From NCBI RefSeq assembly GCF_033095945.1, contig NZ_AP026800.1, forward strand, positions 1,178,001 to 1,242,000: a DNA stretch of 64,000 nt. Reading direction: 5' to 3'. The translations under genes and the position numbers were made by a program. Under the pieces are notes generated by a model that was given only the letters and a program-made list of their open reading frames with translations, searched no databases and was not told the origin of the DNA. Source of the DNA: Bombiscardovia apis. GTDB taxonomy: Bacteria > Actinomycetota > Actinomycetes > Actinomycetales > Bifidobacteriaceae. Below, in pieces: positions 1 to 64,000 of this stretch. Position 1 is the stretch's first letter; every line of letters starts with the position of its first letter.

Positions 1-536
1 GGTCCGGAGAAAATACCGCGTAACATCCAGCGCGGCCCATCAACGCCCACGATACGGGTGGTGAACTCCTTACCCTTGACGGTGACGGGAAGCATGAGCT
101 CGGTACCAAAGGTTCCCTCAACTTCACGAGCCTTAGGATTGCCTGCCTTCAAATCATGGCGTACGGTGTCCCACAGCCCTAAGGTCTTAGGAGCAGCAAA
201 AGCTTCTACTTCTAGGCTGGACTGCCCATAGGAGATAGTGGCACCCATAATATCACCTGATTGGCCGTTGGCTTTGATACGCAGTTCAATACCTTGCAGA
301 TAGGGCAGATTGACAGCACCAATATCTAGATAGTCATCGTAGTTGACAACCTCTTCATCGTTGACATCCCAAGGACCGCGAGTAATGCCGCGCTCTTGGT
401 CGAGATCAGAGTCCGACGCTTGCTCATCTTCTACTGACTCACTCGTATTCTCTTGCGATTCTTCTGTAATCAGGCTCTTGCTGTCTTGCCCTTCATCATC
501 GCTCTTATGCTTCTTACCGAAACCGAACCATCCCAT
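1..536 (-). CDS. DUF3710-like protein, 3' end cut by window edge
   Basis: The minus-strand frame opens at ATG 536 behind GAGGAAAT and runs off the left edge, so only the N-terminal 178 residues or so are visible. It begins MGWFGFGKKHK, continues with an acidic Ser/Glu-rich linker, then a folded part containing RGPWDVND and DYLDIGAVNLP. This resembles the actinobacterial DUF3710 family, often found beside dUTPase. The function is unknown. The family call is from memory of its motifs and is moderately sure. Confidence 0.7.
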   Translation of the reverse strand, partial: MGWFGFGKKHKSDDEGQDSKSLITEESQENTSESVEDEQASDSDLDQERGITRGPWDVNDEEVVNYDDYLDIGAVNLPYLQGIELRIKANGQSGDIMGATISYGQSSLEVEAFAAPKTLGLWDTVRHDLKAGNPKAREVEGTFGTELMLPVTVKGKEFTTRIVGVDGPRWMLRGIFSG

Positions 537-577
537 TATTTCCTCGTTTCTTCAGGAACGCTATCTACCACATTAGC

Positions 578-614
578 AAAAGAGGAGGCCGACTACGAAG
601 CCGACCTCCTCTTT
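578..614 (-). terminator. Terminator of the oligopeptide transporter operon
   Basis: AAAGAGGAGG (578-587) pairs with CCTCCTCTTT (605-614), with partial pairing inside. It lies directly after the stop of the double-ATPase gene on the minus strand. Confidence 0.6.
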
Positions 615-624
615 CTTCCAAGCC

Positions 625-2643
625 TTAGTCTAGACCCAAACTCAGCTTGCCGCCGGGGATAGCCTCCAAGAGGTCCCTAGTATACTGCTGCTGCGGATGT
701 TCGAAGACTTCATCGGTGGTGGCGTGCTCTACCAACTTGCCGTGCTGCATGACCACTACTTCATCTGCAATCTGGCGAACTACGGCCAAATCGTGGGTGA
801 TGAAGAGATAGCTCAAACCACGCTCTGCCTGCAAATCGTTGAGCAGGCGCAGCACCTGATCCTGCACCAACACGTCGAGTGCCGACACGGCCTCGTCGCA
901 GATGATGACATCTGGGTTCAGAGCCATAGCTCGAGCGATAGCGATACGCTGACGCTGACCGCCGGAGAGCTCGTTGGGATAACGACCCATCACCGAAGCT
1001 GGCATTTCTACCATTTCGAGCAGGTCTTTCACCCTCTGCCGGCGCGACTTCTTATCACCGATACCGTGAATGCGCAGCGGCTCTTCAATAGAGCGGTAGA
1101 TGGAGTACATCGGATCCAAAGAACCGTAAGGGTTCTGGAATACCGGCTGCACATGGCGTCGGAAGTCAAGCAATTGCTTGTTATTGAATTCAGCCGTGTC
1201 TTCGCCCTCATAGATGACCTTGCCGGAAGAGGGCTTAAGAAGGCGCAGAACCATGTTTGCAACCGTCGACTTACCCGAACCCGACTCGCCCACGATAGCC
1301 AGCGTTGTACCGCGTTTGACCGAGAAGGAGACATCGTCTACAGCCTTGAAGAGTTCCTTCTTGCGAGGCAAACGGAACTCACGGGTCAGATGCTCAACGG
1401 TAATGATGTGCTCACTCTTTTCGAGCGCCTGCTCACCCTTAACGTGATGCTCCATCAAGCTTTCAGCATCTTGGCCGTGCTCTTTGGCTGAGATAATACG
1501 CTGAGAAGCGAGGGAGGGAGCAGCGTTTACCAGTCGCTTGGTATAGGGATGCTGGGGATGCTGAAGCACATCGAGGCTGGGACCAGACTCCACTACCCTA
1601 CCCTTGTACATCACAACGATGTGCTGGGCGCGCTCAGCAGCCAAGCCCAAATCGTGAGTAATGAAGAGCACAGCAGTACCCAAGGAGTCAGTTAAACCTT
1701 GCAAGTGATCCAGAATCTTCTTCTGAACAGTCACGTCGAGAGCCGATGTGGGCTCGTCAGCAATCAGCAAGTCAGGTCGAGAGGCCAAGCCCATAGCAAT
1801 CAAAGCACGCTGACGCATACCGCCAGAGAACTCATGCGGATACTGACGGGCACGAGTTGCAGCATCCGGCAGACCAGCCTCAGACAACAGACCAGCTATA
1901 CGGTCATCCATGTCAGAACCGTTGACGTACTTCTTGGCAATAGCCCAAGCTTCGTCGTCACCAACGCCTGCCTTAATCAGGCTCTTGGCTACGCCCCAGC
2001 GAGTTTCCGAGCCCGGATCCCACTGAGCTTGGAACACTTCCATAGCCTTGTCAGGATCAGTCTTCCCAGCTGCGACCACTGCCTCACGGGCAGCTACGAG
2101 CAAGTCGGGTAAGTCCTTGGAAGCAATGAAAAGCTCATCTTCCTCAGTCTTCAAGGTCACGTCTTCAGCAGAGGCCAACATTTTAGCCAGCTGAGAACGC
2201 TTCTCCTTGCTCACATCCATATGGTTAGCAACAAGAGCTTCCTTGACCTGGGCACCAATGCGCCACACAGGGTTCAAATTGCTCATAGGGTCTTGCGGAA
2301 CAAGGCCAATTTGCTGTCCACGAATCTCTTCGTAGTCCTTACGACTCAACCCCACCAGCTCATGGCCGTGAAGTTTCATGGAGCCGCCCACGACCTTGCC
2401 GGTGCCCGGCAGTAAGCCAAGTACAGACATAGCAGAGGTGGACTTGCCTGAGCCAGACTCACCTACAATTGCCACCCACTGTCCGGGGTATACGTTGAAG
2501 GATGCATCGGTCACAGCGTGGACGGAACGGCCGTCGGCAGTAAAGTCGACCTGCAAATCCTTAACCTCAAGTAGGGGGCCATTGGACACCTGAGTCTCGA
2601 GCAGTTTGGACTGCATCGCATCTATTTGTGTTTGTTCACTCAT
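625..2643 (-). CDS. Oligopeptide ABC transporter, fused double ATP-binding protein (OppD-OppF type)
   Basis: This cytoplasmic ATPase energises oligopeptide import by the adjacent permeases. Two complete ABC domains lie in one chain. The first has Walker A GESGSGKS near residue 61, signature FSGGMRQR near 272 and LLIADEPTSALD. The second has a second GESGSGKS, LSGGQRQR and VIICDEAVSALD. The first domain carries about 100 extra residues (roughly 144-244) between the Q-loop region and the signature that ordinary OppD lacks. I place the start at ATG 2643, seven codons inside a GTG frame at 2661, because GGGGAGA sits 5 nt upstream; the GTG overlaps the stop of the upstream permease. The length is 672 aa. 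It is the last gene of the operon. Confidence 0.9.
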   Translation of the reverse strand: MSEQTQIDAMQSKLLETQVSNGPLLEVKDLQVDFTADGRSVHAVTDASFNVYPGQWVAIVGESGSGKSTSAMSVLGLLPGTGKVVGGSMKLHGHELVGLSRKDYEEIRGQQIGLVPQDPMSNLNPVWRIGAQVKEALVANHMDVSKEKRSQLAKMLASAEDVTLKTEEDELFIASKDLPDLLVAAREAVVAAGKTDPDKAMEVFQAQWDPGSETRWGVAKSLIKAGVGDDEAWAIAKKYVNGSDMDDRIAGLLSEAGLPDAATRARQYPHEFSGGMRQRALIAMGLASRPDLLIADEPTSALDVTVQKKILDHLQGLTDSLGTAVLFITHDLGLAAERAQHIVVMYKGRVVESGPSLDVLQHPQHPYTKRLVNAAPSLASQRIISAKEHGQDAESLMEHHVKGEQALEKSEHIITVEHLTREFRLPRKKELFKAVDDVSFSVKRGTTLAIVGESGSGKSTVANMVLRLLKPSSGKVIYEGEDTAEFNNKQLLDFRRHVQPVFQNPYGSLDPMYSIYRSIEEPLRIHGIGDKKSRRQRVKDLLEMVEMPASVMGRYPNELSGGQRQRIAIARAMALNPDVIICDEAVSALDVLVQDQVLRLLNDLQAERGLSYLFITHDLAVVRQIADEVVVMQHGKLVEHATTDEVFEHPQQQYTRDLLEAIPGGKLSLGLD

Positions 2644-2657
2644 GCTGTTCTCCCCAC

Positions 2658-3656
2658 TCACGCCGTACGAGTCTTTGGATCGAGGGCATCCTTCACTGCA
2701 TCACCCATCATGATGAAGGCCAACACGGTGATTGCCAGAGCTGCCGACGGGTAGAAGAGTACGGACGGATTAGTCCTCAATAGATTCTGGGCTGTAGAAA
2801 TATCGCCACCCCAGGAGACAACGGACGAAGGCAAACCAATACCGAGGAAGGAAAGGGTTGCCTCAGAGACGATGTAGGAGCCCAAAGACATGGTCGCCAT
2901 CACGATGACGGGTGCCAATGAGTTTGGAATGATGTGCCTGAACAGATTGCGCATGGGCGAAGAACCCAGAGCAGTCGAGGCAGTATTAAACTCAAGGTTC
3001 TTGGCTTCCAAAACCGCGCTTCGGGTAATACGAGCCATGTTGACCCAACCGAAAAGAGTCAGGGTAAACACAATCTTCCAGATGGACGTTGAAGTACGGA
3101 ACATCTGCAAGAGCACGATGGCGCCCAAGAGCATAGGAATAGCGAAGAAGATGTCGGTTACACGACTCAAAATCGCATCAATCCAGCGGCCAAAGAAACC
3201 AGCGATTGCACCAATCAGTCCACCGAGTAATGTCACCAAAATAGTAGTCAATACGCCAATAGATACCGAGGTACGCGCACCGTATACTACTCGTGAATAC
3301 ACATCGCAGCCCTGGAGATCATAACCGAATGGGTGAGCTCCACTCCCGCTTTCCAGCGAATGCTCCAGATTGCAAGCCACAGGATCCTGCTTAGTAAACA
3401 GGGATGGGAACAAGGCCACGATAATAACGAAAACCACCAAGATAGCCGACAGAATAAAAATCGGATTCTTGCGCAGAGTCTTCCAAGCGTCGGCCCACAT
3501 GCTCGTAGCAGGAGCCTCTTCATCGATGGAATCGACGTCGTGCAAAGGAGTTTTGTCTAAGGGTGCAACGAAGCGCTCCTGCCCAGGTAATGGATCTGGG
3601 AAGAAGACGTCGGCATTGGATTCAGCGGAACCGCTGTTCATAGTCATGTCTGTCAT
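2658..3656 (-). CDS. Oligopeptide ABC transporter permease (OppC type)
   Basis: This is one of the two membrane-spanning subunits of the peptide importer. A long cytoplasmic N-terminus precedes the first membrane segment (IFILSAILVVFVIIVALF). Further hydrophobic segments follow, with the EAA-type cytoplasmic loop around EATLSFLGIGLP, typical of OppC/DppC. The frame can be extended to a GTG at 3674 that overlaps the oppB stop, but ATG 3656, preceded by GAAGGATT, is the more likely start (332 aa). It overlaps or abuts both neighbours, so translation is probably coupled. Confidence 0.9.
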   Translation of the reverse strand: MTDMTMNSGSAESNADVFFPDPLPGQERFVAPLDKTPLHDVDSIDEEAPATSMWADAWKTLRKNPIFILSAILVVFVIIVALFPSLFTKQDPVACNLEHSLESGSGAHPFGYDLQGCDVYSRVVYGARTSVSIGVLTTILVTLLGGLIGAIAGFFGRWIDAILSRVTDIFFAIPMLLGAIVLLQMFRTSTSIWKIVFTLTLFGWVNMARITRSAVLEAKNLEFNTASTALGSSPMRNLFRHIIPNSLAPVIVMATMSLGSYIVSEATLSFLGIGLPSSVVSWGGDISTAQNLLRTNPSVLFYPSAALAITVLAFIMMGDAVKDALDPKTRTA

Positions 3657-3670
3657 CAATCCTTCACCCC

Positions 3671-4597
3671 TCACGCGTACCGAATGCGTGGATCGAGTAC
3701 CGCATAGAGCAAGTCGACTACCAAGCTGCAGACCACGAAGATCATCACCATGATGGTTACAATGGAGACCACTAGAGTACCCTCACCTCGCAGAATGGCT
3801 TGATACAGAGTATTGCCTACGCCCTGAATGTTGAAGATACGCTCGGTAATCATAGCGCCGCCCATGAGGCCGCCGATATCGGCACCCAAATAGGTCACCA
3901 CTGGAATCAGGGAGTTACGCAAAATGTGGCGAACGGTAACCTGGAAGTTACTCATACCCTTTGCACGAGCTGTACGAACGTAGTCCTCAGAAATATTGGT
4001 TGAAATCTCAGTTCGGGTTAGCCGAATAATTGAAGCCATAGAAACCGAGCCCAGCACGATAGCAGGCATCAGTAGATCCATAAACCCGGGTTGCGCTCCA
4101 GCAGTGGCTGGCAAAATATGCCATTTAACACCAAACAGATACTGGAGGATGAAGCCGGTGACGAAGGTAGGCACAGAGATGAGCAGGAGGGAGATGATCA
4201 GAATAATCTGATCACTCCACTTACCCTTAGTCAAACCAGCAACGATGCCAAAGAGAATACCGAAGATACCCTCAAATACGAACGCCATCAGAGCCAAGCG
4301 AATCGTAACAGGGAAAGCCCTGCCGATAACGCTAATGACCGGCTGACCGGCAAAAGTATTGCCAAAGTTCAAAGTCAGCGCGTTCTTCAGGAAGAGGAAG
4401 TACTGGACGAAGAACGGCTTGTCTAAGTTGTATTCCGATCGTATCTGAGCGGCTACGGCTTGGTTGACCGGCTTATCTCCGAACATTGCGGCAACAGGGT
4501 CGCCTGGCAATGCGAAAACTAGCGCGTAAATCAACAGAGTCGTACCGAGAACAACAGGAATCATCTGCAGAATTCGTCGCAGAAGATATTTGCCCAT
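3671..4597 (-). CDS. Oligopeptide ABC transporter permease (OppB type)
   Basis: This membrane subunit pairs with the OppC-type permease. It begins MGKYLLRRILQMIPVVLGTT, the classic OppB/DppB N-terminus, and has about six hydrophobic segments and the loop ending GGAMITERIFNIQGVG. ATG 4597 is chosen because AAAGGAGAAA lies just upstream; the open frame continues a further 19 codons without support. The length is 308 aa, as usual for the family. It is separated from the upstream binding-protein gene by two hairpins. Confidence 0.92.
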   Translation of the reverse strand: MGKYLLRRILQMIPVVLGTTLLIYALVFALPGDPVAAMFGDKPVNQAVAAQIRSEYNLDKPFFVQYFLFLKNALTLNFGNTFAGQPVISVIGRAFPVTIRLALMAFVFEGIFGILFGIVAGLTKGKWSDQIILIISLLLISVPTFVTGFILQYLFGVKWHILPATAGAQPGFMDLLMPAIVLGSVSMASIIRLTRTEISTNISEDYVRTARAKGMSNFQVTVRHILRNSLIPVVTYLGADIGGLMGGAMITERIFNIQGVGNTLYQAILRGEGTLVVSIVTIMVMIFVVCSLVVDLLYAVLDPRIRYA

Positions 4598-4706
4598 CGG
4601 CTTTTTCTCCTTTGCAATTCGCAGGCAGGATATGCGTGTTTCTTCCGCCCGCACAAAAACACTGTTAGCAGTCTACCAGCAGCACCCAACCAAAACGGTT
4701 ACAAAT

Positions 4707-4788
4707 GCTTCAAACTGCTGGTTGGTGCAGTTTGAAGCCAACGTCTAGTGGTGGTCTTAGGCCGCAGATCGCTGCGGCCTAAGACCAC
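4707..4788 (-). terminator. Two tandem hairpins between binding-protein gene and oppB-type gene
   Basis: Hairpin one is a 16-bp stem (GTGGTCTTAGGCCGCA with its complement, 4751-4788). Hairpin two is a perfect 12-bp stem (GCTTCAAACTGC, 4707-4718, with 4727-4738). Neither has a good U tract on the minus strand. They may protect or attenuate the message so that more binding protein than permease is made. Confidence 0.55.
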
Positions 4789-4792
4789 AGTT

Positions 4793-6457
4793 TTACTTAG
4801 TTAAGTCCCAATAAACTGGGGTGCCCTTCCAAGTAAATGCAAACCCATGGATGTTCTTTGCAGCCACACCCTTGGCATTGCCGTAATACAGAGGAAGAGT
4901 TGGCAAATCCTTGAATAAGATCTCCTCGGCCTGCTGATAAATCTTATTCGCAGAGTCGGTGCTCTTAGCTGCTGCTGCCTTTTCGAGCAGAGCATCAATC
5001 TCGGGATTCTTGTAATCGCCGTGATTAGAACCATGACCATCTGCAGCAGCAGAAGAGAACTTGGGCTTCAAATAGTTCTCGGGTGAGGGATAATCAGGCT
5101 GCCAACCGGTACGGAAAGCGGTGTTGTTAGCCGCAAACGTACGCTTGCTGATATTGCCATTAAACTCGCTGAAGGTTGGGATAGGAGTACCCGCTGCTTC
5201 AATACCGAGCGTGTTCTTGATGGAGTTGGACAAAGCATCGTAGACATCTTTGTGACCGCCATCGGCGTTGTAAGCCATCTTGAAGGATTCGTCTTCACCC
5301 CAAGGACTAATCTTGTTGGCCTGTTCCCACAATTCCTTGGCCTTCTTGGGGTTGTACTTCAAGACATCAGAACCCTTAAGATCCTTAGAATAACCAGGAA
5401 TCGTAGGAGCAATGAAATCAGTTGCAGGCTTGCCTGTACCGCCAAGCACCTTATCGACTAGCTGCTTGCGGTCGAACGACATGGAGATGGCCTGACGACG
5501 CAGCTTGCCTTCTTGATCCTCGCCGAAGTGCTTAATCGTCGTGGGGATGGTGATGAAGTGGAAAGCTGCACCTGGTTCAGACTTTGCCTGTACCGTTGAG
5601 TCAGTCATAAAGGTCTTCAAAGCCGAGGTAGGAATGCCGTCAGATACGTCTAGGTTGCCGGACTGCACATCTGCATATGCAGAGGCAGGATCAGAGTAAA
5701 CCCTGAACTCCAAACCACCATTCTTAACCTTAATTTCGCCCTTGTAATCGGGATTCTTGACCAGCTTAATGGCCTTGTTGTGCTCCCAAGATTCGAACTT
5801 GTATGGTCCTACCGAGACAGGGTTCTCGCCAAAGGCCTTGGTGTCCTTATAGAACATTTCTGGCAGCGGAGCATACGAGGTATACCCAACCAAGATGGGG
5901 AAGGTCGAAGAAGGAGCGTTCAAATCCACACTGAAGGTCTTATCGTCGATGACCTTTAAGCCCGAAAGCTGCGCATCTGGATCAACACCCTGCTTTTGCA
6001 GTTCGTCAAAGCCCTTAATGGGGTTGAAGAAGCTGGAGCTCAACTGAGCATTGCTGGAGTTAGCACCCCAAGACCAAGCGCGAGTGAAGGACTTGGCAGT
6101 AACGGGAGTACCATCGGTAAACTTCCAGCCGTCCTTAATCGTAATCTTGTACTGAGTCATGTCAGCATTAGGCTTGATTTCTTTGGCAATCTCATTGATA
6201 GCACGGCCCTTTTCATCGAAACGAACCAGCTTCGAGAACAACATGTCGAGGGGGTTGCCACCACCAACCTCATTGGTATTGCTAGGAATCAGAGGCTTGG
6301 AAGGCTCCGAGCCGAAGACACTAATAATCGCGTTGGTAGAGCCGTCCGACTCGACCTTCTTATCCGCATCGCTGCTAGTATTTCCACAGCCACTGAGCAC
6401 CATAGCAAAGGAGCAAGCTGAGGCTACTAAGAGCGCTATACGTGAGTTCTTGTTCAT
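4793..6457 (-). CDS. Peptide ABC transporter substrate-binding lipoprotein 1 (SBP family 5)
   Basis: This is an extracytoplasmic peptide receptor tethered to lipid. The signal MNKNSRIALLVASACSF is followed by a lipobox ending LSGC. The mature domain matches family-5 binding proteins: WKFTDGTPVTAKSF, GENPVSVGPYKF and a C-terminal PVYWDLTK. ATG 6457 gives a normal signal peptide (554 aa). The open frame extends to ATG 6502, and those 15 extra codons contain a run of ten C residues, so slippage there would change the frame of any product started at 6502. It is the nearest of four tandem paralogues to the permease genes. Confidence 0.9.
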   Translation of the reverse strand: MNKNSRIALLVASACSFAMVLSGCGNTSSDADKKVESDGSTNAIISVFGSEPSKPLIPSNTNEVGGGNPLDMLFSKLVRFDEKGRAINEIAKEIKPNADMTQYKITIKDGWKFTDGTPVTAKSFTRAWSWGANSSNAQLSSSFFNPIKGFDELQKQGVDPDAQLSGLKVIDDKTFSVDLNAPSSTFPILVGYTSYAPLPEMFYKDTKAFGENPVSVGPYKFESWEHNKAIKLVKNPDYKGEIKVKNGGLEFRVYSDPASAYADVQSGNLDVSDGIPTSALKTFMTDSTVQAKSEPGAAFHFITIPTTIKHFGEDQEGKLRRQAISMSFDRKQLVDKVLGGTGKPATDFIAPTIPGYSKDLKGSDVLKYNPKKAKELWEQANKISPWGEDESFKMAYNADGGHKDVYDALSNSIKNTLGIEAAGTPIPTFSEFNGNISKRTFAANNTAFRTGWQPDYPSPENYLKPKFSSAAADGHGSNHGDYKNPEIDALLEKAAAAKSTDSANKIYQQAEEILFKDLPTLPLYYGNAKGVAAKNIHGFAFTWKGTPVYWDLTK

Positions 6458-6484
6458 AAGCGTAACTTTTCTAAGAGTATCTAC

Positions 6485-6494
6485 GGGGGGGGGG
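6485..6494 (-). repeat. Poly-C tract of 10 in the leader of binding-protein gene 1
   Basis: Ten G on the plus strand, so C on the coding strand, lie 28-37 nt before ATG 6457. They fall in frame behind an alternative ATG at 6502, where they encode prolines. Confidence 0.9.
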
Positions 6495-6560
6495 TGCAAC
6501 ATGATCCCTGCTGCAAGATACGCCGGGAAGAGATTTTTGATCTGTTCCCCAGTATCAACT

Positions 6561-6636
6561 CAATGAGAGGTTCTACCTCTATTGAAGATCATAGGGTGGG
6601 GGCCAAGAGCAAAATTCTCAACCCCCTAGTACCTCA
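6561..6636 (-). terminator. Paired hairpins between binding-protein genes 2 and 1
   Basis: CAATGAGAGGT pairs with ACCTCTATTG (6561-6584, one bulge). A longer imperfect GC-rich stem (about 6592-6636) lies beside the stop of binding protein 2. The arrangement matches the other gaps in this cluster. Confidence 0.45.
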
Positions 6637-6639
6637 ACC

Positions 6640-8313
6640 TTACTTGGTGAGGTCAGGATAGGAAGGTGTGCCCTTCCAGGTGAAGGAGAAGCCCTGCACG
6701 CTCTTACCAGCAGCGCCCTTGGCATTGGAATAGTAGAGAGGGATGACAGGAAGATCTTCAAGCAGAATTTCTTCAGCTTCCTGGAAGATTTTGTTGGCCT
6801 CGTCAGTGGTCTTGGCGCCAGAGCCCTTAGTTACGAGTGCATCGAACTTGGGGTTCTTGTAGTCGCCATCGTTAGAACCATTACCGTCAGCGGCGCCCGA
6901 GGTGTACAAAGGCTGCAAGTAGTTTTCTGGCGATGGGTAATCGGGCTGCCAACCGGAGCGGAAGGCAGAGTCCGTGAACTTACGGCTACTCACGTTGTTA
7001 CGGAACTCCTTGAAGGTCGGTAGAGGATTGCCCTCGGCCTTGATACCCAGAGAGTTCTTAATGGAGTTAGCGAAAGCGTCGTAGATGTCCTTATGTCCAC
7101 CGTCGGCGTTGTAAGCCATCTTGAAGACATCAGCCTCGGTCCAAGGGCTAATCTTGTTAGCTTCTTCCCAGAGCTGCTTGGCCTTCTTGGGGTTGTACTT
7201 TAAGACATCAGAACCCTTGAGGTCCTTAGAATAACCAGGAATCGTAGGAGCAATGAAATCGGTAGCGGGCTTGCTGGTGTTGGCCAGAACCTTGTCGATG
7301 ACTTGGTTGCGGTCTACAGCCATAGAGATAGCCTGACGACGCAACTTACCTTCTTGGTCCTCACCGAAGTGCTTCATGTAAGTAGGAATAGTAAAGTTCT
7401 GGAAGACAGAGCCGGGCTTGTTGATAGCCTGAATAGTCTGGTCGCTTTGGAAGGTCTTGATAGCTGAGGAAGGAATCGTATCCAGCACATCCAAGTTGCC
7501 TGCTTGTACATCTGCGAATGCAGGCTCAGTATCGGTGTAAGCGCGGAACTCAATGCCACCATTCTTGACCTTGACTCCACCCTTGTATTCAGGGTTCTTA
7601 ACCAGCTTAATGGCCTTGTTATGTTCCCAAGACTGAAGCTTGTACGGACCATTGGAAATCGGCTTCTCGCCGAAAGCCTTGGTGTCCTTGTAGAAGGCTT
7701 CAGGCAGTGGCGCAAAAGCAGTAATGCCTACCTGAATGGGGAAGGTTGAGGAAGGATCAGTCAGATCGACAGTAAAGGTGTGATCGTCGACAACCTTGAG
7801 ACCAGAGAGTTCTGCATCGGCAGCAACACCCTTAGTCTGAAGCTCATCGAAGCCCTTGATGTTGCCGTAGAAGCTCGAAGCCAACTGAGCGTTGTTGATA
7901 TTGGCTCCCCAAGACCATGCCTTAGTGAAGGACTTAGCAGTCACAGGTGTGCCATCGCTGAACTTCCAGCCATCCTTGATAGTGATCTTGTACTGCGTCA
8001 TGTCGGCATTGGGCTTGATGTCCTTAGCGACTTCGTTGACAACCTTACCGTCAACGTCGTAACGAACCAGCTCTGCAAACATCAAATCCAGAGGATTGCC
8101 GCCGCCAGTTTCAATGGTATCGCTAGGAATTAAAGGCTTGGCTGGCTCAGCACCGAAGACACTCATAATAGCGTCGGTTGTTGATGCATTCTTAGCATCG
8201 CTTGAGGGCTTACTCGAATCATTTGAGTCGCCCGCTCCACCGCAGCCGCTGAGCACGAGAGCCAGCGAGCATGCGGAAGCAGCTACAAGCGAAAACATTG
8301 AAGATTTCTTCAT
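6640..8313 (-). CDS. Peptide ABC transporter substrate-binding lipoprotein 2 (SBP family 5)
   Basis: This is a paralogue of the neighbouring binding proteins and very similar to lipoprotein 1 along its whole length. The signal starts MKKSSMFSLVAASACS and ends in the lipobox LSGCGG. Typical family blocks include WKFSDGTPVTAKSF and GEKPISNGPYKL, and the C-terminus is PSYPDLTK. ATG 8313 is preceded by GAGGAAGAAGAG. The length is 557 aa. It probably feeds the same permease with a different peptide range; the ligand cannot be read from sequence. Confidence 0.9.
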   Translation of the reverse strand: MKKSSMFSLVAASACSLALVLSGCGGAGDSNDSSKPSSDAKNASTTDAIMSVFGAEPAKPLIPSDTIETGGGNPLDLMFAELVRYDVDGKVVNEVAKDIKPNADMTQYKITIKDGWKFSDGTPVTAKSFTKAWSWGANINNAQLASSFYGNIKGFDELQTKGVAADAELSGLKVVDDHTFTVDLTDPSSTFPIQVGITAFAPLPEAFYKDTKAFGEKPISNGPYKLQSWEHNKAIKLVKNPEYKGGVKVKNGGIEFRAYTDTEPAFADVQAGNLDVLDTIPSSAIKTFQSDQTIQAINKPGSVFQNFTIPTYMKHFGEDQEGKLRRQAISMAVDRNQVIDKVLANTSKPATDFIAPTIPGYSKDLKGSDVLKYNPKKAKQLWEEANKISPWTEADVFKMAYNADGGHKDIYDAFANSIKNSLGIKAEGNPLPTFKEFRNNVSSRKFTDSAFRSGWQPDYPSPENYLQPLYTSGAADGNGSNDGDYKNPKFDALVTKGSGAKTTDEANKIFQEAEEILLEDLPVIPLYYSNAKGAAGKSVQGFSFTWKGTPSYPDLTK

Positions 8314-8360
8314 CTTGCTCTTCTTCCTCTATGAGGTACTACATGTTCTTGCTGCTGGCG

Positions 8361-8422
8361 AAAGTGGAGGTTACCACTTTCTAAGCTGGTAGTTGGAGAA
8401 CTTCTGCTCCCCAACTACCAGC
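8361..8422 (-). terminator. Paired hairpins between binding-protein genes 3 and 2
   Basis: GCTGGTAGTTGG (8385-8396) pairs with CCAACTACCAGC (8411-8422). AAAGTGG (8361-8367) pairs with CCACTTT (8374-8380). These are two adjacent stems just after the stop of binding protein 3. Confidence 0.55.
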
Positions 8423-8440
8423 ACCCCGTCTAGTACCGAA

Positions 8441-10093
8441 TCATTTTGTTAATTCTTCGTAGACAGGTAAGTTCTTCCAATTCATAGTAAACCCGCCGAC
8501 ATTTTTCGCTGCTGCGCCCTTAGCATTGGCGTAGTAAAGCGGAACTGACGGCAAGTCGCCCAGTAAGATTTGTTCAGCTTGCTGGTAGACCTTGTTGGCT
8601 TCGTCCACGCTTTTGGCTTGGGCTGCCTTGGTCAACATGGCATCAAACTGGGGGTTCTTGTAATCGCCATCGTTGGAACCATTGCCATCAGCAGCCGAGG
8701 AGGCGTACAGAGGCTTGAGGTAGTTTTCAGGCGAAGGATAATCAGGCTGCCAAGAGGAGCGCAGGGCGGAATCGCGATACTTGCGCTGACCGACGTTATT
8801 GCGGAACTCAGAGAAGGTAGGTACAGGCGTTCCTTCAGCCTTGATACCTAGTGTGTTCTTGATGGAGTTAGCAATAGCGTCGTAAGAGTCTTTGGCACCG
8901 CCGTCGGAGTTGTAAGCAAGCTTAAAGGTCTGTTCAGCAGGCCAAGGTGAAATAGCGTCTGCCTGTGCCCACAGCTCCTTAGCTTTCTTAGGGTTGTATT
9001 TCAGGTTATCGCTGCCCTTGAGGTTCTTGGAGTAACCAGGAATCGTTGGAGCAGTGAAGTCGGTAGGTTGCATAGCCAATCCGCCCAATACCTTGTCGAT
9101 AATCTGCTTACGATCAATCGACATGGAGATAGCTTGACGGCGAAGCTTGCCTTCTTCGTCCATCTTGAAGTGGTCCATGAAGCCGGGAATGGTAAAGCTC
9201 TGAATGACTGCACCAGGCTCATTGTATGCCTGTACGGTGGCATCGGACTGGAAGGTCCTCTGAGCCGAAGTCGGAACGGAATCGATAACATCAAGGTTAC
9301 CAGCCTGTACGTCAGCAAAACCAGCGTCCAAATCAGAGTAGGTTCGGAACTCAAGGCCACCGTTCTTTACTACTGCTGTACCCTTGTAGTCTTTATTCTT
9401 GACCAACTTGATGGACTTATTGTGTTCCCAAGACTTAAAGTTGTACGGCCCCACAGTGACCGGGTTCTCGCCGTATGCCTTAGTGTCCTTGTAGAAGACC
9501 TCGGGCATTGGAGCATAGGCAGTGTAGCCAATGAGAATGGGGAAGGTCGATGAGGGTGATTTCAGATCGACGGTGAAGGTGTGGTCGTCGATAACTTTGA
9601 GACCAGAAAGTTGCGCATCACTAGCAACTCCGGGCTTCTGAATCTCGTCGTAACCCTGAATATTGTCGAAGAAAGAAGCGTCGAGCTGGGCGTTACTCAC
9701 GTTTGCGCCCCAAGACCATGCCTTCGTGAAGGAGGAAGCGGTGACGGGAGTACCGTCTGAGAACTTCCAGCCGCTCTTGATGGTGACCTTGTACTGAGTC
9801 ATATCTGCATTGGGCTTAATCTCTTGAGCAATCTCGTTGTGAGCCTTGCCGCTCTTGTCGAAGCGCACCAATTTAGAGAACATCATGTCAAGCGGGTTTC
9901 CACCGCAAGACTCACCAGTATTGCTGGGAATCAAGGGCTTGGCCGGTTCGCATCCATAGACAGAGATAATGGCATCAGCACTTGAGGCCCCGGAATTTGC
10001 ATCCTGGCCGGTACTGCCACCGCAAGCAGAAAGCGCTAAAGCTAGCGCACATGCTGATGCTGCAACTATGGTGAGCTTCGGGCTCTTCTTCAT
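8441..10093 (-). CDS. Peptide ABC transporter substrate-binding lipoprotein 3 (SBP family 5)
   Basis: This is the third paralogue, 550 aa. The signal MKKSPKLTIVAASACALAL is followed by lipobox LSACGG. The mature part has WKFSDGTPVTASSF, GENPVTVGPYNF and an acidic, Asn-rich GSNDGDYKNP block shared with lipoprotein 2. ATG 10093 has AAGGAGAAG upstream. It carries two extra cysteines near the N-terminus of the mature domain (VYGCEPAKP and ESCGGNPLD) that the other three lack, which could form a disulfide on the cell surface. Confidence 0.9.
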   Translation of the reverse strand: MKKSPKLTIVAASACALALALSACGGSTGQDANSGASSADAIISVYGCEPAKPLIPSNTGESCGGNPLDMMFSKLVRFDKSGKAHNEIAQEIKPNADMTQYKVTIKSGWKFSDGTPVTASSFTKAWSWGANVSNAQLDASFFDNIQGYDEIQKPGVASDAQLSGLKVIDDHTFTVDLKSPSSTFPILIGYTAYAPMPEVFYKDTKAYGENPVTVGPYNFKSWEHNKSIKLVKNKDYKGTAVVKNGGLEFRTYSDLDAGFADVQAGNLDVIDSVPTSAQRTFQSDATVQAYNEPGAVIQSFTIPGFMDHFKMDEEGKLRRQAISMSIDRKQIIDKVLGGLAMQPTDFTAPTIPGYSKNLKGSDNLKYNPKKAKELWAQADAISPWPAEQTFKLAYNSDGGAKDSYDAIANSIKNTLGIKAEGTPVPTFSEFRNNVGQRKYRDSALRSSWQPDYPSPENYLKPLYASSAADGNGSNDGDYKNPQFDAMLTKAAQAKSVDEANKVYQQAEQILLGDLPSVPLYYANAKGAAAKNVGGFTMNWKNLPVYEELTK

Positions 10094-10488
10094 ACTGTGA
10101 ATCTTCTCCTTGAGTACGCATCTTCTACGTTGTGCGCCGAAGATGGAAACTTTGGCTAGCTTTCTTGTATAAGGTTTGCTTATACGAAAAATGCTAATGC
10201 ACCTATTGTCTTACGTAAATGTTTCGTGCGCAAAACATGTTTTAAGCACTCTAACAGACATGGAAACTCGTTAGCAAACCGCCAGTAATCGTGCCGATGC
10301 TTCCAAGCAATATAGGTTGTCAATAGTGAGGCTTTGTAAGGTCTTACTAGGCACAGATCCCAATCTTTGTAAACAAGAGACAGCGTATAAAAGGACTGAC
10401 AGAAGTGGTACACTCTCAGTTTTTAATTGTTACGGGGAAGTTACTGGAGCAAACAGTTTCAGCTCATAGCTAGCCCGAAAACAAAGAG
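10094..10488. other. Intergenic region upstream of binding-protein gene 3
   Basis: About 400 bp without a supported gene. It should contain the promoter of binding protein 3. A minus-strand TTGACA occurs at 10318-10323, but I see no convincing -10 box at the right distance. Short reading frames here lack ribosome binding sites. Confidence 0.4.
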
Positions 10489-10523
10489 TGTGGGCTGTCT
10501 CCACTGTCTGGAAATAGCCCACA
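10489..10523 (-). terminator. Rho-independent terminator of binding-protein gene 4
   Basis: TGTGGGCT (10489-10496) pairs with AGCCCACA (10516-10523). On the minus strand it is followed by CTCTTTGTTTT. Confidence 0.65.
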
Positions 10524-10586
10524 GTTTGACTAATGCGTATTACTGCGCCCACCACCGGGGAGTGAAGCAACACGCTCTGTATGTAA

Positions 10587-12248
10587 TTACTTGCTAGTTA
10601 CACTTGCCATCCAATAGACGGGGTAGGTCTGCCAACTCATCTTGAAGTCCTTAACCTGTTTGGAAGCAACGCCTGTGCGATTGAGGTAGTAGAGAGGAAT
10701 GCCGGGACAATCTCTAAGTAGTATCCCTTGAGCCTTGGCATACAGACCGTTTTCTTCCTCGGCGTTAGCGGCTTTCGCTGCCTGCTTAATCAGATTGTCG
10801 AACTCAGGATTCTTATAATCAGTGTCGTTAGCACCCTTACCGTCGGCAGATTCTGAAGCATAAATCGGCTGTAGATAGTTTTCTACTGATGGATAATCAG
10901 GAGTCCAACCAGCATGGAAGGCACCGGTCATCTTACGAGCAGTGATGTTTTGACGATACTCTTGGAAGGTTGGAACAGGTACATCTTCCGTATTAATGCC
11001 AAGGTTGCTCTTCACCATGTTTGCTACAGCTTTGTAAACGGACTTGTAGCTTGATTCATCGGCATTGTAACTGAAGGTTAGCTTGTAGTCGCTAGGAATA
11101 GTCGAGATCTTGTTGGCCTTTTCCCACAGCTCCTTAGCCTTCTTGGGATTGTAGGTAATATTCTCCTTGTTTTCCAAATCGGTAGTGTAGCCAGGAATAG
11201 TTGGTGCAGAATATGCGGCAGCAGGTGAAGCAGTGTTGTTTAGAACCTTCTTGCAAATGGACTCGCGGTCAATAGACATGGAGATAGCCTGACGACGCAG
11301 GATGCCTTCTTCATCTTCCTTGAAGTGTTCGAGGCTCGAGGGGAGAGCGACAGCAGCAATACTAGAACCAGGCTTGTTGTAGGACTGAACATCGCTTTCA
11401 GTGGTGAAAGTCTTACTAGCCGAAGCTGGAACATTTTCCATCAAGTCAAGATTGCCAGCCTGAATATCTGCATAAGCAGCATCAGAAGAGGTGTATATCT
11501 TGAACGTTATACCGCCGTTGCGAGGCTTGAACTGCCCCTTGTAGTCGGGATTCTTTACCAACGAGATGGACTTGTTGTGTTCCCAAGACTGGAACTTATA
11601 TGGACCATTGCTCACTGGGTGCTCGCCGAAGGCCTTGGGATCCTTATAGAAAGATTCGGGCAGCGGGTCGAAAGCATCATAGCCAACCTTGATGGGGAAC
11701 ACGGAGTCTGGCTGAATCAAATCTACGGTAAACGTCTGATCGTCAATCACTTTCAAACCGCTCAGCTGAGCATCAGACTTTACACTTGTGTCTTGCAGCT
11801 CCTGATAGCCCTTAATAAGCGAGAAGAAGCTAGCGCCCAATTGGCCGTTAGCCGCGTTTGCAGTATAGCTCCACGCCTTTGTAAAGGAAGAAGCAGTGAC
11901 TGGAGTGCCATCCGTGAATTTCCAACCCTGCTTGAGCTTAATGGTGAACTGGCTCTTATCAGCATTTGGCGTCAAAGATTCAGCGACCTCATTGACCGAT
12001 TCACCGTCTGGAGTTACACCAACCAGACCGGAGAACATCATAGATACAGGCCTGCCGCCGCCACGCTCGTTCGTATTTCCAGGAACCAGCGAGTTCTGCG
12101 GCTCTGTATCGAAAGCTGTAATAATTGCGTTTGGGTCACTCTTAGAAGATGAGTCAGCCCCATCGGCCGCTCCCCCGCAAGCACTCAAAGATAAGGCCAC
12201 AATGCAAGCTGCGGCGGTGATAGTTATCTTTTGTTTTGTATTGTGCAC
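10587..12248 (-). CDS. Peptide ABC transporter substrate-binding lipoprotein 4 (SBP family 5)
   Basis: This is the fourth and most diverged paralogue, with its own terminator, so it is probably an independent transcription unit. The signal region begins HNTKQKITITAAACIVALSL and the lipobox is LSACGG. Family blocks WKFTDGTPVTASSF and GEHPVSNGPYKF are present. The frame can be opened at TTG 12269, but GTG 12248, preceded by AAGAAGGGG, gives a more usual signal peptide (553 aa). The call of family is sure; the start is not. Confidence 0.87.
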   Translation of the reverse strand: MHNTKQKITITAAACIVALSLSACGGAADGADSSSKSDPNAIITAFDTEPQNSLVPGNTNERGGGRPVSMMFSGLVGVTPDGESVNEVAESLTPNADKSQFTIKLKQGWKFTDGTPVTASSFTKAWSYTANAANGQLGASFFSLIKGYQELQDTSVKSDAQLSGLKVIDDQTFTVDLIQPDSVFPIKVGYDAFDPLPESFYKDPKAFGEHPVSNGPYKFQSWEHNKSISLVKNPDYKGQFKPRNGGITFKIYTSSDAAYADIQAGNLDLMENVPASASKTFTTESDVQSYNKPGSSIAAVALPSSLEHFKEDEEGILRRQAISMSIDRESICKKVLNNTASPAAAYSAPTIPGYTTDLENKENITYNPKKAKELWEKANKISTIPSDYKLTFSYNADESSYKSVYKAVANMVKSNLGINTEDVPVPTFQEYRQNITARKMTGAFHAGWTPDYPSVENYLQPIYASESADGKGANDTDYKNPEFDNLIKQAAKAANAEEENGLYAKAQGILLRDCPGIPLYYLNRTGVASKQVKDFKMSWQTYPVYWMASVTSK

Positions 12249-12381
12249 GAATACAATCCCCTTCTTCAATGTACCGATATAGTCACAACCGGTGTCCCAA
12301 TACCGATTTCGAGGTCAACAGAGGTACACATCTGCAACTTCGTTAGAGGACATACTATGCACTCATCGTTACACAATGTTC

Positions 12382-12408
12382 AAAAGTGTCCACGTGGTGG
12401 ACACTTTT
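12382..12408 (-). terminator. Terminator of xerC
   Basis: AAAAGTGTCCAC and GTGGACACTTTT form a perfect 12-bp stem with a 3-nt loop. The arms themselves supply A and U tracts. It lies 50 bp after the xerC stop. Confidence 0.75.
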
Positions 12409-12457
12409 ATAACTCACCAGCTTCTTACCACTACCGGCAGCGGTCCGTACCTTCCCT

Positions 12458-13456
12458 TTAGGCTCGGGGAAAGGCCAGATCGTAGCGCTGGCGAAGTTGT
12501 TCAATGGAAACGTGGGTGTAACGCTGAGTAGTGCGCAGAGAAGAATGCCCCAGCATTTCCTGCACCTCGCGCAGGTCTGCTCCCCCATCAAGTAAGTGAG
12601 TTGCAGCAGAATGACGCAAGGCGTGAGGTGAAATAGAAGGCAAATCTGCTTCCTGAGCCAGTTCGTGAACAACTTGACGAACCTGCCGCTGGCCAATTCT
12701 GCGCCCTTGGAGCCCTAAAAAGAGCGCAGACTCACTACTCGCAGATCCAGCCGCATTATTATGGTCAGCTAGAACAGGGCGTCCTTGAGATAGCCAGACC
12801 TCGATTGCTTTACAAGCCGGCAGGCCAAAAGGCACCACTCGTTCTTTAGATCCCTTACCCATCACCCGCACCGTACGCTCGCTCATAGTGAGATCGCCTA
12901 AGTCCAAGCCCGTAAGCTCGGCAACACGCATGCCAGTGGCGTACAGCAGCTCAAGCATGGCCCGATTGCGTACCTCTACAGCCTGCTGGCGGACCGTGCG
13001 CTTGATGCGTGGCTCTTGTGCTTGCTGCACATCAGGATTGCACTCTCCCCCATCTACATTTTGCATCTGTTCAGTGTCGTCCTGCGCTCGTTTCATCAGT
13101 TCGCCTGCCTGCTCATGGCTTAAAACCTGCGGCAAATGCTCAGGAATGCGCGGAGTGGCCAAAATCGCAGCTGGATTGTGGTCAAGAAGCTGTCTATCTT
13201 CTAAGAAAGCGAAGAACTGACGAATTGCAACCGTCTTGCGGGCCATCGTGGAGCGGGAATGATTGCGCATCTCGTGAGCCATCCACGAACGCAATGTCTC
13301 TATTGTTACAGCGTCCAAATCAGTGAATCCCCTCAACTCCATTAAGTGAAGGAACTCGTCTACGTCAATCCGGTACGCTTTAACAGTATTAGCACTCAAA
13401 CCTTGCACCCGACTCATGTGCTGGCAAAATGAGTCGAGCTCATCATCAAAGCGCAT
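12458..13456 (-). CDS. xerC: Tyrosine recombinase XerC-like
   Basis: This is a site-specific recombinase that, with XerD, resolves chromosome dimers at dif. The N-terminal SAM-like core-binding domain is followed by the catalytic domain, with Arg in ATGMRVAELTGL, Lys in GKGSKERVVP, HALRHSAATHLL, and His and Tyr in GHSSLRTTQRYTHV. ATG 13456 has an ideal AAGGAGG 7 nt upstream; 22 further upstream codons are unsupported. At 332 aa it is about 30 residues longer than typical XerC because of a polar insert rich in Gln and Asp (around DTEQMQNVDGGE) between the two domains. The XerC rather than XerD label follows from the second copy lying beside rplT. Confidence 0.85.
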   Translation of the reverse strand: MRFDDELDSFCQHMSRVQGLSANTVKAYRIDVDEFLHLMELRGFTDLDAVTIETLRSWMAHEMRNHSRSTMARKTVAIRQFFAFLEDRQLLDHNPAAILATPRIPEHLPQVLSHEQAGELMKRAQDDTEQMQNVDGGECNPDVQQAQEPRIKRTVRQQAVEVRNRAMLELLYATGMRVAELTGLDLGDLTMSERTVRVMGKGSKERVVPFGLPACKAIEVWLSQGRPVLADHNNAAGSASSESALFLGLQGRRIGQRQVRQVVHELAQEADLPSISPHALRHSAATHLLDGGADLREVQEMLGHSSLRTTQRYTHVSIEQLRQRYDLAFPRA

Positions 13457-13542
13457 CGAAACCTCCTTGGGGTTTACCTTCATTCTAAACTGAAAGGGGC
13501 GAATCTGCATGGCTGTGAGCACAAACAGGTATAGTAAGGGCC

Positions 13543-13797
13543 ATGAAACTGCCTCAGCAAATGCCCCAGGGAGCCAGAATTGTAGTCCGCGTACAAGCTG
13601 GCATAGACCAGCAAGACGGGCGTATGAAATATTCGGATTATATAGGGCACGTCAAGAGTTGGAACGGTGAAATTCTGCAACTCACCCGAGATCCCGCAGC
13701 CAATGGGACGCGACCTGCACAAGAGGTAAGCATCCCAGCAGCTAGCATAGTTTCGCTAAAACCTATTCCAGAGCGGCGCTATCCTTTCGGACGTTAA
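13543..13797 (+). CDS. Small conserved-looking protein of unknown function (84 aa)
   Basis: This frame is divergent from xerC. It begins MKLPQQMPQGARIVVRVQAG and ends with a basic tail PERRYPFGR. The middle (HVKSWNGEILQLTRDP) looks like a small beta-rich fold. I recall similar short proteins from bifidobacteria but cannot name a function. There is no signal peptide or membrane segment. Confidence 0.6.
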   Translation: MKLPQQMPQGARIVVRVQAGIDQQDGRMKYSDYIGHVKSWNGEILQLTRDPAANGTRPAQEVSIPAASIVSLKPIPERRYPFGR

Positions 13798-13849
13798 GAT
13801 GGCAGCCACAAATAGGGTGTATAAAACGCGAGCCTAAAGGTAAGTATTA

Positions 13850-14935
13850 TTACCAGCTCAGTGCAGGCAACACTTGAGCTTCATGGGTGGTCAGAAAACG
13901 CACAATCTGCTGGCCTCGGCGGGCTGAGTCTGCCAACTCCTGTTGCCAGTTTTCATCGCTTAACGACAGCGACTCCAATTCGGGCATGCGCGCGCAAGTT
14001 TGCCGCTCGTTCTGGGCCGTCTTGTAATTTCTAAAAGGTTGCGCGGAGGCAAAGAAAGCAGCCAGTTCTTGGCTGGATTCACTCGCCTGCGTAAGGCTCA
14101 CACCGTTTTCTAAATCACCTGCAATGCGCTCTAGCTTTGTTGAAAGTTGACGAAGCAGAGCAGCTACATTACTGGAGTCTTCCACGACCATAGCCTGGGT
14201 GCGTTTAGGATCGGTAAGCGACACGCGGGTCATATCCCGCCAGGAACCAGCTGAGAGCGCGGCAGCTACTTGGCGCTCCGGGGAAGCAGCAAGCAAGGAA
14301 GCCAGAGCGGTCGCAACTACGTGAGGCATGTGCGAGATTAGCGCAGCACAACGGTCATGTATTGCGTCGTCGACGCAAATCAGCCGGTTACCAGCGCCTT
14401 GAGTGACCATATCGGCCACTGTTAGAAAGCGGCTCATATCGCTGTGCTCATCTACGCTTAAGGCCCAGAGCGCGTCTGCAAAAAGCTCGGGGTCGGCAGC
14501 TGCGAATCCAGAACGCTCGTTGCCGGTCATGGGATGGGCACCAATGTATTGACTCCCCAATCCGGCAGCAACTACTTGCTCTCGAACCTGCCCTTTTACG
14601 CTACCGACATCGGTCAGAGTGGTGGCCTTGGGTAAGACCGGGCTTAAACGCTCTAGCATGACAGGCATGGCTGCTAAGGGTGTGGCTAGAATCAAGACGT
14701 CGGGCTTGCCCTGAGCTAGCTCCTCCAGCGTGTCGACAGTGTGAATTCCCTTGGCTTGGGCAGATTCATAAGGTTTGGAATTGTGGTTCCACCCTATGAC
14801 ATAGCGACCGCGCTGCACCAGGCGCTCGGCCAAGGAACCTCCGATAAGACCTAAACCAGCAATTCCGATTTTATGGGCCGACGTTAAAATCGGAGATGGG
14901 GCCATCCCGGGCAGGGGATGCATGTTGTCTACCAC
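13850..14935 (-). CDS. tyrA: Prephenate dehydrogenase
   Basis: This enzyme oxidises prephenate to 4-hydroxyphenylpyruvate in tyrosine synthesis. The NAD-binding GLGLIGGS motif is at residues 27-34, followed by the family blocks GAHPMTGNE and DDAIHDRCAALISHMPH. The start GTG 14935 is set by GGAGG 7 nt upstream and lies inside the end of pheA (7-bp overlap), so the two are translationally coupled. The length is 361 aa; the C-terminal third is variable and shows no clear ACT domain. Confidence 0.9.
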   Translation of the reverse strand: MVDNMHPLPGMAPSPILTSAHKIGIAGLGLIGGSLAERLVQRGRYVIGWNHNSKPYESAQAKGIHTVDTLEELAQGKPDVLILATPLAAMPVMLERLSPVLPKATTLTDVGSVKGQVREQVVAAGLGSQYIGAHPMTGNERSGFAAADPELFADALWALSVDEHSDMSRFLTVADMVTQGAGNRLICVDDAIHDRCAALISHMPHVVATALASLLAASPERQVAAALSAGSWRDMTRVSLTDPKRTQAMVVEDSSNVAALLRQLSTKLERIAGDLENGVSLTQASESSQELAAFFASAQPFRNYKTAQNERQTCARMPELESLSLSDENWQQELADSARRGQQIVRFLTTHEAQVLPALSW

Positions 14936-15942
14936 AATAATTCCTCCCGTATTACTGCTACCGACTCAGCCGTCTGCGCTAGGTCTAAGCGCTCTACTCC
15001 GCCGGTTGGGAGCATACACTGGTCTACTGGCGGATTGGGACGAATAGTGCGCGGGCATACAGCAAGCGTTTTTAGCCACACATCGTGCCTAGTTAAGTCT
15101 TCCATTAAAGACCGTAATTGAGGCTCCCAAGGAGCCGCGTCGAGGCTGACCACAAACGAATACGTGCCATCATAGCCTTTAATTGGCCGAGACATGAAGG
15201 ATGTCATATTCAGACCAGCGTCTCGCACTTGGTCGAGCACATTGGCCAACACGCCCGGGCCTGTTTGGAACGGAATCAGAGCCAGAATAGATTCAAAAGC
15301 GGAAACTTGATCTCCGCTATGCCCGCTAGCCTGTTCGCAAGCCTGAGCTAAATCGGCTACCTGGGCGCGCGGGGCTAAGAGCACAAAGTCTGTGTGGGCA
15401 CCCTTATAATCTTGAACGGCCTGGGCATAGGTTTCCAAACCGTAGAGAGAGCCGCAAATACGAGGCCCTAAACCAATCTGATGAGGCGCTAAATCACGGC
15501 AAGCGGCCGCATTTGAAGAGGCAGGCTCCGGATGCAGACCATGCTCCCCCACGAACGTTTTGCACTGTGCTAAACCATGTGGGTGAGCGCTTACCTGGGT
15601 GAGATTGTCATGATGAGGCAAGACAAACGCGTCAAAGACGATGTCAAGGCTAATCTTAGCGAAACCGGCAGTATAGCGAGCGTTGATAAGTGCGTCCATA
15701 TTGGGAACGACTGTGCCTTCGACGTTGTTTTCCCACGCCAGAATGCCCAGGCCGTGGCCGGCTTCCACTTCGCTGACGATAGAGGCAGCTTGATCCAGAG
15801 CTACAAGCGAGCAGGCCTGCCCAGTTGCGCGACCGATAAGATTGCTGGCTTCGAGAGCTGACTGGTGAGTAAAACTGCCTTCAGGGCCCAAGTAGTAAAG
15901 ATTACGAGCTTGTGCTGACGATCGTTGAGCACTAATGGTCAT
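14929..15942 (-). CDS. pheA: Prephenate dehydratase
   Basis: This enzyme converts prephenate to phenylpyruvate for phenylalanine synthesis. The N-terminal YYLGPEGSFTHQSAL and the IPFQTGPGVLANVL entry to an ACT regulatory domain are clear. The Phe-binding ESRP motif appears as MSRP in TSFMSRPIKGYDGTYSF, which may alter feedback control. The length is 337 aa. It overlaps the upstream membrane-protein gene by ATGA and tyrA downstream by 7 bp, giving a branched aromatic pathway operon. Confidence 0.92.
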   Translation of the reverse strand: MTISAQRSSAQARNLYYLGPEGSFTHQSALEASNLIGRATGQACSLVALDQAASIVSEVEAGHGLGILAWENNVEGTVVPNMDALINARYTAGFAKISLDIVFDAFVLPHHDNLTQVSAHPHGLAQCKTFVGEHGLHPEPASSNAAACRDLAPHQIGLGPRICGSLYGLETYAQAVQDYKGAHTDFVLLAPRAQVADLAQACEQASGHSGDQVSAFESILALIPFQTGPGVLANVLDQVRDAGLNMTSFMSRPIKGYDGTYSFVVSLDAAPWEPQLRSLMEDLTRHDVWLKTLAVCPRTIRPNPPVDQCMLPTGGVERLDLAQTAESVAVIREELLW

Positions 15943-16406
15943 GCTGGTTCACTCTCAGTCGTGAGTGCTGCTTGGGCAGGAGCTGCTTGCAGAGGTTCGC
16001 TGCTATGGTCTGCAAACCAGCGTGCCGGGAACAGCAGTAGGAGCACTTGCAGCAGAAGAGCGCCAAACATCCATATGGAGCCTGCATTACGGTCGAAGAG
16101 AGTAGTAAAAGCGGGGCTAGCGATGGGAATCAGCACGTCGCCTCCGGGTCCATAGCCCATGAACAGCCAAATGATGCCGCAGGCGCCTATGATGTGTAAA
16201 CCACTACCGATGATGCCAGCAACTAAGCGGGCCCACCAAGAGCTGGAGAGCAAGAGCACGAAAGCAATAATAAGACCATAGGGCACTGGCATGGTAGCTC
16301 CCATCCGGTGAGAGAGAGTGCCGATAAGCCCTGACAGGGCACCGACTACCAAGGATGCAAAGTAGCTCCAAGGCTTCATCGATAAGGCTATGCGCTGTGT
16401 ACTCAT
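15939..16406 (-). CDS. Four-helix integral membrane protein, unknown function
   Basis: This is a 155-aa protein with four hydrophobic segments. The last, GALLLQVLLLLFPARW, is followed by a short Ala/Glu tail. Between helices three and four lies the polar loop YGPGGDVLIP. The ATGA overlap with pheA puts it in the aromatic operon, but nothing in the sequence links it to amino acid transport. I do not recognise a named family with confidence. Confidence 0.7.
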   Translation of the reverse strand: MSTQRIALSMKPWSYFASLVVGALSGLIGTLSHRMGATMPVPYGLIIAFVLLLSSSWWARLVAGIIGSGLHIIGACGIIWLFMGYGPGGDVLIPIASPAFTTLFDRNAGSIWMFGALLLQVLLLLFPARWFADHSSEPLQAAPAQAALTTESEPA

Positions 16407-16464
16407 GCTTCCAGAATATCCCTATGCTTCAACCTCACAGCCGAGGTTTGGCCCATCATATACT

Positions 16465-16520
16465 AAAACAGCCGCTCCTCAGGCACTTAGCTGGAACTAA
16501 GAACGAGCGAAACGGCTGCT
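16465..16520 (-). terminator. Probable terminator of typA
   Basis: AGCCG (16470-16474) pairs with CGGCT (16513-16517), extended by GCTC/GAGC with a bulge. It is followed on the minus strand by GTTTTAG. The loop is long and the stem imperfect. Confidence 0.4.
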
Positions 16521-16556
16521 TCACACTAGATGCTCACCACAAGCGAGCAATCACAC

Positions 16557-18482
16557 TTACTTCTTGTTTTGGTTGGCCCTACGCTGGCGAGAGTTCCACT
16601 TGTACCACTCATTGCGGTCCAAGATAATCTTGCGCAAGCGAATGGACTCAGGAGTGACCTCAACGCATTCATCTTCGTTGGCGAAGTCCAAGGACTCTTC
16701 CAAGCTCATCTGGATGGGAGGAGTCAGCGTCTCCAAGACATCTGCCGTAGCGGAACGCATGTTGGTCATGTGCTTCTCGAGGGTGACGTTGATGTCGAGG
16801 TCGCCGGGCTTGTTTGTCACACCCACGACCTGGCCCTCATAGACAGGAGACTGAGGAGTAACGAAGAAGTTACCGCGAGCCTGAAGCTTCTGCATGGCGT
16901 AAGGGCTTGCCTTACCAGCGCGGTCGGCCACCATAGAGCCGTTCTGGCGGGTGGAAATCTCGCCGGCCCAAGGAGCGTAACCTGCCGAGATCGACGAAGA
17001 GATGCCGGTGCCACGAGTAGCAGAAAGCAGAGCGGTACGGAAGCCAATGAGACCGCGAGAAGGCACGGTGAACTGCATGCGTACCCAGCCGGAACCGTGG
17101 TTGCTCATGGAGTCCATACGGCCCTTACGCTCAGCCATCAGCTGAGTAACAGCGCCCATGTACTCTTCGGGCACGTCGATAGTGTCATTCTCCATAGGCT
17201 CATTGAGCTTGCCGTCGATAGTCTGGGTAACCACCTGAGGGCGGCCCACAGTCAGCTCATAGCCTTCACGGCGCATCTGCTCAGCCAAGATAGCCAGAGC
17301 GAGCTCGCCGCGGCCCTGAACCTCCCAAGCGTCAGGACGCTCGGTGGGGATGACCTTGATGGAGACGTTACCAATGAGCTCGCGGTCAAGGCGATCCTTG
17401 AGCATGCGGGCAGTCAGCTTGTGATCCTTACCCTCAGTGCCGACCAGCGGGGAATCGTTGGTGCCGAAGGTCATGGAGATAGCAGGTGCGTCGACGTGAA
17501 TCAAAGGCAGGGGCTGAGGATTTTCAGGATCGACAATAGTCTCGCCAATCATGATGTCGTCGACACCAGCCACAGCTACGATGTCGCCGGGGCCAGCTTC
17601 TTCATCGGGCACACGATCCAAACCTTGCGTGCGCAAAATCTCAGTCAGCTTGAAGCGCTCAACGCTGCCGTCGGTACGAGACAGACCATACTGAGCACCC
17701 TTCTTGAGGGTTCCGTTGTAGATACGAACCAAACCCAAACGGCCCAAGTAATCAGAAGCGTCGATGTTGGTAACGTGAGCCTGAAGGGGTGCACCCTCCT
17801 CGTATTCGGGAGCGGGAATGTTTTTGAGCATGGCCTCAAAGAGGGGCTCAAGATTGTCGTTATCGGGCTCAGATCCGTCGGCAGGCTGGTTAGCCGAAGC
17901 CTTACCGGCCTTAGCAGCGCAGTAAATAACTGGCAGATCGAGCAGGGCATCCAAGTCGAGGTCAACGCCTTCCTCACTCACATCTTGAGCCAAGCCCAAG
18001 AGGAGGTCGGTGGATTCAGAGACCACTTCGGAAATACGAGCATCGGGGCGATCGGTCTTGTTGACGCACAAAATCACCGGCAGCTTGGCTTCCAGGGCCT
18101 TACGCAGCACGAAACGGGTCTGAGGCAGCGGACCTTCGGAAGCGTCTACTAGGAGCACCACACCGTCAACCATGGAGATACCGCGCTCCACTTCGCCACC
18201 GAAATCGGCGTGGCCGGGAGTATCAACAACGTTGATGGTGATGCCATCAGACTGACCAAGCTCAGCAGCTACAGGACCGCTGTACTTGATGGCCGTGTTT
18301 TTGGCCAGAATCGTAATGCCCTTCTCGCGTTCCAAATCATTGGAGTCCATCACACGATCAGGCACTTCCTCACGCTCGGAGAAGACATGCGACTGCTGCA
18401 GCATGGCATTCACCAGGGTCGTTTTACCGTGATCCACGTGTGCCACGATTGCTACATTACGAATATCTCCACGTACCGCCAT
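16557..18482 (-). CDS. typA: Ribosome-associated GTPase TypA/BipA
   Basis: This translational GTPase of the EF-G superfamily is linked to ribosome assembly and stress responses. G1 is AHVDHGKT near residue 14, G2 REKGITI, G3 DTPGHADF and G4 NKTD. EF-G-like domains follow, with the C-terminal BipA block [23 protein letters not shown] 18482 (641 aa) is preferred because GAGG lies 5 nt upstream and the product begins [17 protein letters not shown] as in relatives; the frame extends to 18500. It is monocistronic or loosely coupled to scpB. Confidence 0.95.
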
Positions 18483-18580
18483 CAAAACCTCATTCTTCAT
18501 TGCTGCTCAACTCTTGGCAGACAAACCTTCACCATGATACTTGCGAGAGTTGACAGAAACTGCTCACTCTCGCCCTCAAA

Positions 18581-19255
18581 CTAGTTTTCAGCCTCGCTCG
18601 CCTCAGAAATTAAGGGACTCGGGACTGCCGGATGCTGCGCCATCTCCTGCACAGCGGATGCTTCTTCGGGCAAGAATGGTGCCAGAGAAGGGAGCTGGTC
18701 AACCGAGTCGATGCCCATCTTCTCCAAGAACAGAGCAGTCGTAACCAAAAGAGCTGCGCGCGTCTCAGGATCGACCCCCTCCTCTCGAATCAGGCCGCGG
18801 ACCAGCAGGGAGCGCATCACACCATCAGAATTAACGCCGCGAATACCGGCCACTTGCGCGCGGGTGATGGGCTGACGGTAGGCCACAATAGCTAGAGCCT
18901 CCAAAGCAGCTTGGCTCAAACGAGCGCTTTGCCCATCGGTAAGAGAGGCAGCAACTACCTCTTGGTAGGCAGGATTGCTGGTATAGAGCCAACCACGAAC
19001 CGACTTGCGCAGGCAATAGCCGTGACCTTCGCTCTCGATACGCTCAGCAAGAGCATTCAGGCATGCTTCAACCTCAGCAGGATCGACCCCAAGAATGCGA
19101 CCCAAATCTTCGCCCGGTTGGGGCTGTTCGGCAGCCATCAGCACTGCTTCCAGGCAAGCCGGCAATCCCCCAGGAAAGTCTTCAACACTATAGTTAACCG
19201 CCTGCGTGAGTTCTTCTTGCTCTTGCACTGGCAGCGCTTCTTGAGTCTGGCTCAT
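18581..19255 (-). CDS. scpB: Segregation and condensation protein B
   Basis: This is the kleisin-associated winged-helix partner of the SMC complex. The block LSQAALEALAIVAYRQPITR and GIRGVNSDGVMRSL are family hallmarks. The length is 224 aa, with an N-terminal Gln/Glu-rich lead and an acidic C-terminal tail. ATG 19255 overlaps the scpA stop (ATGA). Its partner SMC is encoded at 35.6-39.3 kb in this window. Confidence 0.93.
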   Translation of the reverse strand: MSQTQEALPVQEQEELTQAVNYSVEDFPGGLPACLEAVLMAAEQPQPGEDLGRILGVDPAEVEACLNALAERIESEGHGYCLRKSVRGWLYTSNPAYQEVVAASLTDGQSARLSQAALEALAIVAYRQPITRAQVAGIRGVNSDGVMRSLLVRGLIREEGVDPETRAALLVTTALFLEKMGIDSVDQLPSLAPFLPEEASAVQEMAQHPAVPSPLISEASEAEN

Positions 19256-20061
19256 GCGAAATCCCCTTCACTCATGCGTAGGCTCTCATCGTTGTCGTCT
19301 TTCCCAATCCAGCGCAAATACAAGGGGGCATAGGGCCCCTCCTGCTTATATTGGACATCTTGCTGGCGGAAGAGTACCAATACTGCCAAAAATCGGGCAA
19401 CAACTTCCATACGAGTGCGCGCATCGCCAATAATCTCAGCAAAAGCAACCGGCTTGCCTGACTCGTGAATGAGCCGCTGGCGCACAACAAGTGCCTGCTG
19501 TCGCAAATCAACGAGCGGCACGTGGAGCTGAGCCACACTCACCTGACTCGCAGGTGCGTTGGTAATAGCATTGGCTGCTAACTGGGCTAACAGCTCAGCG
19601 GTGATGGTCCACTCTAATTCTGGCAGACTCGCAGCCGTATGCTCGTCGATGTGGCCCAAGTGAGGAAAAGCGGCCGCGTTGCGCTCCAACTCTGAGCCGA
19701 AGCTCATAGCCGCCTCTTTGAAAGCCTTATACTGCAAAAGACGAGCGAAGAGCAAGTCTCTCTCGCGCAATGCCTCGAGTGTCTGTTCATCTGCTGGAGA
19801 ATCCGAACGATCTGGTAGTAAAGCCGCACTTTTGGCCTCTACCAAGATAGAAGCAACATCGAGGAAGGAACTGGCCTCTTCCATACTCTTCGAGAGGTCC
19901 AAAGCGCGCACGTAGCGCAAAAACTCCTCAGTAATCGTACCGAGGGAAATTTGGGTCAATTCCAAGCGTCGGTTGGCGAGCATGCCCAGCAAGGCATCGA
20001 ATGGGCCTTGGTAGACATCTAAGTCGACTGAGAAGGCGCTGACGCTCTCCTGGGCACTCAC
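19252..20061 (-). CDS. scpA: Segregation and condensation protein A (kleisin)
   Basis: This protein bridges the SMC heads. The N-terminal FSVDLDVYQGPFDALLGML and SSFLDVASILVEAKSAALLP are diagnostic of ScpA. The start is GTG 20061, overlapping the parA stop as GTGA, so translation depends on coupling because no Shine-Dalgarno is visible. The length is 269 aa. The parA-scpA-scpB order is a chromosome-maintenance operon. Confidence 0.93.
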   Translation of the reverse strand: MSAQESVSAFSVDLDVYQGPFDALLGMLANRRLELTQISLGTITEEFLRYVRALDLSKSMEEASSFLDVASILVEAKSAALLPDRSDSPADEQTLEALRERDLLFARLLQYKAFKEAAMSFGSELERNAAAFPHLGHIDEHTAASLPELEWTITAELLAQLAANAITNAPASQVSVAQLHVPLVDLRQQALVVRQRLIHESGKPVAFAEIIGDARTRMEVVARFLAVLVLFRQQDVQYKQEGPYAPLYLRWIGKDDNDESLRMSEGDFA

Positions 20062-20897
20062 GCCACTATGCCGCGCGCAATCAGTTCGCGAGCTACCTCA
20101 CGGTATTCCTTGGCTGTCTTGTGCTGAGGAGCATACTTGGTAATCGGAGCCCCAGAGACAGTCGCATCAGGCAGCTTGATAGAGCGGGTGATAACCGAGT
20201 GGAAGACCTTCTCTTGGAAGGCCTCGTAGATGCGCTGTAGAACTTCGTCGGAGTGCAAGGTGCGGGTATACATGGTGACCAACACGCCGTAGACCTGCAA
20301 ATCTGGGTTAATACGGGTGCGCACCTTTTCGATAGACTGCATGAGCAGAGCCACACCACGCAGGGCAAAGAACTCCGCTGCGACAGGAATAATCACACCG
20401 TCTGCGGCTGCGAGTGCATTGACTGTTAAGAGACCCAGAGAGGGCTGGCAATCCACAATGATGAGATCGTACTCATTCATGAGGGGCTTAAGCGTCGAAG
20501 CGAGCACCTGCTCACGACCCACCTCGGTGACGAGCTGCACTTCGGCTGCCGAGAGGTCGATATTGGCAGGAATCACGTCTAAATCATCGAAACGAGTATG
20601 CATGACTACTTCGTGCACATCCATATCGGGATTGAACATGGCTGTATAAATCGTAGATTCTACGTTGTTGGCATTGATGCCTAAACCTACAGTCGCGGCT
20701 CCCTGCGGGTCGAAATCTACAATGAGCACCCGTCGGCCGTAGGTACTGAGAGCACCACCGATGTTAATAGAGCTGGTCGTTTTACCGACACCGCCCTTTT
20801 GATTGCACATAGCGATGACACGGGCAGGGCCGTGCTGGCTCAAAGTCTGAGGGGCGTCGAAAGTCTCGTATTCGCGTCCTAATAAATCCGTAGGCAT
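20058..20897 (-). CDS. parA: ParA/Soj-family partition ATPase
   Basis: This is a Walker-type partition ATPase. The deviant Walker A KGGVGKTTSSINIG near residue 34 and the block YDLIIVDCQPSLGLLTVNAL are clear. There is no ParB partner beside it; instead it heads the scpA-scpB operon, so it is probably a second chromosomal ParA homologue rather than the oriC-proximal one. The length is 279 aa, start ATG 20897 with a weak ribosome binding site. Confidence 0.9.
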   Translation of the reverse strand: MPTDLLGREYETFDAPQTLSQHGPARVIAMCNQKGGVGKTTSSINIGGALSTYGRRVLIVDFDPQGAATVGLGINANNVESTIYTAMFNPDMDVHEVVMHTRFDDLDVIPANIDLSAAEVQLVTEVGREQVLASTLKPLMNEYDLIIVDCQPSLGLLTVNALAAADGVIIPVAAEFFALRGVALLMQSIEKVRTRINPDLQVYGVLVTMYTRTLHSDEVLQRIYEAFQEKVFHSVITRSIKLPDATVSGAPITKYAPQHKTAKEYREVARELIARGIVA

Positions 20898-21058
20898 ACT
20901 CTTACCCTACCAACATCCATATATGAGGGCCAAGTTGGACTCTAGCTGCCGCAGATTACCTAGCCTTCAGGTCCAATGCAACCCCTCTTACGATTCGTGT
21001 ACCATTCTAGTATATTCGCACCTCCCACCACAGCAACAACTATCTAGGATTAAGTACA

Positions 21059-21985
21059 TCACCTGGCTCGAGGATGGGCCGTTTGATAGGCCTCGATTAA
21101 ACGCTGCGGGCTCACGTGCGTATATATCTGAGTGGTGGTCACAGAGGCATGTCCTAAGAGTTCTTGCACGGTGCGCACGTCCGCTCCCCCAGCAATCAAA
21201 TGGGTTGCAAACGAGTGTCGCAGAGTGTGCGGGTGAACCGGGTGTGTAATGCCTGCACGCTCGGCTGCAGTTTGCACTACTAACCACACTGATTGTCTTG
21301 AAAGTCGCTTACCTCTCTTATTCAAAAAGAGAGCACTCATTTCGACTTCTTTCTTCGCTTGCCTCTGAAGGCTAGGCCTGCCGAGGTTGAGGTAAGCTTG
21401 CAAGGCTCGCAGGGCATAAGAACCAACCGGAACTAAGCGCTGCTTTGAGCCCTTGCCCATGAGACGAGCCAAGCCTTGGTCTAAGTCGACATCTTCCACA
21501 TTTGCAGCCACCGCCTCTGAGACTCGACAGCCTGTGGCATACATGAATTCCAAAAGAGCCCTATCTCGCAAAGACACCGGATCAGTGCTCTCCCCCGGTG
21601 CAGCAGCCGCTAACAACTGGGATACCTCTTCGATTGAGAGTACATCTGGTAAGCGAGATGCACCCTTGGGAGCTTTGACCGATTGGGAAACATCTGAATC
21701 CAGTAGCCTTTGCTCAAGTGCAAAACGGTGGAGTTCGTGGACTGCCGCTAACCTGCGGGCCTTACTCGCTGCTGATTCATCTTCCAAAGAAGCAACAAAA
21801 TCTTCGACATCTTGCTTGCTGACCTGGTCTAGGGAAGCAATCCCGCGCTGGCTCAGCCAGTCGGTATAGAGCTTGAGATCGGATTGGTAGGCGCTGACAG
21901 TCGCGCTCGCTAAGCCACGTTCCACACCCGTGTGGACGATAAACTGCTCCACTAGGGGCTCAAAAGCTGTGGGATCTGTGCTCAT
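21059..21985 (-). CDS. xerD: Tyrosine recombinase XerD
   Basis: This is the second Xer recombinase. It has catalytic Arg in ATGCRVSEAVA, Lys in GKGSKQRLVP, HTLRHSFATHLI, and His and Tyr in LGHASVTTTQIYTHV. The length is 308 aa, as usual for XerD. It follows rplT at a distance of about 100 bp with a terminator between, the usual position of xerD in bifidobacteria. Its C-terminus ends TAHPRAR. Confidence 0.92.
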   Translation of the reverse strand: MSTDPTAFEPLVEQFIVHTGVERGLASATVSAYQSDLKLYTDWLSQRGIASLDQVSKQDVEDFVASLEDESAASKARRLAAVHELHRFALEQRLLDSDVSQSVKAPKGASRLPDVLSIEEVSQLLAAAAPGESTDPVSLRDRALLEFMYATGCRVSEAVAANVEDVDLDQGLARLMGKGSKQRLVPVGSYALRALQAYLNLGRPSLQRQAKKEVEMSALFLNKRGKRLSRQSVWLVVQTAAERAGITHPVHPHTLRHSFATHLIAGGADVRTVQELLGHASVTTTQIYTHVSPQRLIEAYQTAHPRAR

Positions 21986-22017
21986 ACTTGCAGTCTAATA
22001 GGCTGACCATACTATAC

Positions 22018-22048
22018 AAAAAGACCCCGCACTAGGCAGGGTCTTTTT
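22018..22048 (-). terminator. Terminator of the infC-rpmI-rplT operon
   Basis: AAAAAGACCC (22018-22027) pairs with GGGTCTTTTT (22039-22048). It has flanking A and T runs, so it could work in both directions. Confidence 0.85.
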
Positions 22049-22086
22049 AAGCAACAGCAGCCAAACTTGGCTACTATCAGACAAAC

Positions 22087-22470
22087 TCAGGCAGCAAGCG
22101 GAGCGTTCACATCGGCAGGCAGAGCCTTCTTGGCTTCCTCAACGATGGAGTTGAAAGTCTCGATGTCGGAAACAGCCAACTCAGCCAGTGCGCGACGGTC
22201 GAGCTCAATGCCGGCCAGACGCAGACCCTGGATGAAGCGGTTGTAAGTGATGCCCTGTGCGCGGCAGGCAGCGTTAATACGCTGAATCCACAGCTTACGG
22301 AAATCACCCTTGCGAGCCTTGCGGTCGCGGTAGTTGTAGTTAAAGGAGTGTAGGAGCTGTTCCTTGGCCTTACGGTAGAGACGCGAACGCTGACCACGGT
22401 AGCCAGAAGCCCTCTCTAGTACGACCCTGCGCTTCTTGTGGGCGTTCACTGCCCTCTTGACACGTGCCAT
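22087..22470 (-). CDS. rplT: 50S ribosomal protein bL20
   Basis: This primary 23S rRNA-binding protein begins [20 protein letters not shown] and contains [15 protein letters not shown] and [16 protein letters not shown], all diagnostic. The length is 127 aa. It is the last gene of the operon, 69 bp after rpmI. Confidence 0.97.
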
Positions 22471-22539
22471 TTGAAATTCCTCAGCTTTCTAAAAAATCTT
22501 GCAGACGTAACCAGTTGATGGTGCAACAAACCAAAAGGC

Positions 22540-22734
22540 TTACTTGCTCAGCATCTTCTTGATGTTCTTGGCCTGGCTTGGTGCGAGCACTGCATCACGC
22601 GAGAGGGCGCGACGCTTGCGAGCCGACTTGTGCTCAAGATTGTGGCGCATGCTGGTTCCAGCCTGCATGAGCTTGCCCGAGCCGGTGACACGGACGCGCT
22701 TAGAAGCGGCTGAATTACTTTTCATCTTCGGCAT
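22540..22734 (-). CDS. rpmI: 50S ribosomal protein bL35
   Basis: A 64-aa basic protein beginning [20 protein letters not shown], diagnostic of bL35. Its ATG lies 20 bp inside the end of infC, so translation is likely coupled to infC. Confidence 0.96.
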
Positions 22735-23458
22735 TGCTGCCCTCCTTGGATATTGTCTTCTTCGTGGAAGTCTTTGCTACGGCAGGCTCAGCGTCGATGC
22801 GTTCAACTTCGCGCTGCGCCTCCTGCTCGGCTTCAAGCTTGACGCTCTCGCCTTCCTGCTTAGCTGCAAGACGAGCGGCCTGACGCGCTTGACGCTCAGC
22901 ACGGGCCTGGTCGCCACGACGGCGCTGCTCGGACTGTGTTTGTACTTTCTTGCCCTTAGGAGCGAGCGTCATAATAATATTGCGCCCTTCCTGCTTAGGA
23001 GCAAACTCAACACTGCCCAATTCAGCGACTTCATCTGCCAGTCGACGCAAGAGTTCAACACCGCCGATTGGGCGGTACTGCTCGCGACCACGCAGCATGA
23101 TGGTGACCTTGACCTTGTCTCCAGAGTTCAAGAAGCGCTCAACATGCCCCTTCTTGACCTGGAAGTCATGCTCGTCAATCTTTAAGCGGAATCGGATTTC
23201 CTTAATTTCAGCCGTCGTTTGATTACGACGGGCTTGGCGAGCTTTGACCTTTTCGGTGTACTTAAACTTACCGTAATCGATGAGCTTGGCCACTGGGGGC
23301 TTCGCCTGGGCAGCCACCTCAACTAGGTCGAGGCTAGCTTCCTTAGCCAGGTTAAGGGCCACTGACGTAGCAATAATCCCCACCTGTTCACCGTTCGGAC
23401 CGATCAGACGTACCTGTGGGGTGCGTATCTCGTCGTTAATCCGTGGTTCGTCGCTAAT
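22715..23458 (-). CDS. infC: Translation initiation factor IF-3, ATT start
   Basis: IF-3 binds the 30S subunit and proofreads initiation. The conserved IF-3 N-terminus [20 protein letters not shown] is encoded upstream of the first GTG (23383). No ATG, GTG or TTG exists between that GTG and the in-frame TAA at 23471-23473. The only plausible starts are ATT 23458, with GAAGGAG 5 nt upstream, or ATC 23461, only 2 nt from it. ATT is favoured and matches the AUU start used for IF-3 autoregulation in Escherichia coli. The product is 247 aa, with about 65 extra C-terminal residues rich in Arg, Gln and Glu beyond the usual fold. Confidence 0.92.
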
Positions 23459-23624
23459 GATGACTCCTTCTTATACTTCGTGTATGCGAAGCTTCCGAAG
23501 GTCAGACTAGCCTACTGACGCAAGCTAGAGCCGCAATAAACTCACGCTTACCGCTGGCCAGCAGAATCTAATACACACTCTGCTCTGTACAACCCGAAGC
23601 CATAAGAGGCTTCCAGGTGGGAAG
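23459..23624 (-). promoter_or_regulatory. infC leader with mutually exclusive hairpins
   Basis: On the minus strand CTTCC pairs with GGAAG (23610-23624 region). The same GAAG can instead pair in GAAGCC/GGCTTC (23596-23613). These alternative stems about 150 nt before infC resemble an attenuator or autoregulatory leader. A further CTTCG/CGAAG stem lies just before the Shine-Dalgarno. No experimental support; read from sequence only. Confidence 0.35.
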
Positions 23625-23768
23625 TTCCGCTTTCTTGATTGCTCAAGCTCTAAGCACTCTACCACAGCCCCTAGGACTTATCAGCACCCGCCCAAGACCA
23701 GCCCCAGACTCAGTCCGGCTTCTGGCCTTGCAGTTTAGAACTATTAGCTTCCGGTCCGCCCTGAGAAT

Positions 23769-23981
23769 CTATGCGCCCTTGACATTTTCCATCTTCTCTT
23801 TGGTCCAAAAGCCATCGCCCAAATCAGACAAATCTCCAGACAACTGCCCCGACATATCGCCTAGGTTCGGCTCAGCCTGCAAAGTACGACCGTCCGTCAT
23901 ACTCTCATGAACGCAGAAGACGAATAAGAAGGACGTAGCCAGCAATACACATACTGACAGTATATTAAGTACTTTTCTCAT
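23769..23981 (-). CDS. Small exported or membrane-anchored peptide (70 aa), unknown
   Basis: ATG 23981 follows GGAG at 6 nt. The product has a basic MRKVLN start, one hydrophobic segment (ILSVCVLLATSFLFVFCV) and a polar, acidic C-terminal part with GDMSGQLSGDLSDLGDG. This looks like a single-pass or secreted small protein. A lipobox is not convincing. Another start four codons upstream (23993) is less likely. No homologue recognised. Confidence 0.5.
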   Translation of the reverse strand: MRKVLNILSVCVLLATSFLFVFCVHESMTDGRTLQAEPNLGDMSGQLSGDLSDLGDGFWTKEKMENVKGA

Positions 23982-24206
23982 AATCCGCTCCATTCTATCC
24001 GCCGTCTGCTAGCCTGCGCTTATCTTAAGTTTTACCTTGTGTCTATTAGTACCAGTACGAACTAGCCTACGGCAATATACTGAACAAGAAACATACCCCG
24101 CACTCAAGGTATAAGTGCAACGAGCTGGTTTCTTTATGGATGGCAGCCCCCAAGCAAAGCGCCAGTAAACCCACTGACACTTTGCCCTGCCGTGCAGGTA
24201 ATTTAA

Positions 24207-25175
24207 TTAGGCCTGGCCGTCAACCAGGGGCAAGTAGTCGCCGTAGCCTTGGGCTTCCATGTCTTCTTTGGGGATGAAGCGTAGGGAGGCTGAGTTCATG
24301 CAGTAGCGTAGGCCGCCTCGCTCCTTGGGACCGTCGGTGAAGACGTGGCCCAGGTGGGAATCGCTGATTGCGGTGCGCACTTCGACCCGGGGGCGACCGA
24401 AGAGCTTGTAATCGGTGCGCTCTTTGAGGGTGTTGGGGTCGATGGGCTTGGAGAACGACGGCCAACCGCAGCCTGCGTCGAACTTATCAGTCGAAGAAAA
24501 CAGGGGCTGCCCGCTCACCCGATCCACGTAAATGCCAGGTCGGAAGTTGGCATCGTAAGCATTCTCAAAGGGTCGCTCGGTGGCGGCCTCCTGGGTCACC
24601 TCGTATTGGAGCGGATCCAAGGCCCAAATTTGCTCGATAAAGCGCTGCCTACTGGCCACGCCCTCAATCTTCTCAGCCGATATATGGCAGTAGCCGTTAG
24701 GGTGCTTTTGCAAATAGTCTTGGTGGGATTCTTCGGCTTTGTAGAAGTTCTTCAACTCCTCAACTTCTACAACTGGCTCCTTGCCGCTGCGCTGGGCGAG
24801 TTCCGAAAGAGCCCTGAGGAATACCGGCTCTTGGTCAGCGCGGTAGCCTGGCTCCCAGTACAGACCCGAACGATACTGGCGCCCCTTATCGTTGCCCTGC
24901 CTATTGAGCGAATAGGGGTCAATAACGTCAAGGAAGAGCAAAACTAGCGTGCGCAAACTCACCATTTGCGGGTCATATATTACTTCTACAGCTTCGACCG
25001 CGTCCGTGCGCCCGGAGCACACTTGCTCGTAGGAGGGCCGCTCCAGCTGAGATTGAGCATAACCAACTGACGTGGAACGCACGCCAGAAACGCCTTGCAT
25101 ATAGCGCTCAAGACCCCAGAAACAGCCACCTGCCATGTATACCGATTCGAGTTGTCGCTCCTGATTGCTGCCCAT
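24207..25175 (-). CDS. msrAB: Peptide methionine sulfoxide reductase MsrA/MsrB fusion
   Basis: This enzyme repairs both epimers of oxidised methionine. The MsrA domain at the N-terminus has [11 protein letters not shown] with the catalytic Cys. The MsrB domain has [11 protein letters not shown] and the catalytic [11 protein letters not shown]. The length is 322 aa from ATG 25175 (GAGGGG upstream). There is no signal peptide, so it acts in the cytoplasm. It is monocistronic, oriented opposite to the next gene. Confidence 0.94.
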
Positions 25176-25357
25176 ACTGCCCCTCGTTCCCTTGTATGCA
25201 TGTATCAATAAGTACTGTATGCAACTGCTGCGCTTTCTAGACTATTCCCTCTTGCACTCTCAGCAAGTGCTTGGGCGGGCTTTCCTCCGTGGGCACATAC
25301 GGCTAGTCTAAAAGCACCGTATGTAAGTCGCCTGAGCGGCAAGAAAGGTGGGGCCAC

Positions 25358-26131
25358 ATGGACGAGGGCCGGGCAGCAGACAAGACCTGCCTCATTTTTG
25401 GGGCTGGGCATTACTATGACGAGAGCACACCTCTTCCTGCGCATGACTTTCTCATAGCCGCAGATGGTGGGGCTGACCATGCACGCCAAGCCGGACTCCT
25501 TCCGGATATAACAGTGGGCGACTTCGACTCCATTACTGCCGCTCCTGCCATCGATGGCAGTCATATTGCACTGCCCGCAGAAAAAGACGACACCGATATG
25601 ATGGCCGCCCTCAAACTTGGCTGGGAACACGGCTACAGACGCTTTCATATATATGGTGGGCTCGGCGGGCGTATCGACCACTCAATCGCCAACGTAGCGA
25701 CCCTGTGTTTGCTGGCGCAATCAGGCGGAGTAGGGGTGCTTCACGGCGAGGGCACTGCAGTCAGCGCTATCTGCAAAGGCAGACTCTCCTTCCCTGCTTG
25801 GGATTGCACAGCAGGCACTATGTTCTCTGCTTTTTCAGCTTCAGATTGCGCGCGTGGAGTCAGTGAGCAAGGATTCAAATATGAGCTTGACCATGCCAGC
25901 ATGGATATGGTTATGAGTGAAGGATCTGGGGTGAGCAACGAATTCATCAGCAACCAGCCGGCCCAAGTCAGCGTGGAGCAGGGCACGCTCATTGTTACTT
26001 ACCCGCTGTGCGCTCCCGAGCCAATCTGGCACAGTCAGCAGCCAGCAGTGCCCAGCCTCGGACACTTAGACGAGCACGTCTCGACCCACTTACGGGCAGC
26101 ACGAACCACTCCTAGCAGCTCTGAGCAATGA
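25358..26131 (+). CDS. Thiamine pyrophosphokinase
   Basis: This enzyme transfers pyrophosphate from ATP to thiamine to make the cofactor ThDP. LIAADGGADHA, the GDFDS motif, EKDDTDMMAAL and GGLGGRIDHSIAN match the catalytic domain. The C-terminal third contains GVSNEFI, as in the thiamine-binding domain. The length is 257 aa, ATG 25358 after AAAGGTGGGG. The last 40 residues are poorly conserved. Confidence 0.9.
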   Translation: MDEGRAADKTCLIFGAGHYYDESTPLPAHDFLIAADGGADHARQAGLLPDITVGDFDSITAAPAIDGSHIALPAEKDDTDMMAALKLGWEHGYRRFHIYGGLGGRIDHSIANVATLCLLAQSGGVGVLHGEGTAVSAICKGRLSFPAWDCTAGTMFSAFSASDCARGVSEQGFKYELDHASMDMVMSEGSGVSNEFISNQPAQVSVEQGTLIVTYPLCAPEPIWHSQQPAVPSLGHLDEHVSTHLRAARTTPSSSEQ

Positions 26132-26186
26132 CTCGCTTCCAGACTCCGGCAATACACCCACTGCCGAACCATTGAAAGGTACACAC

Positions 26187-26579
26187 ATGACTCTCTCTTC
26201 GCCCGAACAAGCTCTTTTTGTATGCTATCCGCGCTGCTCCACTTGCGCCAAAGCACGCACTTGGCTCGACGAACACAAGGTTGCTTATACCGAGCGTGAC
26301 ATCAAGACAGACAACCCGACCTATGAGGAACTCAAGCGTTGGTTTGAGCTGAGCGGACTACCTGTCAAGCGATTCTTCAACACTTCGGGCATGTCATACC
26401 GGCAATTGCCTCCTGAGAAGCGCCCGGATGCTCTCAGTGGCGACGAAGCTTTGCGCTTACTGGCAACTGACGGCATGTTGGTTAAGCGCCCTATTTTAGT
26501 TGTGGGTGAGCAAGCGTTAGTGGGCTTCCGTCTGGATGATTGGGAGGAACATGCGAACACTGAGCCGAACGGAAAATAA
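26187..26579 (+). CDS. ArsC/Spx-family thioredoxin-fold protein
   Basis: The protein has a CSTC redox motif near the N-terminus (YPRCSTCAKARTWLDEH), then the family block YEELKRWFELSGLPVKRFFN and KRPILVVGEQALVGF. It could be an arsenate-reductase-like oxidoreductase or a YffB/Spx relative; no arsenic genes are nearby, so a general redox role is likelier. ATG 26187 follows AAAGG at 7 nt (130 aa). Confidence 0.82.
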   Translation: MTLSSPEQALFVCYPRCSTCAKARTWLDEHKVAYTERDIKTDNPTYEELKRWFELSGLPVKRFFNTSGMSYRQLPPEKRPDALSGDEALRLLATDGMLVKRPILVVGEQALVGFRLDDWEEHANTEPNGK

Positions 26580-26657
26580 GCGTTTTAGCACAAAAAGTAC
26601 CACTTTTTTGCTCAACAGAATTGTGCGTTTTCCTTGACGCTGAGGGCGTTATTGTGT

Positions 26658-26687
26658 TTGTTCGAAGTACAGGCGGCGCACTAGAAT
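26658..26687 (+). promoter_or_regulatory. Possible gap promoter
   Basis: TTGTTC (26658-26663), an 18-nt spacer and TAGAAT (26682-26687) lie about 75 bp before the gap start. A second -35-like TTGACG at 26634 lacks a partner. Tentative. Confidence 0.35.
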
Positions 26688-26765
26688 ATGACGTGTTACA
26701 TAAAAAGGCCGTAAGTAATCGTGCCGTCGGCACGCAGCAAGCGGCCAGCCTATGAGGGAGTATAA

Positions 26766-27821
26766 ATGACAGTAAAGATTGGTATCAACGGCTTCGGTCG
26801 TATCGGTCGCCTGGCTTTCCGTCGTATTTTCGAGCTGCAGCAGCGCGGCGGCGATGCTTCAAACATTGAGGTCGCAGCCATCAACGATCTGACCACGCCT
26901 TCGATGCTGGCCTACCTGCTCAAGTACGACAGCACCCAGGGTCCCTTCCGTCACGACGACGGCACCCCGGTTGAGGTCTCCTCCACCGATACCGCCATCA
27001 TCGTAGACGGCAAGGAATACACCGTCTATGCCGAGAAGGATGCTAACAACATTCCTTGGGTCAAGAACGACGGCGTTGACTACGTACTGGAGTGCACCGG
27101 CTTCTACACTTCCGCTGAGAAGTCTCAGGCCCACCTGAACGCTGGAGCCAAGAAGGTTCTGATCTCTGCTCCTGCCAAGGACGAGACCACCCCCACCGTG
27201 GTTTACGGTGTCAACCACGAAATTTTGAAGCCTTCGGATAAGATTATTTCCGCTGGCTCCTGCACCACCGGCTCCCTGGCTGCCATGGTCAAGCTGCTTG
27301 ACGACAAGTTCGGCATCCGCATTGGCTTCATGACCACCATCCACGCCTACACCGGTACCCAGATGCTGCTCGACGGCCCCCGTGGCAAGAACGGCCGCGC
27401 CAACCGCGCAGCTGCCATCAACACCATTGAGCACTCCACCGGCGCCGCCAAGGCAATCGGCCGCGTTGTGCCTTCCGTGGACGGCAAGCTCCAGGGCCAC
27501 GCTCAGCGCGTAGCTGTTCCCGATGGCTCCGTCACCGAGCTGACCTCCGTCTTGAACAAGAAGGTCACCGCTGAGGAAATCAACGCAGCCTTCAAAGAAG
27601 CCTTCTCCGACACCGATTACTTCGGTTACAACGAAGACGGCATCGTCTCCTCCGACATCATTGGCGACACCCACGGCGGTGTCTTCGATGCCACTCAGAC
27701 CGACGTGAACAACGCCGGCGACGATCAGCTGGTCCGCACCGTCTCCTTCTACGACAACGAGAACGGTTTCACCTCCAACATGATCCGCACCCTGCTCTAC
27801 TTCGCTGAGATTGGCGAGTAA
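26766..27821 (+). CDS. gap: Glyceraldehyde-3-phosphate dehydrogenase
   Basis: This glycolytic enzyme also acts at the end of the bifid shunt. The NAD-binding [15 protein letters not shown] is at the N-terminus and the catalytic Cys is in [11 protein letters not shown]. The length is 351 aa. ATG 26766 follows GGGAG. Codons are strongly biased to C-ending forms compared with neighbours, as expected for very high expression. A strong terminator follows. Confidence 0.97.
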
Positions 27822-27852
27822 GCATAACTAGGTCACACTAGTTACAGTTTGC

Positions 27853-27893
27853 AAGGGCTCAACCTGCTGGCAACAGCGTGGTTGAGCCCTTTT
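27853..27893 (+). terminator. Terminator of gap
   Basis: AAGGGCTCAACC (27853-27864) pairs with GGTTGAGCCCTT (27880-27891), followed by TTTCTTAT. Confidence 0.88.
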
Positions 27894-27943
27894 CTTATAT
27901 CTTGGCAATTTCCCTACCAAGTTCAAAGGTCTTTGTTGCAAGC

Positions 27944-28540
27944 TCAATGATGCTTAGCCACTACTTTCATCAAGACATCGCACAGGCTACCAACTATCAT
28001 CCCTACAACGAAGCCGATAACCATCACAGCAAGAGGATTATTGCTCAGCCAGCCGGCAGCAAGATAACCCAAAGTCCACATGTAGATGGACCACAGAAGG
28101 CCGGCGAGCGCGGAGAGGGGCAAGTAGCAGCTGAGCGGATAGTGGGCTGCGCCGGCAGTTAGGTTAATCACCGTACGCCCCGAGGGCACGAACCGGGAGG
28201 CAATGGTAAAGAAGCCGCCGCCGTATTCAAAAGAGCGGTGGGCCCAAGAGATGACAGTCTTGCCAAGTGAGCCTTGGAAAAATACTATCTTGCTGAGTGG
28301 CACAGCTCGCCCCAGCCAATACGTAGCAGCGTCTCCAGCCATGAACGACAGTGCGCACACTAAGAAAACCGCCAGAGGCAAGGGCTGGCCCTGAGCGCGA
28401 AAGGCTGAAGCCGCCGTCAGCACCAGCAGCTCTGTGGGAATAGGAATAATAAGCGCGTCAAAAAATGCTGCGAGCCCTAAAGCCCACAGTCCCCAGCCCG
28501 AAGAGAGTGCGGCCAATAGCCAAGCGTTCAACGCTCCCAT
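27944..28540 (-). CDS. DedA-family membrane protein
   Basis: This is a polytopic protein of the DedA/VTT superfamily, members of which act in lipid scrambling and envelope stability. Conserved are FFDALIIPIPTELLVL near the N-terminus and SRFVPSGRTVINLTAGAA. ATG 28540 is preferred (GGGGAG 5 nt upstream); a GTG two codons earlier is possible. The length is 198 aa. It converges on gap. Confidence 0.88.
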   Translation of the reverse strand: MGALNAWLLAALSSGWGLWALGLAAFFDALIIPIPTELLVLTAASAFRAQGQPLPLAVFLVCALSFMAGDAATYWLGRAVPLSKIVFFQGSLGKTVISWAHRSFEYGGGFFTIASRFVPSGRTVINLTAGAAHYPLSCYLPLSALAGLLWSIYMWTLGYLAAGWLSNNPLAVMVIGFVVGMIVGSLCDVLMKVVAKHH

Positions 28541-28738
28541 GGCCACTCCCCTCCAACGCTCTTCCTATGAACACCACTATACAAGTGCATGCAAGCGCTC
28601 TCAGCACAAAACACCGCAAGCCTCAACAAAACTCAGTCGCGAGATACCAACTTGGGGATAGCAGCATTGCCGGCACTCAGTTGGCGGCTGGCAGTAGAAT
28701 GTGAACGATAACAAACCACTAGCTTTTGGGAGTCAATC

Positions 28739-29704
28739 ATGAGCAATGATGCTACACAAACCGGTGCAGTAACGCCGCGCACCGGGCAGCAGTACACGAT
28801 CGAGTTCGGCGATTACCGCGCTGTTGTTACACAGCTGGGAGCTACCTTGCGCAGCTTGCGCTATCAGGATCAAGATTTGATTGCCTCATTTGAGGCTGAC
28901 GAGCTCATTCCCTGCTCGAACGGCAACGTATTGGTACCCTTCCCCAACCGCGTTGAAGACGGCGAATACAGCTTTGAGGGGCGCAGTTACCAGCTGCCTA
29001 TCGATGAGCATGAGCGACGCAATGCTATCCATGGCTACGGATACCGCTACTACTGGCAACTGGAGAGCTTGACCGAGTCCAGCGTCACTCTCACTTGGCG
29101 CACTCCCGCCATCAAGTACTACCCCTTCGATTTGCTGGTGAGCGTGACCTACCAGCTAGACGAGCAGGGATTAACCATGACCACCCGCGCCCGCAACCAG
29201 GGCCAGCAAAACGCCCCTTGGGCTTTCGGCATTCATCCTTGGCTATCTAACGGGAAAGAGAGCCGTGGAGATGCCATAGAAGCCGATAATGAGGCATGCT
29301 CGCTGCTCATCCCCTGCCCCACGCATGTAAGCGTCAATGACCGACTTATTCCCACCGGTGAGGAAAAAGCTGAGGGTAAGTTTGACCTCCAAGATGGGCC
29401 CAGCCTCTCAGGTCGCTCATTCGACGATGCTTGGTGCAATCCTACCCGTGATGCTCAAGGCCGCTCCACAGCAGTCTTTACCCGCCCCGACGGCATTCGC
29501 ATCAATCTGTGGGCAGATGAAAGCATTAAGGCCTGGCAGGTGTGCACTGGAACCGGCTTCGATGCCTCCTTCCGCCCGGCAGGTGTGGCAGTTGAACCGA
29601 TGACTGCCTATGCCAACGCTTTGCGCACCGGAAAGGACTTGGTAGTTATCGAACCTGGTCAGTCCTACAGCAGCCAAGTAGGCTACCGGGCCGAGCGCAT
29701 ATAG
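28739..29704 (+). CDS. Aldose 1-epimerase family protein
   Basis: This galactose mutarotase-like enzyme interconverts sugar anomers. NAIHGYGYRYYW and FGIHPWLS carry the expected histidines, and the catalytic Glu is in VAVEPMTAYANAL. The length is 321 aa. ATG 28739 follows GGGAG. The sugar specificity is not readable from the sequence; it closely resembles YihR/YeaD-like epimerases rather than canonical GalM. Confidence 0.88.
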   Translation: MSNDATQTGAVTPRTGQQYTIEFGDYRAVVTQLGATLRSLRYQDQDLIASFEADELIPCSNGNVLVPFPNRVEDGEYSFEGRSYQLPIDEHERRNAIHGYGYRYYWQLESLTESSVTLTWRTPAIKYYPFDLLVSVTYQLDEQGLTMTTRARNQGQQNAPWAFGIHPWLSNGKESRGDAIEADNEACSLLIPCPTHVSVNDRLIPTGEEKAEGKFDLQDGPSLSGRSFDDAWCNPTRDAQGRSTAVFTRPDGIRINLWADESIKAWQVCTGTGFDASFRPAGVAVEPMTAYANALRTGKDLVVIEPGQSYSSQVGYRAERI

Positions 29705-29803
29705 AGTTCAGCTGGCCACATATCGCACATCGAGCGCACCCGGTCGCGTGGATGTGTGATAATGACTTGAGGCTTATTCGTAAAAGAAGCAAAGGAGTCC
29801 ATC

Positions 29804-29878
29804 ATGGGCATGCGCGGACGTAAGCGTAGGGATCGCCGCAAGAAGGCTGCCAACCACGGCAAAAGGCCAAACACCTGA
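29804..29878 (+). CDS. 50S ribosomal protein bL37
   Basis: A 24-codon gene. ATG 29804 is preceded by AAAGGAGTCCATC. The product starts MGMRGRKRRDRRKK and ends ANHGKRPNT, which matches what I recall of the tiny actinobacterial 50S protein bL37 (basic lead, then ANHGKRPN). It has its own terminator. Easily missed by gene finders because of its length. Confidence 0.82.
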   Translation: MGMRGRKRRDRRKKAANHGKRPNT

Positions 29879-29908
29879 TCCTGAGCTCTCAGAGCACGAG
29901 ATACACGT

Positions 29909-29948
29909 ATGCCCGCTCACCAAGTCCAGCACTTGGCAAAGCGGGCAT
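29909..29948 (+). terminator. Terminator after the bL37 gene
   Basis: ATGCCCGCT (29909-29917) pairs with AGCGGGCAT (29940-29948), with an inner CCAAGT/ACTTGG stem, followed by TCTTATAT. Confidence 0.8.
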
Positions 29949-29993
29949 TCTTATATGCTCAATAAGAGCAAAGCACAGATAATAAAACTACAC

Positions 29994-30287
29994 TTACACA
30001 GCCTTGCTTGCAGCAGTTTCGTCGGTGCTGTCAGCACCTTCAAGTTGGTCAAACATCCGTTGAAGACGCTCAATTAAGCAAGCAGGAGCGCATTCAGGGC
30101 GCAAGTAGGTACGCAATTGCTCAATTACTCGCCGCTCGGCTTCATCACAGCTACTTTGGAGATCGAAACAATCGCCTACTTGGACAGGGGCAGAATGGGG
30201 GGTTCGTGAGATATGCAGGCTGGCATGAGAGACATTCACCTGTCCGTCGTTACAGGCATAGTGACTCATCTCAATGCGAGTACTCAT
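29994..30287 (-). CDS. Small putative anti-sigma factor (RsrA-like, atypical)
   Basis: This 97-aa frame lies directly downstream of the SigH-type sigma gene on the same strand, the usual place of a RsrA/RshA redox anti-sigma factor. Its C-terminal half (CDEAERRVIEQLRTYL then ECAPACLIERLQRMF) has the helical pattern and paired cysteines of that family, but the usual His-x3-Cys-x2-Cys zinc motif is not intact (Cys-x3-Cys instead). ATG 30287 follows AGAGG at 8 nt. The function is inferred from position and partial similarity. Confidence 0.6.
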   Translation of the reverse strand: MSTRIEMSHYACNDGQVNVSHASLHISRTPHSAPVQVGDCFDLQSSCDEAERRVIEQLRTYLRPECAPACLIERLQRMFDQLEGADSTDETAASKAV

Positions 30288-30385
30288 CTACGTAACCTCT
30301 CCTATTCAACTACCCAATAGTGTTATGGTAAAACCTATTAGCACCACAAAGCTACTATTTCCGCTTAAGGCGAGCACCAATATCC

Positions 30386-31060
30386 CTAATCGGGATTGGA
30401 CTCAGCATTTCCCCGTGGTCGGTCTTTTACCGATTGACGCTTCACTGCCGTAGCCTTAGAGTCATTAACATTAGCACTATCTATGCCGTAGCCGCGATCT
30501 CTTGCGTATTTTTGCAGTTCTTCTCTCAGTTGGGCCCGAGCACGATTAAGTCGACTCATCACCGTGCCGATTTTGATTCCTTGTTCATCGGCTACTTGTT
30601 GGTAGGATTTGCCGTCGATAGCCGCATCTATAAAGACACGCCGCCGTTCGGGACTTAACTTATTGAGGGCAGCCATAATTTCTTCGGGAGCAAAAGCCTC
30701 TAGATACTCCTGCTCGGCAGATTTTAAGCCCTCTGGAGTATGCTCAGAAGCAGAATAAATGTCCCAGTCGTTATATTCGCCAGTAGAGTCATTCGCACGT
30801 TGGGGGCGGCGCTTGGCTTTGTGGTACTGGTTAAAGAAAGCGTTACGCTCTATCGTGGTCATCCAAGCTTCAAAGTTGCTACCGGGTTCAAAGCGATCGA
30901 ATGCCTTAAATCCGCGTTCGAACGTATCTTGCACTAAATCCTGCGCATCTTGTGGATTGTTGGTTAACTTCATGGCCTGGCGGTACAGCACATCGACTGC
31001 GGGCATAGCGAGTTGCTCGAAGCGCTTCCTGCGCTCATCCAGCTCATTTTTTTTCGCCAC
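30386..31060 (-). CDS. sigH: ECF RNA polymerase sigma factor, SigH/SigR type
   Basis: This alternative sigma factor is of the oxidative/heat-stress group. Region 2 is seen in AQDLVQDTFERGFKAFDRF and NFEAWMTTIERNAFFNQYHK. Region 4 is seen in LSPERRRVFIDAAIDGKSYQ and GTVMSRLNRARAQLREEL. The start appears to be GTG 31060 with a weak ribosome binding site. The length is 224 aa, with a polar C-terminal tail longer than in most family members. It forms an operon with the small downstream protein. Confidence 0.9.
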   Translation of the reverse strand: MAKKNELDERRKRFEQLAMPAVDVLYRQAMKLTNNPQDAQDLVQDTFERGFKAFDRFEPGSNFEAWMTTIERNAFFNQYHKAKRRPQRANDSTGEYNDWDIYSASEHTPEGLKSAEQEYLEAFAPEEIMAALNKLSPERRRVFIDAAIDGKSYQQVADEQGIKIGTVMSRLNRARAQLREELQKYARDRGYGIDSANVNDSKATAVKRQSVKDRPRGNAESNPD

Positions 31061-31135
31061 AACTCTATTGTCGCACTGACGTGGACACTATGAGTTACGA
31101 GTGGGTGTTGTCACCCGAAAGAGGAGAATAGAAGA

Positions 31136-31897
31136 ATGTCCGACACGCTTACGCCCTTCCAAGAAGCTCTTGCTGCTGCTCCGTCTCAAAATGATGAGAC
31201 GACGTTAGCAAATTCTTGGTTGTTGGGGCTGGATACGGAGACCACAGGAATACACCCTGGCACAGATGCCATCGTTTCCGCTTGCCTAGTCTTGCGCAAC
31301 CCTGAACTGGGTTATGAGGGCGATGCCGTAGCAGAGTGGGTAATCAACCCTCACCGTCATATATCTGCCGGAGCCAGCAAGGTCAACGGATTTACCAACG
31401 AGTTCTTGCTCGAAAACGGAGCCGAGCCTGCCGAAGCAATCGCAGAAATTGCCGGCCTCATCGCTCAAGCACAAACCAAGCGCATTCCTCTCTTAGCGTA
31501 CAACGCTCCCTTCGATATCGACATGATTAACGGCGATGTGAGCCGCTGGTGCGCCGATCAGATGCAGCCGTTCGACTCTGCCGACATGCTCGTAGTAGAT
31601 CCGCTAGTGATTGACCGCGCCATTTCGAACCGCCGCGGTAGGCGCTCTTTGGAATACACCACCGAATACTACGGAGTTCTCCCCCATGGCAACTTCCACA
31701 ACGCTACCGCAGACACTATAGCGGCAGTCGACTTGATAAAGCCCATGACCACGCTCTACCCGCAGGTGGCTCGCATCAGCTTGGGCGAGCTCATGGAATG
31801 GGAGCGCAAGGCTCATGGAGACTGGGCAACGTCATATATGCAGTGGGCCCAAGCTAACGGCAAAACTCGCCATATGCTGAGCACGCAATGGTTGTAA
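31136..31897 (+). CDS. DnaQ-like 3'-5' exonuclease
   Basis: This is a DEDDh exonuclease: ExoI LLGLDTETTG, ExoII LLAYNAPFDIDMI and ExoIII FHNATADTIAAVD. The length is 253 aa, ATG 31136 after GAGGAG. It is similar to stand-alone actinobacterial epsilon-like proteins used in DNA repair or RNA turnover rather than to a polymerase III subunit. It is divergent from sigH. Confidence 0.87.
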   Translation: MSDTLTPFQEALAAAPSQNDETTLANSWLLGLDTETTGIHPGTDAIVSACLVLRNPELGYEGDAVAEWVINPHRHISAGASKVNGFTNEFLLENGAEPAEAIAEIAGLIAQAQTKRIPLLAYNAPFDIDMINGDVSRWCADQMQPFDSADMLVVDPLVIDRAISNRRGRRSLEYTTEYYGVLPHGNFHNATADTIAAVDLIKPMTTLYPQVARISLGELMEWERKAHGDWATSYMQWAQANGKTRHMLSTQWL

Positions 31898-32029
31898 ACG
31901 AAGGATCAGCAGCTGCGAGAGGTCGTGTTGAGTCAAGGTTGCGTTAAGACCAACAAGTGGCCACGCTGTTGTGCTCTAGGGCGCTGTACACTGTGACTGA
32001 CATGCCGAATGAGGAGGACATCAACGAGT

Positions 32030-33607
32030 ATGACGGTCAGTTTGCGTACAGCGCTCAACATATTGCGCGATCACCAGCTTTTACGTGAGGTCATTACCCC
32101 TCAGGGTTGGGCGATTGACGCCAGCAGCTTGAGCCCCGAACTGCTGGATGCAAGCTACAGTGCAATCACCTACGACAGCAGGCAAGTCCAAGCTGGCGGC
32201 TTGCTCTTTTGCAAAGGGCGCTTTGAAACCCGATTCTTGGAAAGCATTGACCAAACTGGCTTAGGGGCTTACGTAGCCGAGCAGGACTTTTCTGACTACA
32301 CTCAGGCCACCGGCATCATTGTTAACAACGTGCGCCAAGCCATGAGTCTTATCTCTGCCGAATTTTACGGGCGGCCCCAAGACGAGTTGAAAATCGCAGG
32401 CATTACTGGAACTAAAGGCAAAACGACTAGCGCTTACTACACGCAGGCAATAGTCAATGCTGCTTCTGGCGGCAAGGCGGCCCTGCTCTCTTCGGTCGAT
32501 AATTGCTTGGACGGCAAAACCTACGTGGAATCAGAACTGACCACACCCGAATCTCTTGACCTCTTCCGCATGATGCGTCAGGCAATCGATAATGGCATGC
32601 AATACCTTGTAATGGAGGTCTCTTCTCAGGCCTATAAGGTCGATAGAGTCTATGGTCTTACCTTCGACGTGGGCGCTTTTTTGAACGTCTCCCCCGACCA
32701 CATCAGCCCAGTGGAGCACCCGACTTTCGAAGATTACTTGTACTGCAAACGACAGATTACTTACAACAGCCGGCAGCTCATCTTGGGCGAAGACCAGGCT
32801 TACGCAGCTTTAGTGAAGCAAGATGCACAGCTTGCAGGTATTCCTGTACACACGTTCGCTGTACGAGATGCGGTCAGCACTGAAGCAGACTGGGTTGCTC
32901 TACCCCAGCAGAACAACCCCGATAGCAATAGCTATGAGCTCATACACGAGGGGCGTGAAGTTGGTGCTGTCGATTTGGCCATGGATGGGCGCTTCAACGG
33001 AGCCAATGCGGCCGCAGCTTTTGCTATTATCTCCAGTCTCGGCCTTACCGTTGACGAGCAAGCCTTAGCAGCTCTTGCCAAGATACACATTGACGGGCGA
33101 ATGGAACGCTTCGAGGGCGAGGGTATGGTGGCATACGTCGACTACGCCCACAATTTCGCGTCGACTGCGGCAATACTGGACTTTGTCAAGCAAACCTATG
33201 GCGAGCGTAAGCCATATATCACCTTGGTGACTGGCTCAGCTGGCGGCAAGGCACTGGACCGCAGGCGCGAAATAGTCGAGGCTGCTCAGACTCGGGCCAA
33301 TCGCATTATCTTGACCGAAGAAGACACCGAATCAGCCGACGACCCCACCGCCGACATTTGCCAAGAAATGCTGGGCTATGTAAGCAATCCAGCAGTCGAT
33401 GCCAGTATCATTCTAGACCGAAGCGAGGCCATTGAGCAGGCCTTCGATGCCGCCCAAGCCCACCCCGAGCGCTTCGATGTCATAGCGGTGATTGGTAAGG
33501 GCAATGAGCGCTGGATTAAGCGCGACGGCAAGCATGTGGCCTACGATGGCGACGACCAAGTCATTGCCCGCCTAATCGCACAGACCAAGGGAAAGGAAGA
33601 GGCATGA
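32030..33607 (+). CDS. murE: MurE-type UDP-MurNAc-tripeptide ligase, non-DAP type
   Basis: This enzyme adds the third amino acid to the peptidoglycan stem. The ATP-binding ITGTKGKTTSAYY, SSQAYKVDRVYGL and DYAHNF match MurE. The specificity loop reads DDPTAD, not the DNPR of diaminopimelate enzymes, so lysine or ornithine is expected. The frame opens at ATG 32009, but that codon overlaps the GAGGAGG, so ATG 32030 (525 aa) is chosen. It is first in a three-gene wall operon and overlaps the next gene by 4 bp. Confidence 0.88.
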   Translation: MTVSLRTALNILRDHQLLREVITPQGWAIDASSLSPELLDASYSAITYDSRQVQAGGLLFCKGRFETRFLESIDQTGLGAYVAEQDFSDYTQATGIIVNNVRQAMSLISAEFYGRPQDELKIAGITGTKGKTTSAYYTQAIVNAASGGKAALLSSVDNCLDGKTYVESELTTPESLDLFRMMRQAIDNGMQYLVMEVSSQAYKVDRVYGLTFDVGAFLNVSPDHISPVEHPTFEDYLYCKRQITYNSRQLILGEDQAYAALVKQDAQLAGIPVHTFAVRDAVSTEADWVALPQQNNPDSNSYELIHEGREVGAVDLAMDGRFNGANAAAAFAIISSLGLTVDEQALAALAKIHIDGRMERFEGEGMVAYVDYAHNFASTAAILDFVKQTYGERKPYITLVTGSAGGKALDRRREIVEAAQTRANRIILTEEDTESADDPTADICQEMLGYVSNPAVDASIILDRSEAIEQAFDAAQAHPERFDVIAVIGKGNERWIKRDGKHVAYDGDDQVIARLIAQTKGKEEA

Positions 33608-34845
33608 GCAGCTTTCAACCAGTCATTCTCGGCTCTGACATCAATGCTTACGGCATGGCGCGCGCCTTCCACGAAGAGTACGGCATCGTCTCTATCGCTT
33701 TTGCACACTTTCAGTTGAGCCCCACCAAGTACAGCCACATCGTAGACGTGCGGGTAGTGCCTAACTTCGGCAGGCCTGACGTGTTCGTAAACACGCTCAT
33801 CGAGTTTGCAAAGGACTTCCAATCCAAGCAGACCGATGCCAAGCTCGTGCTCATCCCCTGCGGCGACTCTTACGCTAACCTGCTGGCCGGTGCCCGCGAG
33901 CGTCTAGAGCCCTACTACGTATTCAACGTCATTGGCCCCGAGCTCAACCGCGAACTCTCTATCAAATCTTCCTTCTACCAGCTGTGTGAGCGCTACCGTC
34001 TACCCCATCCAGCCACAGTTGCGATAGATGCCGAGGGAGTTCAGCGCGGGGAGTACAAGAACCTGCCCTTTGCCTATCCGGTGGCCATGAAAGCTGCGGA
34101 TTCCGACGCTTGGCTCTCGGTTGATTTCCCTGGCCGCAAAAAAGCCTTCATTTTTGAGGATCCTAGCGAGCTGGAGACGATGATTCGCCGCTCTTACGAG
34201 GCCGGATACAACGGCGAGATGGTGATTCAAGACTTTATCCCCGGCGACGACTCACACATGCGCGTGCTCAACGCATACGTAGACCAGCATCACCGTGTGC
34301 GCATGATGTTTTTGGGGCACCCGCTTTTGGAAGATCCCACACCTGAGGCTGTGGGCAATTACGCAGCGATTATCCCCGATTACAATGAGGATATTTTTGA
34401 GCCTATCAAGGAATTTTTAGAAGACATCGACTACTGCGGTGTAGCCAATTTCGATATGAAATACGACGAGCGCGATGGCTCCTACAAGCTCTTTGAAATC
34501 AACTTACGACAGGGCCGCTCCTCCTATTTTGTGACCTTAAACGGAGCGAATCTGGCCCGCTACTTTGTAGACGATCTCGTACAAGACACGCCGTTCGACG
34601 GTAGAACGCTCTACGCTCGCGGCTCCAAGCTGTGGATGGAAATTCCAAAATCCATTTTCCGCGATTATGTGGAAGAGGGAGCCGACAAAACTCGCGGCTT
34701 AGCTATGCTCCGGCAAGGCGATTGGGGCACAACCCTGGAATACTCCAAAGACAAGTCCCCCTTGCGCTGGCTGATGATTCGGCATATGTTCAATATTTAT
34801 AAGAAGCGCTACCAGCAGTACTTTAGGAGGAAAGGGGACTTGTAA
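33604..34845 (+). CDS. ATP-grasp carboxylate-amine ligase, probable D-aspartate ligase
   Basis: This is a 413-aa ATP-grasp enzyme with the ATP-binding stretch YPVAMKAADSDAWL, VIQDFIPGDDSHMRVL and the metal-binding FEINLRQGRSSYF. It resembles the Enterococcus faecium Aslfm D-aspartate ligase that adds D-Asp to the stem lysine. Position supports this: it lies between murE (4-bp overlap) and an aspartate/glutamate racemase (1-bp overlap). I infer that the operon makes the D-Asp cross-bridge; D-Ser or another carboxylate is possible. Confidence 0.8.
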   Translation: MSSFQPVILGSDINAYGMARAFHEEYGIVSIAFAHFQLSPTKYSHIVDVRVVPNFGRPDVFVNTLIEFAKDFQSKQTDAKLVLIPCGDSYANLLAGARERLEPYYVFNVIGPELNRELSIKSSFYQLCERYRLPHPATVAIDAEGVQRGEYKNLPFAYPVAMKAADSDAWLSVDFPGRKKAFIFEDPSELETMIRRSYEAGYNGEMVIQDFIPGDDSHMRVLNAYVDQHHRVRMMFLGHPLLEDPTPEAVGNYAAIIPDYNEDIFEPIKEFLEDIDYCGVANFDMKYDERDGSYKLFEINLRQGRSSYFVTLNGANLARYFVDDLVQDTPFDGRTLYARGSKLWMEIPKSIFRDYVEEGADKTRGLAMLRQGDWGTTLEYSKDKSPLRWLMIRHMFNIYKKRYQQYFRRKGDL

Positions 34846-35558
34846 TGCAGAACTTTTTTGCCATCCTCGGCGGCATGGGAACCCTGGCAACTGAGAGCTT
34901 TGTGCGCACGCTTGACCGAGCTACCGGCGCCAAGAGCGATCAAGAGTTTCTTAGCTACCTGGTTTTCAACGATGCGGACGTGCCTGACCGCACAGCATTT
35001 ATCGCTGACCGCACGCAGCCAAATCCCTTCCCCAGCTTGGCGCAAGACGTTGAACAGGCCTCAGCTCTGGGGGCCTCATCTATCGTTATTGCCTGCAATA
35101 CAGCCCACTATTTCTACGACCGGCTCCAAGCCTTGACGCCAGTACCCATTGTGCACATGCCCCGCACGGCAATCGAGTGGGCCAGCCAGCACTTCCCCGC
35201 CAGCACTCACCCACGCTTAGGTTTTATGGGCACTGAGGGCACGCGCGATGCTGGCATTTACCGCACCCTTGCCCAAGAAGCGGGCTATCAGCTGGTCGAA
35301 CCTGAACAACTGATGCAAGAGCGAGTCAACGAACTGATTTATCAAGATGTAAAATCGGGCAAACTCGACCGCTTGCACTATGAGAGCGTTGTCCAAGAGC
35401 TCTTGACTGACTACGATTGCGATGCCGTTTTGCTGGGTTGCACGGAACTGTCGGTCCTCAATGAGACCTTCCCTTTGCCCCAGCTGCCCATCGTCGATGC
35501 TCAAGCCCTTACGGTTGAGCGAGTAGTTGAGCAAGCCAAGGCCCAACAAGGCAAGTAA
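34845..35558 (+). CDS. Aspartate/glutamate racemase family protein
   Basis: This is a cofactor-independent two-cysteine racemase. It begins FFAILGGMGTLATESFV and has the catalytic cysteines in VIACNTAHYFY and LLGCTELSVL. The length is 237 aa. Its ATG overlaps the stop of the ATP-grasp ligase by one base (TAATG). I infer aspartate racemase, supplying D-Asp to the neighbouring ligase; the sequence alone does not exclude glutamate. Confidence 0.88.
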   Translation: MQNFFAILGGMGTLATESFVRTLDRATGAKSDQEFLSYLVFNDADVPDRTAFIADRTQPNPFPSLAQDVEQASALGASSIVIACNTAHYFYDRLQALTPVPIVHMPRTAIEWASQHFPASTHPRLGFMGTEGTRDAGIYRTLAQEAGYQLVEPEQLMQERVNELIYQDVKSGKLDRLHYESVVQELLTDYDCDAVLLGCTELSVLNETFPLPQLPIVDAQALTVERVVEQAKAQQGK

Positions 35559-35573
35559 TCCGCCATACATAAG

Positions 35574-35615
35574 CGAGGGGTTCGTGAACGCAGATAAGTG
35601 TTCACGAACCCCTCG
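35574..35615. terminator. Bidirectional terminator between the racemase gene and smc
   Basis: A perfect 16-bp stem (CGAGGGGTTCGTGAAC, 35574-35589, with 35600-35615). It lies between two convergent genes. Confidence 0.85.
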
Positions 35616-35633
35616 TTCTTAAAGCCAGCGAGC

Positions 35634-38600
35634 TTAGCTGATGTCTAGGCTCTCTTCCTGCCCCTGGGCCAGCTTCTGAGAAATAACCGCAGTGATGCCG
35701 TCTGCTCGCATGGTGACGCCATACAGGGCATCAGCGATTGACATGGTGCGCTGCTGGTGGGTGATGATAATGAGCTGGGCATGTTCACGCAGCTGGTTAA
35801 AGGCGTTCAGCAAGCGAGACAGGTTGGTATCGTCTAGAGCTGCCTCGACCTCGTCCATCACATAGAAGGGGCTGGGGCGGGCAGTAAAGATAGCGAAGAG
35901 CAGGGCGAGAGCAGTCAGCGAGCGCTCACCGCCAGAAAGCAAGGAGAGCTGGCGGACCTTTTTACCTGCCGGGCTAGCTTCTACCAATACGCCGGTAGTG
36001 AGCAGGTCATCTGGATCTTCCAGACGCAAGCGGCCACGGCCCCCAGGAAAGAGGGTGGCAAACATCTTCTCGAAGGCGGCAGCTGTGTCGTCGAAGGCAG
36101 ATTTGAAAACGTCGACCATAGTCTGATTCAAATCCTTGACTAAGTCCATCAAATCGTCTCTAGACTGGACCACATCTTGACGCTGATCGTTGAGATACTG
36201 GTTGCGCTGCTTGAGCGATTCATATTCCTCTGCCGCCAAAGGGTTGACCTTACCCAAGGCTGCCAAATCTTTGCGAGCCTTGTTGAGACGTTTTATCTGC
36301 TCTTCGCGCACGTAGGGCACGCTGCGATACTCAACGTTGGCTTCTTGCCCGTCCTCTAACTCGGACTCTTCGCTGCCCGCGCTCCCCTCGACTGGCACGG
36401 GAGCTCCGGTCTCGTCTAATACAGGTACCGGCTGCTCGGGTCCGTAATCGCGAATAATTTCCTCGACGCTCATGCCCAAGTCGTCGCTAATCTTCTGGCT
36501 CACTTGGCCCGACTGCGTGGCCAGTCGCTCTCGGTCCACGTCGAGCTGGTGCTCCTGCTCCCGCAAGCGCTCGACCTGCGGCTCAAGCTCGCTGCGCTGC
36601 CCCCTGAGCTCTTTGAGCTCGCTGTCGTGGCTACTGACCTGCGACTGTATGCGATCTCGCTTGGCAACCGTCTGTTCCAAACTGCCCGCCAGCAAGCCCA
36701 AGACTGCCTGAGCGCTGGCTGCAATCCCCCGCAGACGCTCGACCTGCTCTTGCCTCTGCCGGTTGAGTTCAGCCGCACGCTCCCGGCGCTGGGTAGCCTC
36801 CCGAGCCTGATCGCGCAGCAATTTGGCCTGGCGAACCAGCGATTCAGACTGCTGCTTAGCCTCATTCCACTTGAGCTGAGCACCCATCTCTTGACCGCGA
36901 GCCGAATCTAAGGCTTCTTCCAAACTACGAGCGCGCTGCGTCAGCTGGTCGACGTTGACTTCTTGGGAGTTAGAGTTTTCTGCCTGCTCTACAGCATTGC
37001 GTACGTCGTCAAGTTTGGCCTGGTGCGATTTAGTGTCTTCTTCCAAGCCTTCGATGCGATTGCGAATGGCCTCAAGTTTGCTCTCAAGCGTGCGAGTTTG
37101 ACCCTGCGCAGCTGCTAAAGCCTTCTTGCTTTGCTCGGCCTGCAAGCGCGACTCTGTGCGCTTGGCTTTGGCGGCTTCTAAACTAGCTTCGGCTTGCTTG
37201 AGGGCATCTTGAGCTTGACCGAGCTCATCTTCCTTGCTCTCTAGCTGCCTATTCAAGCCCTGCGCTTGAGTCAGTGCCTTATCGCGACGGGCCACCAAGG
37301 CCAAATCGCTCGTAGCGGGCCCTGAGCCACCCACAGCACCAGCAGCAGTAAAGACATCACCCTCCCGCGTTACTAGCTCATCCCAGGCCCCTTCCTGACC
37401 CGAATTGGCCATACTGGCCATGAGCTTCTGGGCTTCGTTGCGATTTTCTACCGCTCCAGTGCGGGCCAGGAGCCAGCGGACCGCAGCCAAGACCCCTTGA
37501 GCCTGAGCCTTATCGCGAGCGCCTTCGCGAACGCTCACCAGAGAGGCAGCCGAAGCTATCGTCTTGCCCTGCTCGTCTTGGTAATTGTGAAGCTGCGGCT
37601 CTTGGTTCAGCGGGGAAAGCACCACAGCCTTGCCTAGCTGATCTTCATGCGCCTTGTCTAGGGCCGATACCAAGCCATCCGTGTTCGAGACGACCATGGC
37701 TCCAGAATAATCAGCCAAAGCGTGGGCTATGGGCTCTTCCCAGCCGTCTTCCACCTGAATGAAATCAGCCAGCCGCCCTAATACGTGAATGCTCTCCTCT
37801 TGAGCCAAACGGTCTACAGCCGAGCGCGATTGGAGGGTGTCTGTCAGCGCATCTGCCTTGGCTTGCAGGGCAATAATCTGAGAGTTGAGAGTGCGGCGCT
37901 CATCCTCTAGAGCGTTCACCTTTTCTCTGGCCGCAGTCCGGGCCTGCTCAGCCTTATCGAGGGCCTCTTGGTCGTCTTTGCTGTCGCTCGACTGAGCTTG
38001 TAGGTCGAGTTCGCGCTCCTCAACCCGCGCCTGTTCAAGTTGAGCACTGAGAGACTCAAGTTCTTTGCTACCGTCTCTCAGGCGCTCTTGAGCCAGCTCT
38101 AGGGCCGATTCTTCGCGGGTAACCAAGGTGCGCAGGCTTGCCAGTTGAGCGTCGTGCTGCCTTGCGCTCTGCTGTAATTCGGTCAGCGTCTGCCGGGCTG
38201 CGGCTAGCTGTTTTTCTTGACTAGCGCGCTCCTCCACTGCTTGGTCTAAAGCTAAGCGAGACTGGGCTACGATGTTAGCTTGCTCTTGGCCTTGATGTTC
38301 GAGTTCCTCGGCCCGCTTGGTCAGCATTTCCGGGTCTGGCCCTACGCTAACTTGCCCTATCTGGTCTTGAACCGAACGCGCGCGCTCATTGGCCAGAGAT
38401 ACCAGTGAAGTAAAGCGTTCTTGCAGCTGGGTTACATCGTGCCAGATTTGGTTAATCTGCGCCATTTGCGGGTTGGACTCTTGGGTCAGCGCTTCGACCT
38501 GCTCTATGCGCATTTTTACCTGGGCCAGCGCCCTCTGCTTCTCGCTCAGCTGCGAGCGCATCTGCCCTAGTTGAGTGCGGGTGGCTTCTAAGGATTGAGT

Positions 38601-39311
38601 TACCTTGACCGCATCTTCAGCGTAAATACGGGCTTGGGCGTCGCGCAGAGTCACTTCAATGCCGTCAGCTCTGCGGGAGACGCGCGCCTGCCTACCCAGC
38701 GGCCCCAACTGCCGGTGAATCTCGCCTAAAAGATCGTCGAGCCGCGAGAGGTTGGTCTCGGTATTGCTCAGCTTACGCAGGGCCCGCTCCTTGCGCTTGC
38801 GATGTTTTAGGATGCCGGCTGCTTCCTCAATAAAAGCCCTGTGCCCGCTTGGGTCTGCATGCAAAATGGCGTCGAGTCGACCTTGCCCCACGATGACATG
38901 CATCTGCTGACCCAAGCCCGTGTCTGAAAGAAGCTCTTGAATGTCAAGCAAGCGGCAGGCTGAGCCATTGATAGCGTATTCCGATCCTCCATTGCGGAAG
39001 ATGGTACGCGTTATGGTCACTTCCGTATAGTCAATATCGAGCGTGCCGTCGGTATTGTCAATCGTCAAACTCACCTGGGCCCGGCCCAGCGCTGGCTTGG
39101 AAGACGTGCCCGCAAAAATGACATCTTCCATAGAAGTACCGCGTAGGGCCTTGGCCCCTTGCTCACCCATAACCCAAGCCAAAGCGTCCACAATGTTCGA
39201 CTTGCCAGAACCATTGGGACCTACCACGGCGGTAATCCCTGGCTCAAAGCGCAAAGTGGTGGCGGATGCGAAGGATTTGAACCCTCGCAGGGTGAGCTCC
39301 TTTAAGTACAT
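35634..39311 (-). CDS. smc: Chromosome segregation protein SMC
   Basis: This is the condensin ATPase. The N-terminal head has GPNGSGKSNIVDALAWVMGE. Two long coiled coils flank the hinge (around residues 490-650). The C-terminal head has LSLLSGGERSLTALALL and YVMDEVEAALDD. The length is 1225 aa, slightly long for the family. ATG 39311 directly follows the folC stop with no gap. Its ScpA and ScpB partners are encoded 15 kb away in this window. Confidence 0.96.
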   Translation of the reverse strand: MYLKELTLRGFKSFASATTLRFEPGITAVVGPNGSGKSNIVDALAWVMGEQGAKALRGTSMEDVIFAGTSSKPALGRAQVSLTIDNTDGTLDIDYTEVTITRTIFRNGGSEYAINGSACRLLDIQELLSDTGLGQQMHVIVGQGRLDAILHADPSGHRAFIEEAAGILKHRKRKERALRKLSNTETNLSRLDDLLGEIHRQLGPLGRQARVSRRADGIEVTLRDAQARIYAEDAVKVTQSLEATRTQLGQMRSQLSEKQRALAQVKMRIEQVEALTQESNPQMAQINQIWHDVTQLQERFTSLVSLANERARSVQDQIGQVSVGPDPEMLTKRAEELEHQGQEQANIVAQSRLALDQAVEERASQEKQLAAARQTLTELQQSARQHDAQLASLRTLVTREESALELAQERLRDGSKELESLSAQLEQARVEERELDLQAQSSDSKDDQEALDKAEQARTAAREKVNALEDERRTLNSQIIALQAKADALTDTLQSRSAVDRLAQEESIHVLGRLADFIQVEDGWEEPIAHALADYSGAMVVSNTDGLVSALDKAHEDQLGKAVVLSPLNQEPQLHNYQDEQGKTIASAASLVSVREGARDKAQAQGVLAAVRWLLARTGAVENRNEAQKLMASMANSGQEGAWDELVTREGDVFTAAGAVGGSGPATSDLALVARRDKALTQAQGLNRQLESKEDELGQAQDALKQAEASLEAAKAKRTESRLQAEQSKKALAAAQGQTRTLESKLEAIRNRIEGLEEDTKSHQAKLDDVRNAVEQAENSNSQEVNVDQLTQRARSLEEALDSARGQEMGAQLKWNEAKQQSESLVRQAKLLRDQAREATQRRERAAELNRQRQEQVERLRGIAASAQAVLGLLAGSLEQTVAKRDRIQSQVSSHDSELKELRGQRSELEPQVERLREQEHQLDVDRERLATQSGQVSQKISDDLGMSVEEIIRDYGPEQPVPVLDETGAPVPVEGSAGSEESELEDGQEANVEYRSVPYVREEQIKRLNKARKDLAALGKVNPLAAEEYESLKQRNQYLNDQRQDVVQSRDDLMDLVKDLNQTMVDVFKSAFDDTAAAFEKMFATLFPGGRGRLRLEDPDDLLTTGVLVEASPAGKKVRQLSLLSGGERSLTALALLFAIFTARPSPFYVMDEVEAALDDTNLSRLLNAFNQLREHAQLIIITHQQRTMSIADALYGVTMRADGITAVISQKLAQGQEESLDIS

Positions 39312-40733
39312 TTAGACCCTCTCAGCCTTCGGTTTACTCAGGTCGGGGTTGTGGTGCTCTTTGAGGAGTATGCGAGCGTCGCCAGCGGTCACGAATGAGC
39401 CACAAATCAGCACACCGTGCCCGTAGCCCACGCCCAGCTCGTCTTGCTCGTCTACCATATTGACTGCCAGCTGGATGGCATCTGGCAAAGCGTCTTGGCG
39501 CAAAACGCGGTCGGCCCCAAAGACTTTCTTAGCAATCTCTTCAAGCTCTTGAGCGGGCATAACACGCTCACGCCAAGAGTTTTCAGTGACCACAATCTGG
39601 CTGAGGAGAGGCTCTAGTGTGCCCAAGTATGCTTCGACCTGCTTGTCTCGCATCATCGCCACTACGCCCACGACCTGCTCGAAATCGTAGTTTTCTTCGA
39701 TAGCTTCGCGCAGGGACTGGGCAGCGTTCACGTTGTGCCCGCCGTCGATGATAATGGTTGGCGAGGTACGCACCTGTTCGATACGGCCCGGCACCTTCAC
39801 CTGGCTCAAGGCCTCGGCCACTAGCTCGCCGTCAAGAGCGCCGTTGACCGGAATCACTACTTCTGCCGCAGCCAAAGCCGCCAGAGCATTGTGGGCCTGG
39901 TGGACGCCAAACTTGTCAATGGGCACATCTTCGTAGGTGCCGTTGGGGGTGCGTAGGGTGGCTATCTGGCCGCCGACTGCCAATTGGCGGGAAATCACTT
40001 CAAGCTCTTGGCCATCGCACAAGACTTGCGCTGCCTCCTGCTCGCGAGCCGCCTGCTCAATTATGGGCATGACTTCGTCTTCGTGGGGCTGAGCTCCTAC
40101 TATGAGCGTGGAACCAGGCTTGATTATGCCGGCTTTTTCTGTGGCAATCTGCTCAACCGTGTTTCCTAGCCATTGCATATGGTCCAAATCAATCGGCCCG
40201 ATAACGGCAGCATCGGCTGTAAGTACGTTAGTGGCATCCCAGAGCCCGCCCATGCCCACTTCAACGATAGCTACATCGACTGGCGCATCTGCAAAAGCCC
40301 AGATTGCCATGGCCGTAAGCACCTCAAAGAAGCTCATGGCCGGCTTGCCTTCTTGGGCAGACTTGGCATCGACGATAGCAATTAAATCTTTAATCTGCTC
40401 GTAAGTATCAACGAAATCGTCGTCGCTCAACTGCTGGCCGTCGATAGCGATGCGCTCGTTCACGCGCTCCAAGTGTGGAGAAGTATACAAGCCCGTACGC
40501 AAGCCATAGGTGCGCGCAATAGCTTCGGTCATGCGAGCTGTAGATCCCTTGCCATTGGTGCCGGTAATGTGCACCACCCGGAAGGACTGCTCAGGATGGC
40601 CCATAAGATCGAGGATTGCCTGCATGCGGTCCAAGTTGAGATTGGTCGTATTATGCTCAGTTGGCCGAGCCATAATCTCGCGCTCAACCTCGCGGATAGT
40701 GCGACCCTGCTCGTTGGGATGCTCATATGACAT
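39312..40733 (-). CDS. folC: Folylpolyglutamate synthase / dihydrofolate synthase
   Basis: This Mur-ligase-fold enzyme adds glutamate to folates. The P-loop is ITGTNGKGSTARM; further blocks are YTSPHLERVNERI, GLWDATNV and DGGHNVNAA. ATG 40733 (474 codons) is the most natural start, although the nearest GGAGG is 13 nt upstream; the frame is open to 40817. Its stop abuts the smc start. Confidence 0.9.
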   Translation of the reverse strand: MSYEHPNEQGRTIREVEREIMARPTEHNTTNLNLDRMQAILDLMGHPEQSFRVVHITGTNGKGSTARMTEAIARTYGLRTGLYTSPHLERVNERIAIDGQQLSDDDFVDTYEQIKDLIAIVDAKSAQEGKPAMSFFEVLTAMAIWAFADAPVDVAIVEVGMGGLWDATNVLTADAAVIGPIDLDHMQWLGNTVEQIATEKAGIIKPGSTLIVGAQPHEDEVMPIIEQAAREQEAAQVLCDGQELEVISRQLAVGGQIATLRTPNGTYEDVPIDKFGVHQAHNALAALAAAEVVIPVNGALDGELVAEALSQVKVPGRIEQVRTSPTIIIDGGHNVNAAQSLREAIEENYDFEQVVGVVAMMRDKQVEAYLGTLEPLLSQIVVTENSWRERVMPAQELEEIAKKVFGADRVLRQDALPDAIQLAVNMVDEQDELGVGYGHGVLICGSFVTAGDARILLKEHHNPDLSKPKAERV

Positions 40734-40955
40734 AAAGAAACTCTTGCCTCCACCTTGCATGCGTGAATCCGCGCTATTGGCTTGAATTCTAGGACTATCC
40801 CCTATTCTATGCGGCACCCCTGTCCGGCGCGCTCACAATCGGCCCCGAGCAAAGCCCCAAGTTCGACCCCAGCACTAGAATACGAAGTATCAATATATTA
40901 GCAAGAGCGAGATTGCCGGCGGGACCCGAGCTCGCGTTTTTCTAGGAGGCAGGGC

Positions 40956-42530
40956 ATGGCGGATAGCACAACACCGCGCGAATCTGATGTAGATATCAAC
41001 GAGCAAGACATGGCAGATCGCGTCAACAACCGCACCTTGCGCCCTAATTCGGCTAGCTTCCAAGAGTTCATGACCCAAGACTGGGGAGAGCAAGACAGCA
41101 GCGTTGAGCCCCTAGAGTCGAGCGCCTACATCGGTGCCCGATTGGCCCAGTTGGGCAAGCGCTTCCCTACGGACAGGCTCATCATTCCTGCCGGTGATTA
41201 TAAGACGCGCAACAACGACTGCGATTACGCCTTCCGCCCCGACTCTGCTTTCGCCTATTACACCGGGCTTGGTGAGGACTTGGAGCCGGGCGCTATCTTG
41301 GTTCTCGAACCGCTGGCTGCTGATTCTCCTGAGGCTCAAGCTGGGCAGACCCACCGGGCCGAATTGTTTGTCTCGCCTCGGGCTGACCAGTCCACTCGCG
41401 ACTATTATCGTTCTTCGCAGTATGGCGAGTACTGGGTTGGTCCGCGAGCAGGGCTGAAAGAGCTCTCTATCATGACAGGGCTGCCCACGCGCAACATTGC
41501 CGAGTTTGACCAGGCCATTACCCAAGGTGTGGGGCCAGATGAGGGTGCTATACGCCTGCGAGTGCTCTACCATACCGATCCTGCCATTACAGCACGAGTC
41601 GACGCAGTCCGTAAGGAAAAAGGCCAGGGAAGTCCTGACCACAACAAGGCGCTCGACAACCAGTTTGAAGAGTTCGCCTCCGAAGCTCGCATGATTAAAG
41701 ATGCCTACGAAGTGAATGAGATGCGCAAGGCTGTGGCTGCCACCAAAGACGGATTCGACAGGATTTTGAGCCGTCTGCCGCAGGTGGTGGGCCAGCCTCG
41801 TTCAGAGCGCATGCTTGAGGGGGCTTTTAATGCCAACGCCCGCGAAGAAGGCAACGATGTGGGCTACGGTTCGATTATTGCTTCGGGCGTCCACGCTCCA
41901 GTCCTGCATTGGATGCGCAATAACGGCACCGTAAGCGAGGGCGAACTCCTGCTCATCGACGCAGGTGTGGAAACCAACTCCCTCTACACTGCCGACATTA
42001 CGCGCACCTTCCCAGTAGGCGGCAAGTTTAGTAAGATTCAGCGCGACATTTACGAGACCGTGCTCAGGTCTCAGATTGCCGGTTTTGAGGCAGCACAGCC
42101 TGGTGCCACTTATTCAGATATCCATCATGCCTGCATGCAGGTCTTGGCTGAGCAGCTGCACGAATGGGGTATTTTGAAGGTCTCGGTCGAAGAATCACTT
42201 TCGCCCCAGGGCCAGCAGCACCGCCGTTGGCATGCTTGCGGTTGCGCCCACCACTTGGGCCTGGATGTGCACGATTGCGCTGAAGCTCGCTATGAGTCCT
42301 ACCAAGGCGCTGCCATTACGCCGGGCATGATTTTCACTATCGAGCCAGGCTTGTACTTCAAGGAAAACGACATGATGGTGCCGCCAGAATTCCGCGGTAT
42401 TGGCGTGCGCATTGAAGATGACATCTTGATGACCGAGAATGGCCCCGAGTGGATTTCCAAGCAGATTCCGAAGACCGTTGAAGAAGTCGAGGCTTGGATG
42501 GCTGAGCGCGCTGCTGTAGCTCAAAACTAA
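40956..42530 (+). CDS. pepP: Xaa-Pro aminopeptidase (M24B, PepP type)
   Basis: This metallopeptidase removes N-terminal residues before proline. The N-terminal aminopeptidase-P domain (FPTDRLIIPAGDY and YAFRPDSAFAYYTG) is followed by the M24 fold. Metal ligands are seen in LLIDAGVETNSLYTADITR, HHLGLDVHD, FTIEPGLYF and VRIEDDIL. The length is 524 aa with a polar N-terminal extension. ATG 40956 follows TAGGAGG. It is cytoplasmic and likely helps recycle the peptides imported by transporters such as that at 0.6-12 kb. Confidence 0.92.
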   Translation: MADSTTPRESDVDINEQDMADRVNNRTLRPNSASFQEFMTQDWGEQDSSVEPLESSAYIGARLAQLGKRFPTDRLIIPAGDYKTRNNDCDYAFRPDSAFAYYTGLGEDLEPGAILVLEPLAADSPEAQAGQTHRAELFVSPRADQSTRDYYRSSQYGEYWVGPRAGLKELSIMTGLPTRNIAEFDQAITQGVGPDEGAIRLRVLYHTDPAITARVDAVRKEKGQGSPDHNKALDNQFEEFASEARMIKDAYEVNEMRKAVAATKDGFDRILSRLPQVVGQPRSERMLEGAFNANAREEGNDVGYGSIIASGVHAPVLHWMRNNGTVSEGELLLIDAGVETNSLYTADITRTFPVGGKFSKIQRDIYETVLRSQIAGFEAAQPGATYSDIHHACMQVLAEQLHEWGILKVSVEESLSPQGQQHRRWHACGCAHHLGLDVHDCAEARYESYQGAAITPGMIFTIEPGLYFKENDMMVPPEFRGIGVRIEDDILMTENGPEWISKQIPKTVEEVEAWMAERAAVAQN

Positions 42531-42582
42531 TCTCAAAACCCGCCTTCGGTGTTTGTGTACTGCTTGAAAGGAACGTAATTAC

Positions 42583-43134
42583 ATGTCTACTCCCCAATTT
42601 GTGCTTGACCTACGCAAGTCGATAGGCCACGACCTTTTGTGGCTCAACGGCATCACTGCTTATGTGCAAAGGGAGGATGGGCGCCTGCTCCTAGGCAAGC
42701 GTGCGGACTCAGGTAAGTGGGCCATCGTCTACGGCATTAACGAGCCAGGTGAAGAGCCTGCCGATACAGTGGTTCGCGAGGTGAAGGAAGAGACCGGTGT
42801 CGATGTGATTGTGACTGACTTTGTAGCGGTCAAATCGCAGCACAAGGCCACCACGTATACCAATGGTGACATAACTATGTATATGGACCATCTCTACCTG
42901 TGCAAGCCCGACCCCAAAGGCAATATCGAGCCATTTGTGGGAGACGATGAGAGTTTGGAAGTGGGTTGGTTTGAACCTGATCAACTCCCCCAGCCCTTAG
43001 ATAAGGCCACTATTGAACGCATGAAACTGGTGCATCAATACCTCGCAAACGCCGCTCGGGGTGATCGCCACGCCCTCTTCTTCGGAGGCAATAGCCAGCC
43101 GGAAATCGACGGCGATGTAAGCAACTACGAGTAA
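42583..43134 (+). CDS. NUDIX hydrolase
   Basis: The 183-aa protein contains the NUDIX box from GINEPGEEPADTVVREVKEE onward with all key Glu and Arg residues. ATG 42583 has GAAAGGAA upstream. It lies 52 bp after pepP and is probably co-transcribed. The substrate (nucleotide or other diphosphate) cannot be read from the sequence. Confidence 0.9.
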   Translation: MSTPQFVLDLRKSIGHDLLWLNGITAYVQREDGRLLLGKRADSGKWAIVYGINEPGEEPADTVVREVKEETGVDVIVTDFVAVKSQHKATTYTNGDITMYMDHLYLCKPDPKGNIEPFVGDDESLEVGWFEPDQLPQPLDKATIERMKLVHQYLANAARGDRHALFFGGNSQPEIDGDVSNYE

Positions 43135-43145
43135 AGCACTCCGTT

Positions 43146-43190
43146 AGCTCCTGAACCGCTCCTTTAGAACAATCGGTTCAGGAGCTTTTC
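43146..43190 (+). terminator. Terminator of pepP-nudix unit
   Basis: AGCTCCTGAACCG (43146-43158) pairs with CGGTTCAGGAGCT (43174-43186), then TTTTC. The convergent membrane-protein gene ends inside this hairpin. Confidence 0.85.
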
Positions 43191-43751
43191 TATACCCTTA
43201 TAGGCAGCAAACATGAGGCAGGCAGCTACTGTGCCAGCTGCTATCGCGGCCCAGCGGGGTGTAAACATAAGATGCATGGTATAGCAACCGGCCAAGTAGA
43301 CAACAATCCTCGTTAGCCCCCGCACTCTGTCGGGATGCTTGGAATCCTCAAATATATTGTGAAGTATCCCGTAAATGATGAGGGCTGCAAATATCCAGTA
43401 TCCGAAGAGCTGAGTGGGCCGATACCAATCAGCCAGACGAGCCACACTGCCATGATAGCCCGCATCCGGTAGGGTTTGCGCCAGCCAAATGGCAGTCAGC
43501 CAAGGCACAAGACCCGCGAATACTATCTTGCAGCATAGTTCGAGCATGAAAGATGCGAATCCGGCCCAAACTGTTGCCCTGCTCTTAGTCTCGCTTTCGA
43601 CAGGCTCGGGCAAAATACGGTAGGGTAACGGAGCCTTGGGTTCGCTTGACTCTGGTGAAGCCTCCTGCTCTGCACCATCTGGCTTAATCGCTTCGAGAAA
43701 GTCGAGCAGCTGGTCCTGAAAGCTCTTGCCTCCCTTATCGCTGTTGTCCAA
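43164..43751 (-). CDS. Integral membrane protein, unknown function (host copy)
   Basis: An acidic cytoplasmic N-terminus of about 65 residues is followed by four hydrophobic segments. The frame opens at GTG 43760, but the GGGAGG there fits TTG 43751 (8 nt spacing) better, giving 195 aa. A truncated second copy lies inside the island at 52003-52440. No family recognised. It is the last backbone gene before the island. Confidence 0.7.
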   Translation of the reverse strand: MDNSDKGGKSFQDQLLDFLEAIKPDGAEQEASPESSEPKAPLPYRILPEPVESETKSRATVWAGFASFMLELCCKIVFAGLVPWLTAIWLAQTLPDAGYHGSVARLADWYRPTQLFGYWIFAALIIYGILHNIFEDSKHPDRVRGLTRIVVYLAGCYTMHLMFTPRWAAIAAGTVAACLMFAAYKGIEKLLNRLF

Positions 43752-43920
43752 AGCCCCCACCTCCCCTAGTCTTTACTCTCATTCTAAGCACAGACCGAAT
43801 CACCCAAGTTCCCCGCCCCTGCACAAGCCAATGTATGCCCAGCTGGGCAGAGCATTGTGCAACCACGGTATTGCCAACTTCGAACGCATATATTAGGAGA
43901 ACAGCAAGCACACCAATCCC
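43355..43920. repeat. Direct duplication, host copy A (566 bp)
   Basis: This aligns without gaps at a constant offset of 8689 bp to 52044-52609. It covers the N-terminal two thirds of the membrane-protein gene and its upstream region. More than 90 percent identical by eye; the centre is nearly identical and the edges more diverged. Confidence 0.85.
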
Positions 43921-43968
43921 CACACGCAACACTCATTACTGTCGATACCAGCCCAAGAAGAAAACAAG

Positions 43969-44000
43969 AAACCCCTGGAAGCTACTGTTTCCAGGGGTTT
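43969..44000 (-). terminator. Original tRNA-Arg terminator, now separated from its gene
   Basis: A perfect 12-bp stem (AAACCCCTGGAA with TTCCAGGGGTTT), followed on the minus strand by CTTGTTTTCTTCTT. It lies 5 bp from the left attachment repeat, where the 3' end of tRNA-Arg would have been before the island inserted. Confidence 0.75.
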
Positions 44001-44004
44001 AACT

Positions 44005-44039
44005 GTGCGCCAGACAGGATTCGAACCTGCGACCTGCTG
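44005..44039. repeat. Left attachment repeat (partial tRNA-Arg)
   Basis: Thirty-five bases identical to 57143-57177, covering the acceptor strand, T arm and variable region of tRNA-Arg. It cannot fold as a tRNA on its own. Confidence 0.88.
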
Positions 44040-44391
44040 CTGAGCTTAAAACAAATACGCCATTCCGTCCAGGACTATCTAAGGCGATACCGCAGTGTAA
44101 ACATTAGGTCGCCTGAAGCAGTACACATAAACTAAAATTGCCTGAAAAAATAAACGACGTTCATCGCTTCTGAATAGTGTCTGAACACCTCTATCCAATC
44201 TAAGCGAAGCGAAAAACCGTATTCCATAGCATCTAATTAGAACAGGCCGAGATTGATGGTCCTATCTGAAAGTTAGTCCAATGAAAATGTGATACAAACA
44301 CTATGATTGCACAACAGTAAGTCAAGATCTTATAGAGGACACGCAGGATTAATAACAAAAGAATAAAACCCGCAAACGGAGAGGTTCAAAG

Positions 44392-44612
44392 ATGGCATTA
44401 TTAGAAATAGCAGCTGCAACACTAACTAAACTGTTGGCTAAGTCTGCAGACGATGCAATCAGCGAAAAGATGCAATGGTTATAATATAAAACAGCACTTT
44501 ACGAAAAGCAATGGAAGAGCTCGGGCAAGCATGCATCAGAAACAATTACTCTAAAGCACTACCAGCGAACCGTTCCCTCTCATATAAGAAATTAGCAGTA
44601 ACCTATCTACGA
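44392..44612 (+). pseudogene. Remnant of an unidentified gene
   Basis: ATG 44392 after GAGAGG opens a 30-codon frame (MALLEIAAATLTKLLAKSAD...) that stops at 44484. A second frame from about 44500 (KAMEELGQACIRNNYSKALP...) continues plausibly coding sequence until the inverted-repeat element at 44613. This looks like the 5' end of a longer gene broken by a frameshift and then by an insertion. The parent gene is not identified. Confidence 0.35.
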
Positions 44613-45038
44613 CAGATCTGGGGTTATACGCCAAAATGTGTGCACATGGGTTCCTAGAGAGTTTTGCCAGTGGTGTGGTTGATTGGTTGGTACTGGTGCT
44701 GATCGGTGATTGTAGGTGTGACTTCTGAATGGTCTGAACCGGCAGAAATACTGGGTTAAGAAGCCGTTACGATACTTGTGTGGTATGTTGTGTGATTTTT
44801 TATAGCCTGGCATAGAGGCTACTGGTGGGCTGGTATATGCTAGAGGTTGAGACAGCACTTATGAACAGTGCTCACACATACTGGTACAAGGGCTTAGCCC
44901 ATGGAAAACGCACACATTTTGGCCACCCTCGAAAGTCCCCTACACCACATTCGAACACACCTTAACCTTACTGGCACAAGGGCTCAGCCCCCCCCCCAAA
45001 AAAAACGCACACATTTTGGCGTATATCCCCAGATCTGC
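44613..45038. repeat. MITE-like element with 31-bp inverted ends
   Basis: The ends 44613-44643 and 45008-45038 are inverted copies with one mismatch, each containing CACACATTTTGG (or complement) and AGATCT. Inside are two degenerate direct repeats (about 44879-44922 and 44970-45020) with CAAGGGCT-AGCCC and CGCACACATTTTGG, a run of ten C (44988-44997) and nine A (44998-45006). No transposase. No clear target duplication. Confidence 0.5.
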
Positions 45039-45496
45039 ATGCTATTATATTTTGAGATACTGTTAACTCAAGCAGAAATTAATCAGTTAAACAAGCCAAG
45101 CGACGAGTTGCGCGATCAGTTGACATTGTTTAAGAAGTCATAGAAGACTTAAAATAATTATGGTTTTCACATTGGACTACGCATGTGAAGGCATGAAGAC
45201 TAGATTAAACAAGGTCGACGTTGTTCAACACAGGCTGCCTAATTCACAGGGAGGCTACCAGAGAGCCCTCAGCATTGGTAGTGTGGGTCTCCATTCGTTG
45301 GGCGATTCGATCCCAAGCTGCATCACAACGCAATCAAAACCGAATCAAAATAACCAACATCTTAACCAAGCAAGGCTGCAGAAGAGAGGTCCAAATCGGA
45401 TTCTAGAATCACATAGAAGTTCTTATAGATCTTGTTGAATTAATGCGTTGCTGAGCGACGCGAACATCACTTTGAATGCACTATTGCACACGAAGA
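45039..45496. other. Non-coding stretch before the exporter gene
   Basis: About 460 bp, AT-rich. I see no gene with a ribosome binding site or family signal and no tRNA. It lies 3' to the exporter gene. Confidence 0.4.
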
Positions 45497-47218
45497 TTAT
45501 TCTGCTCTACCGTGAGATTGAGCCTCGACTAGCTTTTTATAATATTTGCAACGATTCATAAGATCTGAGTGTCTACCAGAATCGAGCACTATTCCATCTT
45601 TAATAACTATAATCCAATCAGCTTCAAGGATGAGAGAGAGTCTGTGGGCTGAATACAAGAGAGTTGTATTTGGGAATCTGTTTCGTATAAGTTCAGATAT
45701 TTCTCCTTCAGCAAGACCGTCTAAACTAGATGTCGGCTCATCCATGAGCAGTAGCTTGGGAGTTCTTATCAAAGCCCGAGCAATAGCTATTCGCTGTTTT
45801 TGTCCACCCGATAACGACAAGCCTGATTCTCCTACATGGCGGTCTAGTAGATTTTCTTGGCTTACGCCGGTAATGCACAAACCAACCTGAGCCAGAGCAA
45901 AGGTGATCTCTTCATCTGTAGCTGTTTGCTTTCCTAATTTAACATTATCTCTGATAGTGCCAGTAAGAATACAAGGTTCTTGCTCAACGAAAGCTACGCA
46001 ATTCCTTAACTCTGAAATATCCAGTTCGGAAAGATTATTGCCATTAATAGTAATTTTCCCACTGGTCGGCATAAAGAATCGTTCCATCAGACCAAGGCAT
46101 GTTGTTTTTCCTCCACCAGATTCTCCAACAAGTGCCGTAATTTTCCCAGCGGGTACGTTAAAACTTACTGCCTTCAAAGAATAATTTTGTCCAAGCGAAT
46201 ATTGATGGTATACATTGTTAAAACTAACAACCGGTGCTTCAATTAGTGTTACCGCGCAAGATCTTGCATCATTTTCTTCCTCTTCCATCATCATGAATTC
46301 GTCAACTCTCTGCGCGCCGACCAAAGCTTGCTGGAATTGACCTACAGCAGAAGCTATCGATGTAGTTGCTGATGAAAAATAGGAAAAGTACATCAGAAAC
46401 ATGACAAGAGTAGCAAATTCCATGCTGCCAGAAGCAACTTGATACGCTCCGTAAAGGATAGCAAGGACATTACCAAGTTGGGATAGGATTTGAGTAATCG
46501 GACCTAAACTGCTATATAGATAGATTAATTTTTTTCCAGAATGGAATGCCTGCGATATCGTATCATAGAGTTTCCTCTTCTCTCCTTCTATAGCATTATA
46601 TGCTTTAAGCATTCTCATTGCAGAAGCTGACTCTTGTATATTTAAAGTCATACCCATTGATGCGTCCTGCACGTCATTTTGCCACTTTTTGATTGGCTTA
46701 GATACAACAAATACACACAATACAGAAATAAAGGATGGAACGATAATTATTGCAAAAAACAGAAGATTGATTTTAACCAAAGCCGTCCCAGATCCTACGA
46801 GCAAAATCGCAGACTGTATGATTCCAAGAAATTGAATGGGAATCGACTTTATCAATGCAGCGTCGCCTGCAATTCTCTGGGAATACCATGCGGGAGGTTT
46901 GACTTCACGATCAAGTAACCGCATACGGAAGAATTTTTCTACCATACGGTTTCGGGTTGAATATACCTTTTGTTCACCTATTTTACCTATTAGAGCCTGC
47001 TGAACGGCAGCTAGCATCGCTCCTAATATTGCGAGAATTCCCAGAATCATCGCAATATTGGTTACAGATATCTTCTGCTGTACTCCAGCTATTAAACACC
47101 CACTCAGCGTGGGCTGCGCTAGAGTTAAAATCTGGTTTATCACCCCCAATATTAGGCAGAAAAAATATATGCCTGCATGTCCTTCAATGTACTTCCATAT
47201 AGAATGAGAATTCTTCAT
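45497..47218 (-). CDS. ABC exporter, fused membrane and ATPase domains
   Basis: This half-transporter of 573 aa has six hydrophobic segments in residues 15-310, then an ATPase with Walker A GESGGGKTT, LSLSGGQKQRIAIARAL and LLLMDEPTSSLDG. There is no N-terminal C39 peptidase, so the leader must be removed by another protease. ATG 47218 follows AGGAG at 6 nt. Context makes it the likely exporter, or self-protection pump, for the cluster's peptide. The AT-rich codon use differs from the backbone. Confidence 0.9.
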   Translation of the reverse strand: MKNSHSIWKYIEGHAGIYFFCLILGVINQILTLAQPTLSGCLIAGVQQKISVTNIAMILGILAILGAMLAAVQQALIGKIGEQKVYSTRNRMVEKFFRMRLLDREVKPPAWYSQRIAGDAALIKSIPIQFLGIIQSAILLVGSGTALVKINLLFFAIIIVPSFISVLCVFVVSKPIKKWQNDVQDASMGMTLNIQESASAMRMLKAYNAIEGEKRKLYDTISQAFHSGKKLIYLYSSLGPITQILSQLGNVLAILYGAYQVASGSMEFATLVMFLMYFSYFSSATTSIASAVGQFQQALVGAQRVDEFMMMEEEENDARSCAVTLIEAPVVSFNNVYHQYSLGQNYSLKAVSFNVPAGKITALVGESGGGKTTCLGLMERFFMPTSGKITINGNNLSELDISELRNCVAFVEQEPCILTGTIRDNVKLGKQTATDEEITFALAQVGLCITGVSQENLLDRHVGESGLSLSGGQKQRIAIARALIRTPKLLLMDEPTSSLDGLAEGEISELIRNRFPNTTLLYSAHRLSLILEADWIIVIKDGIVLDSGRHSDLMNRCKYYKKLVEAQSHGRAE

Positions 47219-47467
47219 CTCGTACTCCTATCCCAAAATACAACATAGGTGGAATCCGGTACCGACTTTACATTGTAGATTCATAGATATCAGAAGGGCT
47301 ATGAAAATCATTTGTGGTGGTCTACCAAACCTTGCTAGACGGTCTTTAGTCTTACTGTCCTTTATCTTGCATAGCACAATTCTCTAAAATAGACAATCCC
47401 AGGAAAGGCATTCCACACTTGTGAAGCTCTGGAATAAGTAACGTGTTGAACAAACCTTCTCGCGTGT

Positions 47468-48616
47468 TTAGACCCACCAACTCAGTACGTTTGACCGTGC
47501 CTTTCTATAATCGACGATTGAGTGAGTATGGCAGTCTCTCTCATTATCTGCAGCTATTGAAAATGAATAACTTAGCACTTTCGAAACGCCAGCCTTGCGG
47601 TAAGCTTCATAAACAGATGATTGCTGAATCTTGTTATCGTCAACTAAATATAGATTTATGGAATCCGCCATAGAACGTGTCCACTCGCAGCCATCTTTAA
47701 TTACAACTTCGGATAGCAGGATTAGATTTGCGTTAACCTTGTATCTTTCTACTGCTCCAGTAATTAGCTCTTCTATAGCTATTTTCGAACCATAACAGGC
47801 AGACATGCCCAGAGAAAGCAAATGACCCGTACTGCTCAGTAAAGGTACTCCAGCAGCAATAATATCTCGCGTAATATCTACTCCATCTTCTCCGCCGTCA
47901 CCAACGATCGGATAGCATAACTCGGCAGGCACCGGCAAAAGAGGGGGGTTCGCACAAATTAAATCAAATGTATCGCCAGATAACGCACTTGAGCTGTCCC
48001 TAATACTTGTGTTCAAAACGCGATATTGCGCTTCAAGACCATTCAGAACGGCATTACACCGCGCAAGCTCAGCAGCAACTGGGTTGATTTCAACTCCTGT
48101 TACACTTGAACAACCCATTTTCGCGCAAACAAGTCCTTGTATACCGGGACCTGAACAATAATCGAGAACTCGTTTACCAAAACCGCAATATGCTGGTAAT
48201 CTTGTCACAAGAGCTTCCGAATCAGTGCCATAATATAAGGGCTGACGCCCATTGGGAAAATCAGCAAAATAGAGTAGTCCATGAATTGCATATAGACAGA
48301 GACCGTTCAGATAAATTCTGTCATTCTCAATCGTCACCAATCCTGCTGTCTGAAGTTCGCGAAAGGGTTCAATTGTTTCTAAGATCGAATCGTCAATGAC
48401 AATATTTCCCCCGTATAGCAATAAGGAGCATATTTTTTGAAGATTAGCGGGAAGAGATCTTATCAGCGGCAGTAATTCTATTGAGGCATCGTTTGTAGGA
48501 GAAACTGAGGATGTTAAATCTATATAACCAGCATTTTCCAGAGCTTCAAATATCTTTCTCCCTGCAGCGGAAGGAATGGCGTTATGATCAAATATTCTTA
48601 GCAATCTCTGTACCAT
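47468..48616 (-). CDS. SAM-dependent methyltransferase with NPP motif
   Basis: The 382-aa protein has an N-terminal helical region (about 1-130), then a class I fold with LDYCSGPGIQGLVCAKMG (motif I) and CANPPLLPVPAEL (motif IV). NPP-type enzymes such as HemK/PrmC methylate amide or amino nitrogens. Here motif IV is NPPL. Next to an Asn-rich candidate precursor this suggests N-methylation of Asn side chains, as inferred for proteusin pathways; that is inference only. It lies 1 bp after the radical SAM gene, so the two are co-expressed. Confidence 0.82.
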   Translation of the reverse strand: MVQRLLRIFDHNAIPSAAGRKIFEALENAGYIDLTSSVSPTNDASIELLPLIRSLPANLQKICSLLLYGGNIVIDDSILETIEPFRELQTAGLVTIENDRIYLNGLCLYAIHGLLYFADFPNGRQPLYYGTDSEALVTRLPAYCGFGKRVLDYCSGPGIQGLVCAKMGCSSVTGVEINPVAAELARCNAVLNGLEAQYRVLNTSIRDSSSALSGDTFDLICANPPLLPVPAELCYPIVGDGGEDGVDITRDIIAAGVPLLSSTGHLLSLGMSACYGSKIAIEELITGAVERYKVNANLILLSEVVIKDGCEWTRSMADSINLYLVDDNKIQQSSVYEAYRKAGVSKVLSYSFSIAADNERDCHTHSIVDYRKARSNVLSWWV

Positions 48617-48617
48617 A

Positions 48618-49718
48618 TTAACGTACCGCTTCCTTCATGATTTTCATAGCTGCTGTATCAGCAAGAATTTGATTAAGATTCGCGTAAAGGATTTGTAACA
48701 AATCATTATTAGTCGTTACTTCTTCGCAGAGTTCACACACAGGGTGAAATTTCTGTCGGATAAACTCATTATCGGTTCCTGTCGCTAGTTGATAAAGGTA
48801 AGCAGGACCCAACACGCCTATAGCATTTAAAAGTGCTTGCTGCTCGCTACTAGGGCGGGGGATATCAACCCCACCAGTTTTTTTAAAAACTCTTCCCAAC
48901 GATAGTACGTTGTTCCCCTCAGCATTTATTCCGCAGCAAACTCCTCCTGTTCCATCAGCCATTAGTGTAATTGGTCTAAAAATCCCGTTGCATCCACCGA
49001 AGAGCCCAACACCAGATTGATTATCTTCGAAATATTGGTTTTTAAGTCTGCGGCCTCTTCCTAGCCTAGCGATTTTTGTGTTGGATATTCCGTAAACAGT
49101 TCCATCGGCCGATCTATCAGGCAATTGGCTCCTGCCATTACTTTCCTCAAAAATGAGTGAACCAGGTTCTCCCAGAAACTCCTTGAGCATATCTGCTGTG
49201 ACTTTACTGCGAGGACCTCTGCACACAGCAATAAGAACAGTTTCGAACCCTTTGTGTTTAGAAGCGTTCCATGCGCGCTTAACATTATCGAGAGGAACCC
49301 ATACTGCATGAAAATCATCAGTTGAAATATTGATTTCAGATAATCCTGCATCTCTCAGGTCATTTATAATTTCTTCCGATTTACTATCATCAGTTGCCCA
49401 GTATGCATTTGTTACAATTCTAGTGCTCAATCCAGTCTCAGAACAGTACGCTATCGCTTCAAGAAGTTCATCACCAAGGAGGGTGGACTCGCCGCCAGTA
49501 AAGACAACCACTTTCAAAGGATTAGAAGAACGCACAAAATCTATATACTCAATTATTTCCGAGCTTGTTAAACGTTCTTTACGCTCGGGACCAGATTTCA
49601 TTAAGCAATGAGCGCAACGAATAGGGCATTCATCTGTAGTTGCTATAGCGAGTTCATATACAAACTTATTGGAATAAAGACGCAAATTATCATGTTCACC
49701 ACCAGTGGAAACTACCAT
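48618..49718 (-). CDS. Radical SAM peptide-modifying enzyme
   Basis: The cluster-binding CPIRCAHC (Cys-x3-Cys-x2-Cys) lies near residue 30, followed by VVFTGGES. The C-terminal part has extra cysteines in GGCNGIF, GGVCCG and CELCEE, consistent with a SPASM/twitch-type auxiliary iron-sulfur site. The length is 367 codons from ATG 49718, set by AAGGAGG; the frame is open to a GTG at 49733. It could epimerise, cross-link or methylate the precursor; the subfamily cannot be told by eye. Confidence 0.88.
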   Translation of the reverse strand: MVVSTGGEHDNLRLYSNKFVYELAIATTDECPIRCAHCLMKSGPERKERLTSSEIIEYIDFVRSSNPLKVVVFTGGESTLLGDELLEAIAYCSETGLSTRIVTNAYWATDDSKSEEIINDLRDAGLSEINISTDDFHAVWVPLDNVKRAWNASKHKGFETVLIAVCRGPRSKVTADMLKEFLGEPGSLIFEESNGRSQLPDRSADGTVYGISNTKIARLGRGRRLKNQYFEDNQSGVGLFGGCNGIFRPITLMADGTGGVCCGINAEGNNVLSLGRVFKKTGGVDIPRPSSEQQALLNAIGVLGPAYLYQLATGTDNEFIRQKFHPVCELCEEVTTNNDLLQILYANLNQILADTAAMKIMKEAVR

Positions 49719-49738
49719 GTTTCCTCCTTCCACGTGTT

Positions 49739-49767
49739 ATAATATTATGGGGTCAGAATGCTGCCAA
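49739..49767 (-). promoter_or_regulatory. Promoter of the radical SAM-methyltransferase unit
   Basis: TTGGCA (49762-49767), a 17-nt spacer and TATTAT (49739-49744) lie immediately before the Shine-Dalgarno of the radical SAM gene. The predicted 5' leader is very short. Confidence 0.6.
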
Positions 49768-49833
49768 TTACCGGAATTGAATCTTTTATAATAGGAACCA
49801 TCCGTCAACTAACTCTAGATCATAGATTCTTAT

Positions 49834-50436
49834 CTATTGTTCAATTCGTTGCAGAGTCGATGATTCTGGCGACTTTTCCTCATTAACGACACCGTCGACT
49901 AGTACTAATCCTTCAGATACTCGCTCAATGTCAAACGAAATTTGAAATTCTTGAAACTGTCCCTTTTTACCAAGCGCTTGCTTCCGCAGAGTACTACGCA
50001 CTATAGCTCGTTCTCGGCTTTCACTTAACCCTCTACTCTCGAAGAGCTTATGTAAATCTGAATTTAGATATTGCTCAGAGAAGGTGATGGGGAGCTGGAC
50101 CCGATCAGACATTTCAACACCAGGGTTGCCATATCCGTTTGCATTAACACGATAGTTAGCATTAGCCCCATAGTGAAGATTAGCACCCCACCATGCATTA
50201 GCCACCCAGTTGACATTTGCTGCAAGATTGAAATTAGCCACTACATTCGCCAAGATACCCCAAAATGGCTGAATCTCTGGTTTTTCATCTACTGCAGCAG
50301 GAGCTTTACTTTCTACAGGTTTTAACCCCGTCAGCGCTGACTCTAGCACAACAAGTCGCATACCTTCTGGCGCAGTCATAAGATAATCACTCAGATAAGT
50401 CAAATCTTCACTGTTATCAGTTAATCTGAAATCCAA
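49834..50436 (-). CDS. Candidate RiPP precursor with Asn-rich hexapeptide repeats (main frame)
   Basis: The 200-codon frame is openable at TTG 50436 but has no ribosome binding site. Residues 69-104 are six hexads of consensus x-N-aromatic-x-Ala-Asn, for example VNWVAN, AWWGAN and LHYGAN. Asn occurs at 68, 74, 80, 86, 92, 98 and 104, and aromatics at 77, 83, 89 and 95. A helical, acidic leader-like region precedes and about 95 charged residues follow. I judge it the substrate of the neighbouring radical SAM and methyltransferase enzymes. The true 5' end is probably the 39-codon frame at 50448-50567, separated by one missing base. Confidence 0.6.
   Translation of the reverse strand: MDFRLTDNSEDLTYLSDYLMTAPEGMRLVVLESALTGLKPVESKAPAAVDEKPEIQPFWGILANVVANFNLAANVNWVANAWWGANLHYGANANYRVNANGYGNPGVEMSDRVQLPITFSEQYLNSDLHKLFESRGLSESRERAIVRSTLRKQALGKKGQFQEFQISFDIERVSEGLVLVDGVVNEEKSPESSTLQRIEQ
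50125..50232 (-). repeat. Six tandem hexapeptide-encoding units
   Basis: Coding for residues 69-104 of the candidate precursor. The units are conserved at the protein level (Asn at positions 2 and 6) more than at the DNA level, which suggests selection rather than recent slippage. Confidence 0.75.
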
Positions 50437-50447
50437 GTCTACTGCTT

Positions 50448-50567
50448 TTAAGAAGTTCGAGGGATCTTGCTCGAACTTATTTTAGCCTGATCATCAGTTA
50501 AAATTAATTCCCGTATTTCTCGTAGAGACTCTACTATATCCCGTGAACTGTCTGATTTTACATTCAT
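50448..50567 (-). pseudogene. Probable 5' part of the precursor gene, split by a frameshift
   Basis: ATG 50567 has the best ribosome binding site of the region (AGGAGG, 6 nt). The 39-aa frame (MNVKSDSSRDIVESLREIRE...) ends at 50448. In the frame of the 200-aa protein, uninterrupted codons run back to the A-run at 50480-50483 and read NKFEQDPSNFLKAVDLDF. One extra A there would fuse the two into a 244-aa protein. Either a deletion, a sequencing error or programmed slippage explains this. Confidence 0.6.
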
Positions 50568-50647
50568 TGCAATCCTCCTGTGTAAAAGTTCCAGCGGTAC
50601 AGCCCTTCTTCGCACTTTCTACCAGCACAACAGTCTAAGCATAGCTC

Positions 50648-50653
50648 ATTATA
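50648..50653 (-). promoter_or_regulatory. Possible -10 box of the precursor gene
   Basis: A perfect TATAAT on the minus strand about 80 nt before ATG 50567. The -35 region at 17-18 nt is poor. Confidence 0.35.
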
Positions 50654-50771
50654 CGCTAATCGCGAAATTGGATTACTGCTTTACTACTGGCCATACTGGG
50701 TTTCTGAACCGATTAAAAATAAAAGAATTCTTCGATATACTTATTAGTAAACCATCAACGGCAGAGGTGTT

Positions 50772-51455
50772 ATGAAATCGAAAATTAATGCTTGCAGTAT
50801 CGCAACATTGGCTTGGTCAACTATTGTGTTGCTTTTCGCTGTGCTTAAATTCCGAGAATCGAGCGGTCCCGTAGCTTTACATTGGAATATGCACGGAGAG
50901 GTAGATCGTTGGGGCTCGATTAATGAAACACTTGTAATACCAATTTCCCTGTTCATTTTAACTCTCTCCGGCATATCTATTCAGCCAGTCTTAAAAGAGA
51001 CACAAAAAAATAGTGTAATTACAGACGTAATTACACTAATCCTTCTCGGATCGGATGGTTACCTTGGCGCTCTTTGCACTGGCTTATCAAGTGCGCATAC
51101 TGATCCCAATAATAGAATATGGCTAAACTCAGGTAATATTTTCTTACTAGTTGTTTCGACATCTTTTCTATATTTTGCCTATAGTGCGTCAAGATCTCGA
51201 CGAGTTGTAATGCCTGGGGTTAACGGGGTCGGTACCTGTCTCTTCGATTTACGGTCGAAAAAGATCCGTACATTCTGGAGCGTTTCGCTGTTAGTAAGCG
51301 GTGTCGTCGGAATAATCTTATGTTTCATTTACTCAGCAAATGACCCAGTTTTGTCCATTGCTGGTGGCATTCCTGGTCTCTGTATATCAATACTCCTCTT
51401 CGCAAGTGTACTCATTACGATTGCACTTTCAAATACTGTTTTAGACAAATACTAA
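50772..51455 (+). CDS. SdpI/DUF1648-like membrane protein, possible immunity factor
   Basis: The 227-aa polytopic protein has an N-terminal DUF1648-type motif (PVALHWNMHGEVDRWGS) between the first two membrane segments; about six segments in all. The SdpI family protects Bacillus subtilis against its own SdpC toxin. Lying divergent from the candidate precursor, it fits self-immunity; that role is inferred. ATG 50772 follows GAGG. The reading frame is intact, unlike several neighbours. Confidence 0.75.
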   Translation: MKSKINACSIATLAWSTIVLLFAVLKFRESSGPVALHWNMHGEVDRWGSINETLVIPISLFILTLSGISIQPVLKETQKNSVITDVITLILLGSDGYLGALCTGLSSAHTDPNNRIWLNSGNIFLLVVSTSFLYFAYSASRSRRVVMPGVNGVGTCLFDLRSKKIRTFWSVSLLVSGVVGIILCFIYSANDPVLSIAGGIPGLCISILLFASVLITIALSNTVLDKY

Positions 51456-51693
51456 GCCTAAGACTAGTCCATTATTTTATTCTCTTGTTACTTAACAAAT
51501 TGGTTTACGTAAGTCATTTCCGTCGTACAGGGTTTATTCAGGTCTAGAGTCGTCGTTAGATGGATTGATTGCGTTTGGGTTCAGCTTCGTAAGCGTTGTT
51601 ATTCTCTTTGGTTACTATAGAGGAGGACATCTCTGCAAGTGTGTGTTGGATTGATGCCACAGTAGAAGCTTATTGAAAGAGGCAGAGTTACCG

Positions 51694-51880
51694 ACCTCCA
51701 TCTGAGTCTTCACCCATGAGAGTTAAGATGACACCGGCTAGGATTTGTGCAGGTATGAGCTGTTCAGATGCTCAGCTCGATCGTTGTCCGCGGGTATCAT
51801 CGTGCTTGTATTCTAGGTCGAGCAGATTGGTGTTTGCTGGTAGGCTATAATTGGTGCGCTTATAAAATCAAGGACAACTT
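51694..51880 (-). pseudogene. Fragment of an unidentified coding sequence
   Basis: A minus-strand frame reads plausibly coding peptide (NYSLPANTNLLDLEYKHDD..., then SEQLIPAQILAGVILTLMGE) interrupted by one in-frame TGA. No start codon with a ribosome binding site. The remaining sequence between 51456 and 52043 shows nothing I can support. Confidence 0.3.
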
Positions 51881-52002
51881 AGTTTGTACCGTACTTTAAA
51901 CCTAAAGTTAGACTCCATTGAGAATTCCATGAATGATACAGGCTTGGAGATAATTTACTCCACCATTTTCTGATGATTCTCATTAAATTTTGGCCATTAA
52001 CC

Positions 52003-52440
52003 CTAAATTTTGTGGGATCCGTCAAGCGCACCTTCAGCAATTCTATTGTGGAGTATCCCGTATATGATGAGGTCTGCAAATAGCCAGTATCCGAACAGCT
52101 GAGTGGGCCGATACCAATCAGCCAGACGGGCCAAACTACCGTGGTAGCCCGCAGCCGGTAGGGTTTGCGCCAGCCAAATAGCAGTCAGCCAAGGCACAAG
52201 ACCCGCGAATACTATCTTGCAGCATAGTTCGAGCATGAAAGATGCGAATCCGGCCCAAACTGTTGCCCTGCTCTTAGTCTCGCTTTCGACAGGCTCGGGC
52301 AAAATACGGTAGGGTAACGGAGCCTTGGGTTCGCTTGACTCTTGGCAAGCCTCCTGCTCTGCACCATCCGGCTTAATCGCTTCGAGAAAGTCGAGCAGCT
52401 GGTCTTGAAAGCTCTTGCCTCCCTTATCGCTGTTGTCCAA
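52003..52440 (-). pseudogene. Truncated second copy of the host membrane-protein gene
   Basis: It matches residues 1 to about 134 of the protein encoded at 43164-43751 with only about six differences. It then leaves homology at 52044 and runs 12 unrelated codons to a stop. The last membrane segments are missing, so it is probably non-functional. The homologous TTG start with GGGAGG is preserved at 52440. Confidence 0.75.
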
Positions 52441-52609
52441 AGCCCCCACCTCCCCTAGTCTTTACTCTCATTCTAAGCACAGACCGAATCACCCAAGTTC
52501 CCCCGCCCTTCACAAGCCAATGTATGCCGAACTCGGCAGAGCCTCGTGCAACCATGGTATTGCCAATATCGAACGCATATATCAGGAGATCAACAAATAC
52601 CCCAACACC
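52044..52609. repeat. Direct duplication, island copy B (566 bp)
   Basis: Partner of 43355-43920 in the same orientation. It lies between the exporter/radical SAM half and the PqqD/peptidase/E1 half of the cluster. Confidence 0.85.
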
Positions 52610-52622
52610 ACAGACTAGCGGA

Positions 52623-52644
52623 CACACATTTTGGCGTATACCCG
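52623..52644. repeat. Extra copy of the inverted-repeat motif
   Basis: CACACATTTTGGCGTATA, identical over 18 bases to the right end of the element at 44613-45038, lies 13 bp after duplication copy B, at the junction with the PqqD-like gene side. Confidence 0.6.
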
Positions 52645-52737
52645 CAATACAATGAGGCATACAAAATCGCACCCAACTGTCGCAGAGAGGTAAAGGATAC
52701 ACAACTGCTATCTAGACATTGAGCAATACACCGTACA

Positions 52738-53061
52738 TCAAAAAACTAACAACACGGCTGGTATCTTATCAAATATGTTTTTTCCCTCTGGAGCAACACC
52801 AATCAGCCCATTGCTGGACAATGTTCTTAAAAAGCCTAAGACATCCACAGCGGTTGAAGATTTGCTCTCTATAATTTTTTCTACTTCATAAACAGGTCGA
52901 GTTCCATCCAATAGACGAACAACATCAGCACCTATAGGCGGAATTGCAAGAAAAGTCGAACCTGTCCCCAGAATATACGATCCGTCTTTTTCTTCCGTCA
53001 AACTTAAAGAAGATAGATCAACCCTATCTCCAGCATTTATCTCGGGCTCTGCACCATTCAT
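52738..53061 (-). CDS. PqqD-like RiPP recognition protein
   Basis: The 107-aa protein has the winged-helix pattern of PqqD (TFLAIPPIGADVVRLLDGTR, then a helix and DVLGFLRTLSSNGLIGV). PqqD-type domains bind leader peptides and present them to modifying enzymes, here probably the radical SAM or E1-like enzyme. ATG 53061 overlaps the stop of the peptidase frame (ATGA). The hydrophobic C-terminal tail DKIPAVLLVF may be the start of a lost membrane domain, because the rearranged block begins 130 bp further on. Confidence 0.7.
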   Translation of the reverse strand: MNGAEPEINAGDRVDLSSLSLTEEKDGSYILGTGSTFLAIPPIGADVVRLLDGTRPVYEVEKIIESKSSTAVDVLGFLRTLSSNGLIGVAPEGKNIFDKIPAVLLVF

Positions 53062-53501
53062 AATAAAGACTCCATGAGCTTTTCGGTGAATCTTTCTATC
53101 GCAACCGGTTTTATAGCCGACACGCGAGGGCTTAGATAAGCTAACTCAGAAAGAAGCGATTTATAATTTGGAAACTCTGCATTTAGCGAGCTTTTCTTCA
53201 TTTGTGAATATTGAAAAGCCATGATGCAGATACGAGAGAGATAAAAACTATTAAATGATTTTTCAGACGTATTCCACTGCCGCTTGATCTCCTCTTGCAG
53301 GAATGAAAAATCACTCTCTTGCAATATGTAATATTCATAAGGAGAAGAGAGATAGACATTCGACCCCGGTCCACCGCTACCTTCGAAAACTCTGTCTAAA
53401 TCACGCATAAAGATAGACCAAAAACTTTCAATATCGGCTATCTTCCGCGAACGGTCCAAGTGCAAATCACTTTCAATCCGAAAAGCTGGAAGTTCCGACA
53501 C
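53058..53501 (-). pseudogene. C-terminal part of the M14-like peptidase, separate frame
   Basis: The 147-codon frame can open at GTG 53501 but has no ribosome binding site. Coding-like sequence in this frame continues upstream to about 53620 (AAKQIDWLKKTAGSIPDDIG...). One additional base in the run of five at 53618-53622 would join it to the M14 frame, giving about 400 aa. Its stop overlaps the PqqD-like start, which supports it being the real 3' end. Confidence 0.6.
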
Positions 53502-53581
53502 TATGGAAGAGCTATAGTCTCTAGCGTATTCAAAACTCGCAGCTCCACCGATATCATCGGGAATGGATCCTGCTGTCTTCT

Positions 53582-54259
53582 TTAGCCAATCAATCTGTTT
53601 AGCGGCATAAGGTAGCGAAAAAGCCCCAGGTCTATAACTTCGCTGTATGGCACGGGTGGTTCTTCAGCAATATCAAGTCCAGACAGCTGTAATGCCTTGG
53701 ATAAATCCCTGGCTTTATCATGTAAACCTTGCGATATATAGCAATAAGCATTACCAACAATGCCGTTGTGTAATGAGATCAGACGTTGAGGATGAACTTC
53801 ATCAAGTAAATTCTTGATTATCTCAGTTTCCGGCAAGCTTGAACTGTGCTTATAACCCCCAGATTCGAGTGGGAAATCCCATTCCACTTGCCTGTTTGCA
53901 GCAGGCCTGTACCAGCCGTTCACCATTTCAACTATGCTGTCCGCATTTAGGAACCAGTCTTGATTTCTAATTGCACCATCAATATCCCAAACAGGAATAA
54001 GAAACCAGAATTCATTGCCCTGATTCTGAAACTGCTCCGCCTTACGAGCTATTTGCATCATCATGACTTGAGACAAAGGTTCATTTGGATGTGGAAAACC
54101 CATGATTAAATTCGATACTTCCATCCTAGGAAGCAAAAACGAGATTATGTTTCTCCCCTCGGCACTCTTGCCAAGCACCTTTTCTTTGTAATCGACACCG
54201 AATAATGCAAAAGCGTTTCGAAGCTCCTGAATATAATTGGAAATCCTCATATATGACAT
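53582..54259 (-). CDS. M14-type zinc metallopeptidase, N-terminal part (frameshifted)
   Basis: A carboxypeptidase-like domain: zinc ligands His-x2-Glu in GFPHPNEPLS near residue 76 and a later His in LISLHNGIVG near 163, with DIDGAIRNQDWF between. The 225-aa frame ends in unrelated residues after a run of five T (A on plus, 53618-53622); the catalytic Glu region expected further on would be in the other frame. It may trim leader or follower of the peptide. It directly abuts the E1-like gene (TGAATG). Confidence 0.65.
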   Translation of the reverse strand: MSYMRISNYIQELRNAFALFGVDYKEKVLGKSAEGRNIISFLLPRMEVSNLIMGFPHPNEPLSQVMMMQIARKAEQFQNQGNEFWFLIPVWDIDGAIRNQDWFLNADSIVEMVNGWYRPAANRQVEWDFPLESGGYKHSSSLPETEIIKNLLDEVHPQRLISLHNGIVGNAYCYISQGLHDKARDLSKALQLSGLDIAEEPPVPYSEVIDLGLFRYLMPLNRLIG

Positions 54260-55180
54260 TCAAACCGTCCCTTCAGTTTTGCCGCACACTGGACATGATA
54301 AGGATCGCAACCATTGGCTGGTTGTAGTCGTATAATCATTTCCATTCATCATCAGTGTTTTGCCAATAAGCCCGGGGGTCGCATAACCAGAAACATATCT
54401 AATGACCTCATCAACTGTAACAGCAGAAATTGCCATGCACAGCGGGCCAAATGACGGTGTGACAATATCGGCATTCATCCGAACGGAAGTATTAGTTGTT
54501 GGCAATTGAGCCCTTTGGCATTCATAGCAAGGGGAAAGATAAGGAACAACCAGAGGTCCGGCTAGCCCCATATGCTCAGAGAAACCTGCAAAAATAACCG
54601 GAATTTTTTCCTCAATACAAGCTTCATTGACTACACGCTTTATCAAATCTGGAGGATTATCCATTGTACAGATTACGCAATCGGCACCTTCAATCACTTT
54701 CTTCGCATCCTCAGTCGTATTCATTGCTTTATTTACCGTTCGGACGTGTAGGTCATTCCTGATCTCATTTAGATTTCTCAAAGCTGCTGAAGTCTTAAAA
54801 CTTGAAATATCTTTGTTTCTGTACAGAAACTGTCTGACAAGATTTGTGTCTTCAACTTTGTCACAATCACAAAGAATGAGTCCTTGTATTCCACTATTTG
54901 CTAACTGTAAAGCACAATTAGATCCAATACCGCCAAACCCCATTATTGCAATTGTGGAAGAAGCAAGTTTTTTTGCACAGCTTTGTGCACTTATTCCTGA
55001 ATGAAGGTTCAACATTGAAAAGTACAATTGCTGCCTATTGTACCGATCTGCATTTGATAATTCAGATCTATACACTTCTACATCCACCAATACACCAGCG
55101 TTACAAAGTTGTTGTATCGGCCACAACCATCCCCGAATAGTCGTACCTAACATTATTAACAATAACGAAGTAATTGTCAA
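54260..55180 (-). CDS. E1/ThiF-like adenylating enzyme
   Basis: This is a MoeB/ThiF/MccB-fold protein. It has ADRYNRQQLYF, the nucleotide-binding IMGFGGIGSNCALQLANSG, DNPPDLIKRVVN, and zinc-binding CYEC and CPVC pairs. Such enzymes adenylate a peptide C-terminus or carboxylate, or in azoline-type pathways bind leaders. The only start in this frame after an amber codon is TTG 55180; the real start may be lower. The length is 306 aa. The amber separates it from an in-frame 73-codon stretch upstream. Confidence 0.8.
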   Translation of the reverse strand: MTITSLLLIMLGTTIRGWLWPIQQLCNAGVLVDVEVYRSELSNADRYNRQQLYFSMLNLHSGISAQSCAKKLASSTIAIMGFGGIGSNCALQLANSGIQGLILCDCDKVEDTNLVRQFLYRNKDISSFKTSAALRNLNEIRNDLHVRTVNKAMNTTEDAKKVIEGADCVICTMDNPPDLIKRVVNEACIEEKIPVIFAGFSEHMGLAGPLVVPYLSPCYECQRAQLPTTNTSVRMNADIVTPSFGPLCMAISAVTVDEVIRYVSGYATPGLIGKTLMMNGNDYTTTTSQWLRSLSCPVCGKTEGTV

Positions 55181-55186
55181 TACTAT

Positions 55187-55408
55187 CTAATCAGATTCGA
55201 CCAGCTGACTAATTAATTGAACCGCTTTCCCCATTCCGTCTAAGTCTGGGTTAAGAACTTTGTACGCATAATCGAACGTTTGAATAAAATCACCACGCAT
55301 AACTTCTTCTATTAGTCGCCTAAGCTGCTTCGAATCATCTCCAGCAAAAGTTGGTAGCCCCAGGAAAGACAAACGATTAAAAGCTTCGATTTCATATAGT
55401 TCTCCCAC
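55187..55408 (-). CDS. Short frame upstream of and in frame with the E1-like gene
   Basis: The 73-codon frame from GTG 55408 (MGELYEIEAFNRLSFLGLPT...) ends with TAG at 55187-55189. The reading frame then continues without shift into the E1-like protein. It may be a separate small protein of the cluster or the N-terminal part of a longer E1-like protein cut by a nonsense codon. No ribosome binding site is visible. No family recognised. Confidence 0.4.
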   Translation of the reverse strand: MGELYEIEAFNRLSFLGLPTFAGDDSKQLRRLIEEVMRGDFIQTFDYAYKVLNPDLDGMGKAVQLISQLVESD

Positions 55409-55865
55409 TTCAGTTCACAGACATCTCTGATAATGAGGGAGTTCCACCTTCATAAAAACCGTCTACAATATTGGTCTCGTCATAGATTCGGGCCTTTTTA
55501 CTTAGGAATCCCACCCATCAGATAATGCTTCTCTCCCCCACTGCTGTTTGGGGATTATAAGAACTTACAAGCTTTTTCCGACGTTTGTCTGGAACACCTT
55601 GTCTTGGGCTCAACCGCGCAGATCCTGTACTTTATACTCAGAAAGCACGAACCGGCCCTTTACTATTGTAGGTTCATCATGGGATTCGGCACATTAGGCA
55701 GCATCCTCGGAACCGTAGCCAAAGGGCACACTCAAACAACCGCAAAATGTTGATACTCCCTGTTCTGGGGTTACTCATGGCCTGCTCATATCGGCCTGTC
55801 TGCACACCGGTTTATCCGACAACAAACACAGTTGAGTAAAAGAATAATCGGCAAGTGTCACGGAA
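55409..55865. other. Gene-poor stretch between the cluster and the integrase
   Basis: Mostly without support for genes. One plus-strand frame of 24 codons at 55679-55753 encodes MGFGTLGSILGTVAKG and a short polar tail ending AKC, with only a weak TAGG upstream. Otherwise I see nothing. Confidence 0.35.
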
Positions 55866-55911
55866 ACTCAGATGGCGCTTCTTCTTAGTAAAGCGGTAGC
55901 GCCATCTGAGT
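55866..55911 (-). terminator. Terminator after the integrase gene
   Basis: A 14-bp stem ACTCAGATGGCGCT with its complement (55866-55879 and 55898-55911). It lies about 70 bp beyond the integrase stop. Confidence 0.6.
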
Positions 55912-55979
55912 ATTGTGGCCCCGCTGAGGCACAATCTGCTTATCGGCATGTTCTCTGCACGGAGACACCACCGTGCTGT

Positions 55980-56737
55980 TCAGATTTGGAGATCCTGGCC
56001 GATTACCTCCGCCACCTCCCCGGTGCGGTTGGGCCATAGGTCCGCGTAGGTGTCCTGGGTCTCGGTGGCCGAGGCGTGGCCCAGTACGGCCTGGAGGGTC
56101 TTCACGTCCCGCCGGCCTTGATGGCCAGGGAGGCGTAGGTGTGGCGCAGGGAGTGGATGACCAGGCCCTCTATGTCCTTCATGCCAGCGTCCTGCAGGGC
56201 CGGGGCCCACACCCGGTTCCGCCAGTTTGCGGTGTTCTGCCTTCCTCCCCAAGGCCCGCGCAGCAGGTAGTCCTCGGGACCATGCCCGTCCAGCAGGGCT
56301 TCGACCCTGGGCAGCAGCTGGCTGGGAATCGGCACGAACCTGGTCCTGTTTCCCTTCGGCAGAGTCTCCACCAGGAGGTAGTTGGCATCGACCGACTGGG
56401 TGCGCAGGACGTTGATCCGGTTCCGGCCCAGATCCACGTCCCCGCACCGCAGGGCCAGGGCCTCGCCGATGCGCAGTCCCGTGTACGCGAGCAGGTAGAC
56501 GACTGTGGCGTTGGCCTCGTCCATCTGCCCCGCGATGGTTTTGATCTCCTGCGGGGTCAGGTATATTCGCCGTTGGACGGCCCTGTTGTGCGACACTTTC
56601 GCCTTCCCCTGCTCGTCGGCGAACATCGCCAACGAATGCTTCGCGGAGGGCGGGGGCTCCATCTTCGTGCAATGCCCGTCCGCCGTCGTGACCTGGGCGT
56701 ACTTCAGCCACTTGTCGTGTATCCATGCTTTTGACAT
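55980..56737 (-). pseudogene. Tyrosine integrase, frameshifted and probably truncated
   Basis: The first frame (56102-56737, 211 aa) carries the catalytic Arg (YTGLRIGEALAL), Lys region (PKGNRTRFVPIP) and HSLRHTYASLAIKAG. It then ends, and the normal continuation DVKTLQAVLGHASATETQDT with the Tyr nucleophile is in another frame down to 55980. One missing base near 56105-56112 explains the break. The N-terminus has a short DNA-binding-like start but too few residues before the catalytic domain for a full core-binding domain. High GC and position beside the tRNA identify it as the island's integrase. Confidence 0.8.
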
Positions 56738-56828
56738 ACCAGCCTCTATGCGTCAGACAACAACCCGTTCCTATTAGCGATAACCAGCACCAGAGCACGG
56801 CGGCGCACGCTGACGCATAGGAACAGGT

Positions 56829-57035
56829 ATGAGCGAAACACAGAAAACGACGAACGACAATCCGGCCGCGACGCCGGCCGAGGCAGCGGAGATCCTCGTG
56901 ATACCAGTGAGCCCGCTGAACGCATGGAGGGCGCAGAGAACCGGGCTTCCGTATGTGCATATAGGGCGCCTGGTCAGATACCGGCCCGAGGATGTTGCGG
57001 ACCTGATACTCCGCAACACGGTACGGCCGGAGTGA
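56829..57035 (+). CDS. Excisionase-like helix-turn-helix protein
   Basis: A 68-aa protein of the MerR/Xis-type HTH group: ATPAEAAEILVIPVSPLNAW, GLPYVHIGRLVRYRPEDVAD. Recombination directionality factor by position next to the integrase. GC-rich like the integrase. ATG 56829 has AGGAAC at 6 nt. A run of ten G (57042-57051) follows six bases after its stop. Confidence 0.75.
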   Translation: MSETQKTTNDNPAATPAEAAEILVIPVSPLNAWRAQRTGLPYVHIGRLVRYRPEDVADLILRNTVRPE

Positions 57036-57100
57036 GCCTGAGGGGGGGGGGCACCCTGCTTATACGATGTGCCCGAAATGAGCCCGATTCCGAAAACAAG

Positions 57101-57134
57101 AATGGTCCCGAGGCCGTTAAGCCTTGGAACCATT
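57101..57134 (-). terminator. Replacement terminator carried by the island for tRNA-Arg
   Basis: AATGGT/ACCATT with an inner stem to GGC/GCC (one mismatch, one G-U). It is followed on the minus strand by CTTGTTTTC, the same tail as the displaced host terminator at 43969-44000. Confidence 0.65.
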
Positions 57135-57142
57135 GTCTTCTC

Positions 57143-57177
57143 GTGCGCCAGACAGGATTCGAACCTGCGACCTGCTG
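57143..57177. repeat. Right attachment repeat inside tRNA-Arg
   Basis: Thirty-five bases identical to 44005-44039, forming the 3' part of the intact tRNA gene. Confidence 0.88.
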
Positions 57178-57217
57178 ATCCGTAGTCAGCTGCTCTAATC
57201 CACTGGGCTACTGGCGC
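57144..57217 (-). tRNA. tRNA-Arg (anticodon ACG)
   Basis: A 74-nt cloverleaf read on the minus strand. The acceptor is GCGCCAG/CTGGCGC, the anticodon stem GCTGA/TCAGC with loop CTACGGA, and the T arm has GGTTCGAATCC. The 3' CCA is not encoded. The 3' half is supplied by the island. Confidence 0.95.
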
Positions 57218-57255
57218 ATGTCGTCTTTGCGATTGCTCACTGCGACAACTCATCT

Positions 57256-57284
57256 ATAGTAGCGCACTTTGCCCTCCTCATCAA
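57256..57284 (-). promoter_or_regulatory. Probable tRNA-Arg promoter
   Basis: TTGATG (57279-57284), a 17-nt spacer and TACTAT (57256-57261) lie about 40 bp upstream of the mature tRNA 5' end. Confidence 0.5.
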
Positions 57285-57512
57285 TACGGAGTGTCGTATA
57301 GACCTACCACCCTTATTTATAATTATGCGAATATTATGCGTGCATCTGTATATTTTATGAATAATTATCGACTCTCACATCTATACCTTGTATATAACCT
57401 TTTACCACCATAGGGGAATGGGGAAAAAGTTATGCAGCTGGTGTCTTGGAAGGTAACGCCCAAAATGGCGCGGTATCGCCAAACACACATATTCAGTCAA
57501 AGGAGAGCTGAT

Positions 57513-58196
57513 ATGATCCCTAACCTCACCCTAACCGACGGCGGAACCATACCAACGGGCACATACGGACACATCGAAGCCCGCGGTAATGTATGTATGG
57601 AACCAGGAGTTCGTTTTCGCACCATGAATATCGACGGCGACCTGGTGGGCAGCGATATGATTGGCAGCTCTCTACACCTCAACGGCAGCCTGCACTTGCC
57701 AACCGGCAGCCTGCGAGTCTTCAACCTGCACGGGCGAGGACGCGTTCTAGGCCAGGGAGACATCTATGCCGATTGCATTGATATAGAAGGGTTGATAAAC
57801 ACCGAAGGGCGCATCATAGCTAAACGCTATCTCAAATTTTGCGGCCTCATGGAAGGCCAGACCAATATCGTATCCCGAGATGTCAGCATACTCGGTGTAA
57901 TTCACGTTGAAACGCTCCTCGCCTCACACGTGCGAATCGAGACCATGCACCCTAAAGTAGTGCCACTCAAAGATGTAAAATGGATGGTGCGCCATAGCGA
58001 AATAGGCACCTTAATCTGCCACTATGCCGAGCTGCACAAGTGCGGATGCAATTTAGTACAGTCAAATATCATAAATCTTCGAGAAGGTACGTTCGTCTAT
58101 GATGCCGTATGCACAGACACCATCACGACAGACAAGAAATCGGCAGCCGTTATGACCCTAGGAGGTGCCAAACGCTTGCACGTGGCCGGATATTAA
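57513..58196 (+). CDS. Bactofilin-like polymer-forming protein
   Basis: A 227-aa, beta-rich protein with repeated short strands and turns (GHIEARGNVCMEPGVRF, NIDGDLVGSDMIGSSLHLNG, GRGRVLGQGDIYADCIDIEG) typical of right-handed beta-helices such as bactofilins. No membrane segment or signal. ATG 57513 follows AAGGAG at 7 nt; the frame is open to 57432. Unusually Cys-rich for the fold. First backbone gene beyond the island. Confidence 0.65.
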   Translation: MIPNLTLTDGGTIPTGTYGHIEARGNVCMEPGVRFRTMNIDGDLVGSDMIGSSLHLNGSLHLPTGSLRVFNLHGRGRVLGQGDIYADCIDIEGLINTEGRIIAKRYLKFCGLMEGQTNIVSRDVSILGVIHVETLLASHVRIETMHPKVVPLKDVKWMVRHSEIGTLICHYAELHKCGCNLVQSNIINLREGTFVYDAVCTDTITTDKKSAAVMTLGGAKRLHVAGY

Positions 58197-58244
58197 GTCT
58201 GGCACAAAATCCAATAGATACGAGAGCTGAGAGATTTAATTCGC

Positions 58245-59024
58245 TTACTCTTCAGCCGGCAGACTGAGCCAGAGTAAGTATTCCTCATTGCCGTGCATAC
58301 CCGCAATAGGCGACGGGGCTTGGCCTCGCACCAACAGCCCCTCGCCTAAGGCACACGTTTTCACCCGCTCAAGTGCTTCCAACCGGCGGGCCTCCTGACG
58401 GACTACACCACCGTGTCCAAGCTTGCCACGACCAACTTCAAATTGAGGCTTAACTAAGAGTAGGCAGTCAGCGCCCGGTTGGGCAATGCGGGCGATTACC
58501 GGAATAACGTATGTCAATGAGATAAACGACACATCGGAGACTATATAGTCAGGGGCAAAAGGCAAGTCTGCCGGCTCAACCTGTCGAATATTGACACCGC
58601 TAAGCTCGCACACGCGCTCGTCTCTTGCGATGCGCTCGGCCAGCTGATCATGGCCAACGTCGAGAGCAATAACACGCTCGGCCCCCTGCCTCAGCAGTAC
58701 ATCGCTAAAACCGCCTGTGGAAGCGCCTATGTCTAAACACAGCTTGCCCTGTGGACTTGGCAGCCCCAAAGTAGAAAACGCTTCCAGCGCGCCGAGGAGC
58801 TTAAAAGCGCCACGAGATACGTAATCTTCGCCTTTGTCGACGCTGAGCACATCGCTGTCGGCAATCAAACGAGACGGCTTCGTGCAGACCTCACCGTTGA
58901 GCAGAACGGCTCCGCGCTTAATCAGTGCAGAAGCACGGGAGCGCGACCCCACTAACGCGCACTCAACTAGGGCCTGGTCGAGGCGAACAGGCTCACTTGA
59001 TGGTTCGGCATCGTACATTGGCAT
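58245..59024 (-). CDS. tlyA: TlyA-family rRNA 2'-O-methyltransferase
   Basis: An N-terminal S4 RNA-binding domain (VRLDQALVECALVGSRSRAS) is joined to an FtsJ-like domain with LCLDIGASTGGFSDVLL and SDVSFISL. In mycobacteria TlyA methylates 16S and 23S rRNA and sensitises to capreomycin. The length is 259 aa. It is the last gene of the TPR-HAD-61aa-tlyA operon. Confidence 0.92.
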   Translation of the reverse strand: MPMYDAEPSSEPVRLDQALVECALVGSRSRASALIKRGAVLLNGEVCTKPSRLIADSDVLSVDKGEDYVSRGAFKLLGALEAFSTLGLPSPQGKLCLDIGASTGGFSDVLLRQGAERVIALDVGHDQLAERIARDERVCELSGVNIRQVEPADLPFAPDYIVSDVSFISLTYVIPVIARIAQPGADCLLLVKPQFEVGRGKLGHGGVVRQEARRLEALERVKTCALGEGLLVRGQAPSPIAGMHGNEEYLLWLSLPAEE

Positions 59025-59041
59025 AGCGGTGAAGAATCCTC

Positions 59042-59227
59042 TTATTCTGCGGCGTGAAGCTGCTCTTGCAATTGCGCTAGGACCTCACGATAGAGGCTGA
59101 CCTGCTGGACGAGAGCTTGTTGAGAAATATGCGCCAGTTGGGGAAAGCGCTCCTTGAGAAGCTCTTCGCTGCCAGTAGGCGCACCGGTAGCTGGACCACC
59201 TTCTGGAAGATGATTCTGCTCTGCCAT
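59042..59227 (-). CDS. Small protein (61 aa), unknown function
   Basis: ATG 59227 behind GGGGAGGGG. A Pro/Gly-rich N-terminus is followed by a predicted amphipathic helix or coiled coil (QQALVQQVSLYREVLAQLQE). It sits tightly between the HAD phosphatase (12-bp gap) and tlyA (17-bp gap), so it is a genuine operon member. Confidence 0.75.
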   Translation of the reverse strand: MAEQNHLPEGGPATGAPTGSEELLKERFPQLAHISQQALVQQVSLYREVLAQLQEQLHAAE

Positions 59228-59239
59228 ACTGCCCCTCCC

Positions 59240-60310
59240 CTACTCACTTATGTGAAACACCGGTATATCTATGCGGCTCATATCTACGCCAGCGTCCGTC
59301 GCTTCCCAGCATGCGCAAGCAGCAGCGCGCACGGCATCTAGTTGGAGGAGCGGATCTAGCTCTTTGCCAGCTGCATCGTGAGCAGAGAGTTGCAACCGTC
59401 CGTCAACCACTTGGGCAGTGCACGAGCAACAGACCCAACTGCCATTTGGTGCTTTGACCGGTTGAGGCTGTGCATCTTGCAAGCCGCGCAAATCGGCCAG
59501 AATATAGCTAGGCCTTAACCGTACTTCAGCTTGAAGGATTGCCTCAGGCGTTGCCACACCCGTAAGCACTACAGCGCTGTCGTAACCACCCTTGTAGGCA
59601 GCTTCGATATCGGTGTCTAATCGGTCTCCGATGGGCAGGCAGACCTGGGTTACCATCGGTTTCCCGTCATCTGAAAATAGGCCGCGCGCCACGTCATACA
59701 ATCCTGGTTCAGGCTTTCCGGCAGAGTCTTCGGGCTCCTTACCACTGGCCGCAATGACCGGAAGTTGCATAGCTCCGTTGCCGGGCGCTATGCCGTCTTC
59801 GCGAGGGATAGTCAAGTCACGATTTGTTACAAAATACCGGGCGCCGTTTTCAATGGCATAGGCAGCCTGAGCTAAATCGTTGAGTGTAAGCTCGGGATAC
59901 CACGATTGAATAACAGCTTCAGGCTGGTCGCGGTTTGATTGCACAACTCGCAAATCGTTTGCACGCAGCTCATCGCGCAAATGGTCCGAACCGATGACAT
60001 ACACTGCTGCCCCAGCTGGCAGGTGCTTCCTAAGCATACGAGCACCCACCGTAGCCGAGGTAATCACCTGACTATCGCTGAGCTCTATGCCGTAAGAGCG
60101 CAGCTGCTGAGCCACAACCGAAGGATAGCGCGAAGGATTGTTCGTAGTGTAAACCATCTGCATGCCATGGCCCGAAGCCATTGAAATGGCCTGAGCCGCA
60201 TGCTCGACTGGCTGCGAACCCCTATACACTACTCCGTCTAAATCGAGTAGAGCTAAACGGTAGGCTTGACTCAGCGCCTCCTGGCTCCCCTTGAGATAGC
60301 TAACACTCAT
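59240..60310 (-). CDS. HAD-superfamily phosphatase, NagD type
   Basis: Motif I LALLDLDGVVYRG, motif II YTTNNPSRYPS, the Lys in SAGKPEPGLYD and motif IV GDRLDTDIEAA. The length is 356 aa, longer than usual because of a C-terminal Cys-containing extension (WVCCSCTAQVVDG). The class is IIA; the substrate is probably a small phosphate ester. ATG 60310 overlaps the TPR gene stop (ATGA). Confidence 0.9.
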   Translation of the reverse strand: MSVSYLKGSQEALSQAYRLALLDLDGVVYRGSQPVEHAAQAISMASGHGMQMVYTTNNPSRYPSVVAQQLRSYGIELSDSQVITSATVGARMLRKHLPAGAAVYVIGSDHLRDELRANDLRVVQSNRDQPEAVIQSWYPELTLNDLAQAAYAIENGARYFVTNRDLTIPREDGIAPGNGAMQLPVIAASGKEPEDSAGKPEPGLYDVARGLFSDDGKPMVTQVCLPIGDRLDTDIEAAYKGGYDSAVVLTGVATPEAILQAEVRLRPSYILADLRGLQDAQPQPVKAPNGSWVCCSCTAQVVDGRLQLSAHDAAGKELDPLLQLDAVRAAACACWEATDAGVDMSRIDIPVFHISE

Positions 60311-62394
60311 GCTTCCTGCTCGGAATCCTTGCTAGCGCCATCTGCGCCCTGTTCAGTCGACGCTGAAACCTCGTTAGCTGAAGTCTGATCGGACGGATCG
60401 AGAGCCGGCACCACTAACTGGACCGGCGTCTGAGTTGCTTCGTCGCTCACTTCTTCTTGAATAGCTACAGCTTGAGGCTGATCTGATTCGAGAGATTCGG
60501 CAGTCGACTCGGTAGGCGTCGTCTCTTGCTCAGCTTGCTCGTCAGACTCCTGCGAATTCTCTGACTGAGCATCTTGATCAAGAGTTTCGCCAACTGCTAC
60601 CTCTTCAACAGGTTCGCTTGTATTTTCTGCCTCATCTGCATCATCTTCATCGACAGGCTCATAGCGGTGCTGCTTGTAATATTCCTTCTCGGTAAGAATA
60701 TCGAGACTTTCAAACATGGCATCATTAGCGTGCTCAAGGTCATTGTCGACGATGATTTCCATCTCGGAGTCTTCATCATCGTCCTCGTCAGCGTATTGTG
60801 CCTCCAGCTTGTCGAGGAGCGAATCCAAAGACTGGGCCTGGTCGCTATGGCCGGCCTGGTCCAAGAAGAATTGTTCGGCTTGCACTGCCCGCATCCGGTA
60901 GTCTCCGTTAAGCCCCTTGGCGCCAGCCAGCTGATGCACGGTTTGAACAGCCTGATCGAACAGGCCCAAATCAGCCAGAGCACCGGCATAAACCAAGAAC
61001 ATCTCAGCCTTGGACTCACCACGCAGGGCCTTGGCTTCGTAGCTGGTTGCCTCTTCAATAGCCTTGCGGGGATTACCCAAACCGCGTTCGCAATCGGCGA
61101 TAAATGGTAGATAATCCAAGTATCCGTTCATACGGAAGGCAGTCCTAAACTCGCGCAAAGCAAGCTTGTAATCGCCCTGACGGTATGCAACCAAGGCCAA
61201 GGTCTCACGAGCAATGTCTACACGTGAAGCCTGACGAGCTACCCACTTAGCATGGTCCAACGCCCGGTCCGGCTCGCTCTCTTCCAAAGCATAAGCGGCG
61301 AGGATGTGCAAACCGATATTTTCGGCATGCTCCTTGCTTAAACCGCGTAAACGCTCTTTGTCGTCTTTGGAAAGCATGGACCACTCCAAGCCCTTAGGCA
61401 TGGACGGTTCGCCTGGACGCGCATCCGTATATGGATTCTGAGAAGGATATGAGACCGTACCGTCGGAATTGCGCCTTGGGCCGTCCTGGTAGCTGTTATT
61501 ACGGTCGAAATTGCGGCCATTGTTGCGACGGTCTTGTCCGCTGCGCTCTTGCCAATCTCTGCGGCCTGAGCCCTGCCTGCGATCATCACGGCGGAAGTCA
61601 CGGCCTTGCTCGCCACGGCGATCATACGAACGGCCGCCATCGCGATGCTGGTCACGGTCACGGTAAGAATGACCACGCTCACCTTGGCTGTTGTGGTTGC
61701 GACGGTCTTCCCACTTGCTGTTGTCTTTGCCACCGCGGTTGAATCCACCCCTGCGGTCATCGCGACCGTTGCGGTTGTAACCACTCTGGCGATCATCGCG
61801 ATCGTGACGCTGATAACCACCGCGACGGTCGTCATGATCACGATGCTGATAGTTACCGCGACGGTCATCATGGTCGCGGCGCTGGTAACCACCCTGGCGA
61901 TCATCGCGATCATAACGCTGGTAGCTGCCACGGCGGTCATCGCGCTGGCCGCGGTCATCCTTGTTGAAACGCTGGTAACCGCCCCTGCGCTCACCACGGT
62001 CTTGACCTTGGTAACCGGAGCGCTGGTCATCACGGCCCTTATAGCCGCCCTTGCGGTCGTCGCGACCCTGGTAACCAGAACGGCGGTCGTCGCCATTGCG
62101 GTAGTTTGAACGATGCTCGTCGTGTCCGCGGTATCCCTGCCGGTCATCCCTGCGGAAATTGCCTTGCGATTTCCGCTCAGAATAGCGGCCCTCACCGGAG
62201 TCATTTCCCTGATCATTGCGGTCGTGGGAACGGTAGCCGGAACCACGGTTACCATAGTGATCCCCTCGGGAACCACGGCCCTTAAAACCGCCGTGGCCTT
62301 GATTTCCGCGATGAGATCCACCCGAATGTCCATAACCTGAACCGCGGTGGTTGCCGCCTTCATGTCCGCGGTTGTTCCTAGCTTCGTCTGCCAT
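60307..62394 (-). CDS. TPR protein with Arg/Gly/Asp-rich low-complexity N-terminus
   Basis: The 695-aa protein has three parts. Residues 1 to about 330 are almost wholly Arg, Gly, Asp, Tyr, Asn, His and Gln with repeats such as DDRRGGYQRHDRDD. Residues about 340-570 hold TPR-like helices (YALEESEPDRALDHAKWVAR, YRQGDYKLALREFRTAFRMN). The C-terminus is long, acidic and Gln/Ser/Glu-rich. Such a layout suggests RNA binding or condensate formation. ATG 62394 follows GAGG at 8 nt. It overlaps the HAD gene by 4 bp. Confidence 0.87.
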   Translation of the reverse strand: MADEARNNRGHEGGNHRGSGYGHSGGSHRGNQGHGGFKGRGSRGDHYGNRGSGYRSHDRNDQGNDSGEGRYSERKSQGNFRRDDRQGYRGHDEHRSNYRNGDDRRSGYQGRDDRKGGYKGRDDQRSGYQGQDRGERRGGYQRFNKDDRGQRDDRRGSYQRYDRDDRQGGYQRRDHDDRRGNYQHRDHDDRRGGYQRHDRDDRQSGYNRNGRDDRRGGFNRGGKDNSKWEDRRNHNSQGERGHSYRDRDQHRDGGRSYDRRGEQGRDFRRDDRRQGSGRRDWQERSGQDRRNNGRNFDRNNSYQDGPRRNSDGTVSYPSQNPYTDARPGEPSMPKGLEWSMLSKDDKERLRGLSKEHAENIGLHILAAYALEESEPDRALDHAKWVARQASRVDIARETLALVAYRQGDYKLALREFRTAFRMNGYLDYLPFIADCERGLGNPRKAIEEATSYEAKALRGESKAEMFLVYAGALADLGLFDQAVQTVHQLAGAKGLNGDYRMRAVQAEQFFLDQAGHSDQAQSLDSLLDKLEAQYADEDDDEDSEMEIIVDNDLEHANDAMFESLDILTEKEYYKQHRYEPVDEDDADEAENTSEPVEEVAVGETLDQDAQSENSQESDEQAEQETTPTESTAESLESDQPQAVAIQEEVSDEATQTPVQLVVPALDPSDQTSANEVSASTEQGADGASKDSEQEA

Positions 62395-62489
62395 ATCAAT
62401 ATCCTCAAATCTTCAGGCCTTACACTTCGTGCGCAAGACCTCTGTTACAACGCTATGCTGTTATTAGTTTTCGTACAAAAGATGGGCAT

Positions 62490-63809
62490 TTACTGCTTTT
62501 CGAGGGCGCCTAGGGCTTTCTTGCCTCGCCTCACCAAAGCAAAACGGCCGCTCAAGAAATCAGCTTCTTGCAGGAGTTGGTCCTGGTCACTCACGCGCTC
62601 ATTGTTGAGATAGACACCGCCCGACTTGATAGTCTTGCGGGCCTCGGAAATCGAGCTAAACAAACCAGCCCCTACCGCGGCATCAACTAACCTATCGCCG
62701 ACCTTTGCTGCAGCGAAGCTCTTGTTGCCCTCGCTGTCGTCAATCTTCAAACCTTGGAGGGCACCCTCAAGCGCATCGGCATCTAAATCAGAGAGCTGGC
62801 CGCGCCCAAAGAGCGCACCTGCTGCGTCTACAGCACCTTGGGCAGCCTTGTCTCCGTGAACGTAAGATGTGACTTCCCAGGCCAGAACTCGCTGAGCCTC
62901 GCGGGCACCAGGATTGGCATTCACTTCCTCTTCCAAACGCTCAATCTCAGTCTTAGTGAGGAAGGTGAAGGTCTTTAAGAGCTTGACGACTTGGTCATCG
63001 GGCTGGTTAAACCAGAACTGGTAGAAGCGGTAAGGCGAGAACATTGTGGGGTTCAGCCAGACAGCATTGCCCTCTGACTTGCCGAACTTCTTGCCCTGTG
63101 CATCGGTAATGAGCGGGCTGGTCATGACCTGAACAGCCTTACCACGCACCTTACGAATAAGGTCTAAACCGCTGGTAAGGTTGCCCCACTGATCGCTGCC
63201 GCCCAGCTGAAGCTGGCAGTCGTAGCGGTCAAACAATTCTAGGAAATCGTTACCTTGCAAAACCTGATAACTGAACTCGGTAAAGGAGATGCCTTCTTCT
63301 GAATTCAGCCTGCGAGACACAGTGTCTTTAGCGAGCATGGTGCCCATGCGGAAGTTCTTGCCAATATCTCGCAAAAAGTCGATGACACTCATGGAGCCGG
63401 TCCACTCGTAGTTGCTCACAAAGCGCACTGGGTTAGCGCCTTCAGTAGCTAAGAAACGACCAATTTGCGCTTGAAGCTGGTCCGCCCAAGCTGCCACCGT
63501 CTCCTTAGGGTTGAGGGTGCGCTCGCCAGACTGACGGGGGTCTCCAATCAGACCAGTAGCGCCACCAACCAAAGCGATAGGATGATGCCCGGCTGCCTGC
63601 AAGTGACGCATGTTGAGCAGCTGCACCAAGTTTCCCACATGGAGGGAAGGCGCTGTAGGGTCAAAACCGCAGTAGTAGGTAACTTCTTGATCGCTCAGTT
63701 TTTTGTTGAGCTCAGCTTCATCGGTGCACTGCGCGATGAGCCCTCGCCACTTGAGCTCGTCAAAGAGCGAATCGAAGCCCGCTTCCTTGAAATCAGTGAC
63801 CTTAGCCAT
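62490..63809 (-). CDS. tyrS: Tyrosyl-tRNA synthetase
   Basis: This class I synthetase charges tRNA-Tyr. [20 protein letters not shown] contains the HIGH-type motif as HVGN. The KMSKS motif is KFGKS. A C-terminal S4 domain follows ([17 protein letters not shown]). ATG 63809 is chosen with GGGAG 10 nt upstream; the frame extends to 63836. The length is 439 aa. Confidence 0.96.
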
Positions 63810-63890
63810 AAGATAGTTACTCCCTATCGAATTCAAATATATATCTAATACGACGGCTTCATTCTCGCAGGTACGGCAGACACAAAACCG

Positions 63891-64000
63891 CTATTTCGCA
63901 GCGGCTTTAGCACCGTTTTCTTGCTTATGCTGGGCCTTGGCAGAAGACTCACCGGAGGTGATATTAATCAGCCACTGAGCCCGCTCCGCTGCTTCTTCGT
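63891..64000 (-). CDS. C-terminal end of an unidentified gene
   Basis: Only the last 35 codons or so are in the window. The frame includes ERAQWLINITSGESS and ends in an Ala/Lys-rich tail (GAKAAAK) at the TAG of 63891-63893. Too short to identify. It lies 80 bp upstream of tyrS on the same strand. Confidence 0.5.
   Translation of the reverse strand, partial: EEAAERAQWLINITSGESSAKAQHKQENGAKAAAK

What the first reader, a model, noticed from the sequence alone, without database searches (positions are those of the whole stretch)
45497..55408. Unclassified RiPP-like biosynthetic cluster on a tRNA island
Seen: one region carries an exporter without C39 peptidase, an NPP-motif methyltransferase, a radical SAM enzyme with extra C-terminal cysteines, an Asn-repeat candidate precursor, a DUF1648/SdpI-like membrane protein, a PqqD-like recognition protein, an M14-type peptidase and an E1/ThiF-like enzyme. 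Known: PqqD, radical SAM and E1-like proteins are typical RiPP tools, but I know no described class with this combination. Inference: a modified membrane-active peptide with its own immunity and export.
Basis: partly seen in the sequence, partly recalled or inferred. Interest (0 to 1): 0.92.

Follow-up and report, generated by a model that had tools for sequence, protein, structure and literature searches.

The report
Mobile cassette for polytheonamide-like pore peptide
A small mobile gene cassette in a bifidobacterium-like genome appears to encode a peptide of the same design as the marine-sponge pore toxin polytheonamide, but built with a different kind of stereochemistry-flipping enzyme, and relatives of it occur in gut, insect, plant and hot-spring bacteria.

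The parts
44005..44039 (+). 35-nt direct repeat, att-like end of the island
   Evidence: identical to 57143-57177, the 3' part of tRNA-Arg(ACG)
45497..47218 (-). ABC exporter (573 aa), no C39 peptidase domain
   Evidence: PF00664 and PF00005 are the only matches over cut-off; two fragments in the second copy L009 are 76% and 72% identical
47468..48616 (-). AerE-like Asn side-chain N-methyltransferase (382 aa)
48618..49733 (-). EpeE/YydG-type radical SAM peptide epimerase (371 aa)
49834..50436 (-). Precursor frame carrying core and follower (frame open from 50481, TTG at 50436)
   Evidence: Asn-ladder core; the part behind the core aligns with precursors of other loci
50119..50268 (-). Predicted core peptide (about 50 residues, 12 Asn, all on one parity, 9 pairs at i/i+6)
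   Evidence: counted on the alignment-defined core; the ends of the mature peptide are inferred
50448..50567 (-). Start of the leader (ATG at 50567 behind AGGAGG), in a different frame from the core
   Evidence: sequence; both frames translated separately
50772..51455 (+). DUF1648/SdpI-like membrane protein, likely immunity
   Evidence: PF07853 27.7 bits, cut-off 28.7; SdpI or DUF1648 over cut-off in 6 of 7 candidate neighbours scanned in relatives
52038..52612 (+). Duplicated piece of the chromosomal flank (43349-43924, 93.4% identical, 576 columns)
   Evidence: blastn of the region against itself
52738..53061 (-). PqqD-like protein (weak match), second unit
   Evidence: PF05402 16.0 bits, cut-off 23.4
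53058..53501 (-). 147-aa protein of unknown family, second unit
   Evidence: no Pfam match; no match in 210 genomes of the family of G071 (no positive control)
53582..54259 (-). M14-type carboxypeptidase-like protein, short, second unit
   Evidence: plasmid proteins annotated M14 match at up to E 8e-17; no Pfam match
54260..55180 (-). E1/ThiF-like adenylating enzyme, second unit
   Evidence: PF00899 156 bits; plasmid matches include the ThiF-family protein of an MccC7 plasmid, 29.7% identity
55187..55408 (-). 73-aa protein of unknown function, second unit
   Evidence: no Pfam match
56102..56737 (-). Tyrosine integrase frame, C-terminally cut; further integrase-like residues in another frame (my reading)
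   Evidence: PF00589 50 bits, profile 2-143 of 172; frames
56829..57035 (+). Excisionase-like HTH protein
   Evidence: PF12728 26.8 bits, cut-off 27
57143..57217 (-). tRNA-Arg(ACG); its 3' part 57143-57177 is the other att-like repeat

Best explanation
The cassette 45497-51455 encodes a RiPP of the polytheonamide/aeronamide design. A precursor with leader, internal core of about 50 residues and C-terminal follower is made. The EpeE-type radical SAM enzyme inverts residues of the core at every second position. The AerE-like methyltransferase then puts methyl groups on the side-chain amides of Asn residues, which all lie on one parity and stack at i/i+6. The peptide winds into a beta-helix of about six residues per turn, held by the Asn ladder, is exported by the ABC transporter, and acts as a membrane channel against other bacteria. 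The SdpI/DUF1648 protein protects the producer. Shown by computation: homology and conserved key positions of both enzymes, the Asn pattern, co-occurrence, signs of mobility. Inferred: the modifications, the helix, the channel, immunity, processing and export. In this strain leader and core frames are split, so the copy may be silent; that is compatible with this reading of the cassette.
For: Asn pattern: 92 of 93 Asn on the majority parity in 10 alignment-defined cores (shuffle mean 57.0, maximum 67) and 67 i/i+6 pairs (shuffle mean 18.3, maximum 31); 0 of 5000 shuffles reached either value. Methyltransferase: the five AerE entries are the top fold matches over nearly the whole length, with Y137/D141/N231 equivalents invariant in 11 of 11. 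Epimerase: EpeE is the top fold match by a wide margin, and the Cys223 position is conserved in 44 of 44. Co-occurrence: AerE-like methyltransferase in 12 of 25 loci with a related radical SAM gene; an Asn-ladder frame within 3.6 kb in each of the 12, none recognised in the 13 others. SdpI/DUF1648 over cut-off in 6 of 7 scanned neighbours in relatives; the seventh, from L041, which has no methyltransferase, is DUF3784. Literature: N-methyl-Asn 16, 22 and 28 form the ladder of polytheonamide B; AerE methylates Asn 25, 31, 37, 41, 43, putative localisation (PMC11285071, passages); PoyD inverts every second position (PMC8326336, passages).
Against: No product is known. EpeE D210 is not kept: the aligned position in the window enzyme is a proline (my reading). 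EpeE itself inverts two separate residues, not every second one (PMC8326336, passages). TIGR04078 scores 88 against a cut-off of 300. One Collinsella Asn is off parity, and Collinsella cores differ by 2 and 3 residues as well as by 6 and 12 (my reading). NA runs inflate the lag counts in some cores, and Ala too prefers one parity (93 of 109). By the crude ladder score, L032-L036 (2-3) do not exceed the chance best of loci without methyltransferase (up to 3, L056); for them the ladder rests on position and on alignment. SdpI-type neighbours were not scanned in L010, L033, L034, L036, L038. Leader and core are in different frames in the window, and the genome's second copy is fragmentary.
Confidence: 0.78

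Rival explanations
1. One reading: one RiPP pathway in which PqqD, E1 and M14 also act on the Asn-repeat precursor.
For: The genes are neighbours on one low-GC island, and PqqD-like and E1-like proteins serve in many RiPP pathways (recalled). M14 could trim a C-terminal follower (inference). The Collinsella locus L040 has an annotated PqqD-family gene 3.6 kb from its precursor, next to a second radical SAM gene.
Against: No match of the five second-unit proteins to ORFs of 60 aa or more in 14 relative loci at E 1e-3, L040 included, and none in the second copy of the same genome, L009; a copied flank piece separates the blocks; E1 has no match in 296 other order genomes at E 1e-35 or 315 other phylum genomes at E 1e-30.
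Confidence: 0.1
2. The cassette is right in kind but dead here: a decayed copy of a once-mobile cluster. (Compatible with the best explanation of the cassette itself.)
For: Leader and core in different frames; second copy fragmentary, with 2 stops in one radical SAM piece; integrase cut; frame breaks also in L035 and L036.
Against: Radical SAM, methyltransferase, exporter and DUF1648 frames are intact, and a genome assembly can carry a small sequencing error.
Confidence: 0.5
3. The radical SAM enzyme does other chemistry on the core (for example crosslinks), and the Asn pattern serves that.
Confidence: 0.1
4. The Asn-rich protein is a structural or low-complexity protein, not a RiPP precursor.
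For: It is long for a precursor, and the Asn region sits in the middle.
Against: Near the two modifying enzymes in all 12 loci that have both, strict parity across distant hosts, and a leader similar to NHLP-type leaders in L010 (26.7 bits, below the cut-off of 40).
Confidence: 0.03

Closest known systems
Polytheonamides and aeronamide (channel-forming proteusins; poy, aer clusters)
   Same: Asn on one parity with i/i+6 ladder; Asn N-methyltransferase of the AerE family (PMC11285071, passages). The relative L010 also has a RiPP C-methyltransferase, TIGR03975 over cut-off.
   Different: [quoted passage not shown] core is internal, with about 90 residues behind it; no C-methyltransferase among the ten island proteins scanned; SdpI/DUF1648 partner.
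Epipeptides (EpeX/EpeE, formerly YydF/YydG)
   Same: Radical SAM epimerase fold and the Cys223 position.
   Different: Precursor, Asn ladder, methyltransferase and immunity type differ; only two inversions in epipeptides (PMC8326336, passages).
Polytheonamide-like cluster of Candidatus Caria hoplita (PMC7157528, passages)
   Same: [quoted passage not shown]
   Different: That cluster has a PoyD-like epimerase.
SDP toxin and SdpI immunity of Bacillus
   Same: SdpI-family protein beside a peptide gene; the L009 precursor has a weak SdpC match, 14 bits against a cut-off of 99.
   Different: SDP is not a radical SAM product (recalled); the SdpC match is far below cut-off.
Microcin C7 MccB (for the second unit only)
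   Same: E1/ThiF enzyme, 29.7% identity to the ThiF-family protein of plasmid MccC7-H22.
   Different: PqqD-like and M14-like neighbours instead of the MFS, methyltransferase and GNAT genes there; not part of the cassette.

Membership tests
Channel-forming proteusins (polytheonamide/aeronamide) | Core Asn on alternate positions with i/i+6 spacing | tested here: met
   12 of 12 Asn in the window core, 92 of 93 over ten cores, 0 of 5000 shuffles as extreme
Channel-forming proteusins (polytheonamide/aeronamide) | Asn side-chain N-methyltransferase of the PoyE/AerE family | tested here: met
   [not shown]
Channel-forming proteusins (polytheonamide/aeronamide) | PoyD-type epimerase (single cluster, C-terminal RRE) | tested here: not met
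   EpeE-type enzyme with invariant C248, C266, C267, C333, C336; no PoyD sequence was at hand, the contrast is from PMC8326336 (passages)
Channel-forming proteusins (polytheonamide/aeronamide) | Nitrile-hydratase-like (NHLP) leader | tested here: inconclusive
   no match for the window core frame, which lacks the leader start; L010 precursor 26.7 bits with NF038399, cut-off 40
Channel-forming proteusins (polytheonamide/aeronamide) | Core at the C-terminal end of the precursor (recalled) | tested here: not met
   about 90 residues follow the core; similar in the nine aligned relatives except L043, whose tail is shorter
Channel-forming proteusins (polytheonamide/aeronamide) | Mature beta-helical channel | not testable with these tools
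   needs the product
Epipeptide epimerases (EpeE/YydG) | EpeE fold with Cys223-equivalent hydrogen donor | tested here: met
   D210 equivalent not kept
Epipeptide epimerases (EpeE/YydG) | Match to TIGR04078 over its cut-off | tested here: not met
   88.1 bits, cut-off 300, N-terminal part only
Epipeptides | Epipeptide-type precursor with two target residues | tested here: not met
   Asn-ladder core with a long C-terminal part instead; no epipeptide precursor was aligned
DUF5969 (PF19394) | Pfam match in the part behind the core | tested here: not met
   window precursor no match; L038 82.7 and L040 32.8 bits over the cut-off of 25, L034 14.8 below it, none in L039, L043, L032, L009
SdpI/DUF1648 proteins | Pfam match over cut-off | tested here: inconclusive
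   27.7 bits against 28.7 in the window; L009 50.1 and L040 48.2 over it
Microcin C7 (MccB) for the second unit | MccB-like E1 with an MccA-type heptapeptide | tested here: inconclusive
   E1 29.7% identical to the MccC7-plasmid protein; no heptapeptide gene was searched for

The most novel reading that the evidence does not exclude
A second, widespread lineage of beta-helical channel RiPPs exists that uses an EpeE-type instead of a PoyD-type epimerase. It travels as a small cassette (SdpI or DUF1648 immunity, precursor with internal Asn-ladder core and often a DUF5969-type follower, epimerase, AerE-like methyltransferase, often an exporter) on tRNA islands and plasmids. It joins the toolkits of two RiPP families whose epimerases were said to share no homology, and it gives functions to DUF5969 and to a group of SdpI proteins.
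Probability: 0.6. Interest if true: 0.9.

Novelty: new variant of a known kind. Interest (0 to 1): 0.82.

Why it matters
Polytheonamide-type channels are known from a sponge symbiont and a few other bacteria. The same design in a bifidobacterium-like host and in Collinsella, with a different epimerase, would be independent evidence that the Asn ladder is the essential part. It would bring such peptides into culturable hosts, and it would make testable how SdpI-type proteins protect against a channel. It would also mean an EpeE-type enzyme that makes many inversions in one substrate.

Tried and rejected
One cluster with E1, PqqD and M14: rejected on lack of matches in 14 relative loci and the duplicated piece. 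An empty search with the 147-aa protein in 210 genomes shows little, since no positive control is known.

The precursor search with the window frame alone found only itself. The alignment search found 61 proteins at E 0.01, mostly near-identical Collinsella or Thermus types, among only the 7997 candidates that shared most words; three of them were used and none.

A parity count on the Asn-richest 40 residues (13 precursors) picked the wrong region in L033 (behind the core) and mixed Asn from before the core into L034; those two gave p 0.34 and 0.09 for parity. It was replaced by the alignment-defined core. The crude ladder score reaches 3 by chance in L056, 5.6 kb from the radical SAM gene, so for L032-L036 (scores 2-3) the ladder rests on position and alignment; in L035 the score picked a frame inside the radical SAM gene, and the ladder piece there is.

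Viral contigs: 2 weak loci, no methyltransferase. Genome contigs with the single protein: 1 weak locus, no methyltransferase.

Literature: searches for an earlier description showed none in the listings; only passages of PMC11285071, PMC8326336 and PMC7157528 were read. Listed and not opened: among others PMC9259500, PMC12858407, PMC5808125, PMC8183687. Subscription papers are not covered, so an earlier description cannot be excluded.
Full report
WHAT IS THERE. The window lies in a 1.94-Mb genome held as one contig. Phosphoketolase genes (the family also rings in 4 of 14 control genomes), the size and the kinship listing suggest Bifidobacteriaceae; the name is not known (inference). Between 44005 and 57177 the GC content drops from about 53-57% to 41-45% (the right end, with the integrase, is back at 54%). 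The two ends are exact 35-nt copies of the 3' part of tRNA-Arg, with a truncated integrase and an excisionase-like gene at the right end. It is therefore read as an integrated island.

TWO UNITS. The left unit (45497-51455) holds exporter, methyltransferase, radical SAM enzyme, precursor and, on the other strand, a DUF1648 protein. The right unit (52738-55408) holds PqqD-like, 147-aa, M14-like, E1 and 73-aa proteins. Between them lies a copy (93.4%, 576 columns) of the chromosomal piece 43349-43924. None of the five right-unit proteins matched ORFs of 60 aa or more in 14 relative loci at E 1e-3, whereas the radical SAM protein matched in all 14 and the methyltransferase in 11. One of these loci, L040, has an annotated PqqD-family gene beside a second radical SAM gene; it did not match the window's PqqD-like protein.

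SECOND COPY. The same genome carries a second, decayed version at 970-989 kb (L009): exporter fragments 76% and 72% identical, a DUF1648 protein over cut-off (50.1 bits), a precursor of 218 aa, and broken radical SAM and methyltransferase genes. It sits beside a tRNA-Pro whose last 35 nt are repeated 9.5 kb away. Two insertions at two different tRNA genes point to a mobile cassette (inference).

PRECURSOR. Ten precursors (window, L009, L010, L032, L033, L034, L038, L039, L040, L043; the broken frames of L035 and L036 left out) were aligned. In fixed alignment columns, 92 of 93 Asn lie on the majority parity of their core; there are 67 pairs at i/i+6 and 5 pairs at distances 1, 3, 5 or 7. Of 5000 shuffles none reached these values (means 57.0 and 18.3 for parity and i/i+6). 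The L009, L032 and L033 cores are not NA runs and still show the six-residue spacing (4, 3 and 2 pairs; none at distance 2). Ala also prefers one parity (93 of 109), partly the mirror of the Asn pattern. Among Collinsella precursors, core lengths differ by 6, 12, 2 and 3 residues (P0143, P0134, P0140, P0130, my reading): two of four are whole turns. The part behind the core matches DUF5969 over cut-off in L038 and L040, not in the window.

CO-OCCURRENCE. In 25 loci with a related radical SAM gene, 12 have the AerE-like methyltransferase: window, L009, L010, L032-L036, L038-L040, L043. Each of the 12 has an Asn-ladder frame within 3.6 kb of the radical SAM gene, in eight of them within 350 nt. 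In the 13 others (L011, L018, L019, L037, L041, L042, L055-L061) no such frame was recognised; their best crude scores were 1-3, against 2-11 in the twelve, so the score alone does not separate L032-L036. Named carriers of the cassette are plasmid records of Rhizobium leguminosarum, Klebsiella sp. PL-2018, Collinsella aerofaciens and Thermus aquaticus. The radical SAM protein of L034 is 96.8% identical to one named from Actinomyces wuliandei; one from Mobiluncus mulieris is listed, but its surroundings were not seen. Within the sampled genomes the family is rare: 4 of 396 of the order at E 1e-30, of which two (own genome and G050) full length; 10 of 213 of the family of G071, of which five at E 1e-70 or better; 3 of 396 of the phylum, own genome included.

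HOW IT WOULD WORK. Polytheonamide B owes its helix to N-methylated Asn stacked at 16, 22 and 28, and AerE methylates Asn 25, 31, 37, 41, 43, a putative localisation (PMC11285071, passages). PoyD inverts every second residue (PMC8326336, passages). The window core fits that plan: about 50 residues, a hydrophobic start, and Asn at one parity. So the EpeE-type enzyme would invert alternate residues, the methyltransferase would cap the Asn ladder, and the product would be a membrane channel. The SdpI/DUF1648 protein would be the immunity factor: such proteins were found over cut-off in L009, L032, L035, L039, L040 and L043; five cassette loci were not scanned for it. These steps are inferred.

STATE IN THIS STRAIN. 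The leader begins at an ATG behind a good ribosome-binding site (50567) but runs into a stop at 50448-50450; a leader-like motif and the core lie in another frame that is open from 50481. Either the gene is broken, or the assembly has an error, or translation recovers. Breaks also occur in L035 and L036 and, judged by protein starts, in several Collinsella sequences.

WHAT IS KNOWN. [quoted passage not shown] A sponge-symbiont cluster with a GANANA-repeat core uses a PoyD-like epimerase (PMC7157528, passages). I saw no description of the EpeE plus AerE combination in the listings; most listed papers were not opened and subscription papers are not held. I file it as a new variant of the channel-forming kind, not as a member of the proteusins proper, since the PoyD and terminal-core features are not met.

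Noticed in passing
L009:3563-13130: Second decayed copy of the cassette on an island bounded by tRNA-Pro and a 35-nt repeat of its 3' end.
   Followed up: partly
window:43349-43924 and 52038-52612: A chromosomal flank piece is duplicated inside the island, as if two islands had been stacked at one site.
   Followed up: partly
L035:8636-9060, L036:6285-6929, P0136-P0140: Breaks of the precursor reading frame recur within or near the leader in several hosts; decay, error or switching cannot be told apart.
   Followed up: no
P0157-P0180: Collinsella proteins that keep the leader but carry an unrelated stretch in place of core and follower.
   Followed up: no
L039:11100-18624: The Klebsiella plasmid cassette continues on the same strand with an RTX-type acyltransferase (HlyC, 58 bits), HlyD, a peptidase-domain ABC transporter and a hydrolase; possible acylation of the peptide.
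   Followed up: no
L010:5217-7145: This relative adds a RiPP radical SAM C-methyltransferase (TIGR03975 over cut-off), as in polytheonamide pathways.
   Followed up: no
L040:3706-5840: Collinsella has a separate PqqD plus radical SAM pair next to the cassette.
   Followed up: no
L052:4262-7197: A plasmid with a ThiF-family gene and an M14-like gene side by side, a possible relative of the second unit.
   Followed up: no
L041:6446-6985, L042:6100-6963: EpeE-like enzymes beside Ala/Val-rich proteins without Asn ladder and without the methyltransferase.
   Followed up: no
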